Positions 1-45,368 of a stretch of DNA of 45,368 bases are shown here, in pieces. The notes under the pieces are model-generated. The model did not search any database. It was not told where the DNA came from and was given only the letters and a program-made list of their open reading frames with translations. Positions within the stretch are counted from its first letter, which is position 1. Each line of letters opens with the position of its first letter. Origin of the DNA: Deltaproteobacteria bacterium (GTDB taxonomy: Bacteria; Desulfobacterota; Syntrophia; Syntrophales; UBA8958); assembly GCA_026388335.1 (NCBI GenBank), contig JAPLJZ010000112.1, positions 1 through 45,368 on the forward strand, given 5' to 3'. Both the position numbers and the translations under genes were made by a program.

Positions 1-702
1 GCCCCGGCGGTGGGGGGGATCAGCATCGGTCTCATTCAGAAGCACAAGTTCGTGAAGAAGGACGAAGGGAAAACCTGCGCCTTCTGTCACGGCGGCCGGG
101 TGTATCCCGAATATACAGGGGAATATGGCGGCAGTCCCGATGTCCATTATCAGAAAGGCATGACCTGTATGGAATGCCACAAGAAGGCCGAATTTCACGG
201 CGACGGGACGGCCTATGCCACCAAACAGGCCGTGAAAGACCGGCCGTCCTGCCGGAATTGCCATAAATTGGGGCAGGAGGCGAAATTGACGGCCAGGATC
301 TCTCATCAGCGCCATCTGGGCAAGGTTAGCTGTTATGGCTGTCATACGGCGACGGCTTACCGTCAATGTCAGGACTGCCACCTTGGCAAAGGCGCTGCGG
401 CGAGACCGGCCCTGATTTTGGGTTTGAATCCCCGGGACAAAAAGACCCTGACGACCTTGCGTCTTATCCCCACCGTTCGGGAGACCTTCGTCAAGGCCGG
501 AATCAAGATGGAGAACTTCGACTCCCTGCCGAATTACTGGGATTCGCCGGTCCATAATATTCGCAAGCGCACCGACAGGACCCGTTCCTGCGACGCCTGT
601 CATGTAGAAAAAGCGGGATTTCTTGACTTGGATACAATGATCAAAGGCGGCTCAAAGGCCAATCAGGGTCTGATCATGACCCCGAAGCCCATTCACAGGT
701 GA
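1..702 (+). CDS. Multiheme (hexaheme) cytochrome c, 5'-truncated by window edge
   Basis: The frame is open from the first base (codons GCC CCG GCG precede the GTG at 10), so the real start and any signal peptide probably lie upstream of the window. The visible part has six CxxCH heme c attachment motifs: CAFCH, CMECH, CRNCH, CYGCH, CQDCH and CDACH. Extra histidines between them (for example in RISHQRHLGK and DVHYQK) could serve as distal ligands. Such proteins carry electrons in the periplasm or at the cell surface. The stop codon at 700-702 lies 7 bases before the next cytochrome gene and overlaps that gene's Shine-Dalgarno sequence, so the two are co-transcribed. The electron partner and substrate cannot be told from the sequence. 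The multiheme assignment is secure; the subfamily is not. Confidence 0.9.
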   Translation, partial: APAVGGISIGLIQKHKFVKKDEGKTCAFCHGGRVYPEYTGEYGGSPDVHYQKGMTCMECHKKAEFHGDGTAYATKQAVKDRPSCRNCHKLGQEAKLTARISHQRHLGKVSCYGCHTATAYRQCQDCHLGKGAAARPALILGLNPRDKKTLTTLRLIPTVRETFVKAGIKMENFDSLPNYWDSPVHNIRKRTDRTRSCDACHVEKAGFLDLDTMIKGGSKANQGLIMTPKPIHR

Positions 703-709
703 AAGCATT

Positions 710-2698
710 TTGAAATCAGCACAAATTATAATTGTTGCCTTCGTGTTGTTCTTGCTGGGCATCCTTCTTGCCGGTGCTGGATTTGCGAGAACGCATCAGG
801 ATGTCTGGCTGAAAAACGAGCAGGGAGACAGAATCAGCCCCCGGGAAAACAGCGCCGATCCCTACAGCCCCCGGAAGACCTGCGGCGGCTGTCACAATTA
901 TAACTTGATTACCTCCGGTTACCACTTCCAGCAGGGTTTCGATCAGATGAGCGACCGCTACAACGAAAAGCGCCCCTGGCTTCTATCGCCGGGGATGTTT
1001 GGAAAATGGCTCCCCACGGTAGCGGCTGGTCGTCTGGCAACGAAAAACAATACCGATGCCCGGCAGATAGATCTGACTACCTATGACTGGATCGGCGGCG
1101 GCAAATATAACGCCGGACACAAGGTCGTTGCGGTTGCCTGTGGCTGGTGTCATCCCGGCGGCGGACCCATGGAATACGGACGGGACGCCCAGGGAAGGGC
1201 AGACAAAGCGCGAAATCTCATTGCCGGAGAAAAATCGAACAAAGCGGCACTTGACGGTGATTACAGCGCTTTAGGGACGCCGGATAAAAAAAGTCACTTT
1301 CGGGAAAGCGGCGTTGTGGAGGCGGATTGTCTCCTCTGCCATCGCAGCAATTACCGTTTCCATGAGCGCAATGAGCAATTAAATCGCCGTAATTACCGCT
1401 GGGCCGCTACGGCGGGGGCCGGGCTGGGGAAGGTTTCCGGCGCCGTTTTTACTTACCACCGCCCGGGGGCCGGCCCAGGGGAGGCGGGATTCAAGGAAGG
1501 GTCATGGAACTTTTCCAAACGCCCCGTTACGGCATATGACTGGTCGAACCACAGCCTCTTTGCTCCGGACGGGCGGATGAAAGGCGGGCTCATAAAAAAA
1601 ACAGTTGAGGCAAAGAATTGTCTCCAATGTCACGGGGAAGGAGAGGCAAAAAATACGGGAGGTCTTCATGATCCCGCCTACGACGCCCATGTCCGTTCCG
1701 GGCTGATCTGTACGGATTGCCACGGTCTAATTGGTGGCAATGCCGGAGAGCGACTCCGGCATCAGATTGCCAAGGGGAACTCCCCCCTGAACACCGTCAG
1801 GGATGATCTTGATCATGTGGGCATGAAAACCTGTACGGGTTGTCATCATGGCGATCAATATAAGCCTGGGCGGAGCGGCATGCCCAAAGAGGCAAAAAAT
1901 CCTCAAGCCCTTCACGGTCGGAAATTCTCCAAGGCGACTTTCCATGCCTACCTGGTGGCCTGTAACGGTTGTCATGCCGTGGCTCAGCCGGCCCGGGGGA
2001 TGGTTGTTCTTGATATGAGCACGGGACGGGAAACCGGGTACGCGGCCGATGATCTGGGAGGTGTCCACTGGCTTCCCGATTATGCGGGCCTAGCGAAAGA
2101 ACCGTGGAAACCATGGATGACCCGTCGTGCTACCGGGAAGGATCGGGAAGAGCGTTATGCCCCGGTTGTTCCCAAGATCCTGCAATGGTTTGGAGAAAAA
2201 CTGGCAAACGGAGGAATTCGTCCGATCCCACTTCGGTATGTTGAAGAGGCCGCGAAATCTGTTTCCGACCTGACCGCATTACAGGTTAAACTGCCGGGCG
2301 GTGTTACGGGTAAACGTTTGACGGCAGTAAAAGATAAGGATATCATTAAAATGATCGCGGGGCTGTCCACCCTGGGTTTCCCAAAGGTGGTGTTTGTCGC
2401 CGACCAGATCTACAGTGTTAACAAAGGAGGCCTGGTTGGGGAACCATTTGTGGGCCCGCCTGTCATTTACGGGGTGGAACACGGCGTGACCGCCCTCAAT
2501 AAGAAACAGACCTATGGGGCGAGGGGACGTCCCGACGGTTGCGGGGACTGCCATACCGATACGTCTATCTTTTTTAACAAGATGGCCATACGGAACATCC
2601 GGGATTTTCTGAAAGACGATTATCCGGTCCTGAAGGAGCCCAATGCCGTTCCCCAGTATATGGATTGGGGACTGAAAGGGGTTCCGGCGTTTGAGTAG
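710..2698 (+). CDS. Octaheme c-type cytochrome, secreted
   Basis: The 662-residue protein begins with a hydrophobic signal/anchor segment (about residues 4-26, ending AGAGFA). Eight CxxCH motifs follow: CGGCH, CGWCH, CLLCH, CLQCH, CTDCH, CTGCH, CNGCH and CGDCH. No CxxCK catalytic heme motif is seen, so it is not a standard octaheme nitrite or tetrathionate reductase. About 180 residues between the seventh and eighth motifs are heme-free and may form a separate fold. The TTG start is supported by AGGTGA at 697-702, seven bases upstream and overlapping the previous stop codon. It sits between two other multiheme cytochromes and probably passes electrons with them in the periplasm. Direction of flow and terminal substrate are unknown. 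Confidence 0.9.
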   Translation: MKSAQIIIVAFVLFLLGILLAGAGFARTHQDVWLKNEQGDRISPRENSADPYSPRKTCGGCHNYNLITSGYHFQQGFDQMSDRYNEKRPWLLSPGMFGKWLPTVAAGRLATKNNTDARQIDLTTYDWIGGGKYNAGHKVVAVACGWCHPGGGPMEYGRDAQGRADKARNLIAGEKSNKAALDGDYSALGTPDKKSHFRESGVVEADCLLCHRSNYRFHERNEQLNRRNYRWAATAGAGLGKVSGAVFTYHRPGAGPGEAGFKEGSWNFSKRPVTAYDWSNHSLFAPDGRMKGGLIKKTVEAKNCLQCHGEGEAKNTGGLHDPAYDAHVRSGLICTDCHGLIGGNAGERLRHQIAKGNSPLNTVRDDLDHVGMKTCTGCHHGDQYKPGRSGMPKEAKNPQALHGRKFSKATFHAYLVACNGCHAVAQPARGMVVLDMSTGRETGYAADDLGGVHWLPDYAGLAKEPWKPWMTRRATGKDREERYAPVVPKILQWFGEKLANGGIRPIPLRYVEEAAKSVSDLTALQVKLPGGVTGKRLTAVKDKDIIKMIAGLSTLGFPKVVFVADQIYSVNKGGLVGEPFVGPPVIYGVEHGVTALNKKQTYGARGRPDGCGDCHTDTSIFFNKMAIRNIRDFLKDDYPVLKEPNAVPQYMDWGLKGVPAFE

Positions 2699-2731
2699 TA
2701 AGAGCTGCAAAAAAGCGTGGTATCAGATACA

Positions 2732-3481
2732 ATGAGATACAAAATGCGGATCATTAAGCTTTTTTTTATAGTCGCGATATTATTGGTTATGTTCATCTCC
2801 CCGGCGGGGGCGGATCAGAAACCGCCGCCGAGAATTGAACCCCGGGCGGTGGTGCGGATGATGGATAATCGGGAAAACGTTGTGCTCATTAATGTGTTGA
2901 GTTTCCTGGAATGTATGGACAGCCGGATTACTGCTTCTCTCTGTATTGTCTGTGAAGAGGCGGGAGAAAAGGCAAGCATGCTGCCCCAGGACCGAAATGC
3001 AAAACTCGTTTTTTATGGCGGGAATACCCCTGTCGAAGCGGACTGCGAGATCATTAGGGAGGCTCAACGTAAAGGTTTTGCTAATCTTTATATTCTCAAG
3101 GGAGGTCTGACGGCGTGGAAGCGGGCCGGTTATGAGGTGGAGTCCGTCAACCGGATTCCCCGGGTTCTATGGCCGGCCCTCAAACCGGGTAACCTGAAGC
3201 GCTGGTTGAATTCGGCGCCGGGGGCCTTGATGATCGATCTCCGTTCCCCGGCGGCCTACCAATCCAATCACATCACCGGCGCCGTCAATATGCCCCTGGT
3301 CTCACTACACAGAACCTACAAGGATCTTCCCTGGGATCGCCCCCTTCTCGTTATCGACGTTGATGGGTCCCGTTCCTTTCTGGTGGCGAGTTATCTGCGC
3401 CGTAAAGGCTTCGAGAATGTCCATCGTCTGGAGGGTGGTATGGCCGCTTGGCAGGCCTGGAACAAAGGAGTGGCGCCATGA
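2732..3481 (+). CDS. Periplasmic tandem rhodanese-like protein, apparently non-catalytic
   Basis: A signal peptide (hydrophobic IIKLFFIVAILLVMFIS followed by PAGADQ) leads into two rhodanese-like domains. The second (about residues 150-245) has the family pattern DLRSPAAYQSNHITGAVNMP and ends LEGGMAAWQAW; the first ends LKGGLTAWKRAGY. In active rhodaneses a cysteine sits at the tip of the loop after the strand 'hhhYC'. Here those positions read FYGGNTP in domain 1 and IDVDGSRS in domain 2, so neither has the cysteine. Domain 1 does contain other cysteines (CMDSR, CIVC). Start choice is uncertain: ATG at 2732, ATG at 2744 or GTG at 2717, none with a strong ribosome site. The 3' end overlaps the next gene by ATGA, implying translational coupling with the cytochrome b fusion. 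A scaffolding or sulfur-binding role is inference. Confidence 0.82.
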   Translation: MRYKMRIIKLFFIVAILLVMFISPAGADQKPPPRIEPRAVVRMMDNRENVVLINVLSFLECMDSRITASLCIVCEEAGEKASMLPQDRNAKLVFYGGNTPVEADCEIIREAQRKGFANLYILKGGLTAWKRAGYEVESVNRIPRVLWPALKPGNLKRWLNSAPGALMIDLRSPAAYQSNHITGAVNMPLVSLHRTYKDLPWDRPLLVIDVDGSRSFLVASYLRRKGFENVHRLEGGMAAWQAWNKGVAP

Positions 3482-5355
3482 GGACTCGCAGCAGCAGCGG
3501 ACGCGGATTATGTTTCGCCCTCCTTGTCTGTCTGGCCCTCGGAGGGATCTTACCAACAGGGATCGTCCAGGCGGCGGGTGACTCGTCAGGGACGCCTCGC
3601 AATTGTCAGTCCTGTCACAACGATGCCCTCTACAAGGCAGGCTTTCAGGCTTCCGCTCACGGCAGCAACACCTGTGTGAGCTGCCATGCGGACATTACCG
3701 GCCTCCGTCGTCACATGACCGGGGAAAACAAGCCCAGTCCGGTCAACTGCGGGAGCTGTCACCGGGATATCGCCTCTCGGTTCAGAAAGGATGTCCACTA
3801 TATAAAACAAAATTTTCAATGTCAGGACTGTCATCAGGACATCCACAGTATCCGTAAATCTGGTGAGGGATTCAAGGTTGCGGTAGTGGAGAATTGCAGT
3901 CAGTGCCACAGCCGCGAGGACTATACCCTCCTCGGGCACAGTGGCGCCCTCCTGAAGGGGAACGCCGATGCCGCCGCCTGCACGGACTGTCATGGCCTGC
4001 ACAATACCCCGTATTATGACCATTCCCTGGAGCGAGATAATACCTCCGCCCGGGAAAATTATACCCGTCGCTGCCGTTCCTGCCACGCCGATGTAAAAAT
4101 GGCAAAGCGGAACCGGTTCTCCACCAAAACCGTCGCCAGTTATGACGATACCTACCACGGCAAGGTTCTCAACATCGGGTTCCCCCAGCGGGTCGCCGGT
4201 TGTGCCGATTGTCACCTCGGACACAATGTCCTGCCCAAAAAGGACCTCCGGTCAGCCATGCACCCGGACAACATGAAGACCGCCTGTAAGGCTTGCCATA
4301 AGGGTTTTCACGATCGTTTCGTCACTTTTGAGGCCCACCCCGATCCGCTGGACCCCAAGCGTTCTCCCGTCCTCTATTGGACCAACGCCTTCATGATTGC
4401 CCTGCTGGGGGGGACCTTCGCTCTTTTCTGGCTCCATACCATCCTCTGGTGGCGGCGAACCTATTGCGACAAGTGCTGCGAGGGGAAGGCGGGATTCATC
4501 GAAAAGACAATCCTTCCGGAATGCCGGGAAGAAAAGCAGATCCAGCGCTTTCCCGTCCGGGACCGGATTATGCACGTCATGTTGATCCTGTCATTTTTCA
4601 CCCTTGTCATGACGGGATTCCCTATCAAGTATTACGATTCTCCCTGGGCCAAGATCCTCATCAACCTCTGGGGCGGAGCATACCGGGCCGGGCTCTTTCA
4701 CCGGATCGCCGCCCTTGTCCTCTGCGGCCTGTTTCTCTATACCCTGTGGCTTTCCTTGCAGTTCCTGTTCCCGAAGAAGCAGTTCCGGGGATCGCTGCAG
4801 CGTCTCTTCGGTCCCGACTCCCTGTTCCCGAATTTTAAGGATCTTAAGGATATCATCGGTATGTTCAAGTGGTTCTTCGGAAAGGGAGACATGCCGAAGT
4901 TTGACCGTTGGACCTACTGGGAGAAATTTGATTTCTTCGCCGTCTTCTGGGGGATGACCGCCATTGGCGGTTCCGGGTTTATGCTCTGGTTTCCCGAGGT
5001 GTTTTCGTATCTCTTCCCCGGCTGGATGATCAATGTGGCCACGGTGGTCCATTCCGAGGAGGCTTTCCTGGCGGCCATATTCATCTTTACCGTCCATTTC
5101 TTCAACAACCATCTCGTGCCCAACAAGTTCCCCCTGGAACCGAATATCTTTACCGGTCGCTATCGCCTGGAAGCCCTGCTGCATGAACGGCCTCTCGAAT
5201 ACGAGCGGCTCACGGCGGAAGGGCGTCTCGATGCCATGAAACGGGAAGGACCCGGTTTCTGGACCCAGTTGTTTGCCTCCGTTTTCGGCCTGGCCAGTCT
5301 GATGTTGGGGCTGTTGCTGACGGGATTAATCTTCTGGGCGGCTCTATTCTATTGA
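3478..5355 (+). CDS. Nonaheme cytochrome c fused to a cytochrome b-type membrane domain
   Basis: The 625-residue protein has a signal sequence, then nine CxxCH motifs in about the first 280 residues (CQSCH, CVSCH, CGSCH, CQDCH, CSQCH, CTDCH, CRSCH, CADCH, CKACH). The C-terminal part has about five or six transmembrane helices. Histidines lie in or next to them (IMHVM, LFHRI, VVHSEE, TVHFFNNH), as in the diheme cytochrome b subunits of formate dehydrogenase and hydrogenase. One polypeptide would therefore link membrane quinones to a periplasmic heme chain. The ATG at 3478 has AAAGGAG upstream and overlaps the previous stop; an in-frame TTG at 3448 has less support. A CDKCC motif just after the first helix lies outside the heme pattern. 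Direction of electron flow is not known. Confidence 0.9.
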   Translation: MRTRSSSGRGLCFALLVCLALGGILPTGIVQAAGDSSGTPRNCQSCHNDALYKAGFQASAHGSNTCVSCHADITGLRRHMTGENKPSPVNCGSCHRDIASRFRKDVHYIKQNFQCQDCHQDIHSIRKSGEGFKVAVVENCSQCHSREDYTLLGHSGALLKGNADAAACTDCHGLHNTPYYDHSLERDNTSARENYTRRCRSCHADVKMAKRNRFSTKTVASYDDTYHGKVLNIGFPQRVAGCADCHLGHNVLPKKDLRSAMHPDNMKTACKACHKGFHDRFVTFEAHPDPLDPKRSPVLYWTNAFMIALLGGTFALFWLHTILWWRRTYCDKCCEGKAGFIEKTILPECREEKQIQRFPVRDRIMHVMLILSFFTLVMTGFPIKYYDSPWAKILINLWGGAYRAGLFHRIAALVLCGLFLYTLWLSLQFLFPKKQFRGSLQRLFGPDSLFPNFKDLKDIIGMFKWFFGKGDMPKFDRWTYWEKFDFFAVFWGMTAIGGSGFMLWFPEVFSYLFPGWMINVATVVHSEEAFLAAIFIFTVHFFNNHLVPNKFPLEPNIFTGRYRLEALLHERPLEYERLTAEGRLDAMKREGPGFWTQLFASVFGLASLMLGLLLTGLIFWAALFY

Positions 5356-5369
5356 GAGTGAGGTAACTT

Positions 5370-6764
5370 TTGCCGAAACAAAAAAATCCGTTCTGGTCGT
5401 TCTTTGCTTCCGTTTATCTGACCATTACCCTCCTTGTCTTCACGGTTGTCCTGTCGATTGTCGGCACCTTCATTCCCCAGCAGGATGCGGCGCGAGGGTT
5501 TGCTCAGGGGATTCCATCGGGGCTGGCCTCTTTTCTACAGACCATGCAGGCCTTCGATCTGTTTCATTCTGTCTGGTTTTTTCTCCTCATGCTCCTCCTT
5601 TCCCTGAACCTCATCGTCTGTTCTCTGAACCGTTGGTCCCTGACGTGGAAACAGTTCCGGGGGTCGCCTATTTCCGGGGAGGAAGGGTTGTTCCAGGGAC
5701 TGAGCCCCGAACGTATCTTCTTGTGCGACGAAGATGTCGGGACCGTGACCGGGCGGGTGGAAGGTCTTTTAAATCGTAAGTATCGAAACATCAGCAGCAA
5801 TCAGGAAAAAGAAGATACCGTAATCATATGCGGTGAAAGAGGTCGATATTCCCGTTTCGCCGTCTATGTCGTCCACCTGTCCGTACAGCTCCTTATCCTG
5901 GGGGCGCTGCTGGGGGCGTACTGGGGTTGGGAAGGCTATGTCAATATCGGGGAAGGAGAGACGGCGGACGCCATCGACCTCAAGGGAGGGAAGGGGACCA
6001 AGGCGCTCCCTTTTACCATTCGCTGTGACAAGTTTATTGTCGCATTCTATGAGAATGGTGTCCCCAAGACGTATCGTTCGGATTTGACCTTTTTGAAAGA
6101 CAGCAAAACGCTCTACCAGGGTCCTCTCCTGGTGAATCATCCGATCTCCCTGGAAGGAGTGCGGGTTTACCAGGCCAGCTATGGAAGCTCTCCCGACGGC
6201 CGGGCCTCTCTTGCTTTTCCCCGGGGTGGTAAGGAGGGAAAGATAATAAAGGTTGGACCCGGGGAAATCTTTTCCCTGCCGGAAAAGGAAGGAACTGTCC
6301 AGATAGTGCGGCTGGAGGAAAACCTCATGCAGATGGGGCCGGCGGTGAAGATCCTGGTCCGGTCCGGGCAGGGAGAGGTCTCATTCTGGATCTTTCAGCA
6401 TATCGACAAAATCAGGGAAATGAATCCCGGGGTAACGGAGCAGGTCCCGATGTTCAATCCTGCCCTGTTCAAGCCCTATGTCTTTGTCTTGAAAGGTATG
6501 GAAGAGCGCTATTATACAGGTCTCCAGGTGAGCCGCGACCCGGGAGCGCCGCTGGTGGCGGCTGCTGCCGTGCTGATGATGGTGGGATTGATAGGGACGT
6601 TTTTTTCGTCCCACCGCCGCATCTGGATCAAGATTCAACCGGCCGGGGAGAAAACAAAGATCAGTGTCGCCGCGAGAAGCAATAAGCACCCCGTAGTTCT
6701 GGATCGCGAGGTACGGCAGTTGACTGAACAGATCAAAGTCAGCTTGGAGAAGGGATCAACATGA
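5370..6764 (+). CDS. resB: Cytochrome c biogenesis protein ResB (Ccs1)
   Basis: ResB/Ccs1 is one half of System II cytochrome c maturation, which carries heme across the membrane and attaches it to CxxCH apocytochromes in the periplasm. The 464-residue protein shows the family layout: helices near residues 8-32, 60-85 and 165-190, a large periplasmic domain of about 200 residues, and a last helix near 395-415. The N-terminal stretch with IVGTFIPQQ is typical of the family. The TTG start follows TGAGGT with suitable spacing. Its stop overlaps the ATG of ccsB, so the two partners are translationally coupled. Placement directly after 23 heme-binding sites suggests a maturation system serving this operon. 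Confidence 0.9.
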   Translation: MPKQKNPFWSFFASVYLTITLLVFTVVLSIVGTFIPQQDAARGFAQGIPSGLASFLQTMQAFDLFHSVWFFLLMLLLSLNLIVCSLNRWSLTWKQFRGSPISGEEGLFQGLSPERIFLCDEDVGTVTGRVEGLLNRKYRNISSNQEKEDTVIICGERGRYSRFAVYVVHLSVQLLILGALLGAYWGWEGYVNIGEGETADAIDLKGGKGTKALPFTIRCDKFIVAFYENGVPKTYRSDLTFLKDSKTLYQGPLLVNHPISLEGVRVYQASYGSSPDGRASLAFPRGGKEGKIIKVGPGEIFSLPEKEGTVQIVRLEENLMQMGPAVKILVRSGQGEVSFWIFQHIDKIREMNPGVTEQVPMFNPALFKPYVFVLKGMEERYYTGLQVSRDPGAPLVAAAAVLMMVGLIGTFFSSHRRIWIKIQPAGEKTKISVAARSNKHPVVLDREVRQLTEQIKVSLEKGST

Positions 6765-7582
6765 CGAACACCATGGTACTGAGTTGGGTCACCTTTCTCT
6801 ATTTCGGGGCCTTTGTGTTTTATCTTTTTCGCTTGGTCTTCGGTAAAGAGTTCTGGGGAAAAGCGGCGTTTTATGCGGTCCTTGGCGGCCTTGGCGCCCA
6901 TACCCTGGGACTGATGCTCCGGTGGAAGGAGTCTTATGCCCTCGGCATTGGCCACGCACCCCTGTCCAATTTCTACGAATCCCTCATCTTTTTCGCCTGG
7001 GCCGTCGTGATGCTCTATGTCATTGTGGAGTGGCGGATCAAGAACCGCAGCCTCGGTGTTTTTGTGCTCCCTGCGGCTTTCTTGCTCATGGCCTTTGCCT
7101 CCCTTGCCTCGGGAATCAGCGACCGTATCCAGCCCCTGATTCCCGCCCTCCAGAGCAACTGGCTTACCAGCCATGTAGTGACATGTTTTATGGGTTACGC
7201 GGCCTTTACGGTGGCCTTTGCCGTCGGAATCATGTACTTTCTGAGAAATATTCCCCTGTTTAGCTTCATTCCGGAAGCGCATATTCTGGATGAACTCATT
7301 TATCAGAATACGGTGCTGGGGTTTGTCTTTCTCACCCTCGGCATCATGACCGGTTCGGTGTGGGCCCATTACGCCTGGGGGGCCTACTGGAGCTGGGACC
7401 CGAAGGAGACGTGGTCCCTTATCACGTGGCTCATCTACGCCGTCATGCTCCATGCCCGTTACGTCCGGGGATGGAGGGGCAAGCGTATGGCTGTCCTGGC
7501 GATTATCGGATTTGCGGCGGTATTGTTTACCTATCTGGGTGTGAATTATCTGCCGGGACTCCATAGTTATCTACAGTCCTGA
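6761..7582 (+). CDS. ccsB: Cytochrome c biogenesis protein CcsB/ResC (heme handling)
   Basis: This is the second System II subunit, a polytopic protein of the heme-handling family. The 273 residues contain about eight membrane helices. The tryptophan-rich WWD-type segment is obvious in WGAYWSWDPKETWSLITWL (about residues 206-225), the periplasmic surface that presents heme. Histidines that could ligate heme occur in GHAPLSN, TSHVV and AVMLHAR. The start ATG overlaps the resB stop (ATGA). The length is close to that of stand-alone CcsB/ResC proteins, so the gene looks complete. The symbol varies between species (ccsA, ccsB, resC). Confidence 0.9.
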   Translation: MTNTMVLSWVTFLYFGAFVFYLFRLVFGKEFWGKAAFYAVLGGLGAHTLGLMLRWKESYALGIGHAPLSNFYESLIFFAWAVVMLYVIVEWRIKNRSLGVFVLPAAFLLMAFASLASGISDRIQPLIPALQSNWLTSHVVTCFMGYAAFTVAFAVGIMYFLRNIPLFSFIPEAHILDELIYQNTVLGFVFLTLGIMTGSVWAHYAWGAYWSWDPKETWSLITWLIYAVMLHARYVRGWRGKRMAVLAIIGFAAVLFTYLGVNYLPGLHSYLQS

Positions 7583-7604
7583 CAAAAAAGCGGAGGAATG
7601 AATC

Positions 7605-8030
7605 ATGAGATATGCATATTGGGTAGGAATCGTTTGTTGTCTGTTTTTTCTCAATTCGGCCATAGCCGGCGAGGGCGGCCTTATCGAAGTCCGAGGTTCC
7701 GAGAGTGGCAACATCATCAGCTTCAGTAACGGGGTCGGTGAGGTTGATACGAAGCCGGATCATGAAATCGTGGTGACCCTGCCGTCGAATCCGACGACGG
7801 GTTATCAATGGCAGTTGATGAAAACTCTTGCAGAAAGCACTGTGAAGCTTGTCAGCCATGTGTATCGCGCCCCACAGACAGGATTGGTTGGGGCGGGAGG
7901 ACAGGAGATCTGGATTTTCCGCACCACGGGCTTCGGAGAAAGCGAGATTGCCCTGGGTTATATCCGATCCTGGGAGAAGGGGGTTCCCCCTGTCAACATC
8001 CGGACCATCAGGTTGAGGGTCACTCCTTGA
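7605..8030 (+). CDS. Secreted chagasin-like (I42 family) cysteine protease inhibitor
   Basis: The 141-residue protein has a signal peptide (residues 1-21, ending NSAIA). It carries the three loops of the chagasin fold that block papain-type proteases: NPTTGY at 62-67, a glycine-rich loop GAGG at 96-99, and RSW at 121-123. It should act in the periplasm or outside the cell. The start has a good GGAGG site. It follows ccsB by 22 bases, so it may be read through from the cytochrome operon, though no functional link is obvious. No cysteine protease is encoded nearby. The 3' end overlaps the convergent RNase D-like gene by 11 bases. Confidence 0.85.
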   Translation: MRYAYWVGIVCCLFFLNSAIAGEGGLIEVRGSESGNIISFSNGVGEVDTKPDHEIVVTLPSNPTTGYQWQLMKTLAESTVKLVSHVYRAPQTGLVGAGGQEIWIFRTTGFGESEIALGYIRSWEKGVPPVNIRTIRLRVTP

Positions 8031-8880
8031 GGATGTCCAGCAGTTCGTTTCCGTATCGATGCACCTTGTCTTGAGAAAGGCCGGCGCTTGTAATCAATGA
8101 AACCAGTGTCGGCTCGCCTGTCCGGGAGATCTGGAGGAGTTCCTGGTCGGAGATGATCATAAAGAGCGCCCGATTTATGTTTTTCCCCTTGTTGAAGCGC
8201 CACAGGTAAAGACGCTTCAAACGCTCCCTCGCTTCCAGCGTCAGGCTGTTGAATCCCTGAATATGGCGGTATCCCTGGCGATTCATTATTTTTTCATGCC
8301 AGGATACGGAAGCGATACCTTCAAAACCCTCAGCGGCTGCGTCCAGAAGACCGGCGTGATCAAGTTCTTCATGTAATTTCCTGTATAGATCAATGAGAAA
8401 AACCGTATCCTGCGCGGCGTAGTGTAGCTGCTCTTCCGTCAGGGGTCTGTTTTCCCATCGGGATCGCTGAAGCTTTTTCTGCTTCTCGAAGTCGACGGCG
8501 AGGAACTGTCGAATCAGAGCGGCTAGAGACAACTGACGGCAGCCAAGAAGGGCGGCCGCACGATGGGTATCGAAGATCTGGTTGAAGGAGAAATCATAGT
8601 CACGTTTAAGAATCCGGATGTCATTATCCCCGGCATGAATAACCTTCACCGTCTTGCTGCCGGCAAAGACCTCGCCAAGAAAAGAGATATCCAGATTGGC
8701 GAGGGGATCGAAGATATAGCTGCACAACCCGGAATTGATCTGGAGGAGACAGAGTTTCTCGCGGAAATACCGGAAGGAATCGTACTCAGTATCCACGCCG
8801 ATCACGGGCGCTTTAAGGATATCTCGAGCTGCTTTGTCGCGTTTGACAGTAGAATCGACCCAGCTCCATTTGATTTTCAT
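8020..8880 (-). CDS. RNase D-like 3'-5' exonuclease with HRDC domain
   Basis: The DEDDy exonuclease motifs are intact: GVDTEYD (D30, E32), HAGDND in the second motif, and YAAQDT with the catalytic tyrosine and aspartate. The last ~85 residues form an HRDC-type helical domain (starting near EARERLKRLYLWRF), as in bacterial RNase D, which trims tRNA and other structured RNA 3' ends. At 286 residues it is shorter than the E. coli enzyme, which has two HRDC domains. The start at 8880 is preferred over the longer frame to 8931 because AGGAGAT lies a few bases upstream. It is transcribed toward the protease inhibitor gene and shares 11 bases with it. Confidence 0.9.
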   Translation of the reverse strand: MKIKWSWVDSTVKRDKAARDILKAPVIGVDTEYDSFRYFREKLCLLQINSGLCSYIFDPLANLDISFLGEVFAGSKTVKVIHAGDNDIRILKRDYDFSFNQIFDTHRAAALLGCRQLSLAALIRQFLAVDFEKQKKLQRSRWENRPLTEEQLHYAAQDTVFLIDLYRKLHEELDHAGLLDAAAEGFEGIASVSWHEKIMNRQGYRHIQGFNSLTLEARERLKRLYLWRFNKGKNINRALFMIISDQELLQISRTGEPTLVSLITSAGLSQDKVHRYGNELLDILKE

Positions 8881-8999
8881 ATTTCCATCTCCTGATAATT
8901 CAAGGATCTGATCATAGAGAACAATGGACAAACAGTCAAGGGCGGAAGGTAATATTTTTAGAAAAGCGAAAAATATTCAAGAAAAAGCAGTGAAAATAT

Positions 9000-9028
9000 T
9001 TGTGGATATTTTTCTCGACTTGTATTAG
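9000..9028 (+). promoter_or_regulatory. Candidate sigma70-type promoter for the aminotransferase gene
   Basis: TTGTGG at 9000-9005 and TATTAG at 9023-9028 are separated by 17 bases, about 48 bases ahead of the aminotransferase start at 9077. The surrounding 100 bases are AT-rich. It is the best match between the divergent RNase D-like and aminotransferase genes, but only moderately close to consensus. Confidence 0.35.
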
Positions 9029-9076
9029 AAAACAACCCTTTATAACGACGTGAAGAAGAGGTGCGGAAAAGGGGCT

Positions 9077-10381
9077 ATGAGATTTGATATTGCCAGGGCG
9101 GGCAGCGGCCTGACCTATGAGATCAGAAATATTGTCATTGTCGCCAATAAACTCAGAGAATATGGAATCGAGGTTCACTGGGAGAATATCGGCGATCCGG
9201 TGCAAAAAGGAGAACACATTCCCGAATGGATGAAGGAGATCCTCGTCGATATTATCAAGGATGATCAATCCTTTGCCTATTCCCCGACGAAAGGGGTGGA
9301 CGAAACGCGGGATTATCTTGTCGATCTGGTCAACAAAAGGGGAAAGACGCAGATCAACCGCGAGGACATCATCTTCTTCAACGGGCTGGGGGACGCCATC
9401 GCCAGGTGCTATAGTTCTATTCGTGTGGACGCCAGGGTCATTGTTCCCGAGCCGACCTATTCGACCCATTTTCTGGCGGAGGTTCTTCATGCCTCATTCC
9501 CGCCGAACACTTACCGGATGAACCCTTACAGCAGTTGGTATCCCGATATCCGGGAATTGGAGCAGAAGGTTAAGAGCCACAGCTCCATTGTCGGCATCCT
9601 CGTGATCAATCCGGACAATCCGACAGGTTTCGTCTATCCCGCCGAGACCCTGCGGCAGGTCGTGAAGATCGCCAAGGAGCACGATCTCTTCCTCATCTTT
9701 GACGAGACGTATATCAATATCGTTTACAACAACAAGAAAACCCTGTGTCTCTCGGACGTCATCGGAGACGTGCCCGGCATTAGCATGAAGGGAATCTCCA
9801 AGGAATTTCCCTGGCCGGGGGCTCGTTGCGGCTGGATTGAGGTGTATAATGCCGGCAAGGACGAGACCTTTGCCAGATATGTCAATTCGATTCTGACCCA
9901 GAAGATGTCCGAGGTCTGCTCGACGACCCTGCCTCAGATTTCCATTCCGAAGATAATGACGCACCCGAAATACCAGCACTATCTCGATGAACGGATCAGA
10001 CATTATGAGCGGCTTTCCAATATCGCCTACAACATCCTCAAAGACGTTCCCTGTCTGATGGTTAACCGCACCAACGGGGCCTTCTACATGACGGCGGTCT
10101 TCAATGAGGCGTTTCTGAATAGCCGCCAGCGCCTGTCGATTTCTCAGCCGGAGATCAGGAAATTCGTGGAGGATCTGGTAGGAGAAAATGTCGAACTGGA
10201 CAAGCGCTTTGTCTATTATCTCCTCGGGGCGACAGGAATATGTGTGGTGCCCCTGACCTCGTTCTTTACCTCCTTGCAGGGTTTCCGGATGACCCTCCTC
10301 GAAAAGGATGAGGCCAAATTTGAGGCGATCGTGAAGACCATCGCGGAAAAAGTGGAGGAATATATCGAGTCGTCCCGCTGA
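9077..10381 (+). CDS. PLP-dependent class I/II aminotransferase
   Basis: A 434-residue fold-type I aminotransferase. The cofactor lysine is K242 in GISKEFPWPGARCGW, followed by the phosphate-binding arginine. NPDNPTGFVYP (about residue 180) and FDETY (about 215) are the conserved substrate/PLP segments. It resembles aspartate/alanine-type aminotransferases, but the amino acid substrate cannot be assigned. The ATG at 9077 is chosen because AAAAGGGG precedes it; an in-frame GTG at 9050 would add nine residues. It stands alone, with its own likely promoter and a strong terminator just after the stop codon. Confidence 0.88.
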   Translation: MRFDIARAGSGLTYEIRNIVIVANKLREYGIEVHWENIGDPVQKGEHIPEWMKEILVDIIKDDQSFAYSPTKGVDETRDYLVDLVNKRGKTQINREDIIFFNGLGDAIARCYSSIRVDARVIVPEPTYSTHFLAEVLHASFPPNTYRMNPYSSWYPDIRELEQKVKSHSSIVGILVINPDNPTGFVYPAETLRQVVKIAKEHDLFLIFDETYINIVYNNKKTLCLSDVIGDVPGISMKGISKEFPWPGARCGWIEVYNAGKDETFARYVNSILTQKMSEVCSTTLPQISIPKIMTHPKYQHYLDERIRHYERLSNIAYNILKDVPCLMVNRTNGAFYMTAVFNEAFLNSRQRLSISQPEIRKFVEDLVGENVELDKRFVYYLLGATGICVVPLTSFFTSLQGFRMTLLEKDEAKFEAIVKTIAEKVEEYIESSR

Positions 10382-10405
10382 TCCGTAACTGGGCAAATGT
10401 ATGCT

Positions 10406-10437
10406 GAAAAAGGGAGACCCCATGGTCTCCCTTTTTC
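10406..10437 (+). terminator. Rho-independent terminator after the aminotransferase gene
   Basis: A 14-bp perfect stem (GAAAAAGGGAGACC pairing with GGTCTCCCTTTTTC) encloses a four-base loop, and more T residues follow. The A-rich left arm means it could also work on the minus strand for the converging ABC exporter operon. Confidence 0.9.
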
Positions 10438-10450
10438 TTTTGATTAACCT

Positions 10451-10574
10451 GCGGCTTCGCAAAAAGCTCCAGAGGCGAGGCGCGCAAATCCTGAGGAACA
10501 AGGCGTACTTTTGCGTACGTCGCAGTGACGAAGGATGAAGCGCAACAAAGCATATGGACTTTTTGCGAAGCCGC
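10451..10574. repeat. 124-bp imperfect palindromic intergenic element
   Basis: The outer arms (GCGGCTTCGCAAAAAG at the left, CTTTTTGCGAAGCCGC at the right) are complementary over at least 16 bases. Inner segments also pair partly, and a GTAC...GTAC dyad lies near the centre (10506-10519). The right arm ends at the stop codon of the ABC permease gene (TAG on the minus strand at 10574-10576). The structure suggests a non-autonomous mobile palindrome or a long stem-loop in the 3' UTR. Only one copy lies in this window, so multi-copy status is inference. Confidence 0.7.
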
Positions 10575-11341
10575 TATTTGATGAGGCGGCGGCGCATCTT
10601 GGTGAGGGCCAGGGGATAGAAGACCAGGGAGAACAGAAGCAGATAGCCGAGGGCCAAGGGGAATGATTTCGCGAAACTGCCGTAACATAATCCCCGGGTC
10701 AGATCGACGAGATGGGTCAGGGGCAGGGCCGTAGCCAGCATCTGGGCCCACGGGGGCATGCCTTCCAAAGGGAAAAAGGTGCCGCTGAAGAGAAACATGG
10801 GGGTGATGAAGAGAAAGAAGGGAAGGTTGAACAGCTCGATATGAGAAACGATGCCGGTGAAGTACATGCCTATGGAACCGAAGGCGAATCCGCCGCAGAA
10901 GGCCAGGGGAATCAGCAGCAGACCGGTGGGGTAATGGATAAGATCAAAAAAGGTGAGGATTACCATCATGATCGCCGTGGCGATGACCGATTTGGTGGCC
11001 CCCCAGACGATTTCTCCGGTGATGATTTCTTCTACCGACAGGGGTGTCGCCATCATGGCGTCAAAGGTTTTCTGGTAGTACATGCGGACGAATGAGGCGT
11101 AGGTATTTTCGAAGAAGGCGTTGTTCATGATATTTATGGCCAGCAGGGCCGGAGCGATAAAAGCCAGATATGAAATTCTCCCGTCGCCGTAAGCCACCTC
11201 GCCGATAAGGCCGCTCAGACCGATGCCGAAGGCCGCCAGGTAAAGCAGTGGTTCGAGCAGCGGCGGCATGAAGCTGATCTTCCAGTTTTGCCGGTAGACG
11301 TCGAGGTTCCGCTGCCAGACCCGTAAAATACCCGTACTCAT
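10574..11341 (-). CDS. ABC-2 type transporter permease (NodJ-like)
   Basis: A 255-residue inner-membrane protein with about six helices and the ABC-2 permease pattern. It includes the conserved region around FFENTYASFVRMYYQKTFDAM and a late segment LFSGTFFPLEGMP typical of NodJ/DrrB-like exporters. Its ATG overlaps the stop of the ATPase gene (ATGA), so the two are translationally coupled. The exported substrate is unknown; relatives move lipids, polysaccharides or drugs. The gene ends inside the edge of the 124-bp palindromic element. Confidence 0.87.
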   Translation of the reverse strand: MSTGILRVWQRNLDVYRQNWKISFMPPLLEPLLYLAAFGIGLSGLIGEVAYGDGRISYLAFIAPALLAINIMNNAFFENTYASFVRMYYQKTFDAMMATPLSVEEIITGEIVWGATKSVIATAIMMVILTFFDLIHYPTGLLLIPLAFCGGFAFGSIGMYFTGIVSHIELFNLPFFLFITPMFLFSGTFFPLEGMPPWAQMLATALPLTHLVDLTRGLCYGSFAKSFPLALGYLLLFSLVFYPLALTKMRRRLIK

Positions 11342-12252
11342 TCCCTCAGCCCCCTTCCGGTCAGCTTCAGAAACACGTCTTCCAGGGTTGCCGTCCGCAT
11401 CACGCAGCCCTCCGGGCAGAAACGGTTACTGATATACCGATAGAGATGATCGTCGTGATTACCGTAAACGAGGATGCGATCTCCCAGGTCCTCAAAAGAC
11501 ATTTTCTGCAGGCGGATGTAGGTTCTTAGGTCAGCCGCGGGCGATGATATTTCCATGACGTCCTTACCAATGTGGTCTCTGATCAACTCGGAGGGTTTGC
11601 CCTGAACCAGGATGCGGCCCTGGTCCATAATGATGATGCGGTCGCACAAGCGGGACGCCTCTTCCATATAGTGGGTGGTCAGCAGGATCGACATGCCCTG
11701 CCGGCGCAGGTTATCGAGGCGTTCCCATACCTGGTGGCGGGACTGGGGGTCAAGACCAGTTGTGGGTTCATCGAGGATCAGCAGCTCCGGCTGGTTGATC
11801 AGCGCCCGGGCCAGGACAATGCGCCGGACCATTCCCCCCGAAAGCTCCAGAGCCCGGGAATGACTGCGGTGATCGAGGGACATGAAACGAAGCAACTCAT
11901 CGGCCTTCCTACTTGCCAGGGGCTTCGGAATATTGAAATAGCGGGCGAAGACAGTCAGATTCTGGAAAATGGTCAAGTCGGGATCGAGGGTGTTGTCCTG
12001 CTGGCAGACGCCGATGCGTGCTTTTATCACCCGGGCATGACGGGATACATCCAGCCCGAAGACCCTGAGGGAGCCTGCCGTCAGCGGGGAAAATCCGTAA
12101 GTCATACGGATGGTGGTTGTCTTGCCGGCGCCGTTGGGTCCAAGGATGCCGAAGCATTCCCCCTTGGCGATGGTGAAGGAGACATCATCCACGGCAACAA
12201 GCTGGCCATAAGTTTTTCTGAGCTGCAGGGCTTCAACAATCGGTTCCAACAT
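11338..12252 (-). CDS. ABC transporter ATP-binding protein (NodI-like)
   Basis: A complete ATPase of the ABC-2 exporter type, 304 residues. Walker A is GPNGAGKTT, the signature is LSGGMVRR, Walker B is LLILDEPTTGLDP, and the switch histidine is in TTHYMEEAS. About 75 residues after the nucleotide-binding domain form the C-terminal extension common in this subfamily. The ATG at 12252 has AAGGG upstream; a longer frame from a TTG at 12306 would add 18 unlikely residues. It pairs with the permease downstream to form a two-gene exporter with unknown cargo. Confidence 0.9.
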   Translation of the reverse strand: MLEPIVEALQLRKTYGQLVAVDDVSFTIAKGECFGILGPNGAGKTTTIRMTYGFSPLTAGSLRVFGLDVSRHARVIKARIGVCQQDNTLDPDLTIFQNLTVFARYFNIPKPLASRKADELLRFMSLDHRSHSRALELSGGMVRRIVLARALINQPELLILDEPTTGLDPQSRHQVWERLDNLRRQGMSILLTTHYMEEASRLCDRIIIMDQGRILVQGKPSELIRDHIGKDVMEISSPAADLRTYIRLQKMSFEDLGDRILVYGNHDDHLYRYISNRFCPEGCVMRTATLEDVFLKLTGRGLRE

Positions 12253-12497
12253 GGCCACGCCCTTAGCACATTTTTCCGTTCCTTTCACGGTGTGATTAAC
12301 TCGCAAAAAGCTAAAAAATATTCATCTGAGAAATCAAGGATATAAACGGTAATTGTCGGTTGTGAAAACTATATATTTATTGTATGAGATAAAGTACATG
12401 TAGGGGCGACTTGAGTTATGGAGATACCCCACTTGCCTTATATTATACAGCCGCCGGAAGCGGCAAGAGTCAGAGGAACTAAACGGACGGAGGATTT
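12253..12497. other. Intergenic region between ABC exporter and nucleotidyltransferase
   Basis: AT-rich DNA between divergent genes. A small hairpin (GCCGC-cggaa-GCGGC, 12450-12464) lies in the likely leader of the nucleotidyltransferase gene, and TATTAT at 12441-12446 resembles a -10 box without a convincing -35. A ribosome site CGGAGGAT precedes 12498. No gene is seen. Confidence 0.4.
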
Positions 12498-12854
12498 ATG
12501 GCATATGCTTGGGTAGTAACACCGCCAAAAGTGCAGACTGTCATTCATAAAATTGTAGAAGTAAGTCAACCGCAAAAGGTAATACTTTTTGGCTCCTATG
12601 TTAATGGAGATATAGGTATTAACAGCGATCTGGATGTCCTTGTGGTAACCGGCAATCACATCGAAAATCCGAGAAAGGAAAGCATCCGTATCCGTCGTGT
12701 CCTGCGAGGTATCAGGATGCCCATGGACATCCTGGTTGTTCCTGAAGCTATATTTGAAGATCTGGCAAATGTTCCCGGGCTCATTTACAGGGAAGCCCTG
12801 AGAAGCGGGAAGGTAGTCTATGAATCCAACTGGACTCACGATATTACAGAATAG
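12498..12854 (+). CDS. MNT-type minimal nucleotidyltransferase (antitoxin-like), C-terminally fused to a HEPN fragment
   Basis: The N-terminal ~105 residues form a small nucleotidyltransferase with GSYVNGDIGINSDLDVLVV (about residues 31-50), the G-S and D-x-D core of the MNT family, and a third acidic strand MDILVV. In HEPN-MNT toxin-antitoxin pairs this protein adenylylates and silences the HEPN RNase. The normal end would be near KVVYES. Here it runs on into NWTHDITE, whose THDI matches the mid-region of HEPN proteins, then stops at a TAG. The same frame continues as HEPN sequence. A deletion therefore seems to have joined the two genes. The nucleotidyltransferase domain itself looks intact and may still fold. 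Confidence 0.8.
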   Translation: MAYAWVVTPPKVQTVIHKIVEVSQPQKVILFGSYVNGDIGINSDLDVLVVTGNHIENPRKESIRIRRVLRGIRMPMDILVVPEAIFEDLANVPGLIYREALRSGKVVYESNWTHDITE

Positions 12855-13052
12855 ACAGATATTTTTGAAGAAGCCGGGATCACCCTACCCGAAGATTTCC
12901 AGGATGCCGGCGATTTGACGCCATATGCTGTGGAAAGTCGCTACCTCGGCTATTGGGGAACAATAGACGAAAGGGACGTAAAAGAGGCCATTGAGCTTGC
13001 CGAAAAAATAGTAAAATGGGCACGAGAATCCATGGAGGCACGATTTGGTTGA
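12855..13052 (+). pseudogene. C-terminal remnant of HEPN-domain toxin
   Basis: Directly after the TAG at 12852-12854, and in the same frame, 65 codons read as the end of a HEPN protein. They include EEAGITLPEDF, LTPYAVESRYLGYWG and EAIELAEKIVKWARESMEA, then TGA at 13050. The catalytic RxxxxH motif and the first two-thirds of the domain are missing, and there is no start codon with a ribosome site. If the TAG were TTG (leucine), the MNT and HEPN parts would form one open frame. This is a broken toxin, not a functional gene. Confidence 0.7.
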
Positions 13053-13059
13053 AGGTCAT

Positions 13060-13185
13060 TTATGGAAGAAAGGCCCATGAGTAAGTGAAAAATATCAGGG
13101 TTCGGGTTGCGATGATTTTGGCTATCTCCTTCCTGAACTCATTGAAGCGTGGTTTTTCATTTTCAGCGTAGATTTCAAACGGCAA
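13060..13185 (-). pseudogene. Possible C-terminal coding remnant of unknown family
   Basis: On the minus strand a 41-codon open stretch reads LPFEIYAENEKPRFNEF, then RKEIAKIIATRTL and so on, ending in TAA at 13060-13062. The charged, helical composition looks like real protein. A stop codon precedes it and no start is present. The family is not recognised. It lies in a stretch with other broken genes. Confidence 0.3.
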
Positions 13186-13202
13186 TCATGTTAATCTACC
13201 GC

Positions 13203-13208
13203 TATAAT
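13203..13208 (+). promoter_or_regulatory. Candidate -10 box upstream of the cupin gene
   Basis: A perfect TATAAT lies 57 bases before the cupin start codon. No good -35 sequence is found at 16-18 bases distance, so the call is weak. Confidence 0.3.
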
Positions 13209-13264
13209 TTACGATTGATGCGGCTTTGAAACATAACAGATAAACTGAGGAAGGAGGGCATGTA

Positions 13265-13723
13265 ATGAAAAAAAGAACTTTTTTGAATGGGGTGATTGTT
13301 GTTTGCTTGGGGCTTTTATTTTTGACGACTGCTCCTGCAAAGGCGGCAAATACCACGGAACAGATCCTAACCCAAATAGATGATATTCTCAAAGTGAATC
13401 CCCTGTCGCCGACAGACAAGGTCCAAATGATTAATATCGCTCAGGACGATACAATAACGATCAATGTGGCAAGATTAATTGAAGGGGCGGAAGTGAAACC
13501 TCATTTTCATAAAACCCATGATGAAATGGTTTATGTCCTTAAAGGGTCGGGACAGATGTTTGTTAACGGAAAATGGATTAATGTGAAACCGGGAACCTTT
13601 CATTTCAACCCGATGAATAAAGTCCACTCCACTAAAAATACAGGTAAAGAGCCCTTGGTCATTTTCTCGATATTTACTCCTTCCATGAAAGAAATGGATC
13701 GGTATTTTGTGGACATAAAATAA
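13265..13723 (+). CDS. Periplasmic cupin-domain protein
   Basis: The 152-residue protein has a signal peptide (about residues 1-27, ending APAKA). A single cupin barrel follows. Metal-ligand pattern PHFHKTHDEMVYVLKG gives the two histidines and a glutamate, and HFNPMNKVHS supplies the later histidine. Small cupins of this kind bind a metal ion and may be enzymes, sensors or sugar binders; no substrate can be inferred. A strong ribosome site (GGAAGGAGG) precedes the ATG. It stands alone between degraded sequences and is more AT-rich than the cytochrome operon. Confidence 0.85.
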   Translation: MKKRTFLNGVIVVCLGLLFLTTAPAKAANTTEQILTQIDDILKVNPLSPTDKVQMINIAQDDTITINVARLIEGAEVKPHFHKTHDEMVYVLKGSGQMFVNGKWINVKPGTFHFNPMNKVHSTKNTGKEPLVIFSIFTPSMKEMDRYFVDIK

Positions 13724-14205
13724 AGTCTGTAAGGTTTCACCTGGACGTTCACGGGGGGGTGCAGATGGACGCTACTTCGCACAAGAGAACGGGTTTGCGC
13801 AGGTCACGGCCCGGCTTACTTCACGCCCTCTGGCAGCTTCCGTATCGACTATAGGTCAAGGGATGGTGTCTACACGGGGTATACCGAGATGAGTTTCGCA
13901 CCCGACGGTAGGACGGCTACCGGAAGTTGGAATAGCTATACGCCAGTATTCCTTTTTTTCATCGATTCATCACATGCAATGAATATAAATCTCAGTCACC
14001 GAACACGGCTTTTAGTGGATACTTATTAAACAGCCGGATACTCCGTCCGGATACATAATATCCGGTTTCCCCTTTGATTGAAGAAAAAAACTGAAATCTT
14101 TCTTGAAAAAGATAGCGATTACAAACATGTAGAAATATTTATGTCACTTGGCATCATCATTGCTGTCTTAACACATTAATTCAACCCTCACAAAAAGAGA
14201 TCATC
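13724..14205. other. 482-base gene-poor stretch with a possible secreted-protein remnant
   Basis: On the plus strand a frame is open from 13733 to the TAA at 14027 but has no start codon. Its middle part reads AYFTPSGSFRIDYRS and GYTEMSFAPDGRTATGSW (13814-13940), which looks like part of a secreted beta-rich protein. Another frame just upstream (13761-13814) reads ADGRYFAQENGFAQVTAR, suggesting a frameshifted gene. A hairpin CCGGATA-cataa-TATCCGG lies at 14047-14065. The rest is AT-rich leader for the Spy-like gene. No intact gene is present. Confidence 0.4.
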
Positions 14206-14697
14206 ATGAGAAAAATGACCTTTACAATTGCAGCTATACTTTTTACCTTCTTTTTGTTCTCTTCAGCATTTGCCGCTGACTGGGGGAGGGGGCATGGCGG
14301 CGGGCCGCCCGGGAAAGAGGGAGACATCACGACCATTCCCGATCTTGAACTCACGGATGAACAGATATTGCAGATCAGGAATTTACGCGAGGCCCATCTG
14401 AGGGATATCAGGCCTCTTCAAGATAAGGTAAACTCGAAACGCAAAGAGCTGAAGGCACTTTGGTTGAAGACTACTCTTGATCAGGATAAGATAACGGCAT
14501 TACAAACAGAACTTGGGAAGATGCGGGATATGATGCAGGATAAGATGATTGATTACCGCCAAGCGATCTTCAGGATTATGACCCCAGAACAACAGAATAA
14601 ACTTGAGACCATAGGGAGACAACGGGGGTTCAGTCCCGGTCCTCGATGGGGAAAAAAGCGTCGGGATAATCAGGGGACAGCTAATCAGGGCAATTGA
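14206..14697 (+). CDS. Spy/CpxP-like periplasmic stress protein
   Basis: The 163-residue protein has a signal peptide (ending SSAFA at about residue 23). After a glycine-rich linker it is almost all helical and charged. It carries two LTxxQ-type motifs: LTDEQILQIRNLREAH near residue 48 and MTPEQQNKLETIG near residue 125. These define the Spy/CpxP/ZraP group, periplasmic chaperones or metal-responsive sensors. The C-terminus is rich in arginine, lysine and glycine. It is the first of three such proteins in the window and lies upstream of an ECF sigma factor, consistent with an envelope-stress regulon. No strong promoter is visible. Confidence 0.8.
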   Translation: MRKMTFTIAAILFTFFLFSSAFAADWGRGHGGGPPGKEGDITTIPDLELTDEQILQIRNLREAHLRDIRPLQDKVNSKRKELKALWLKTTLDQDKITALQTELGKMRDMMQDKMIDYRQAIFRIMTPEQQNKLETIGRQRGFSPGPRWGKKRRDNQGTANQGN

Positions 14698-14787
14698 TCA
14701 ACATTGCGAACATGAGAAGGAATGCCGGAGGTAAAATCACCAAAGAGGAATTCGGCTGGATCAAGTTCAATCTTGAATGGTGAAAAT

Positions 14788-15630
14788 ATGACATTGAACA
14801 ATTTCTCAGTCGACATGACTGAACGTTCCACTCAAAAGACAATTAAAAGAATCTTCTTCTCAGTATGGCCAGCATTGGCTGTTCTTTTCCTCTCCTTGAT
14901 CATCGCCTCTTTCTTTGCACAGTTCACATTTGTCGCCGGCTTGGAATCAGTTTGGAAAATCCTATTGCGCTTCCTGAGATTTTTATTAATATTGATTCTA
15001 CCCCTCCCTCTGCTCCCGCGAGCATGCGGAATCATGCAACATCTTCTGAATCGGAGAAGGCTTCGGTTGATCCAGATTCGCGAGGAACGCCATCAGACGC
15101 TCAATCTTTGGCAAAACTGGCTTATCCGACCTTTCCAGGGTATCGGTCTGTCTATGCTGATTGCCACCAAGCTGATCGCACTGCTGCAAATCTCCGCTAC
15201 CTCGCCCCTGGACTCCTCAATCATACTTCCACCTGCCCAATTCAATTCGGGACGATTCGTGACTGCAACAGTCATTGCCATCATGACATCCATTTTGCTC
15301 TCATTTTTTTGGTCTCTTGACGATCTAGGCATCCGTCATCATAATGAGAGAACGGGGGAAGTTAAGATGATCGGCAAGTACATCGGAGTCCTGCTGCCGA
15401 TTCTATTCGGCTTTTATGGCATGTTCAGCCTTTTTAAAAGTCATGAACACCTTTTGGCTATTCAATATATTGCTCAGATGGCTGTCGTCCTTTATCCACC
15501 GTTTTTGGTCATGACGGTTTTTCATGCCCTTTACATCGAGAAGTACGAAATTCTAATCCTGAAGAAGTTGAAGGTGGCGCCGCAAAACGTCCGGATCGAG
15601 GATCAAGAACGACATCTGACCGACCATTGA
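14788..15630 (+). CDS. Polytopic membrane protein of unknown function
   Basis: About 280 residues with roughly six hydrophobic segments (starting near PALAVLFLSLIIASFF, then FLRFLLILILPLPLL, and four more) and a charged C-terminus. The segment LNRRRLRLIQIREERHQT is strongly basic and probably cytoplasmic. No family is recognised. The ATG at 14788 has GGTGA six bases upstream; an in-frame ATG at 14722 would add 22 residues but its purine-rich sequence is too close. It sits between a Spy-like gene and the ECF sigma gene (36 bases before the latter) and may belong to the same stress module, but that is inference. Confidence 0.65.
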   Translation: MTLNNFSVDMTERSTQKTIKRIFFSVWPALAVLFLSLIIASFFAQFTFVAGLESVWKILLRFLRFLLILILPLPLLPRACGIMQHLLNRRRLRLIQIREERHQTLNLWQNWLIRPFQGIGLSMLIATKLIALLQISATSPLDSSIILPPAQFNSGRFVTATVIAIMTSILLSFFWSLDDLGIRHHNERTGEVKMIGKYIGVLLPILFGFYGMFSLFKSHEHLLAIQYIAQMAVVLYPPFLVMTVFHALYIEKYEILILKKLKVAPQNVRIEDQERHLTDH

Positions 15631-15665
15631 CTGAGATGAATAACGGTTTAATCTGGATATGAAGC

Positions 15666-16256
15666 TTGACGGACGATAACGGTAAAATATCTTCGGATGA
15701 AGAACTCATGGGTAAGGTCGCCCAAGGTGACACGCAAGCATTTGAAATCCTGGTACACCGCCATCAGAAACGTATTCTTAATTTGATCTTCCGCTTCATC
15801 GGAGACCGAGAACAAGCAGAAGACGTGGCTCAAGATGTGTTTGTACGGGTATGGCAAGCAGCTAAAGAATACGAACCCAAGTCAAAATTCACCACATGGG
15901 TCTATCGCATTTCCGCCAATCTGTGCATAGACCTACAAAAAACGGTTCATTATAAACAGATTTTCGTATATCCACATTTTAATGCTGAACATCCCAACGA
16001 AAGCAATGAACTCTTTTCTTATTCCGATAACTCCCGTTCTCCAGAAGACCTTATGTTGGCCGCAGAAAAAAGCCGTACAATATCAGCCGCCATCCAGAAA
16101 CTGCCGTACAATCAGCGGATGGCCGTCATTCTGAAGAAATTTGAAGGCCTGTCTTATTCTGAAATCGCCAAGGTCTTAGGTTGTTCAGTATCTGCCGTTG
16201 AGTCCCTTCTCGTCCGAGCCAAAAAAAATCTCCGGGAAAAGTTGCTACCTCGTTAA
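15666..16256 (+). CDS. ECF-family RNA polymerase sigma factor
   Basis: The 196-residue protein has the two-domain ECF layout. Region 2 covers about residues 25-95, with GDREQAEDVAQDVFVRVW and TTWVYRISANLCID. Region 4 covers about 135-190, with LPYNQRMAVILKKFEGLSYSEIA and a helix-turn-helix ending in VESLLVRAKKNLR. This is the RpoE-like type, usually held by a membrane anti-sigma factor. The gene 71 bases downstream encodes exactly that. The start is a TTG with a weak ribosome site and is the only reasonable choice. The likely target is the downstream efflux operon plus its own promoter; no clear ECF promoter could be identified by eye. Confidence 0.92.
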   Translation: MTDDNGKISSDEELMGKVAQGDTQAFEILVHRHQKRILNLIFRFIGDREQAEDVAQDVFVRVWQAAKEYEPKSKFTTWVYRISANLCIDLQKTVHYKQIFVYPHFNAEHPNESNELFSYSDNSRSPEDLMLAAEKSRTISAAIQKLPYNQRMAVILKKFEGLSYSEIAKVLGCSVSAVESLLVRAKKNLREKLLPR

Positions 16257-16280
16257 AAAATAATCGCAGGTTTTTGGAAG

Positions 16281-16310
16281 ATTGATCGTTTAACTAAGTG
16301 AACGATCAAT
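16281..16310. promoter_or_regulatory. 10-bp perfect inverted repeat between sigma and anti-sigma genes
   Basis: ATTGATCGTT at 16281-16290 and AACGATCAAT at 16301-16310 are perfect inverted arms around a 10-base spacer, 18 bases before the anti-sigma start. It could be a dimer-protein operator or an RNA hairpin that tunes the ratio of sigma to downstream products. No T-run follows, so a simple terminator is unlikely. Confidence 0.55.
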
Positions 16311-16327
16311 GAGAATGGGGAATCAAT

Positions 16328-16822
16328 ATGAATTGCCGCACGATCCTCAAAATGTTTGCCGCATACCAGGACGGAGAACTCGACTCGTCAGAGCGAAGCC
16401 GGGTTGAGAGTCATCTGGAAAGCTGTCTCTCGTGCAGCAAATATTATGCAGAAACGGAAGGGGTCTGGCAAGCCCTGGACGGGATGCAGGAAATAGAGCC
16501 ATCCCCTGGCTTTTACAGGTCCATCTTCAAAAAGATCCATGCCCCTCCTCGTAAGAACCATTTCCAGAAATATCTTTCATGGATCATGGACTTTTTCCCG
16601 GCACCGGCGGTCGCAATTCCAGTATTGCTGATCTGTATTGTCTGTGGAGTGGCCATGGGAAACATCATCGGGAGTGGTTTGGGAATCGAGAAGAACTACA
16701 CAACTCATTCTCAGTCATTGACGAATGTAAATACAGTCGGCGTATTTTCTCCTATCCCTCCGGGTACCCTGGGGGATGGTTATTTGCGGTTGGCGGGCAT
16801 TTCGGAGGAACATAAGAAATGA
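16328..16822 (+). CDS. Anti-sigma factor with N-terminal zinc-finger (zf-HC2) and one membrane helix
   Basis: The first 45 residues match the zinc-binding anti-sigma domain: MNCRTI, AAYQDGELDSSER, then HLESCLSCSKYY with the H-x3-C-x2-C ligands. A transmembrane helix (AIPVLLICIVCGVAMG) lies near residues 95-112, leaving about 50 residues outside the membrane. It should bind the ECF sigma factor encoded just upstream and release it on envelope stress. Its stop overlaps the start of the Spy-like gene (ATGA). The length of 164 residues fits the family. Confidence 0.88.
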   Translation: MNCRTILKMFAAYQDGELDSSERSRVESHLESCLSCSKYYAETEGVWQALDGMQEIEPSPGFYRSIFKKIHAPPRKNHFQKYLSWIMDFFPAPAVAIPVLLICIVCGVAMGNIIGSGLGIEKNYTTHSQSLTNVNTVGVFSPIPPGTLGDGYLRLAGISEEHKK

Positions 16823-17310
16823 AAATTAAAGCATGGGTGTTCATTCTAATCTTATCTTTATTCATGAATGCATCCGTTCTGGCGACGGTGGGGTACCATT
16901 ACTATCGCAACACCTGCCTGACCCCATCTGCCCCCTGTCCACTCAACGGGGGAAACCATCATCTATACCAGTCTCTTGGCTTGTCTCATGCGCAATTGGC
17001 GCAAATGGAGCCCCTCTCCAAAACGTTTCATGCACGGATCGAGACATTGGGAGCGACAATGGAGGGGAAGAGAAATCTGCTGATCGATCTATTGGAACAT
17101 GAAGGAAGTGACTTAAGTAGCATTGAGGAAACACGCAAAGAAATAGCAGGAATTCAAGACACAATTCAAAAGGAAGTGATGATGCATATTATGCAAACAA
17201 AAAAAATTCTGAATCCCCAACAGCAGAAGCGTTTTTTTGAACTGCTGCGCGGCAGCTTGACCAGCGCCCGTCAGAGTTCAGCATTTCCCATAAGCGGAGG
17301 CAATAAATGA
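16819..17310 (+). CDS. Membrane-anchored Spy/CpxP-like (metal-resistance) periplasmic protein
   Basis: A 163-residue protein with an uncleaved or signal-type N-terminal helix (about residues 5-25). A mostly helical domain follows, with LGLSHAQLAQMEPLSKTFHARIE and LNPQQQKRFFELL, the paired LTxxQ-like repeats of the heavy-metal-resistance/Spy family. Two cysteines (CLTPSAPC) and a cluster of histidines (NHHLYQ) near residues 33-50 could bind metal. It is translationally coupled to both neighbours (ATGA at each end), so it is made together with the anti-sigma factor and the first permease. A role as the periplasmic sensor for the sigma/anti-sigma pair is plausible but inferred. Confidence 0.78.
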   Translation: MKIKAWVFILILSLFMNASVLATVGYHYYRNTCLTPSAPCPLNGGNHHLYQSLGLSHAQLAQMEPLSKTFHARIETLGATMEGKRNLLIDLLEHEGSDLSSIEETRKEIAGIQDTIQKEVMMHIMQTKKILNPQQQKRFFELLRGSLTSARQSSAFPISGGNK

Positions 17311-18557
17311 ATCTGCGTTATGTTTTCAAGGAACTTACCCACCAGAAGCGAAGAACGGTCATTTCCGTTCTTGGACTCTCCATTGGCATCGCCCTCTTCG
17401 TTATCCTTAACGCCCTGTCCTTGGCGTACCATGAGGCGGCCCGGGCGCCACTGAAAGAGGTCGGGGCTGACATCACGGTCCAGAGGCCTGGAAACGTGCC
17501 CGAGGAACTTGTGGGCGCCGTCTTCCCCTGTTCCGCCGTAACAATCGGGGAAGAAGAAATCGATGATATCAAAGAGATACCGGGCATCCAGGGAATTGGC
17601 AGGGCCGTTCTCCTGTGGATTTTCGACCCGAACCGGGCCTGGATTGTCATGGGAATCGAACAAAATAATCCGGTCGGACCATCGATTCTTAAAAACTTCA
17701 TCACGGCGGGGCGTTATTTCGAAACCGGAAAACCGGAGGTCCTCGTGGAAGCGGCCTACGCCCGTCAATTTGGCATCCGGCTTGGAGACCATGTTAACGT
17801 AGCCGGAAGATCATATCCTGTGGTCGGCCTGATCGATGCGTCCCACGCCTCCAAAATCGCCGTGGCCAATCTTTACCTGCCTCTGGCGGAGGCACAGGCC
17901 ATCGCGGCGGCATCAAAAAATTTGCGGTCCGTTTCCCCCTTTGCCGGAGAAGATGTCAACCTCCTCTTTATCAGGGCCGATCAGGATCGGATCACAGCCG
18001 TCGCCGCGGCTGTCAAAGGCATCCTCGGAGAAAAGGCCACCGTTGCCACCCCGGAGTCATTTCTGAAACTCCTGGGCAGTCTCTTTGCCCTGTCGGACAA
18101 ATTCACCTTGGCCGCCTCGATTATTGCCATGATTATCGCCATCCTCATTGCCTTCAAAACCATGGCGGGAAATGTCGCCGAGCGGGCCAGAGAGATCGGT
18201 GTTATGAAGGCTGTGGGCTGGACCCATCGTAATGTTACGATGCAACTCCTGGCGGAATCGGTCATCCAGGGTTTCGCCGCCGGGCTCCTGGGGCTCCTGA
18301 TCGCCCAAGCGGCCGCGTTCGCCCTGGGGTTCATGACCGTCAACATCCCCATTCCCTGGGAGATGAGCCCGACCCCCCATTTTCTCCCCGGTGGCGGCGA
18401 CCCCCTCTTTAAAACACTGCGCCTTCCCGTCCACATCCCCTGGTCCCTGGCGGCTTTTGCCCTACTCCTCTCCGTGATCATCGGGGGGCTGACGGGGGCG
18501 CTCTTGGGCAGACACATTTCCAAAATCAAACCTTCGGAGGTTTTAAGGCATGAATAA
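17307..18557 (+). CDS. MacB/FtsX-type ABC transporter permease 1
   Basis: The 416-residue protein has the MacB/LolC/FtsX topology: an N-terminal helix (about residues 18-40), a periplasmic domain of about 230 residues, and three C-terminal helices. The FtsX-type signature is seen in AREIGVMKAVGWTHRNV, and the end KIKPSEVLRHE is typical. It has no ATPase domain. It shares clear sequence with the second permease at 19629-20867, especially both ends, so the two arose by duplication. It overlaps the ATPase gene by eight bases. Such permeases do not move solutes through a channel but drive conformational work on periplasmic partners, as in MacB or LolCDE. Confidence 0.9.
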   Translation: MNLRYVFKELTHQKRRTVISVLGLSIGIALFVILNALSLAYHEAARAPLKEVGADITVQRPGNVPEELVGAVFPCSAVTIGEEEIDDIKEIPGIQGIGRAVLLWIFDPNRAWIVMGIEQNNPVGPSILKNFITAGRYFETGKPEVLVEAAYARQFGIRLGDHVNVAGRSYPVVGLIDASHASKIAVANLYLPLAEAQAIAAASKNLRSVSPFAGEDVNLLFIRADQDRITAVAAAVKGILGEKATVATPESFLKLLGSLFALSDKFTLAASIIAMIIAILIAFKTMAGNVAERAREIGVMKAVGWTHRNVTMQLLAESVIQGFAAGLLGLLIAQAAAFALGFMTVNIPIPWEMSPTPHFLPGGGDPLFKTLRLPVHIPWSLAAFALLLSVIIGGLTGALLGRHISKIKPSEVLRHE

Positions 18558-19218
18558 ATTGGATATTCTGGTCGGCGTCGATCTGACCAAAACATACGGC
18601 GATCTAACCGTCGTCAAGGGGGTCTCCCTGGCCGTCCGGGAAGGCGAGTTCGTTTCCCTGGTCGGCAAATCCGGCTGCGGCAAGACTACGCTACTTTCCA
18701 TTTTGTCAGGATTGGAGCATCCCACCCACGGGCAGGCAGTCCTTAACGGCAAAAATATCACCGACGCCTCGGAGGACGAACTGGCCCTCTTCCGCCGGGA
18801 GAACGTCGGCTTTATCTTCCAGTCCTTCAATCTGATCCCAACACTCTCAGCCTGGGAGAATGTGGCGCTGCCTCTTTTCCCTGTTCAAATGACTGAAGCG
18901 GAGCGTCGACGGCGAGCAACGGAACTCCTTGACCAAATGGAACTGGCGCACCGCCTGGAACATCTGCCTGCCGCCCTTTCCGGGGGAGAGAAACAGCGGG
19001 TCGCTATTGCCCGCTCCCTGATCAATCACCCCAAGATCGTTTTCGCCGACGAACCGACTGGCAATCTGGACACGGCTACAGGCGATGCCATTATGGCGAT
19101 CCTGAACCAGTTGCATCAGCAGCAGGGCATGACCATCCTGATGGTCACCCATGAACCGGAACTGGCCAAAACGGCCGATCGCGTCCTGCGCATGCAGGAT
19201 GGGGAGGTATTGTCATGA
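18550..19218 (+). CDS. LolD/MacB-type ABC transporter ATP-binding protein
   Basis: A 222-residue stand-alone ATPase with all motifs: Walker A GKSGCGKTT, Q-loop FIFQSFNLIP, signature LSGGEKQR, Walker B IVFADEPTGNLD and switch VTHEPE. This subgroup powers FtsX-type permeases. It sits between two related permeases with no second ATPase, so a heteromeric complex (two permeases and an ATPase dimer), as in LolCDE, is likely. It overlaps both neighbours: eight bases with permease 1, ATGA with the small thioredoxin-fold gene. Confidence 0.92.
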   Translation: MNKLDILVGVDLTKTYGDLTVVKGVSLAVREGEFVSLVGKSGCGKTTLLSILSGLEHPTHGQAVLNGKNITDASEDELALFRRENVGFIFQSFNLIPTLSAWENVALPLFPVQMTEAERRRRATELLDQMELAHRLEHLPAALSGGEKQRVAIARSLINHPKIVFADEPTGNLDTATGDAIMAILNQLHQQQGMTILMVTHEPELAKTADRVLRMQDGEVLS

Positions 19219-19622
19219 AAAAAAAGATCTTATGCGGCTTGATCCTGCTATTAATTATGTGGATTCCGACAAATATTCCGGCAGCTCCAGCGGTTTCAGT
19301 GGAGATCCTCTACATGAGCCACGGCCCCCTGATGCCAACGGTGAAAGAGATCCAGAATCTCTGCAATCATTACGGAAAGAAGCTTAACGTCTCCTGGCAT
19401 GACTTTGAAACAACGGACGGGGAAGCGTTCATGGCCCGTAAGGGCATCCGCCAGCATGTTCCTCTGATTATCTGGATCAACGGCAAGTCCACCCTGAAGG
19501 TAAAGGGTAAAGATATTTCCTTCGTCGGTTTTCCGACCGGATCGGGACCCGCTTTCTTCCAGGGAAAATGGACCATGGATGATCTGCGCGGGGCGTTGGA
19601 TCTGGCTACCGGTCAAAAGTGA
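19215..19622 (+). CDS. Small secreted thioredoxin-fold-like protein lacking the CxxC motif
   Basis: The 135-residue protein has a signal peptide (about residues 1-23). A compact alpha/beta domain follows. Strand VSVEILYMSHGP, a helix, strand KLNVSWHDF, then HVPLIIWINGK with a proline in the place of the cis-proline of thioredoxins. The usual active-site CxxC would fall near YMSHGPLMPT, which has no cysteine; the only mature cysteine is in LCNHYG. So it is probably not an oxidoreductase. It lies between the ATPase and the second permease, with ATGA overlap upstream and six bases downstream. It is likely a periplasmic partner of the ABC complex. The fold assignment is by pattern only. Confidence 0.6.
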   Translation: MKKKILCGLILLLIMWIPTNIPAAPAVSVEILYMSHGPLMPTVKEIQNLCNHYGKKLNVSWHDFETTDGEAFMARKGIRQHVPLIIWINGKSTLKVKGKDISFVGFPTGSGPAFFQGKWTMDDLRGALDLATGQK

Positions 19623-19628
19623 GGTCAT

Positions 19629-20867
19629 ATGAATTATGCTTATATCTTGAAGGAACTGCGCCATCATCGTCACCGGACGCTGGTCAACATTCTGGGGATT
19701 GCTGTGGGGATTGCCCTCTTTGTGTCCATTAACGCCGTCTCGACGGCCTACCAGCAAGCCGTGAGCCTCCCCTTCAAAAATCTGGGGGCGGATCTCGTGG
19801 TCCAGCGGGCGGAAAAGCGCGCCGTGGACTCATCACAGGCCGGTCCCTCCATGCGGGGAATACGTCTTCCTTTTTCAAATCAGCTTCTTTCCGCTGATGA
19901 TCTCGATAAGCTCCGCATCATGCCCGGTATCGGCGCCATGGCCGGATCGCTTCTCCTCTGGGATTTCGACCGGGGCGGCTTCCGGACGATCATGGGTGTA
20001 GATCTTTCCCAACCGAGCCTGGGGCCGGTGCATATTAAAGAATGGCTGGTTAAAGGGCGTTTTCCGGATAAAAAGGGCGAGGTTATCCTGGAAAAGCACT
20101 ACGCCAAGTTTCACAACACGCAATTGGGCGACCAGTTTACCATCGGCAGCCGGTCTTTTCTCGTCGTGGGGCTTCTGGAGATCCGGGAAGGCGCCCAGAT
20201 TGCTTCGGCGAACATCTACCTGCCTTTGGCCGACGCCCAGGACCTGATGGGCGATGAATCCAAAAGTGTGAATCTCGTTTATCTCCGCTTGCAGAACCCG
20301 TCCCGCCTGAACCAGACGAAAACAGAGATTATGCAGGCCATGCCGGGAATTTCCGTGGCGAGTTCGGACGCCATCCTCGAAGTTATGGGAGGCGTTTCCC
20401 GGATTTCCGACCAATTTTCCTTGGTCGTTTCTCTGGTCGCCTTGGCCGGAGCCGTCTTTCTGATCATTAAAACCATGCTGGGAAACCTCGTGGAACGCTC
20501 CCGCGAAATCGGTATTCTGAAGGCCGTGGGCTGGACCGGCGGCGATGTGCAGAAGCAACTCATGGGAGAGGTTTTTCTTCAATCCATGATGGGGGGGATC
20601 GTGGGGATCGCCGCCGGATATCTCATCTCTTATCTGCTAGGTTATCTTGCTATTCCGGTCACAACCCCCTGGGAGGTCAACCTTTTGCCCGCCTTTGCCA
20701 AAGAGACCGGGGCGGCTGCCCAGACGATCCGCCTGCCCGTCAGCTTCTCTGCCGGCTTGACCGCCGCCGCCCTGGCCCTTTCCCTCCTTGCAGGCGGCCT
20801 GGCAAGCTATTTCATGGGGAGGCGCATGGCAAAGATGAAACCAACCGATATCCTTAGGCGATTATAA
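19629..20867 (+). CDS. MacB/FtsX-type ABC transporter permease 2
   Basis: A 412-residue paralogue of the first permease. Both start MN.....KEL.H...RT with a shared IGIALFV...AVS stretch, and both have REIG.(L/M)KAVGWT near residue 290 and end in KP(S/T)..LR. Topology is again one N-terminal helix, a periplasmic domain and three C-terminal helices, without an ATPase domain. The periplasmic domains differ more, suggesting distinct partners. The start lies six bases after the thioredoxin-like gene. The TolC gene follows after ten bases, so the ABC part and the RND part appear to be one transcript. Confidence 0.9.
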   Translation: MNYAYILKELRHHRHRTLVNILGIAVGIALFVSINAVSTAYQQAVSLPFKNLGADLVVQRAEKRAVDSSQAGPSMRGIRLPFSNQLLSADDLDKLRIMPGIGAMAGSLLLWDFDRGGFRTIMGVDLSQPSLGPVHIKEWLVKGRFPDKKGEVILEKHYAKFHNTQLGDQFTIGSRSFLVVGLLEIREGAQIASANIYLPLADAQDLMGDESKSVNLVYLRLQNPSRLNQTKTEIMQAMPGISVASSDAILEVMGGVSRISDQFSLVVSLVALAGAVFLIIKTMLGNLVERSREIGILKAVGWTGGDVQKQLMGEVFLQSMMGGIVGIAAGYLISYLLGYLAIPVTTPWEVNLLPAFAKETGAAAQTIRLPVSFSAGLTAAALALSLLAGGLASYFMGRRMAKMKPTDILRRL

Positions 20868-20877
20868 TTGACGATTT

Positions 20878-22254
20878 ATGAAAAGTATATCCTTAAAAAC
20901 ATTTATGATGGCGCTTTTATTCTTCTGTATGGGCCATGCTATGTTGGAGTACGCACCTGTGTTAGCCCAAACATCTCCCGCAAAGTCGTCAACAACAAGC
21001 GGACAATCAAGCGAACCTCTCTCCCTGAAAGGATGTATCAGTAAGGCTTTACAGGCAAATCCGTCCCTTGCCGAGGCGCGCCTAGGCGTGAGCGCCGCAG
21101 AAAAAGGCATAGACAGCGCTTGGGGAAATCATCTGCCAAAGCTTTCTCTTGATGGGAATTTTACCCAGCGGCAAGATCCCTGGCCCTATATCCCTGCCCA
21201 ATCGAACATCATCGGGCCGCATTTCAGCGATAATTTCGCCTCCTGGGGAGTGGTAATGAGTTTACCCATCTACAAGGGAGGACAGATCTCCAACGGCGTC
21301 GAACTGGCCAAAATCCGCAAAACTCTTCAGGAGGAATACCAGGCACTGAACCGTAACGACATCATTGCCAATACCGTCAATACGTACAACAAGCTCCTGC
21401 AATTCCAGAAACTCCGGGAAGCCTCGCAATCATCCGTAACCGCCCTGGAGAATCAACAAAAGAACTCACAACTTCTCTTCGATGTAGGGCGTATTGCCAA
21501 GGCCGACCTGTTGAAGGTGGAGGTGCAGCTTGCCAATGAGCAGCAGCGGCTCTTATCGATTGATGAGGGACTCGCCAATCTGTCGGGGATGCTCCGTTAT
21601 CTAATGGGGGAGTCCCTGCGCGGCCCGGCGGCAGTACCAGCGCAGTCTGACCGCCTGATCATGCCTGAATTAATTACCGACTTCGATCAGGGTCTTGTCA
21701 GTGCGCAAAAAAAGCGCCCGGAGTACCGGATGGCCGTGACGGGAGTTCAGGAAGCAGGTGTCAACCGTAATCTCGCCCGGGGCAAGCTGCTGCCGACCGT
21801 CCAGGCTTTTGCCGGCTACATGGATCAGTACGGTTTCACCCCCGGATACCAGGAAGCCAACTGGTTTACCGGGGTCAACCTGAGTATGCCGCTGTTTGAA
21901 AAATCCTTCTATGACGACTTGGCCAAAGAGCGCATTTTGGAAGAAAAAGCCGGCAAGCGTCTCCAGGCTGCAGATAATCAGCTCCGCCTTGATTTGCAGA
22001 CGGCTATCTCATCGCTGATGGAGAGTAGAAGCCGGGTCCTGACCGATCAAAAGGTTATTGACCATGCGAATGAATCATTTCGCATCGAGCAAAAAAAATA
22101 CACCAGTGGCGCCGGGGCAGTCGTAGATCTTCTTTTTGCTCAGTCGGCCTATGTGACGGCAGTGGCCAATTATTCGCAGGCCCTGTTTGACTATAACGCC
22201 GCCATTGTTGCTTATCGAAAAGTGACAGGCACTCTGGAGGAATATCTACAATGA
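20878..22254 (+). CDS. TolC-family outer membrane efflux protein
   Basis: A 458-residue outer membrane factor with a signal peptide (ending VLAQT, near residue 32). Two repeated helical/beta halves follow. Family features include LSLKGCISKALQANPSLAEARLGV at the start of the mature protein and the second-half repeat KKRPEYRMAVTGVQEA. As a trimer it forms the outer-membrane channel and long periplasmic tunnel used by RND, MFS or ABC pumps. It is followed without a gap by the membrane fusion protein (ATGA). It could serve both the RND pump and the ABC complex encoded just upstream. Confidence 0.9.
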   Translation: MKSISLKTFMMALLFFCMGHAMLEYAPVLAQTSPAKSSTTSGQSSEPLSLKGCISKALQANPSLAEARLGVSAAEKGIDSAWGNHLPKLSLDGNFTQRQDPWPYIPAQSNIIGPHFSDNFASWGVVMSLPIYKGGQISNGVELAKIRKTLQEEYQALNRNDIIANTVNTYNKLLQFQKLREASQSSVTALENQQKNSQLLFDVGRIAKADLLKVEVQLANEQQRLLSIDEGLANLSGMLRYLMGESLRGPAAVPAQSDRLIMPELITDFDQGLVSAQKKRPEYRMAVTGVQEAGVNRNLARGKLLPTVQAFAGYMDQYGFTPGYQEANWFTGVNLSMPLFEKSFYDDLAKERILEEKAGKRLQAADNQLRLDLQTAISSLMESRSRVLTDQKVIDHANESFRIEQKKYTSGAGAVVDLLFAQSAYVTAVANYSQALFDYNAAIVAYRKVTGTLEEYLQ

Positions 22255-23387
22255 AAAAAAAGCTTATTGTTCTGGGAGTAATCATCGCTCTTATGGCCGG
22301 CGCTTTTCTGCTGGTCAAAAAGAAACAGCATGACGTAGCCTCCCTCCCCAAGCCGGCGGTGAATCTGCCGACCATCCAGACAACTGTAGCGACACAGGGA
22401 AATCTGGAAGTCACAACCCATTATCTGGGGGTGATTGAACCATATACGCGGAGCGATCTTTCGGCACGGATTTCAGGGAATATTCTTAATATTTACAAGC
22501 GTGAGGGCGATTCCGTCCGTTCTGGCGAGCTGGTGGCGAGCATTGATGACCGGGAATTGGCGGATCGGTCCATAGCAGTCAATGCGGAGGCGCTGGCTAC
22601 ACAGCAGAAAATTGCCGGGGCCAAGAGCGCATACGAGACGCAGAAGTCGTCCTATGAGCGGGATGTGGAGCTCTATAGGGAAGGTGCGATTTCCAAAGAA
22701 GCGCTGGAGCGATCCCGAGCAGCCTTTGACGGCGCGCAGGCGACAGTTTCCTCTTTCCAGGAAAGCCTGCAAGGGATGAAAAAAAGCGCCTCCGCAGCGC
22801 GGACGCAAGCCGGCTACGCGAAAATCCACGCCCCTTTTGCCGGTATGGTCAGCAAACGGTGGAGCGACCCGGGAGACCTGGCTGTCCCGGGCAAACCGAT
22901 TTTGACAATCGAAAAGTTGTCCCCGTTTAAAGTTGTGGTTCAAATCCCCCAAGAGGAAATCAACCGGGTGAAGAAAGGGACAAAGGTTTATCTATCGAAT
23001 GGCGAGCAGCGCCAAAGCGCCACGGTTGACCGTGTCTATCCGGCCTTGGGCAGAAATCTGCTGGGGGTGATGGAAATCGTTCTTGCCAACCGCCCTTTCC
23101 AACTCCCCTCCGGATCCACCGTGGGCATAGATCTGGTCGTGAGTCAGGTCACCGGCATCCTCGTTCCGGAAAACGCCGTTGTGAAGACTGACCAAGGGGT
23201 CTTTATCTATGTCCTTAATAAAAATATCATCAGTGTCAAGAAGGTCAGCCTGCTGGGAACGAGCGCCAACCGATCCGCCGTTAGCGGTCCGATCAGTGCC
23301 GGCGAAGCCGTTGCTGTCGGACAGGAAAACCGGCTCCTCAGCCTGAAAGATGGTAGCGTCGTCAGTCCCGCCGGGGTCAAGCCATGA
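22251..23387 (+). CDS. RND efflux pump periplasmic adaptor (membrane fusion protein)
   Basis: A 378-residue adaptor with an N-terminal membrane anchor/signal (residues 5-20). The first half-lipoyl region is SGNILNIYKREGDSVRSGELVASID, then comes a long helical hairpin (about residues 95-185), and the second half-lipoyl region is AGYAKIHAPFAGMVSKRWSD. Beta-barrel and membrane-proximal domains follow. It links TolC to the RND pump. It overlaps both neighbours by ATGA, giving a fixed tolC-adaptor-pump order. No metal-binding motifs typical of CusB are evident. Confidence 0.9.
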   Translation: MKKKLIVLGVIIALMAGAFLLVKKKQHDVASLPKPAVNLPTIQTTVATQGNLEVTTHYLGVIEPYTRSDLSARISGNILNIYKREGDSVRSGELVASIDDRELADRSIAVNAEALATQQKIAGAKSAYETQKSSYERDVELYREGAISKEALERSRAAFDGAQATVSSFQESLQGMKKSASAARTQAGYAKIHAPFAGMVSKRWSDPGDLAVPGKPILTIEKLSPFKVVVQIPQEEINRVKKGTKVYLSNGEQRQSATVDRVYPALGRNLLGVMEIVLANRPFQLPSGSTVGIDLVVSQVTGILVPENAVVKTDQGVFIYVLNKNIISVKKVSLLGTSANRSAVSGPISAGEAVAVGQENRLLSLKDGSVVSPAGVKP

Positions 23388-26300
23388 ATTTTGTCGCCCG
23401 GTACATCAAAAGACCGCATCTGGTCCTCTCCATCGTCTTGCTCCTGTCGGCGGTAGGCGTCATCGGCTATATAAAAATGCCCTTCAATCTCTTCCCCGAC
23501 GTGGACCGCCCGCAGATCAGCGTCATCACCGTTATGCCCGGAGCCGCGGCGGCCGATGTTGAGGCTGACATCTCCCGGACGATTGAAAAGGAACTCTCCA
23601 CCATTGACCTTGTGCGCCGGGTGACCTCCACCTCCAAGGATGAGGTTTCCGTTGTCCAGGCCGAATTTGAATATCAGAAAGGTCTGGAAGCAGCGGCCAC
23701 CGATGTGGCCAATGCCCTGAGCAAAATCAGCGCCCGGCTGCCCGTTAATATCCGTCCACCCCAGATTTTCAAGATCAGCCAGGCCACACAACCGACCATG
23801 ACGATTGCCCTTTCCCCCCAGCCGGGCTATCCTGCCGACCTGCGCAAGATCCGGGAAATTGCCGACAACCAGATCAAGGAGGACCTCCTGCGCGTCCCGG
23901 GGATTGCCAATGTGGAAGTCTTCGGCGCCTGGCAGCCGGAAGTGCAAGTGGTAATCGACCCGGACCGGCTGCAGCGTTTCAGTCTGAACCTGAACGACGT
24001 AATGAGCGCCCTGGCTGCACAGAATCAGAATATCCCCCAGGGCCTCATTATCCGCAAAGAAGGACAGTATATCTTCAAAACGGAAGGGCAGGTCAAGAAA
24101 CCGGAAGAACTAAACAGTCTGGTCATCGGCCGGAAAGAGAGCGGAGCGATTCATCTACGCGATGTGGCTGTTATCGAACCGGGTGTGCAGGAACCCCAGT
24201 CGGCCTACCGGGGAAATGGCAAGGAGGCGGTCGGCCTCAATATCCTGCGCGGACAGAACGGCCACACCCTGGACACGATTCAGGCTGCGGAAGGCGCCCT
24301 GCCCCAGCTTCGGTCCAAATATCCTTTCATTCATTTCGAGATCAGCTATACCCAAAAGGAACTGATCACGCTGAGCGTGGACAACATGCTGGAGGCACTC
24401 CGGGACGCCATCCTCATTACCGTTCTGGTCATTTTTTTCTTCCTCGGCAACCTGCGCACCATGTCCCTGGTCGCTATTTCCATCCCCTTTACCTATCTGA
24501 TTACCTTTGCCTTCATGTGGCTGTTCGATTTCGAGTTTCATATGGTCACGCTGACGGGCGTTATCCTGGCCGTGGGCATGCTTCTCGATGATGCGATCGT
24601 CGTCATCGAAAATATTGAACGTCATTACCAGGAAAGCGGGAAAGACCTGGCTGACGTGGTCGCCGGCAGTACCGAAGAGGTCATGCTGGCCATTTTTTCC
24701 GGGACCTACGCCACCGTGGTCGTCCTTGTGCCGATCATCTTCATCGGTGGCTACGTGCAGATGGTTCTGCGGCCGCTGACGCTGTCACTTAGCATTGCCC
24801 TTATTGCCTCCTATATCGTTTCGGTTACCATCATTCCGATCCTTGCCCCGGCCATCCTAAGAAAAACGCTTCAGCCTAACCGGATGGAAACCTGGGTCAA
24901 AAGGGGAAGTGACCGCTTTGTCAATGCCATACGGGATTTCTTTGTGAACACACTCGACGTCGCCCTCCGACATCGCATCCTCTTCATTCTGGCGGCCTTT
25001 GTCATTCTGATGCTCACCAGCAGATTTGCGCGACCGTTGGTTGGTCAGAGTCTTCAGCCGCCCATGGATACGGGCATCATCAAGATCAACTTTGAGGCGG
25101 ACAGTAATTCCTCTCTGGCCCAGTCTCATACGATCCTGCAGCAGATGGAGGCGGTCATCAAAAAGCAGAAAGGGCTGGTTTCCATGAGTTCTACCCTGGG
25201 ATCCGAGCCATCGGTTGTCTCCTTCGGCAGCGGTAAAAATCCTCAACAGGGGAGTGTCAATATCAATATGGTGGACCGGTATCACCGTAAGGAATCCATG
25301 TGGCAGATCGAAAAGGTTCTGCGCGACGAATTTCTGAAAATACCGGGACTAAAATACGTGGATGTTTTCGATTACGGTGCTACACCCGTTTCGACTATAC
25401 GGGCCACGGTGGATGTCATGGCAACCGGACCGGACACCAAGGTCCTCTATACGATTGGCAAGGATATCGAACGCCGCATGGCTGATGTCGGCGGTCTGAA
25501 GTCGGTGTCCCTGAGTTGGACTGCCGATAAGAAAGAGGTCAACTTCATCGCCGACCGTGAGAGATGCGCGTTCTATGGCATCTCTCCCCGGGAGATCGCC
25601 GTGCAAGTACAGGCAGCAGTCCAGGGTGGGATTGCTTCCGTTTTCCGTATCCCCGGTGAGGACGGCTTTCTGATCCGCGTCCGCTACCAGGAGACTTCCC
25701 GGAACAGCATCTCCGGCATGACGGTCCTGAATGTTCACACGCCGGCAGGAGATGTCCCGCTTTCAGCTTTGGGGCGCATCACCATGTCCTATGTGCCCAT
25801 GCTCCTCACCCGGCAGAACCTGCAGAACAGTATCGATGTCCTGGGCCAACGCGAGAAAGCACCGGTTTCACATATTATGGACAACGTCCAGAAGGCTATG
25901 GCTGGCATCAAGCTTCCCCCTGGCTATAAGATCACCCAGGAGGGAGACGCCAAACAAGGTAAGGAATCCTTCGACGCACTCCTGTCCGCAATGGCCATCG
26001 GGATGGTTCTCCTTTATTTTTCTCTGGTCCCGGCTTTCCGGTCCTTCGTCCACCCCCTGACAATTATGTCGGCTATTCCCCTGGCCTTAATCGGCGCCAT
26101 GTGGTCGCTCCTGATCGCGGGAAAGCAGCAGTCCCTCTCGGCCTTCATGGGGATCATCCTCCTGGCGGGCATCGTCGTCAAAAACTCAATTCTCCTCATC
26201 GATTTTATTGAAATGGCCAAGGAACAGGGGTCCTCTACCCTGGAGGCCCTGCGGGACAGTGTCAGGATCAGAACCCGGCCAATTCTGATGACTGCTTTCG

Positions 26301-26494
26301 CTACCGCTGTAGGCATGCTTCCCATTGCCCTGGAGCGGGCCATTGGTCTGGAGCGCTTGTCTCCTCTGGCGATTGTCGCCATTGGCGGCCTGCTGGTTTC
26401 CACATTTTTAACACTCCTCTATGTGCCAATTTTTTATACAATTTTCGAGGATATCACTAACTGGTTTTCACGTTTATTGTCCAAACCTAAGTGA
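23384..26494 (+). CDS. RND family efflux transporter, inner membrane pump
   Basis: A 1036-residue pump of usual AcrB-like length. The proton-relay pair is present in GMLLDDAIVVIEN (transmembrane helix 4), and the helix-10 lysine in GIVVKNSILLIDF. These fit hydrophobic/amphiphile exporters rather than the CusA metal-ion group, so organic compounds are the likelier substrate. The two large periplasmic loops follow helices 1 and 7 as expected. The start overlaps the adaptor stop (ATGA). It ends the run of coupled genes that starts with the anti-sigma factor. No terminator hairpin is seen after it, so read-through into the chrA-like gene 69 bases later is possible. Confidence 0.92.
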   Translation: MNFVARYIKRPHLVLSIVLLLSAVGVIGYIKMPFNLFPDVDRPQISVITVMPGAAAADVEADISRTIEKELSTIDLVRRVTSTSKDEVSVVQAEFEYQKGLEAAATDVANALSKISARLPVNIRPPQIFKISQATQPTMTIALSPQPGYPADLRKIREIADNQIKEDLLRVPGIANVEVFGAWQPEVQVVIDPDRLQRFSLNLNDVMSALAAQNQNIPQGLIIRKEGQYIFKTEGQVKKPEELNSLVIGRKESGAIHLRDVAVIEPGVQEPQSAYRGNGKEAVGLNILRGQNGHTLDTIQAAEGALPQLRSKYPFIHFEISYTQKELITLSVDNMLEALRDAILITVLVIFFFLGNLRTMSLVAISIPFTYLITFAFMWLFDFEFHMVTLTGVILAVGMLLDDAIVVIENIERHYQESGKDLADVVAGSTEEVMLAIFSGTYATVVVLVPIIFIGGYVQMVLRPLTLSLSIALIASYIVSVTIIPILAPAILRKTLQPNRMETWVKRGSDRFVNAIRDFFVNTLDVALRHRILFILAAFVILMLTSRFARPLVGQSLQPPMDTGIIKINFEADSNSSLAQSHTILQQMEAVIKKQKGLVSMSSTLGSEPSVVSFGSGKNPQQGSVNINMVDRYHRKESMWQIEKVLRDEFLKIPGLKYVDVFDYGATPVSTIRATVDVMATGPDTKVLYTIGKDIERRMADVGGLKSVSLSWTADKKEVNFIADRERCAFYGISPREIAVQVQAAVQGGIASVFRIPGEDGFLIRVRYQETSRNSISGMTVLNVHTPAGDVPLSALGRITMSYVPMLLTRQNLQNSIDVLGQREKAPVSHIMDNVQKAMAGIKLPPGYKITQEGDAKQGKESFDALLSAMAIGMVLLYFSLVPAFRSFVHPLTIMSAIPLALIGAMWSLLIAGKQQSLSAFMGIILLAGIVVKNSILLIDFIEMAKEQGSSTLEALRDSVRIRTRPILMTAFATAVGMLPIALERAIGLERLSPLAIVAIGGLLVSTFLTLLYVPIFYTIFEDITNWFSRLLSKPK

Positions 26495-26563
26495 TCAATA
26501 CAGTTGACTCTATGGAGAAAAGCAGCACCGTTGCCGCATTGAGTTCAGAACGGAGGCGTACCT

Positions 26564-27721
26564 TTGGATAAGACACCATCAATTAAAGAACTCTTTCTAT
26601 CCTTCCTGAAGCTCGGATTGACAGCCTTCGGCGGTCCGGCCATGGTTTCATATATCCGCCTTATGGCTGTTGAGGAAAAGCAGTGGTTGGATAATTCATC
26701 CTTTCGTGCCGGGGTTGCTCTCTGCCAGTCCATACCAGGGGCTACAGCCATACAGGCCGCTGCTTATGTAGGACTCAGGGTTCATGGAATATCCGGAGCA
26801 TTGGCTGCCTATAGTGGTTTTGGATTGCCTGCTTTTATTTTTATGTTGCTTCTCTCTGTTTTATACGGCCAATTTGACAGGTTCCCCAAATTTATCTCCT
26901 TGTTTAGCGGTCTTCAGGTGATCGTAGTTGCAATCATTTTTAACGCCACCTATTCATTTGGCAGGAACATCACAAACAATTACAAGAAAATTCTCGTTGC
27001 TCTTTTAGCTGCCATTTCATTTTGGTTCGGTGTAAGCCCTTTTATTGTTATTGTTGGTGCTGGCATTCTCGGTATGGCCCTTTTAAAAGGAGGTGCTTCA
27101 AACACCGAGGTCAACTCCGAAACAAGAGAAACACCTTGGTATGCCAAGCAGATTATTGCTCTCTTGGCCGCTTTTCTTATCTGCTTTACCGGGCTCTATT
27201 TCCTAAGCGCGATCCTCTTTAATCTGGCGGCTGTTATGCTCAAAATAGATATCTTCGCCTTCGGAGGAGGGTTTGCGTCTCTTCCGCTCATGCTTCACGA
27301 AATTGTCATTAACAGGGGATGGCTGGATAGTAAGACCTTTATGGACGGAATAGCCCTTGGTCAGATAACCCCAGGTCCCATTATTATTACGGCAACTTAT
27401 GTGGGCTATATGGTTCATGGAATACCAGGTGCGATTGTGGCGACAATCGCTATATTTACGCCTTCATTTTTTATGGTGATCACCGTCGCACCGTTTTTTG
27501 ATCGGCTGAAAAATTCGATATATTTTATGAGAGCTATAGACGGAATCTTCGCCTCTTTCGTAGGACTCCTCTTTTATGTTTGTATGAAATTCACGATGGT
27601 CATTCCATGGGATATATTAAGGATTCTATTATGTTTTGCTGCATTAACCGCTTTGCTTCGAAAAGTTGACATCCTTTATATAGTGCCAATAGGGGCCGTT
27701 ATTTCTATGTTTGTTTTGTAA
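26564..27721 (+). CDS. chrA: ChrA-family (chromate/anion) transporter
   Basis: A 385-residue membrane protein with two homologous halves of the CHR type. The first begins FLKLGLTAFGGPAMVSYIR, with CQSIPGATAIQAAAYVG; the second has FAFGGGFASLPLMLHE and LGQITPGPIIITATYVGY. Family members export chromate or related oxyanions, but many have never been tested on chromate, so the substrate is open. The start is a TTG preceded by CGGAGGCG. The gene is more AT-rich than the RND gene upstream, hinting at separate acquisition. Presence near Spy-like and efflux genes suggests a stress island. Confidence 0.85.
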   Translation: MDKTPSIKELFLSFLKLGLTAFGGPAMVSYIRLMAVEEKQWLDNSSFRAGVALCQSIPGATAIQAAAYVGLRVHGISGALAAYSGFGLPAFIFMLLLSVLYGQFDRFPKFISLFSGLQVIVVAIIFNATYSFGRNITNNYKKILVALLAAISFWFGVSPFIVIVGAGILGMALLKGGASNTEVNSETRETPWYAKQIIALLAAFLICFTGLYFLSAILFNLAAVMLKIDIFAFGGGFASLPLMLHEIVINRGWLDSKTFMDGIALGQITPGPIIITATYVGYMVHGIPGAIVATIAIFTPSFFMVITVAPFFDRLKNSIYFMRAIDGIFASFVGLLFYVCMKFTMVIPWDILRILLCFAALTALLRKVDILYIVPIGAVISMFVL

Positions 27722-27932
27722 AATGATTTAAATGATTCGGTTCTTCAAATGATAATCAATGAATTCCTTAAACTTTTCAAATCTCTCATATTTACTTCCG
27801 ACAAATACTTCAAACTGTAATCGCTATGATTTTATTTCAACTGTGGCATTGACTTGTAGGTGTAACGGCAACCACTGACATTTAATATCTTGCTAATATT
27901 CAAGATAAATATCTTCAACACACATCAAATAT
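27722..27932. other. Intergenic region between converging chrA-like and lipoprotein genes, with a possible coding remnant
   Basis: AT-rich. On the minus strand 27728-27823 is an open stretch reading FEVFVGSKYERFEKFKEF before a TAA, with a stop just upstream and no start. It looks protein-like but is too short to assign. No strong terminator was found. Confidence 0.25.
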
Positions 27933-28472
27933 CTACATTCCAGGTTTCTGACGGCCTCCCTTGCCTCCGCCAAGACCACGTTGATCATCCAAACCAGATC
28001 CCATCTGCCTATTGGTGGTATCACTCGAACCACGCACAGTACGCTTCCACATTGTCTTTTGTTCCGGTGTTAGCATTTGAAAAACGGTCTGCATATATTG
28101 TGTTCTCTTATCGTTCATCATTCCTTGAATCAATTGCATGTTCGCAGACGGACTTTCATTAATTGATTTCCCACTGCTTTGGCCTGCAGCATATTGGCTC
28201 TTTTGAAGTTCCCGTTCAAGATTTATCTTCTCTTGAAGAGCTTTAATCTCTTGAATCAGGTTATCTCTAAGGGTGGCGATCTTTGATGCCTGGTCTGTGG
28301 TTAGGTTAAAGTCCAATAAGAGAATATCCGGTATTGTCCCCAGAATATGAAATTCCTCTGGTTGATATGCTTCTGGTCTATCATCCCCCCGACTACGCCC
28401 ACGCTGAGTGCAGGATATTGATATTATTGCCACTGCTACCAATAATATCAATATCAATGCTTTTTGTCTCAT
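27933..28472 (-). CDS. Spy/CpxP-like periplasmic lipoprotein
   Basis: About 179 residues. The N-terminal hydrophobic stretch ends AIISISCTQ, with a cysteine suited to lipid attachment although the lipobox is not perfect. The body is helical with LTTDQASKIATLRDNLIQEI near residue 55 and MLTPEQKTMWKR near residue 140, the paired LTxxQ motifs. The tail is rich in glycine, arginine and glutamine. This is the third Spy-like protein in the window. An overlapping GTG at 28478 is an alternative start. It follows the TPR protein gene after nine bases and is probably co-transcribed with it. Confidence 0.75.
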   Translation of the reverse strand: MRQKALILILLVAVAIISISCTQRGRSRGDDRPEAYQPEEFHILGTIPDILLLDFNLTTDQASKIATLRDNLIQEIKALQEKINLERELQKSQYAAGQSSGKSINESPSANMQLIQGMMNDKRTQYMQTVFQMLTPEQKTMWKRTVRGSSDTTNRQMGSGLDDQRGLGGGKGGRQKPGM

Positions 28473-28481
28473 GATCACGTC

Positions 28482-29900
28482 TCATTTTCCGGACTCTTGC
28501 CCTTGATGCTGTTTTGACTCTTGTTTTCTTTGTTGTTGTTGCTGCTTCACTTGTTGCGACCTCACCTGTTGATTTTGCCTTGCCTCACGCTGTCCTTGTT
28601 GTTGCTGTGACTTTGCCTGTTGTTGCCTTGTCTCCTGCTTTCTTTGTAGTTGCTTTTGTCTCGCCTGTTGCTGTTGTGCTCTTATCAGTTGTTGTGACTT
28701 TGTCAGTTGTTGTTGCTGCGGCCTCACCTGCTGTTGTTGTGACTTTGCCAACTGCCGTCTCGCTTCTCGCTTCCGAATCTTATCTTGTTTCTTCTCTTCT
28801 GTCCTTGCCTGTTGTTGCCTTTCCTGCTCTATTTTTGCTTCCTGCTGCTGCCTTATCCTTTCTCCTCTTTCTTTTGTTTCTTTTATTATTTCTTGTCTCT
28901 TCGTCTCGATATTTGCTACTTGTTGCCGTTCCTGTTTTTGAATACTTACTGCCTTCACTGCGTTTTCACGTGCTTTTTCAAGATATCCTTGCTGTTTATA
29001 TGCAGTAGCTCTCTGATGATATGCTGGAGCAAATCGAGGATTCAAGAGAATTGCTTTATTGATTTCATCTAACGCCTTCTCCTTATTTCCAGATCTCTCA
29101 TAAACAAATGCTCTGTTTAGCGCCACTCTATGGGCTATATTTGGATTTAAACGTAGTGATGTATCAAGATTGTTAAAGGCTTCTTGATATTTATTTTGTC
29201 TGGTATAAACAATACTTCTAGCTATATACACTGTAGGACCAACAGCAACGGGGCTGAGGACATATGCGCTGCTGAGTGAGCTCATGGCAGTTTCATAGTT
29301 TCCGGAATTAATATTCACATAACTATCCTGAACCAGCTCAACACTCCTTAGTTGATTAATTGAATCGTCATAGCGAACAATATATTCTTGTTTTTGGCTT
29401 GACTGGCCAGAGGTATTTTGAATATCAGCTTTGAGTTTCTCAATCTCAGCCAAAAGTTCGTCAACCTTTTTATTGACACTTTCAATCTCTGCAACCTGAT
29501 TCTGGTTTTGTAAAAGATCATTGATATCGTTAGCAATGTTATCATCATCGATAGTGGCTTGTGCTATTATGTAATATGATTCACCATCCCATTTCTCATT
29601 AAGCACTTTAATTCCCACAATGCCTGCTGTTAAAGATTTTATCTGATCAGACTCGAGTTGATAGTTAATAACTTCTGTTTTTGCATAGACTAAAGTTCCG
29701 ACTTCTTCTAATATTAATCGTTTTACCTGTTCAAGAGCAATGGCTCTACTTGATATTTTACTGTCAATATCGCTCGCCTTATAAGTATAATCCTTCACAA
29801 AGACTCGCTGTTCGGCATTAGTCATAACTGGCATTAAGAAAATAATTGCGATCGCAGGTAAGAGAACCAGAAAATATTCAATTCGATATATTGATTTCAT
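28482..29900 (-). CDS. Periplasmic TPR protein with long glutamine/arginine-rich C-terminal tail
   Basis: The 472-residue protein has a signal peptide (ending MPVMTNAEQ), then a domain of about 90 residues resembling the FlgT-N/LPP20 type (KISSRAIALEQVKRLILEEV, SYYIIAQATIDDD). A short coiled coil follows. Two to three TPR repeats come next, about residues 190-310 (ALDEINKAILLNPRFAPAYH). The last ~150 residues are low complexity, dominated by Q, R, K and E. The function is unknown; TPRs suggest protein binding and the tail could bind polyanions or cell-wall material. GGTGGTGA precedes the ATG at 29900. Base composition is AT-rich compared with neighbours. Confidence 0.78.
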   Translation of the reverse strand: MKSIYRIEYFLVLLPAIAIIFLMPVMTNAEQRVFVKDYTYKASDIDSKISSRAIALEQVKRLILEEVGTLVYAKTEVINYQLESDQIKSLTAGIVGIKVLNEKWDGESYYIIAQATIDDDNIANDINDLLQNQNQVAEIESVNKKVDELLAEIEKLKADIQNTSGQSSQKQEYIVRYDDSINQLRSVELVQDSYVNINSGNYETAMSSLSSAYVLSPVAVGPTVYIARSIVYTRQNKYQEAFNNLDTSLRLNPNIAHRVALNRAFVYERSGNKEKALDEINKAILLNPRFAPAYHQRATAYKQQGYLEKARENAVKAVSIQKQERQQVANIETKRQEIIKETKERGERIRQQQEAKIEQERQQQARTEEKKQDKIRKREARRQLAKSQQQQVRPQQQQLTKSQQLIRAQQQQARQKQLQRKQETRQQQAKSQQQQGQREARQNQQVRSQQVKQQQQQRKQESKQHQGQESGK

Positions 29901-30114
29901 AATCACCACCGATCATTACAAAGGCATTCCGAACTATATATCATGTTTTGAGGAGACCATGGGAGCCATCAATTATTTGAACCGCGGTGCTCCACCTTAC
30001 CGTATATATGTTCCTTAAATGCAAGGGATACGCCAACAAGCGTTTGTTGCCTAATATGTTAATATAACTTAAATAATCAAATTTACGGCAGTGCTTTGCG
30101 GTTTTTTTGGCAAC

Positions 30115-30308
30115 AATATGGATAAAATGTATCCTCCTGTTGGTATCAAGGTGAGTAATAAATACACACTGAGGAGAATAATCAGATTTGGTTCCCAGTC
30201 CATATTCTAAAAATATGGATAAAATGTATCCTCCTGTTGGTATCAAGGTGAGTAATAAATACACACTGAGGAGAATAATCAGATTTGGTTCCCAGTCCAT
30301 ATTCTAAA
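30115..30308. repeat. 97-bp perfect tandem duplication (two copies)
   Basis: Copies at 30115-30211 and 30212-30308 appear identical base for base. Each unit begins AATATGG and ends CCATATTCTAAA, so short inverted ends (ATATGG/CCATAT) frame the unit. 97 is not a multiple of three, so the copies fall in different reading frames and the repeat is not coding. Confidence 0.9.
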
Positions 30309-30700
30309 AAAACGCAGGATCTGGTGCTTTTTAAAATCCACTCCCATTCATTGAGTCTCATATTCCGTTCCGGGAGCCATTACTTCTTCTTCCTCTCCCC
30401 CCCAATATAGGACTTCTCGAAGATCTCACTCCCAAGCAGCGTTAGGAAGGTTTGAGTGGTTGTTGCTCAGGCAGCTCCATAGGTCACGCTACTTCTCATA
30501 TTTATCGGCTATAGATACTTCGACTTCAACAGGAACATTCTTCAAATAATGATGTCCTGCTTTAATCCTGGAGCCACTAAAAACTTGTCCTGCTCTCCTG
30601 ACACACACATAGAGAGAACTTCTTCCCGTAATACTTGATACAGATTCATATCCATAGGGAAAACGGATTATGTTACGTATAGGTAGGTGTACTGCGTAAC

Positions 30701-30818
30701 AAACAATCCCTATTGCTTTATTAATACTCCCTGCCAGCTTAAACAAACAAATCCGCCGTAAACAATCCCTATTGCTTTATTAATACTCCCTGCCAGCTTA
30801 AACAAACAAATCCGCCGT
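30701..30818. repeat. 59-bp perfect tandem duplication (two copies)
   Basis: The unit starting AAACAATCCCTATTGC occurs at 30701-30759 and again at 30760-30818, with no differences seen. It lies 392 bases after the 97-bp duplication. Exact identity implies a recent event. It shifts the reading frame and is not coding. Confidence 0.9.
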
Positions 30819-30865
30819 AAAAGTCCATTCAGCTTCTTAGGGAGATGCCTAATTCTTTGCCTCGT

Positions 30866-30917
30866 GGTCAGACTTACTCATTGACATTGTGTTAAATATC
30901 AATGAGTAAGTCTGACC
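30866..30917. repeat. 52-bp inverted repeat with 19-bp perfect arms
   Basis: GGTCAGACTTACTCATTGA (30866-30884) and its exact reverse complement (30899-30917) flank a 14-base AT-rich spacer. It lies 91 bases before the beta-CASP hydrolase gene. The structure resembles REP-type palindromes moved by Y1 transposases, or an RNA hairpin in the leader. No transposase is nearby and no T-run follows. Confidence 0.85.
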
Positions 30918-31008
30918 CTTATATTCTCGAAGATGTGAATCTCGTTGCAATTACGCAGGGGATGACATATGGACAAACACTGGAAGAAGACGAGAGGAGA
31001 ATAAGGAT

Positions 31009-32622
31009 ATGAAGGTGAAATTCATGGGGGCGGCAAGGACGGTGACGGGTTCCTGCTTCATCATGGAGACAGGGGGACGCCGCTTCGCCATCGACTGCGG
31101 GATGCATCAAGGCAATGGGGAGATCGAGAAGCGCAATTGGGAGACGAAGATCTATGACGCTGCAAAAATAGAGTGCATTCTCATGACCCACGCCCATATC
31201 GATCACGCCGGTCTGTTGCCCCGGATCGTCAAGGAAGGATTCCGCGGGTCGATCTATGCTACGCCCCCCACGCTTGATCTTTTGAAGATCCTGCTTCTGG
31301 ACAGCGCCCACATTCAGGAGATGGAGGCCCAATGGAAAACTCGCAAGCATCTTCGTCAGGGCGATGGCGAGAATGATGTCGAACCTCTCTACACCCGGAA
31401 GGACGCTGAAGAAGTAACCCAGTATTTCAAAGCTGTTGATTATGATCAGTCCGTAACTCCCTTTGCCGGCTTAACGGTGACCTTCCGCGACGCCGGTCAT
31501 ATTCTCGGGGCCTCCATTCTGGAATTAGAGGTATCGGAAAACGGGAAGGTATCGAAACTCGTCTTTTCCGGGGATGTCGGCCGACCCGCCCAGCTTATCA
31601 TCAAGGACCCCACGGTGATCGAGACGGCGGACTATCTTTTTATGGAGTCGACCTACGGCAACCGGGATCACAAGAACGAGACGGACAGCCTCAACGAGCT
31701 GGCGGAGGCCATTGCTTACAGCTACGGCCACGGGGAAAAGGTGATCATCCCGTCCTTTGCTGTGGAAAGAACCCAGGAATTGCTTTACTGCCTCCATCTG
31801 TTGAACAGGGACGGCCGCCTGCCCAGAGAGATGCCTGTTTACGTGGACAGCCCGCTGGCCACCCAGGCAACGGAGATCTTTCGGAAATATACCAGCTATT
31901 TTGATGAAGAGGCCAAAGGACTTCTCAAGAAGGGAGAGGATCCCCTGACATTCCCCCAGCTCCATTTCACCCGCAGCACCGAGGAGTCCATGAAAATAAA
32001 CACCTCAGCAGGGCCGGCCGTGGTTGTTTCGGCAAGCGGTATGGCCAATGCGGGCCGGATTCGTCATCACCTCCGCCACAATCTCTGGCGGGAAGGAGCC
32101 AGCGTAGTCTTTGTGGGTTTTCAGGCCCAGGGAACTACGGGGCGGCGAATCGTGGATGGGGCCAGGATGATCAGAATCTTTAATGAGGATGTAGCGGTCA
32201 AGGCGCGAATTTTTACCATTAACGGCTTTTCCGCCCACGCCGGGCAGAGTCAGCTTCTGGAGTGGCTGGGGCATTTCCGGTCCCAAGCCTTGCAGGTCTT
32301 TCTCATCCACGGTGAATACTCGGCCCAGCAGACCCTTGCCGGCCTGATCCGCGAGCGCTTCGGCTTCCCGGTAACCATTCCCGACTATCTCGAGGAAATA
32401 ACCTTGAAACCGGGGGAGTCGATCGAGCGCAAGGCCGCTCCGGAACTGGCCGTCCCCCGGATCGACTGGGATTTTATCATCATGGATATGGAAAATCGCC
32501 TGAAGCAGCTCCGGGAAAGACAGTCCCGGGTTGAGGCGAAAGGATGGGCGGAACAGGCGGAGGTCAGGGAAAAACTCCTCGAACTGAACCGGCGGTTGAC
32601 GACGTTGATTTCCGACCTGTGA
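31009..32622 (+). CDS. Beta-CASP metallo-beta-lactamase-fold RNA/DNA hydrolase
   Basis: The 537-residue protein has the full set of metal motifs: THAHIDHAG, DAGHILGAS, FSGDVGR, and late histidines in NGFSAHAGQ and LIHGE. The inserted beta-CASP domain carries ESTYGNR and VIIPSFAVERTQELLY, as in CPSF73-like nucleases that cut or trim RNA. The last ~65 residues form a charged helical tail (RLKQLRERQSRVEAKGW) beyond the core. RBS GGAGAATAAGGAT precedes the ATG. It is monocistronic, converging with a TonB-like gene three bases after its stop. In bacteria this subgroup is thought to act in RNA turnover. Confidence 0.9.
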   Translation: MKVKFMGAARTVTGSCFIMETGGRRFAIDCGMHQGNGEIEKRNWETKIYDAAKIECILMTHAHIDHAGLLPRIVKEGFRGSIYATPPTLDLLKILLLDSAHIQEMEAQWKTRKHLRQGDGENDVEPLYTRKDAEEVTQYFKAVDYDQSVTPFAGLTVTFRDAGHILGASILELEVSENGKVSKLVFSGDVGRPAQLIIKDPTVIETADYLFMESTYGNRDHKNETDSLNELAEAIAYSYGHGEKVIIPSFAVERTQELLYCLHLLNRDGRLPREMPVYVDSPLATQATEIFRKYTSYFDEEAKGLLKKGEDPLTFPQLHFTRSTEESMKINTSAGPAVVVSASGMANAGRIRHHLRHNLWREGASVVFVGFQAQGTTGRRIVDGARMIRIFNEDVAVKARIFTINGFSAHAGQSQLLEWLGHFRSQALQVFLIHGEYSAQQTLAGLIRERFGFPVTIPDYLEEITLKPGESIERKAAPELAVPRIDWDFIIMDMENRLKQLRERQSRVEAKGWAEQAEVREKLLELNRRLTTLISDL

Positions 32623-32625
32623 TCA

Positions 32626-33219
32626 TCATTCCGCCAACCGGTAATGGAACACAGCCACGATGTTTAGTTTTGAGAGACCCAGGTCACTGGGCAGGCGATC
32701 ATAGGGCGCGGCGGCGCGAATGACCGCTAGGGTATTATCATCGAGAACCTGGGAGCCAGACGAAGAAACGATCCCCTGAGCAGACAGGGTCCCCGTTTTA
32801 TCTATGGAAAACTTGATCGTTGCCGTGCCTTTTTCCTTCTTCTGGAGAGCGGCTTGGGGGTATTTCCATTGGTTTTCAATCCGCTTCCGGATCTTGAGAA
32901 GATAGGAGCGGTAACGGCTGTCCTGGCTACCCAGATCAATGGTGTCTTCTTTGACATCCGTCTCAGTCGTTGCTGCCGGCGTCGGCGTCGGTTGTTTCTT
33001 TACAGTAACCGGTTCTTTCTTGATGTCCTTTTCCTGAGGAGCAGGAGTAGGTTCGGTCAGGTGTACGGTCAGCAGACCGCCGTTCCGCGGCAGGGGAGAT
33101 GGTTTTTCCCCGATGACGGGCATGGAAAGGACCAGTACATGCGAGGCAAGGGAAATCAGGATAGCCGTGATAAAGGCCTTTTGCAGCGGCAACCGGTTAG
33201 ATTTCCAGAAAGGCTTCAT
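32626..33219 (-). CDS. TonB-family energy transducer protein
   Basis: The ~197-residue protein has one N-terminal membrane helix (about residues 12-33), a proline/lysine/threonine-rich periplasmic linker (PTPAPQEKDIKKEPVTVKK), and a C-terminal TonB-type domain. The latter shows YLLKIRKRIENQWKYPQAAL and GTATIKFSIDKTGTL, then ends in VVFHYRL-like sequence. It should couple inner-membrane proton force to outer-membrane receptors, or be a TolA-like relative. No ExbB/ExbD or receptor gene is nearby. Start is uncertain: ATG at 33219 or a longer frame to 33255, neither with a good ribosome site. Confidence 0.85.
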   Translation of the reverse strand: MKPFWKSNRLPLQKAFITAILISLASHVLVLSMPVIGEKPSPLPRNGGLLTVHLTEPTPAPQEKDIKKEPVTVKKQPTPTPAATTETDVKEDTIDLGSQDSRYRSYLLKIRKRIENQWKYPQAALQKKEKGTATIKFSIDKTGTLSAQGIVSSSGSQVLDDNTLAVIRAAAPYDRLPSDLGLSKLNIVAVFHYRLAE

Positions 33220-33327
33220 GGGAACATCATAAATCAATACTGAAGAATAAATCAATAAAAATGAAGCAATAGCCTTTATCTACCAATGAAGCAAAACGCC
33301 GATAATTACAAAGGCTCTGAGGTGACG

Positions 33328-33792
33328 ATGACGCCACATGGGGAGGTGGACGCGCTCTACATGGCCCTGGCCCTGGAGGAGGCGGCTACCGCTGCGGCGG
33401 AAGGGGAGGTCCCGGTCGGGGCGATCATCGTTAGCGACGACCGGGTTATTGCCCGGGCCCACAACCGCCCCATCGCTTTGCACGATCCGACGGCCCACGC
33501 CGAGATCCTTGCCATCCGCGCCGCGGCCCGGTATGCAGGGAATTACCGACTGTCGGGAACGACTTTGTATGTAACCCTGGAGCCCTGTCTCATGTGCGCC
33601 GGCGCCGTCATTCACGCCCGAATCGGAAGGGTCGTCTTCGGGGCGAGAGATCCCAAGGGGGGCGCCGTTGTTTCCCTCGGCCGCGTCTTCGCGGATACGC
33701 GCCTGAATCATCACGTGGACTTTACCGGGGGTGTTATGGAAGGAATGTGTGCTGAAATATTGAGTAGCTTTTTTCAACAAAAGAGGTTATAA
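33328..33792 (+). CDS. tadA: tRNA-specific adenosine deaminase TadA
   Basis: TadA turns adenosine 34 of tRNA-Arg(ACG) into inosine. The 154-residue protein shows the zinc/catalytic motif DPTAHAEILAIR (H and catalytic E) and LEPCLMCAGA with both zinc cysteines, plus the family segments EVPVGAIIV and RVVFGARDPKGG. The ATG at 33328 is chosen for GAGGTGA just upstream; an earlier ATG at 33286 has no such site. The two serine tRNA genes follow directly, a common arrangement in related genomes. The length is normal. Confidence 0.93.
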   Translation: MTPHGEVDALYMALALEEAATAAAEGEVPVGAIIVSDDRVIARAHNRPIALHDPTAHAEILAIRAAARYAGNYRLSGTTLYVTLEPCLMCAGAVIHARIGRVVFGARDPKGGAVVSLGRVFADTRLNHHVDFTGGVMEGMCAEILSSFFQQKRL

Positions 33793-33825
33793 CCCGCACC
33801 GCTTCGAACATAGTAAGCTCCACGC

Positions 33826-33919
33826 GGAGAGGTACCGAAGTGGTCGTAACGGGATCGACTCGAAATCGATTTGGGGGCCAAAAGCTCCCACGGGGGTTCG
33901 AATCCCCCTCTCTCCGCCA
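33826..33919 (+). tRNA. tRNA-Ser (anticodon CGA)
   Basis: A 94-base gene with acceptor GGAGAGG/TCTCTCC (one G-U pair), anticodon loop CTCGAAA giving CGA at 33861-33863, a long variable arm typical of serine tRNA, a T-arm with GGTTCGAATCC, and an encoded CCA end. It reads UCG codons. Confidence 0.95.
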
Positions 33920-33982
33920 TTAAAAATTGAATGACGGAAACTGGGTTTGTAAGACTTTTTGCGAGTTTGTCATAAAAGATTC

Positions 33983-34074
<92 letters not shown>

Positions 34075-34079
34075 GATAA

Positions 34080-34125
34080 GAGGCGGGGCAAATGCGTCGT
34101 TCATTTGCCCCGCCTCTCTCGTTTT
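34080..34125. terminator. Strong terminator after the serine tRNAs
   Basis: Arms of 15 bp (GAGGCGGGGCAAATG at 34080-34094, perfect complement at 34102-34116) enclose a 7-base loop, then TCTCGTTTT. It lies between the tRNA genes and the converging metalloprotease gene and may serve both. Confidence 0.88.
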
Positions 34126-34136
34126 AACCTTTCTCT

Positions 34137-34511
34137 TTATTCGTATCCCAGCGCCGCGAGCTGTTCTTCCGTCATGCCGAGGAAATGGGCGATTTCATGG
34201 ACGACGGTAATTTCGATCTCCTCCTCTAATTCCGCCAGGTTTCGGCAGGCATCTTCCAGGGGCTCCTGAAAGATGAAAATCGTATCCGGGAAGAGGGGCG
34301 GGTTGGTTTCAGACCGCTCCGGCAGGGAAATACCCCAATAGACGCCGAAGGGCGGGTCGTCTGGCGGTAGTGCGAGTTTTCTGATCATGTCACGGGATGG
34401 TCGTGGCTGGACGGAAATCACGATATTATCCAGGCGGGTGCGAATTTCCTTTGGAATGCGGTCGATGGCCCGTTTCACCGCCCTATCGAAGTCTTTGCCG
34501 CTGAGCTTCAT
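34137..34511 (-). CDS. Small zincin-like metalloprotease
   Basis: The 124-residue protein ends in the zinc-protease motif VVHEIAHFLGMTEEQL, with two histidines and a glutamate (HExxH) and a further acidic residue nearby. The upstream part has PDTIFIFQEPLEDACRNL. This matches the small bacterial zincin family, usually 110-140 residues; natural substrates are not known. The ATG at 34511 has GGGAGGTT upstream; the frame could extend to 34607 but that part lacks family sequence. It converges on the tRNA terminator. Confidence 0.85.
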   Translation of the reverse strand: MKLSGKDFDRAVKRAIDRIPKEIRTRLDNIVISVQPRPSRDMIRKLALPPDDPPFGVYWGISLPERSETNPPLFPDTIFIFQEPLEDACRNLAELEEEIEITVVHEIAHFLGMTEEQLAALGYE

Positions 34512-35117
34512 CCCCGTGCGAACCTCCCGTTGCCATAAACTTAGCTTGTGAAAAAAGCTAGTATGGTGTCCCCAGATGATCCTGTTTATGCCTCGTGCGT
34601 ATATCATGGATTGTCTTTTACCCGATAATAATAAATGTGTAAAACGATAATTATCGATGCTCAGCTTCGTTTATTACGTTCGTGATGAAAGAAAAACCGG
34701 AATTATCAAACTCTGTGAGTCCCCCGGCAACGCCGCGGGATTACTAAGGAGAATTCATCCGCTCGTGGTGCTGGTAAATCACCTCCGCCGTCAGCCCTCA
34801 TCGGCAACATTTCTCTTGTCCCTTCTTTTCTTTGACGTTGACAGAAAGATATTTATTCTCTAGACTTTGTAGGAGCGGACAAAAATTCTTTTGGGGATTG
34901 TGACAATACTGTCAGTGTGACCTCTTCTTCACGCTAAAGAGGCGGACAAAGGCATCGGCCTTGGTCTTCATATCTACTACACCATCATCCAGAGTCACGG
35001 CGGGAGGATCTGGGCAGAGAATAATGAAATGGGAGGGGCATCGTTTTTGCATCGAGTTCACCTCAGTGCAGAGATTGGACGATCCGAAACGCTGTCGATA
35101 CAGGGAATGTAGTCACA
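34512..35117. other. 606-base gene-free stretch upstream of the PAS kinase
   Basis: The first ~400 bases hold no supported gene. A short GC-rich hairpin lies at 34720-34740 (TCCC...GGGA around CGGC-AAC-GCCG). The last ~180 bases hold the histidine-kinase remnant listed separately. Confidence 0.5.
34921..35112 (+). pseudogene. C-terminal remnant of a histidine kinase ATPase domain
   Basis: In the frame ending TAG at 35110-35112 the codons from about 34942 read DKGIGLGLHIYYTIIQSHGG, then RIWAENNEMGGASF. This is the G2 box and final strands of a HATPase_c domain. Just before it, LFFTLK appears in another frame, matching the usual PFFTTKE that precedes this box. A one-base loss near 34935-34940 would explain the shift. 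No start codon or kinase core remains. It ends five bases before the intact multi-PAS kinase gene. Confidence 0.75.
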
Positions 35118-38100
35118 ATGAATACAGACAGTAAAATTATCCGATTCCCATCCGGCACATGGCATCTTCTGGCGGTGATCGTCACAACATTTGTAGCGAT
35201 TGTCGTCAGCATTTATTACCTTCGCTCCGGGCGGTTTATTGTTTTTCAGAATCTCTTTTATTTTCCCATCATCATTGCTTGCGTTTATTATCTGAGAAAG
35301 GGGTTTGTTTTTTCCGTTCTGCTGGCGTTATTTTATCTTTTTCTTATTTTCGCCTATACGTCAAATTCCACGATCATCCGTGAAGCCATCATCAGGGTGG
35401 CAATCTTTATTATGATTGCGGGGGTTGTATCGTTCCTGTCCCTGAAACGACAGCGGTCAGAGGAAGGGCAAAATCGTGCCCGATCCTGGCAGGAAGGGAT
35501 AAACCGGATCCTCGGTCTGGTTCTTGAACCTGTCCCATTTGATGAGAAGCTGAAGCGCATCACCGATGGCGTCGTTGAGACTTTCGGCGCAGATTTCTGC
35601 CGGATCTGGATTATCGGGAAAGGAGACCTGTGCAGCGCCGGCTGCATGCATGCCGAAGTTCTGGAAGGGCCGCATGTCTGCCGGTATCGTGATAAGTGCC
35701 TGTACCTGAAAGCCAGTTCGGGCAGATACACCCATATCGACGGGAAAGTCCACCGGCGCGTCCCGTTCGACGCCTACAAGATCGGGCGCATCGCATCCGG
35801 GGAAGAGATGAGATTCCTTACAAACGATGTCCGGCGCGATCCACGCGTCCATAATCATGAATGGGCGGAAAGTCTCGGACTGGTGGCATTTGCCGGTTAC
35901 CAGCTGCGACCTACGGATGGTGAAACCCTCGGAGTGCTGGCTCTCTTCGCGAAGTTCGAGATCTCCCCGGACATGGATGTCATCCTTGAGGGACTGAGCC
36001 GGGCCATTGCGCTTGTTATCCAGAAGGATATCGTGGAACGGGCGCTGGCAGAGAGGAATGAGACGCTTATTCGCATCCAAAAGGCCATAGAAAGCTCCAG
36101 TGAGGCCATTGGCATGGCAAGTCCTCAGGGGAGCCATTTCTACCAGAACAAGGCCTTTCTTGACCTGTTTGAATATTCGGTCGAAGAGTTCAACAACCCG
36201 TTAGCACCCATCACTGTGTATGCAGATCCTGAGGTGGGACGCGAGGTCTTCGAGACCATTATGCAGGGCGACCCCTGGATGGGTGAGACCATCATGGTAG
36301 CCAAGGGTGGGCGGCGATTTCCGGTTTTTTTGCGGGCAGATGCAGTCAAGGATGACAATGGCAACATTATTGGCTTGATTGGTATTCACACCGACATCAC
36401 CGAAAAAAAATTAGCTGAAGAAAAATTGAATAACCAGATGAGTTTTATCTCCGCGCTTCTCGATACCATTCCCAGTCCGATATTCTACAAGGATACTGCG
36501 GGGAAATATTTGGGCTGTAATCGCGCTTACGAGGAGATCATTGGTAAATCCAGAGAAGAGATTGTAGGTAAAGACATTTACGATTTATATCCTGCTGAAA
36601 TAGCTGATTTATATGCAGAGAAAGATCGGGAACTGTATGAACAACCAGGCAGCCAAAGCTATGATGGGAAGTTTAAGGTCGCAGATGGTACAGTTAGGGA
36701 CGTGATCATCAGTAAGGCTACGTACACAGATACCAGTAAGAATGTCGCCGGACTGGTTGGAATATTCATCGACATCACCGAGCGTAAGGAGGCGGAACGC
36801 ATCTACAAGGTCCTGGCGGAAAGCTCCTTTGCCGGCGTTTATGTCGTTCAGGACGGCATCTTCCGCTACCTGAACAAAAACGCCGCCCTCTACGCCGAAT
36901 ATGACCCGGAAGAGCTTATCGGCAGTCATGCCAGCGTCCTTGTCCACCCCGAGGATAAGGCTCATACGCGCCGCCGTGCCCGGGAGATGTTGAACGGACA
37001 GCGGCGCACCCCTTACGAATTCCGCATTGTCACCAAAAGCGGCGGCGTCCGCTGGATCATGGAGACCAGCAGCGCCATCGAATATCAGGGGCGACCCGCC
37101 ATCCTCGGCAACTCTATGGACGTAACCGAGAAGATGAACATGGAAAAAGCCCTCATGGAAAGCGAAGCGCGTTACCGGCAGCTCTTCGAGAATGCCGTCG
37201 AGGGGTTCTTCCAGAGCACCCCCCAGGGGACGTATATCTCCGTCAACCCCGCCTTCGCGAGGATGTACGGCTACGCATTCCCCGAGGAAATGATCGCTGC
37301 GGTGACGAATATCGGCGCGCAGTTGTATGTGTACCAGGAAGACCGGCGGGAGATCGGCAATCTTCTGGAAACGCAAGTATCCGTGGAGGACTTCGAGGCG
37401 GAGTTTCTTATGAAAGACGGCGCGCGGATCTGGGGAAGCATCAATGCCCGGGCCGTCCGGGACGACCGCGGACTGATAAGTTATTACGAGGGCACAATCG
37501 TCGATATTACGGAGCGGAAACGGGCGGAGGAAGAATTCCGCCGGCAGTACCGTTTTCTGCGGACCCTCCTGGATTCCATTCCCGTTCCCATCTATTATCT
37601 TGACGCACGGGGGACTTGCGGTGGGTGCAACCAAGCCTTCGCCGATTTCATCGCCCGGACAACCGAGGAGATTATCGGGACCCCCCTGCACGAACTATGG
37701 CAAGAGGGTATCGACGATTCCGGGCAACACCTGCTTTGGAGAGACGGAGGCGCCCTGGAGGGCCAGGTTTACGAAACCATTCTGACCCGCGCCGATGCCG
37801 TCCCCCGGAATGTCATCGTCGCCAAGGCCCCCTTCTTTAATCTCGACGGCTCCCGGGGCGGCGAAATCGGGTCTTTTATCGATATCACGGACCGCAAGGA
37901 AGTGGAAAGGGAGCTGGAGATCTACCGTCACCACCTGGAGGATCTGGTCCGGGAGCGCACGGACGGCCTGGAACTGGAGATTGCGGAACATCGCCGTACG
38001 GAGCAGGCACTGCGCCGGGCGAAGGATGACGCCGAAGCGGCCAACCGCGCCAAAAGCGCCTTTCTGGCCAACATGAGCCACGAATTAAGGACGCCTCTGA

Positions 38101-38786
38101 ACGCCGTCATCGGCTTCTCGGACGTCCTGAACAAGCAATACTTCGGTCCCCTCAACGATAAACAAGAGGAATACGTCCAGGACATCGCCGCCAGCGGGCA
38201 GCACCTCCTGGAACTTATCAACGAGATCCTCGATCTGGCCAAGATCGAGTCAGGGAAAGATGATCTTTACTATGGCCCCATATCCTTGCCGGAGCTGCTG
38301 GTCAACAGTCTGTCCATGATCAAGGAAAAGGCCCGGCGCCACGACATTGAGGTGTGCGTAGAGGCGGAGGAGCGTCTCGCCGGGATAACGGTAACGGCGG
38401 ACGCCCGGAAGCTGAAACAAGTCTTGTATAATCTCCTGTCGAATGCGACGAAGTTCACCCCCGACGGCGGGCGGATTGCCGTCCTGGCCAGGGCGATTGA
38501 CGATACCGCGTCCGGGGAGAAGAGCGGCGACAGGTTCATCGAGGTATCCGTGACGGACACGGGCGTCGGGCTTGCCCCGGAGGATCTGGAGAAGATCTTT
38601 GAGGCGTTTTATCAGGTCTATGACCCCACCAGGGGCAAGAACCCGGGGACGGGCCTGGGTCTTTCCCTGTCACGCCGGATCATCGCTATGCACGGAGGAC
38701 GGATCTGGGCCGAAAGCGCCGGGCCGGGGCAGGGCAGCGCCTTTATCTTCCGGATTCCCTGCGCCCCTCCCCAAGACATTTTATAG
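35118..38786 (+). CDS. Membrane sensor histidine kinase with GAF-like and five PAS domains
   Basis: The 1222-residue kinase has four membrane helices (about residues 14-110), a GAF-like domain (about 118-305), five PAS domains (about 312-435, 437-560, 562-678, 679-805, 807-930; several end in DITE/DITD), a coiled coil, then HisKA with H988 in NMSHELRTPLNAVIGF, and a HATPase domain with DTGVGLAPED and GTGLGLSLSRR. It has no receiver domain, so it must pass phosphate to a separate protein, perhaps the receiver at 38845. Within the GAF-like domain C172, C176, C188 and C194 cluster and could bind metal, an Fe-S cluster or sense redox. No good ribosome site is visible before the ATG. Confidence 0.9.
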   Translation: MNTDSKIIRFPSGTWHLLAVIVTTFVAIVVSIYYLRSGRFIVFQNLFYFPIIIACVYYLRKGFVFSVLLALFYLFLIFAYTSNSTIIREAIIRVAIFIMIAGVVSFLSLKRQRSEEGQNRARSWQEGINRILGLVLEPVPFDEKLKRITDGVVETFGADFCRIWIIGKGDLCSAGCMHAEVLEGPHVCRYRDKCLYLKASSGRYTHIDGKVHRRVPFDAYKIGRIASGEEMRFLTNDVRRDPRVHNHEWAESLGLVAFAGYQLRPTDGETLGVLALFAKFEISPDMDVILEGLSRAIALVIQKDIVERALAERNETLIRIQKAIESSSEAIGMASPQGSHFYQNKAFLDLFEYSVEEFNNPLAPITVYADPEVGREVFETIMQGDPWMGETIMVAKGGRRFPVFLRADAVKDDNGNIIGLIGIHTDITEKKLAEEKLNNQMSFISALLDTIPSPIFYKDTAGKYLGCNRAYEEIIGKSREEIVGKDIYDLYPAEIADLYAEKDRELYEQPGSQSYDGKFKVADGTVRDVIISKATYTDTSKNVAGLVGIFIDITERKEAERIYKVLAESSFAGVYVVQDGIFRYLNKNAALYAEYDPEELIGSHASVLVHPEDKAHTRRRAREMLNGQRRTPYEFRIVTKSGGVRWIMETSSAIEYQGRPAILGNSMDVTEKMNMEKALMESEARYRQLFENAVEGFFQSTPQGTYISVNPAFARMYGYAFPEEMIAAVTNIGAQLYVYQEDRREIGNLLETQVSVEDFEAEFLMKDGARIWGSINARAVRDDRGLISYYEGTIVDITERKRAEEEFRRQYRFLRTLLDSIPVPIYYLDARGTCGGCNQAFADFIARTTEEIIGTPLHELWQEGIDDSGQHLLWRDGGALEGQVYETILTRADAVPRNVIVAKAPFFNLDGSRGGEIGSFIDITDRKEVERELEIYRHHLEDLVRERTDGLELEIAEHRRTEQALRRAKDDAEAANRAKSAFLANMSHELRTPLNAVIGFSDVLNKQYFGPLNDKQEEYVQDIAASGQHLLELINEILDLAKIESGKDDLYYGPISLPELLVNSLSMIKEKARRHDIEVCVEAEERLAGITVTADARKLKQVLYNLLSNATKFTPDGGRIAVLARAIDDTASGEKSGDRFIEVSVTDTGVGLAPEDLEKIFEAFYQVYDPTRGKNPGTGLGLSLSRRIIAMHGGRIWAESAGPGQGSAFIFRIPCAPPQDIL

Positions 38787-38844
38787 TGGTAAAGGGGAAT
38801 ATTTATAGCATTAATATTAATACTATGTAGAAGGAGTCTATTTT

Positions 38845-39225
38845 ATGGCGACAACCCCTGTACGGATACTCTGCGTCGATGATGAACCGTTGGCCCTCAA
38901 GTTGATGGAGGCCCAGCTTGTCCCCCGGGGATACGAGGTCTTTAAGGCCCCCGACGGCGCCACGGCGCTGCGCCTCGTGAAGGAGATCCGCCCCCACATT
39001 GTCCTGCTCGATATCATGATGCCGGGCATGGACGGTATTGAGACCCTCGCGGAAATCCTGAAGATCGATCCGAACGTAGGCGTCATCATGGTCACGGCCG
39101 TCACGGACGACGAAATCGCCCAGCAGGCCGTTGAATTAGGGGCCTTTGACTACGTTACCAAGCCCATCAATTTCGATTACCTGGAAACGGCGCTTCTGGT
39201 CAAGTACATCATGCAGATCGGATAG
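38845..39225 (+). CDS. Single-domain response regulator (receiver only)
   Basis: A 126-residue CheY-like receiver. Acid pocket D12-D13, phospho-acceptor D56 in LLDIMMPG, switch threonine T84 and K106 are all present. No output domain follows, so it acts as a phosphate shuttle or controls a partner by binding. AAGGAG precedes the ATG. It follows the multi-PAS kinase by 58 bases and is the likely first acceptor of its phosphate. Confidence 0.92.
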   Translation: MATTPVRILCVDDEPLALKLMEAQLVPRGYEVFKAPDGATALRLVKEIRPHIVLLDIMMPGMDGIETLAEILKIDPNVGVIMVTAVTDDEIAQQAVELGAFDYVTKPINFDYLETALLVKYIMQIG

Positions 39226-39322
39226 GATGGATGTTTCAACCCGGCAAGGGAAAGCAAGAATATGGGTATTTACTGGCTCCTATGAATGAACCGCCGCCGG
39301 TCGGAACATGAAAGGAATTTCT

Positions 39323-40588
39323 ATGGAGACGAATCGTCTGCCTCCCCTGCGAGTCTTGATCGTTGAAGACTCGGAAGACGATGCCGAACTGTTGCTCCGC
39401 AAGCTTCGCCAAGGCGGTTATGAACCCTTGCACACGCGGGTGGAGACCGCCGAGGAAATGGGCGCCGCCCTTAGATCGGGGCCATGGGACTTAATTGTAA
39501 GCGATTATAGGATGCCCCGGTTCAGCGGTCTGCAGGCCTTGGCGCTTTTGAGGGGAACGGGGCTGGACGTCCCCTTCCTGATCGTTTCCGGAAACATCGG
39601 TGAAGATACCGCGGTTGAAGCCATGAAGGCCGGCGCCCACGACTATATCATGAAAGATAGATTGCAGCGCCTGATCCCGGCCATCAGGCGCGAACTGAAA
39701 GAAGCGGAGGGAAGAAGGCTGCGCAAACAGGCGGAGGACGCCTTGCTGAAGAAGCACGAGGAGCTTGAAGCGGCCCATGCGGAACTGAAGCAGGCCCAGG
39801 CCCGGGTCATCCAGCAGGAAAAGATGGCTTCCATCGGTCAACTTGCCGCGGGCATCACCCATGAGATCAACAACCCCATGTCTTTCATTACGGGCAATCT
39901 CGGTATTCTAAAGACCTATCTGGAAAGCATCACCAAAACCATCGCAACGCAGGAAGAGATCGCCATAAACCATGCTCCGCCGGCGGCCCTGGCGGCCCTT
40001 CAGGACCTGAAAAAGAAGATGAAGATCGATTACATCCTCAAAGATGTCGTACATCTCATCGATCAGTCCTTGGAGGGGGCCGACCGGGTCCGGAAAATCG
40101 TGTCTGATCTCAAGACCTTCTCACGGATGGAGGAGGAGGCATACATGATCGAGGACATCAATGCGGCGCTTAACAGCACCATAAACATCGTCTGGAACGA
40201 GATCAAGTACAAGGCGGAACTGGTGAAGGAATTCGGGGAACTTCCCCTGACCCGTTGCAACATCAGCCATCTGAACCAGGTCTTCATGAACCTTTTGGTG
40301 AATGCCGCGCAGGCCATCGAGAAGTGGGGGAAGATCACCGTAAGGACCTGGACGCAGGGAGAAGATATTTATGCCTCGGTATCGGACACGGGAAACGGCA
40401 TTCCGGAGGAGAACCGAAAGAAGATTTTCGAACCCTTCTTCACGACGAAGGCAGCGGGCAAGGGAACCGGCCTGGGCTTGAGCATCTCCTATGACATTGT
40501 CAGGCGTCACAACGGTGATCTCACTGTGGAGAGTAAGGTCGGGGAAGGGACTACCTTCACGGTAAGGATACCGATTGTGAGATCGTGA
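39323..40588 (+). CDS. REC-first histidine kinase (receiver + HisKA + HATPase)
   Basis: A 421-residue soluble protein. An N-terminal receiver (residues ~8-130, D61 in VSDYRMP, K in YIMKDRL) leads via a coiled coil into a kinase core with H180 in [11 protein letters not shown], and ATPase boxes DTGNGIPEE and [11 protein letters not shown]. The receiver before the kinase suggests that upstream phosphorylation controls kinase activity. ATG 39323 is preferred over 39308 because AAAGGA lies just upstream. The stop overlaps the start region of the next gene, so they are coupled. Confidence 0.88.
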
Positions 40589-40596
40589 GGATTTTC

Positions 40597-42258
40597 ATGG
40601 AAGAAATAAAAGAACAAAAGACCCGGACAAAAATTGTGGTTGTGGACGATGAGCTTCAAGTGCTCGATTCCATCCACAGAGTTCTGGATGGCGAGCTTTA
40701 CGAGGTTTTGACGGCAACATCCGCAGCGGAGGCGTTTTCACTACTGGATCCCTCGCCCGCCGCGGTGATCATCGCGGATTACCGCATGCCGGGAATGAAC
40801 GGTGTGCAATTCCTGAAGGAGGTATTAAAAAAATGGCCCGATACTATCCGGATCATCCTGTCCGGCTATGCAGATATCCAGTCAGTTGTCGATGCGATTA
40901 ATGAAGGACAGATTTATAAATTCATTACCAAACCCTGGGATAATCTGGAGCTGCAAATTACAATCGCCAACGCCGTTGATCGATATGAAATGTCCAGGAA
41001 GAATAAGCAGCTCATGGACGACCTGAGGCAATTAGTGGATAAACACGAGCATGCCGAACAGCTCTACAAGAATTTGACAGAGCAATCCTTTGCCGGTGTT
41101 TATGTCGTTCAGGACGGCGTCTTCAAGTTAATTAACGATAATGCCGCCTCTTATGCCGGCTATACCGCCGCCGAGTTGAGGGGAAAACCCTCGAACATCA
41201 TGCTTGTCCATCCGGATGATCGGGAGGACCATGCACGTAAATCCAGCGAGATGCTAAAAGGGAAACGCAAGGACCCCTATAGGTTCAGGATACTTACCAA
41301 GGACGGGCAGATCCGGTGGATCATGGAGACGCTTGTTTCGATCCAATATGACGGCCACCCGGCCATCCTGGGAAACTCCATGGATATAACCTCCCAGAAG
41401 CAGATGGAGGAGCAACTGGTCAGCACTTTGAATCAACTTGAGAAGGCATATGGCGATCTGGCTTCTGTTCAGGCAAAAATCATCCAGCAGCAAAAGATGG
41501 CATCCATCGGGCAGCTTTCGGCAGGTATCGCCCACGAAATCAATAATCCAATGGGATTCATATTGGGAAACCTCGGTGTCCTTGAGATATACGCCAGGAA
41601 TATAGAATCAATAATCAACATCCAGCGGGATTTCCTCAGTTATTCATCGACTCCGGAGAGGCTGAAGGATGTGGAATCAGAATGGAAACGATTGAAGATC
41701 GATCGCATTCTCGGCGATATTCATAAACTCATCCGGGAGTCGGTTGCAGGGGCCGACCGCATAAAGAAGATCGTGGCGGACTTGATGAGATTTTCCATGT
41801 CCGATGAATTGGAGCACAAACCAGATGACATCAACGCCGGTCTTTTAAGCGTGCTCAGTATGCTGAAGAATGATATTTTGAAAGAGGCAACGCTGATAGA
41901 GGACTGGGGACAACTGCCCCTGACTCGTTGCAACATCGGACAACTCAGCCAGGCATTCATGGGTATCATGAAAAACGCCGCGCAAGCCGTTGGCCGCAAG
42001 GGCGAGATCAGGGTCGCTACCCGGCAGGAAAATAACCTCATCGTCGTTTCTATATCGGATACGGGAGTAGGCATCCCTGATGACTTGAAGGAGAGGATAT
42101 TCGAACCCTTTTTCACGACCAGAGAGGTGGGCCAAGGCATGGGTTTGGGGCTGAGTACGGCTTATGATATTATCAAGAAACACAATGGGGAGATAACGCT
42201 GGAAAGCGCGGTTGGAAAAGGATCGACTTTCACCATTCGGATACCGGTTGTAAGGTAG
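40597..42258 (+). CDS. REC-PAS histidine kinase
   Basis: A 553-residue protein with a receiver (D61 in IADYRMPGMNG, then LSGYADIQS and KFITKPW), a PAS domain (~158-275) and a kinase core with H313 in IAHEINNP plus ATPase boxes DTGVGIPDD and GMGLGLSTAYD. The PAS domain is very close to the third PAS of the membrane kinase at 35118 (both contain SFAGVYVVQDG and RWIMET, and both end ILGNSMD), so the domain was copied within this cluster. ATG 40597 follows GTGAGGATTTTC; a GTG at 40585 is an alternative. It lies nine bases after the previous stop. Confidence 0.88.
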   Translation: MEEIKEQKTRTKIVVVDDELQVLDSIHRVLDGELYEVLTATSAAEAFSLLDPSPAAVIIADYRMPGMNGVQFLKEVLKKWPDTIRIILSGYADIQSVVDAINEGQIYKFITKPWDNLELQITIANAVDRYEMSRKNKQLMDDLRQLVDKHEHAEQLYKNLTEQSFAGVYVVQDGVFKLINDNAASYAGYTAAELRGKPSNIMLVHPDDREDHARKSSEMLKGKRKDPYRFRILTKDGQIRWIMETLVSIQYDGHPAILGNSMDITSQKQMEEQLVSTLNQLEKAYGDLASVQAKIIQQQKMASIGQLSAGIAHEINNPMGFILGNLGVLEIYARNIESIINIQRDFLSYSSTPERLKDVESEWKRLKIDRILGDIHKLIRESVAGADRIKKIVADLMRFSMSDELEHKPDDINAGLLSVLSMLKNDILKEATLIEDWGQLPLTRCNIGQLSQAFMGIMKNAAQAVGRKGEIRVATRQENNLIVVSISDTGVGIPDDLKERIFEPFFTTREVGQGMGLGLSTAYDIIKKHNGEITLESAVGKGSTFTIRIPVVR

Positions 42259-42273
42259 TATGAAAGGAATACC

Positions 42274-43377
42274 ATGACCAGTACAGCCGAAGAAAAGGAA
42301 ATAATCCGTATCCTGGCGGTGGACGACGAACCATTCGTACTTGATGCCATCAAAAGGCTTCTGAATGAGGACCATTACGAGATATTCACGGCCTCTTCCG
42401 GCACGGAGGGCCTTTCCCTCATGGACATCTTCCCCATTCAGATCGTCATATCTGATTATCGGATGCCGGAGATGAACGGTGTCGAATTTCTCAGGGAGGT
42501 CTGCCGGCTGTGGCCCGATACGATCCGCATTGTCCTTTCCGGCTACGCGGATATTCAAGCAGTGATTGCCGCCATCAATGAAGGACAGATCTATAAGTTC
42601 ATGGCGAAACCCTGGAATAACGAAGACCTGAGGATCACCATCGTCAATGCCATCGATCGTTACCGGTTGCTTCAGGAGAATATGCGACTCACGGAAGACC
42701 TTAAATGGAAAAACAAGGCATTGCAGAAATTCAATAAAATGCTTGAAGAAACCGTTGCTGAGCGGACTTATGAATTGAAGAAAAGCATGGAAAGAACGGA
42801 GAGGGCCTTCGAGGCAACCATTCTGGTCATCTCCAGCATAATCGAAGCAAGAGACCCATACACGGCAGGGCACCAGCAGCGTACAGCCGCTCTTGCCTCA
42901 TCCATCGGTCGCGAGCTCGGCCTCTCTGACGAGATGATCGACGGGCTGCAAATGGCGGCCACGATTCATGATATCGGCAAGATATCCGTCCCCGCTGAGA
43001 TCCTCTGCAAGTCATCCCCCTTGACGGATACGGAACGATCCCTGATCAGGGTTCATGTCCAGGCTGGCTGCGATATCCTCAAGGACATCGTTTTCCCGTG
43101 GTCCATCGCGAAAATAGTCCTTCAGCACCATGAACGGATGGACGGCTCCGGTTATCCGTTGGGTCTGAAGGGTCCGGTCATTTTGACGGAAGCAAGGATC
43201 CTTGCCGTTGCCGATGTCGTCGAGGCCATGGCCTCTTATCGGCCTTACCGTGCCGCCCTTGGCATTGAATCTGCGCTTGACGAGATCCGAACATATAAAA
43301 ATGTCAGATATGACGCGACGGTGGTGGACGCATGCCTGAGGCTCTTTGAAGAAAAAAAATATTGTTTGCAGTCCTGA
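42274..43377 (+). CDS. Response regulator with HD-GYP c-di-GMP phosphodiesterase domain (RpfG-like)
   Basis: A 367-residue protein. The receiver (~residues 10-130) has D61 in ISDYRMPEMNG and the family stretch LSGYADIQAVIAAINEGQIY. After a coiled coil comes an HD-GYP domain with HDIGK (H232-D233), HHERMDGSGYP (GYP at 293-295) and ADVVEAM. HD-GYP enzymes break down cyclic di-GMP. It starts 15 bases after the preceding kinase and likely is an output of the cluster. Key catalytic residues are all present. Confidence 0.92.
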   Translation: MTSTAEEKEIIRILAVDDEPFVLDAIKRLLNEDHYEIFTASSGTEGLSLMDIFPIQIVISDYRMPEMNGVEFLREVCRLWPDTIRIVLSGYADIQAVIAAINEGQIYKFMAKPWNNEDLRITIVNAIDRYRLLQENMRLTEDLKWKNKALQKFNKMLEETVAERTYELKKSMERTERAFEATILVISSIIEARDPYTAGHQQRTAALASSIGRELGLSDEMIDGLQMAATIHDIGKISVPAEILCKSSPLTDTERSLIRVHVQAGCDILKDIVFPWSIAKIVLQHHERMDGSGYPLGLKGPVILTEARILAVADVVEAMASYRPYRAALGIESALDEIRTYKNVRYDATVVDACLRLFEEKKYCLQS

Positions 43378-43411
43378 AAGAGCAGCGATGTGGCTAAAGG
43401 ATAAATGTGTT

Positions 43412-44605
43412 ATGGAAGAACCTGTCAGAATCTTGTTCGTAGACGATGAGCCATCGTTGCTCAACATCATGGAGCGGCTATTTCTTTTCGAGGACTACGA
43501 AATCCTGACGGCCACCTCGGGAGAAGAGGGTCTTCGGAAATTCGAGGAATCCTCGCCGATCCATATCGTCATATCGGACTACCGGATGCCGGAGATGAGC
43601 GGCGTCGAATTCCTCGAAGAGGTCTATAAAAAGTGGCCCGATACCGTCCGGATGATCCTTTCCGGATACGCCGACCTGGACGCCGTGATCTTGGCGATCA
43701 ACCGCGGCCACATCTACAAGTTCATTTCCAAACCGTGGAACAATGACGAGATGAAGGTCACGGTCGCCACTGCCCTGGAAAGATATTTTCTGCGAAAAAG
43801 GAATCAGGAACTGACGGAATCCCTCCTCCAGAAAAATGAAGAACTTAGGCAATTCAACGAAAAACTCGAACAGCTCGTGGCGGATAGAACGGCAGAGTTG
43901 ATGCAGACCCAGGAACAACTGGTTCAGTCAGAGAAACTCGCCGCCATCGGCATTCTGGCCGCCGGGATTGCCCACGAAATCAAGAATCCTTTGGCGATCA
44001 TCACGATGGGAATGGAATACATGAAATCCGTCATTGGAGACAACGCCATGCTTCAAGAGGTGGCGGACAAGCTGAAACACGCGGCCCTTCGCGCCGACAC
44101 GATTGTGAAGGGACTTCTAAGCTATACGCGCCAGAACCCACTCACTTTCAAGGAATCGGATATCACGACGCTCATTGATGAAACTCTGACGTTTACGGAA
44201 CACGAACTGCAATGTAAGAACATCGAGGTCATCAGGAAATACGCGGACGGTTTACCCCGGGTCCAGGTGGACGCCAATCAGATCAAGCAAGTCTTTGTTA
44301 ACCTATTGGTGAATGGCATCGACGCCATGCCCGAGGGTGGTCGTTTCACTATCCGTGTCGAATGTTCTGAAAATGATACTGGAAAAAAGGTCGTCCAGGT
44401 AGTATATACCGATACAGGCCACGGGATACCGGCGGAAAAGATCGGCAAGATATTCGATCCCTTCTTTACCACCAAGGATATCGGCAACACGGGGCTGGGG
44501 CTTTCCGTCTCCAAAGGCATCATCGATAAGCACGGAGGCACTATTCAGGTGGAAAGCCGGATCGACGTAGGCACGAGCTTTTTCATCAGATTGCCGGTGG
44601 CCTGA
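43412..44605 (+). CDS. REC-first histidine kinase
   Basis: A 397-residue protein with an N-terminal receiver (D56 in ISDYRMPEMSG), a coiled coil (~125-175), and a kinase core with H188 in IAHEIKNPLAIITMG, similar to NtrB-like kinases. ATPase boxes are DTGHGIPAE and NTGLGLSVSKG. The receiver is closely related to those of the two preceding genes. Start choice: ATG 43412 after AAAGGAT; an ATG at 43388 and a TTG at 43346 (overlapping the previous gene) are weaker. Confidence 0.87.
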   Translation: MEEPVRILFVDDEPSLLNIMERLFLFEDYEILTATSGEEGLRKFEESSPIHIVISDYRMPEMSGVEFLEEVYKKWPDTVRMILSGYADLDAVILAINRGHIYKFISKPWNNDEMKVTVATALERYFLRKRNQELTESLLQKNEELRQFNEKLEQLVADRTAELMQTQEQLVQSEKLAAIGILAAGIAHEIKNPLAIITMGMEYMKSVIGDNAMLQEVADKLKHAALRADTIVKGLLSYTRQNPLTFKESDITTLIDETLTFTEHELQCKNIEVIRKYADGLPRVQVDANQIKQVFVNLLVNGIDAMPEGGRFTIRVECSENDTGKKVVQVVYTDTGHGIPAEKIGKIFDPFFTTKDIGNTGLGLSVSKGIIDKHGGTIQVESRIDVGTSFFIRLPVA

Positions 44606-44653
44606 TCAGGATAAAAAAGAAGTGACTATCATTTCCCTCAAGGAGGTATGGCC

Positions 44654-45040
44654 ATGGCCGAACCCGTTCAGATCCTCATGATCGACGATGAGGAACCTTT
44701 CTCCTTCTTTGTAAAACTCAATCTCGAAACCGACTCGCGCTTCAAGGTGACGACGGCCCCGCGAGGGGATGAGGGGCTGAAGCTGGCCAAGTCGATCAAG
44801 CCGGATCTGATCCTGCTGGACATCATGATGCCGGGCATGTTCGGCACGGAAGTGGCGGGAAAACTCCTCGAAGACCCCCGGACGAAATACATTCCCATCA
44901 TTTTCCTGACTGCTGCCCTCAAGAAGGAAGAGGCGGATGAAATGGACGGAAGGATCGGCGGGCGAGAATTCATCGCCAAACCGATCACAAAAGAAGAGCT
45001 GATCAGCCGTATCGAAGCGACCCTTGAATTGAAGAAATAA
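44654..45040 (+). CDS. Single-domain response regulator
   Basis: A 128-residue receiver with acid pair D11-D12, D56 in LLDIMMPGMFG, a threonine in FLTAAL, and lysine in FIAKP. No output domain. The start at 44654 is set by AAGGAGGT at 44640-44647; the ATG at 44648 is too close to it. It resembles CheY/PilG-type shuttles. It ends the plus-strand signalling run. Confidence 0.9.
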   Translation: MAEPVQILMIDDEEPFSFFVKLNLETDSRFKVTTAPRGDEGLKLAKSIKPDLILLDIMMPGMFGTEVAGKLLEDPRTKYIPIIFLTAALKKEEADEMDGRIGGREFIAKPITKEELISRIEATLELKK

Positions 45041-45098
45041 CTGCGTCACAATTCGAAAGTACGCACGATGGCATTACAATACATACACATGCTTGAAT

Positions 45099-45117
45099 GG
45101 TATAAATGATTTATACC
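45099..45117. promoter_or_regulatory. Short hairpin between converging genes
   Basis: GGTATAAA and TTTATACC form an 8-bp perfect stem with a 3-base loop, followed by CCCGGGGGG. It lies between the receiver gene and the converging HD-GYP gene and may be a weak terminator or operator. Confidence 0.35.
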
Positions 45118-45127
45118 CCCGGGGGGA

Positions 45128-45368
45128 TTATGAAAAAGTGAAGCCCTTCTCCAGGAAAAGCCGCAGACATGCATCCACAGCGGCCGGATCGTAGAGGATG
45201 CCCCTGTTCTTTTTGATTTCCTCCAGAGCGGCGTCAATACCGAGGCCAGGTCGGTAGGGGCGATGAGAACTCATGGCTTCGACGACGTCGGCGACGGAAA
45301 TTATCTGCGCCTCCAGCGAGATTTCCTCCCCTTTGAGCCCCCGGGGATAACCGGCGCCGTCAAGGCGC
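45128..45368 (-). CDS. HD-GYP domain protein, C-terminal part (start outside window)
   Basis: The minus strand is open from the window edge to TAA at 45128-45130 (79 complete codons). It reads RLDGAGYPRGLKGEEI, then SVADVVEAMSSHRPYRPGL and AVDACLRLFLEKGF. This is the GYP half and C-terminus of a c-di-GMP phosphodiesterase domain. It closely matches the end of the HD-GYP protein at 42274-43377. The HD motif and any N-terminal domain lie beyond the right edge. Confidence 0.88.
   Translation of the reverse strand, partial: RLDGAGYPRGLKGEEISLEAQIISVADVVEAMSSHRPYRPGLGIDAALEEIKKNRGILYDPAAVDACLRLFLEKGFTFS

Follow-up and report, generated by a model that had tools for sequence, protein, structure and literature searches.

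Gene content of the locus

The window analysed here comprises 45,368 nucleotides of contig JAPLJZ010000112.1, which belongs to a genome of 4.06 Mb (98.9% complete, 4.9% contaminated), and the nearest named relatives of its ABC genes are found in Syntrophus/Syntrophaceae MAGs. It contains a run of ten genes in the order sigma factor, anti-sigma factor, Spy-like/CnrX-type protein, permease, ATPase, thioredoxin-like protein, permease, TolC, adaptor and RND pump (Table 1), and all ten open reading frames named in the preliminary description were recovered in that place, strand and order. Domain searches gave firm family calls for nine of them (Sigma70_r2/r4, zf-HC2, Metal_resist/LTXXQ, MacB_PCD plus FtsX in both permeases, ABC_tran, OEP, HlyD/RND_mfp and ACR_tran), the exception being the thioredoxin-like gene. 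The junctions from the anti-sigma gene to the RND gene measure -4, -4, -8, -4, +6, +10, -4 and -4 bases, so that the tight spacing ascribed to the whole run holds for this part of it (-8 to +10), but not for the sigma/anti-sigma gap of 71 bases. Since the order from anti-sigma to RND recurs at two loci of another family, L075 and L077, chance does not account for the run, and an assembly artefact is ruled out on the same ground. The chromate-transporter-family gene that follows the run also does so in L019, L008, L075, L077, L139 and L004. The interpretation that we favour, and hold to be reasonably probable, is that of a modular export operon governed by a CnrYXH-like switch, with two separate machines under this one control.

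Table 1. Features of the sigma-led gene run and its immediate neighbours in the window
Feature	Position	Strand	Basis
Multi-TM protein, no family	14722..15630	+	Recurrent neighbour of such sigma genes; accessory
ECF sigma factor gene, TTG start, 196 aa	15666..16256	+	Sigma70_r2 3e-18, r4_2 1.5e-18
Promoter-like ECF-type element in the sigma/anti-sigma gap, CGCAGGTTTTTGGAAGATTGATCGTTTAA	16265..16293	+	-35-like CGCAGG, 16 bases, -10-like CGTTTAA
Anti-sigma factor, N-terminal zf-HC2 and one TM (residues 92-110)	16328..16822	+	zf-HC2 1.7e-10; hydropathy
CnrX-type sensor, N-terminal anchor (7-25) and periplasmic Metal_resist/LTXXQ helical domain	16819..17310	+	Metal_resist 2.9e-7
ABC permease 1, MacB_PCD and FtsX, 4 TM	17307..18557	+	Domain searches, NCBIfam, hydropathy
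ABC ATPase, LolD/YbbA/FtsE/MacB type	18550..19218	+	ABC_tran 1.2e-36; LolD 237 bits, cut-off 307.75
Secreted thioredoxin-fold protein without CxxC (HGPL instead)	19215..19622	+	Predicted model; alignment A1
ABC permease 2, MacB_PCD and FtsX, 4 TM	19629..20867	+	About 36% identical to permease 1
TolC-family outer membrane factor	20878..22254	+	OEP 5e-56; TIGR01844
RND periplasmic adaptor	22251..23387	+	TIGR01730 153.6 bits, over cut-off
RND pump, HAE-1-like	23384..26494	+	ACR_tran 6e-214; nearest solved structure MdtB
Chromate-transporter-family gene	26564..27721	+	PF02417; 69 bases downstream of RND; recurrent neighbour, possible operon member

The ABC cassette and its thioredoxin-fold protein

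The two permeases, with MacB_PCD and FtsX domains and four TM each, and the LolD-type ATPase provide the features of a type VII ABC transporter, a class that includes YbbAP-TesA and LolCDE-LolA, each with a periplasmic partner (PMC12646458). With YbbAP-TesA the cassette shares a MacB/FtsX-type permease, a LolD-like ATPase, an adjacent secreted partner and independence from an adaptor or TolC (PMC12646458), but it has two different permeases, and its partner is a thioredoxin-fold protein without CxxC rather than a hydrolase. With LolCDE-LolA it shares the permease-ATPase-permease order of a heteromer, and Lol proteins are among its closest NCBIfam models (LolD for the ATPase, LolCE for permease 2); however, its scores lie far under the equivalog cut-offs (for the permeases 28 and 52 bits against a cut-off of 362, for the ATPase 237 against 308), which led us to reject identity with LolCDE, housekeeping LolC/E are encoded elsewhere in the genome, and the partner is not LolA. 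MacAB-TolC has the same permease domains, and MacB is the best PDB match of permease 2, whereas the window has two permeases, an ATPase that is separate and not fused, and no MacA orthologue, its adaptor being of the RND_mfp type and scoring 63.5 bits with the MacA model (cut-off 342); identity with MacAB-TolC was rejected on the fusion and the adaptor score.

The thioredoxin-like protein found no match in Pfam, in NCBIfam, among PDB sequences or in a plasmid search. Its predicted model (pLDDT 87) placed thioredoxins at the top of the fold list (Z 8-9.8), the best match being a designed thioredoxin (Z 9.8, 83 residues, 1.8 Å). All 14 aligned sequences carry HGPL in place of CxxC, which rules out an active thioredoxin, and share the invariant motifs YxxHGPL and FQGxW. 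Thus, of the original thioredoxin-like call, the fold is borne out by a confident model, but the active CxxC is missing and the protein falls into no named family. Because distant cassettes from further families of the phylum (L135, L136) keep all four genes, the protein appears to travel with the permeases, and gene order, together with analogy to the systems above, makes it probable that it serves a type VII ABC transporter as periplasmic partner.

The likeness to Lol proteins raises the possibility, which we regard as tentative, of an envelope-repair system in which a Lol-like cassette would traffic lipoproteins or lipids and the RND pump would clear the stressor, as complementary arms of one response. 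The nearest models of the ATPase and permease 2 are in keeping with this, as is a LolA_like gene that follows such a switch in L133, L134 and L139, accompanied by a barrel-like protein in L134 and L139; the distance from the Lol equivalogs, the presence of a true Lol system elsewhere in the genome and the lack of a LolA gene in the window operon argue against it. This explanation overlaps with the one that we favour and differs from it in substrate.

The sigma factor switch and the RND pump

Orthologues of the window sigma factor with 59-65% identity occur in five other genomes of the class; in G147 a sigma orthologue is located at a contig end. The third gene of the run had been taken to encode a Spy-like periplasmic chaperone. 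When a profile built from ten relatives was compared with the PDB, CnrX/NccX came first (E 2e-4 to 1e-3), ahead of Spy (0.005) and ZraP (0.04). In a fold search with the predicted model (mean pLDDT 71; 80-90 across residues 51-140) the first eight places all went to CnrX (Z 11.1-11.9, 103-106 residues), while STV, ZraP, CpxP and Spy gave lower values of about 9.6-10.1; such Z values are weak evidence alone for helical bundles, and the profile agrees with the fold. Hydropathy indicated a hydrophobic N-terminal anchor, and inspection by eye revealed no motif for signal cleavage; in both respects the protein is like CnrX and unlike Spy. The anchor and the CnrX-first matches rule out a soluble Spy chaperone with a cleaved signal and Spy as its nearest relative, and the protein is, judging from sequence and predicted fold, better described as a CnrX-type membrane-anchored protein with a putative sensing role.

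A complete CnrYXH-type gene set is therefore present, namely an ECF sigma factor, a transmembrane anti-sigma factor and a membrane-anchored CnrX-fold sensor encoded together. The metal ligands of CnrX we take to be H42, H46, E63, H119 and M123. Of these, H119 alone is aligned and invariant (H123 in the window protein) and the other four are replaced; H71 is a second invariant histidine, near the position of CnrX E63, and the close group has two cysteines besides the invariant His 71 and 123.

Downstream, the window holds a complete HAE-1 trio of ACR_tran pump, adaptor and TolC genes. The pump scored 605 bits with the multidrug model RND_permease_2 and 413.6 bits with CusA/CzcA, below the cut-off of 701.45, which excludes the latter (HME-RND) class; because 605 bits also lies under the NCBI subfamily cut-off of 1250, we regard the pump as a divergent HAE-1 member. 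Its TM4 region reads LDDAIVVIEN, with an AcrB-like Asp pair. The trio of RND pump, adaptor and TolC is shared with MdtABC/AcrAB-type HAE-1 pumps, MdtB being the best PDB match, and the window differs from these in its putative sigma control and in the fusion behind an ABC cassette.

Considering these likenesses, the operon could be a true relative of Cnr/Ncc that confers heavy-metal resistance by exporting nickel, cobalt or another metal. The CnrX-like sensor with its invariant histidines and two cysteines and the chromate-transporter-family neighbour are what such an operon might contain, but with four of the five CnrX metal ligands not conserved and a pump that scores as multidrug and carries the Asp pair, we judge metal export unlikely. 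The comparison that does hold concerns the frame of the locus. cnrYXH-cnrCBA(T) of Cupriavidus metallidurans likewise combines an ECF sigma factor, a membrane anti-sigma factor, a CnrX-fold sensor and a tripartite RND system at one locus, and CnrH-dependent promoters lie ahead of cnrY and cnrC (PMC9045368); ahead of its own anti-sigma gene the window has a conserved, putative ECF-like element. The two differ in gene order (Y-X-H in cnr, sigma-anti-sigma-sensor here) and in the zf-HC2 anti-sigma factor, the mostly lost metal site, the HAE-1-like pump and the four-gene ABC cassette between switch and pump. The statement that no described system has this content was accordingly too strong, the locus having the cnrYXH-cnrCBA frame, to which an ABC cassette has been added, and an RND pump of another class. 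A literature search covering mainly openly available papers found no paper on a sigma-controlled operon combining ABC and RND genes.

A conserved promoter-like element ahead of the anti-sigma gene

Comparing the gaps between sigma and anti-sigma genes by eye, we noticed an element with the consensus CGCAGG-N-TTT-N12-CGTYTAA. It occurs exactly at eight loci (the window, L019, L139, L140, L076, L073, L075 and L077), in all of them immediately before the anti-sigma gene and with variable spacer and leader, and it is retained there in L073, L075 and L077, which have no adjacent sigma gene. Across the 155 genomes of the class that we surveyed (the window genome and 154 others), the exact element was found in nine, before an anti-sigma gene in eight and elsewhere in the ninth (G093), against one in the reversed control. 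Each of the six genomes in which a sigma orthologue was recovered at 1e-50 has it (Fisher p 1.6e-9, relatedness ignored), and G141 and G144 have the element and no sigma match at this threshold. The window genome contains a single exact copy; allowing up to two mismatches gave five matches there compared with four in the reversed control, and we therefore claim no wider regulon. Loci with a divergent sigma subtype (L060, L132-L134, L006) lack the element, which limits the promoter rule to the close sigma group. It is also absent upstream of the ABC copies from the genus and of the RND paralogue. A scan for ECF motifs of the GGAAC/TGAAC type gave no match, and scans for sigma-70 promoters and terminators returned little above shuffles and were not informative. 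Collectively, these data support a single-target, autoregulated ECF switch with the element as a candidate promoter for the sigma factor, and the switch apparently acts on no operon other than its own. The claim of sigma control has thus gained a conserved ECF-type element directly ahead of the anti-sigma gene.

ABC and RND genes occur together and apart

The whole ABC+RND run recurs in two of the 154 other genomes (L075, L077), both with anti-sigma factor, sensor, ABC and RND genes and the element, and without a sigma gene in place. The coupled operon that the preliminary description proposed is thereby confirmed as recurrent, in three genomes of two families. Among the 155 genomes, 13 have the thioredoxin-like gene, five the RND pump (at least 80% identity), four both and three the fused arrangement. 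Four of the five RND genomes thus also carry the cassette, which is above expectation (relatedness ignored) and leaves room for a functional link. In G061, cassette and RND trio are on different contigs, and the trio is preceded by a TetR gene; G104 has an RND pump of 87% identity on a contig that begins inside TolC, and no cassette match in its genome.

The cassette stands without a window-type RND in nine of the 13 genomes carrying it, and no adaptor or TolC gene lies beside it in L003, L004, L005, L006, L007, L008, L016, L019, L076 and L078. What follows the switch also varies. The close switch precedes the cassette alone in L019 and the start of a cassette in L140, where the contig breaks off inside permease 1, while in L139 it is followed by a second ABC pair, a LolA_like protein, the barrel-like protein and a chromate transporter. 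Behind the divergent switch we found the cassette in L132-L134, followed in L133 and L134 by a second ABC pair and the LolA_like protein, and in L060 TolC, adaptor and RND alone (RND 71%, sigma 33%). RND trios without ABC genes under TetR genes are seen in L147 and in L017, the latter a second trio of the window genome (77%). L016, in the same genome, holds a second cassette (permease 1 95%) behind a different Spy-like gene and without RND. Because each part occurs apart, including an unlinked copy of each in the window genome, we regard ABC and RND as modules. The end of permease 2 is taken as their border because the 90% DNA identity to ABC copies from the genus, which spans 17248-20883 only, stops there. 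In phylogenetic trees, the window RND neighbours L075, L077 and L146 (support 100/99), whereas permease 1 clusters with the ABC copies from the genus (97/99). Weighed against pure vertical inheritance of the operon, these affinities may reflect descent with duplication or, alternatively, module exchange.

The confined identity and the RND relatives that stand alone with a TetR gene of their own would also suit two abutting transcription units, a sigma-controlled ABC cassette followed by an independently promoted RND trio. We consider this quite improbable, as permease 2 and TolC are 10 bases apart, with no intergenic room between them, a scan (little above shuffles) gave no sigma-70-like promoter near 20800-20880, and the junction is retained, at 9 bases, in both L075 and L077. 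Least probable of all is the integrated machine of the preliminary description, with a single adaptor and a single TolC serving both the dual-permease ABC transporter and the RND pump. The joint operon, seen with the same junctions in three genomes representing two families, and the use of adaptor and TolC by MacB-type permeases elsewhere, as reviewed in PMC5985334, speak for it, but in most genomes the cassette has no adaptor or TolC gene beside it, the window adaptor is remote from MacA, and the RND trio is complete alone in L017, L060 and L147. Unlinked occurrence of the two parts had been named as the observation that would count against such a system; it was found, and it counts against an obligate joint machine, but not against co-regulation. 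Hence, ABC and RND look like exchangeable modules under one switch and not like one joint machine; from the sequence data, their shared control is well supported, whereas a shared conduit is not supported.

Model for the switch and its two machines

In our model of two separate machines under one switch, the zinc-finger membrane anti-sigma factor would hold the ECF sigma factor at rest, with the membrane-anchored CnrX-type protein beside it; fold and gene order place the latter as a likely periplasmic sensor. A periplasmic signal, which may be a metal, a membrane-active compound or a shift in redox state, would free the sigma factor, which would then read the element at 16265-16293, so that anti-sigma factor, sensor, ABC cassette and RND trio are transcribed as one message. 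Given the conserved element and the gene overlaps, the switch would shut itself off through the anti-sigma factor in its own message. By analogy with LolCDE-LolA and YbbAP-TesA, the ABC cassette would act as a self-contained type VII transporter, pulling a hydrophobic substrate out of the inner membrane and passing it on to the thioredoxin-fold protein. The HAE-1-like pump would work with the adaptor and the TolC protein as a normal tripartite RND efflux pump. The two machines would have the switch in common and no physical conduit, and the fusion would have arisen by the joining of two modules that also exist apart. A more speculative extension, to which we give little weight, is that the redox-dead thioredoxin-fold protein serves the two-permease transporter as receiver of its substrate in the periplasm and hands toxic lipids or hydrophobic compounds taken from the membrane to the co-expressed RND pump, with the CnrX-type sensor now adapted to membrane or redox stress in place of metal.

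The loci described here provide a natural cargo-swap set under one type of sigma/anti-sigma/CnrX-type switch, with a precise promoter-like element that can be tested. The cargoes are the ABC cassette alone, a second ABC pair with LolA-like and barrel-like proteins, ABC with RND, and, with a divergent sigma factor, RND alone. The set also brings to light a thioredoxin-fold family, so far without a name, that is linked to a type VII ABC transporter with two permeases, in a class whose function is defined by periplasmic partners of which few are known.

Features at and around the operon

In the window, the -10-like part of the promoter-like element is overlapped by a perfect inverted repeat of 10 bases (ATTGATCGTT / AACGATCAAT). 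This repeat is absent from the seven other loci that carry the element (L019, L139, L140, L076, L073, L075 and L077); it could be an operator or a chance occurrence. At L073 and L075, restriction-modification-like genes, named by eye, lie upstream of the anti-sigma gene in the place expected for the sigma gene, and the promoter-like element is retained. A gene for a multi-TM protein of no family adjoins sigma genes of the kind present in the window repeatedly (L060, L076, L132, L133 and L139).

After the operon lies a chromate-transporter-family gene, which adjoins the ABC cassette repeatedly in several genomes. Two extra LTXXQ/Spy-like genes flank the operon, and the window therefore holds three. 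In genome G144, the thioredoxin-like ORF carries approximately 44 additional N-terminal residues that resemble a translated interspersed repeat.

Positions of the features (window unless a locus is named)
Feature	Position	Strand	Remark
LTXXQ/Spy-like gene	14206-14697		
Multi-TM protein	14722-15630		
Inverted repeat	16281-16310		
Chromate-transporter-family gene	26564-27721		
LTXXQ/Spy-like gene	27933-28478	minus	weak match only
Restriction-modification-like genes	L073:5752-9053		
Restriction-modification-like genes	L075:14171-16635		
Thioredoxin-like ORF (G144)	L075:10483-11025		

At L139, L133 and L134, genes for a second ABC pair and for a LolA_like protein lie downstream of the same kind of sigma/anti-sigma/sensor switch; L134 and L139 additionally encode an outer membrane protein that is barrel-like. 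These loci possibly represent another envelope lipid export system.
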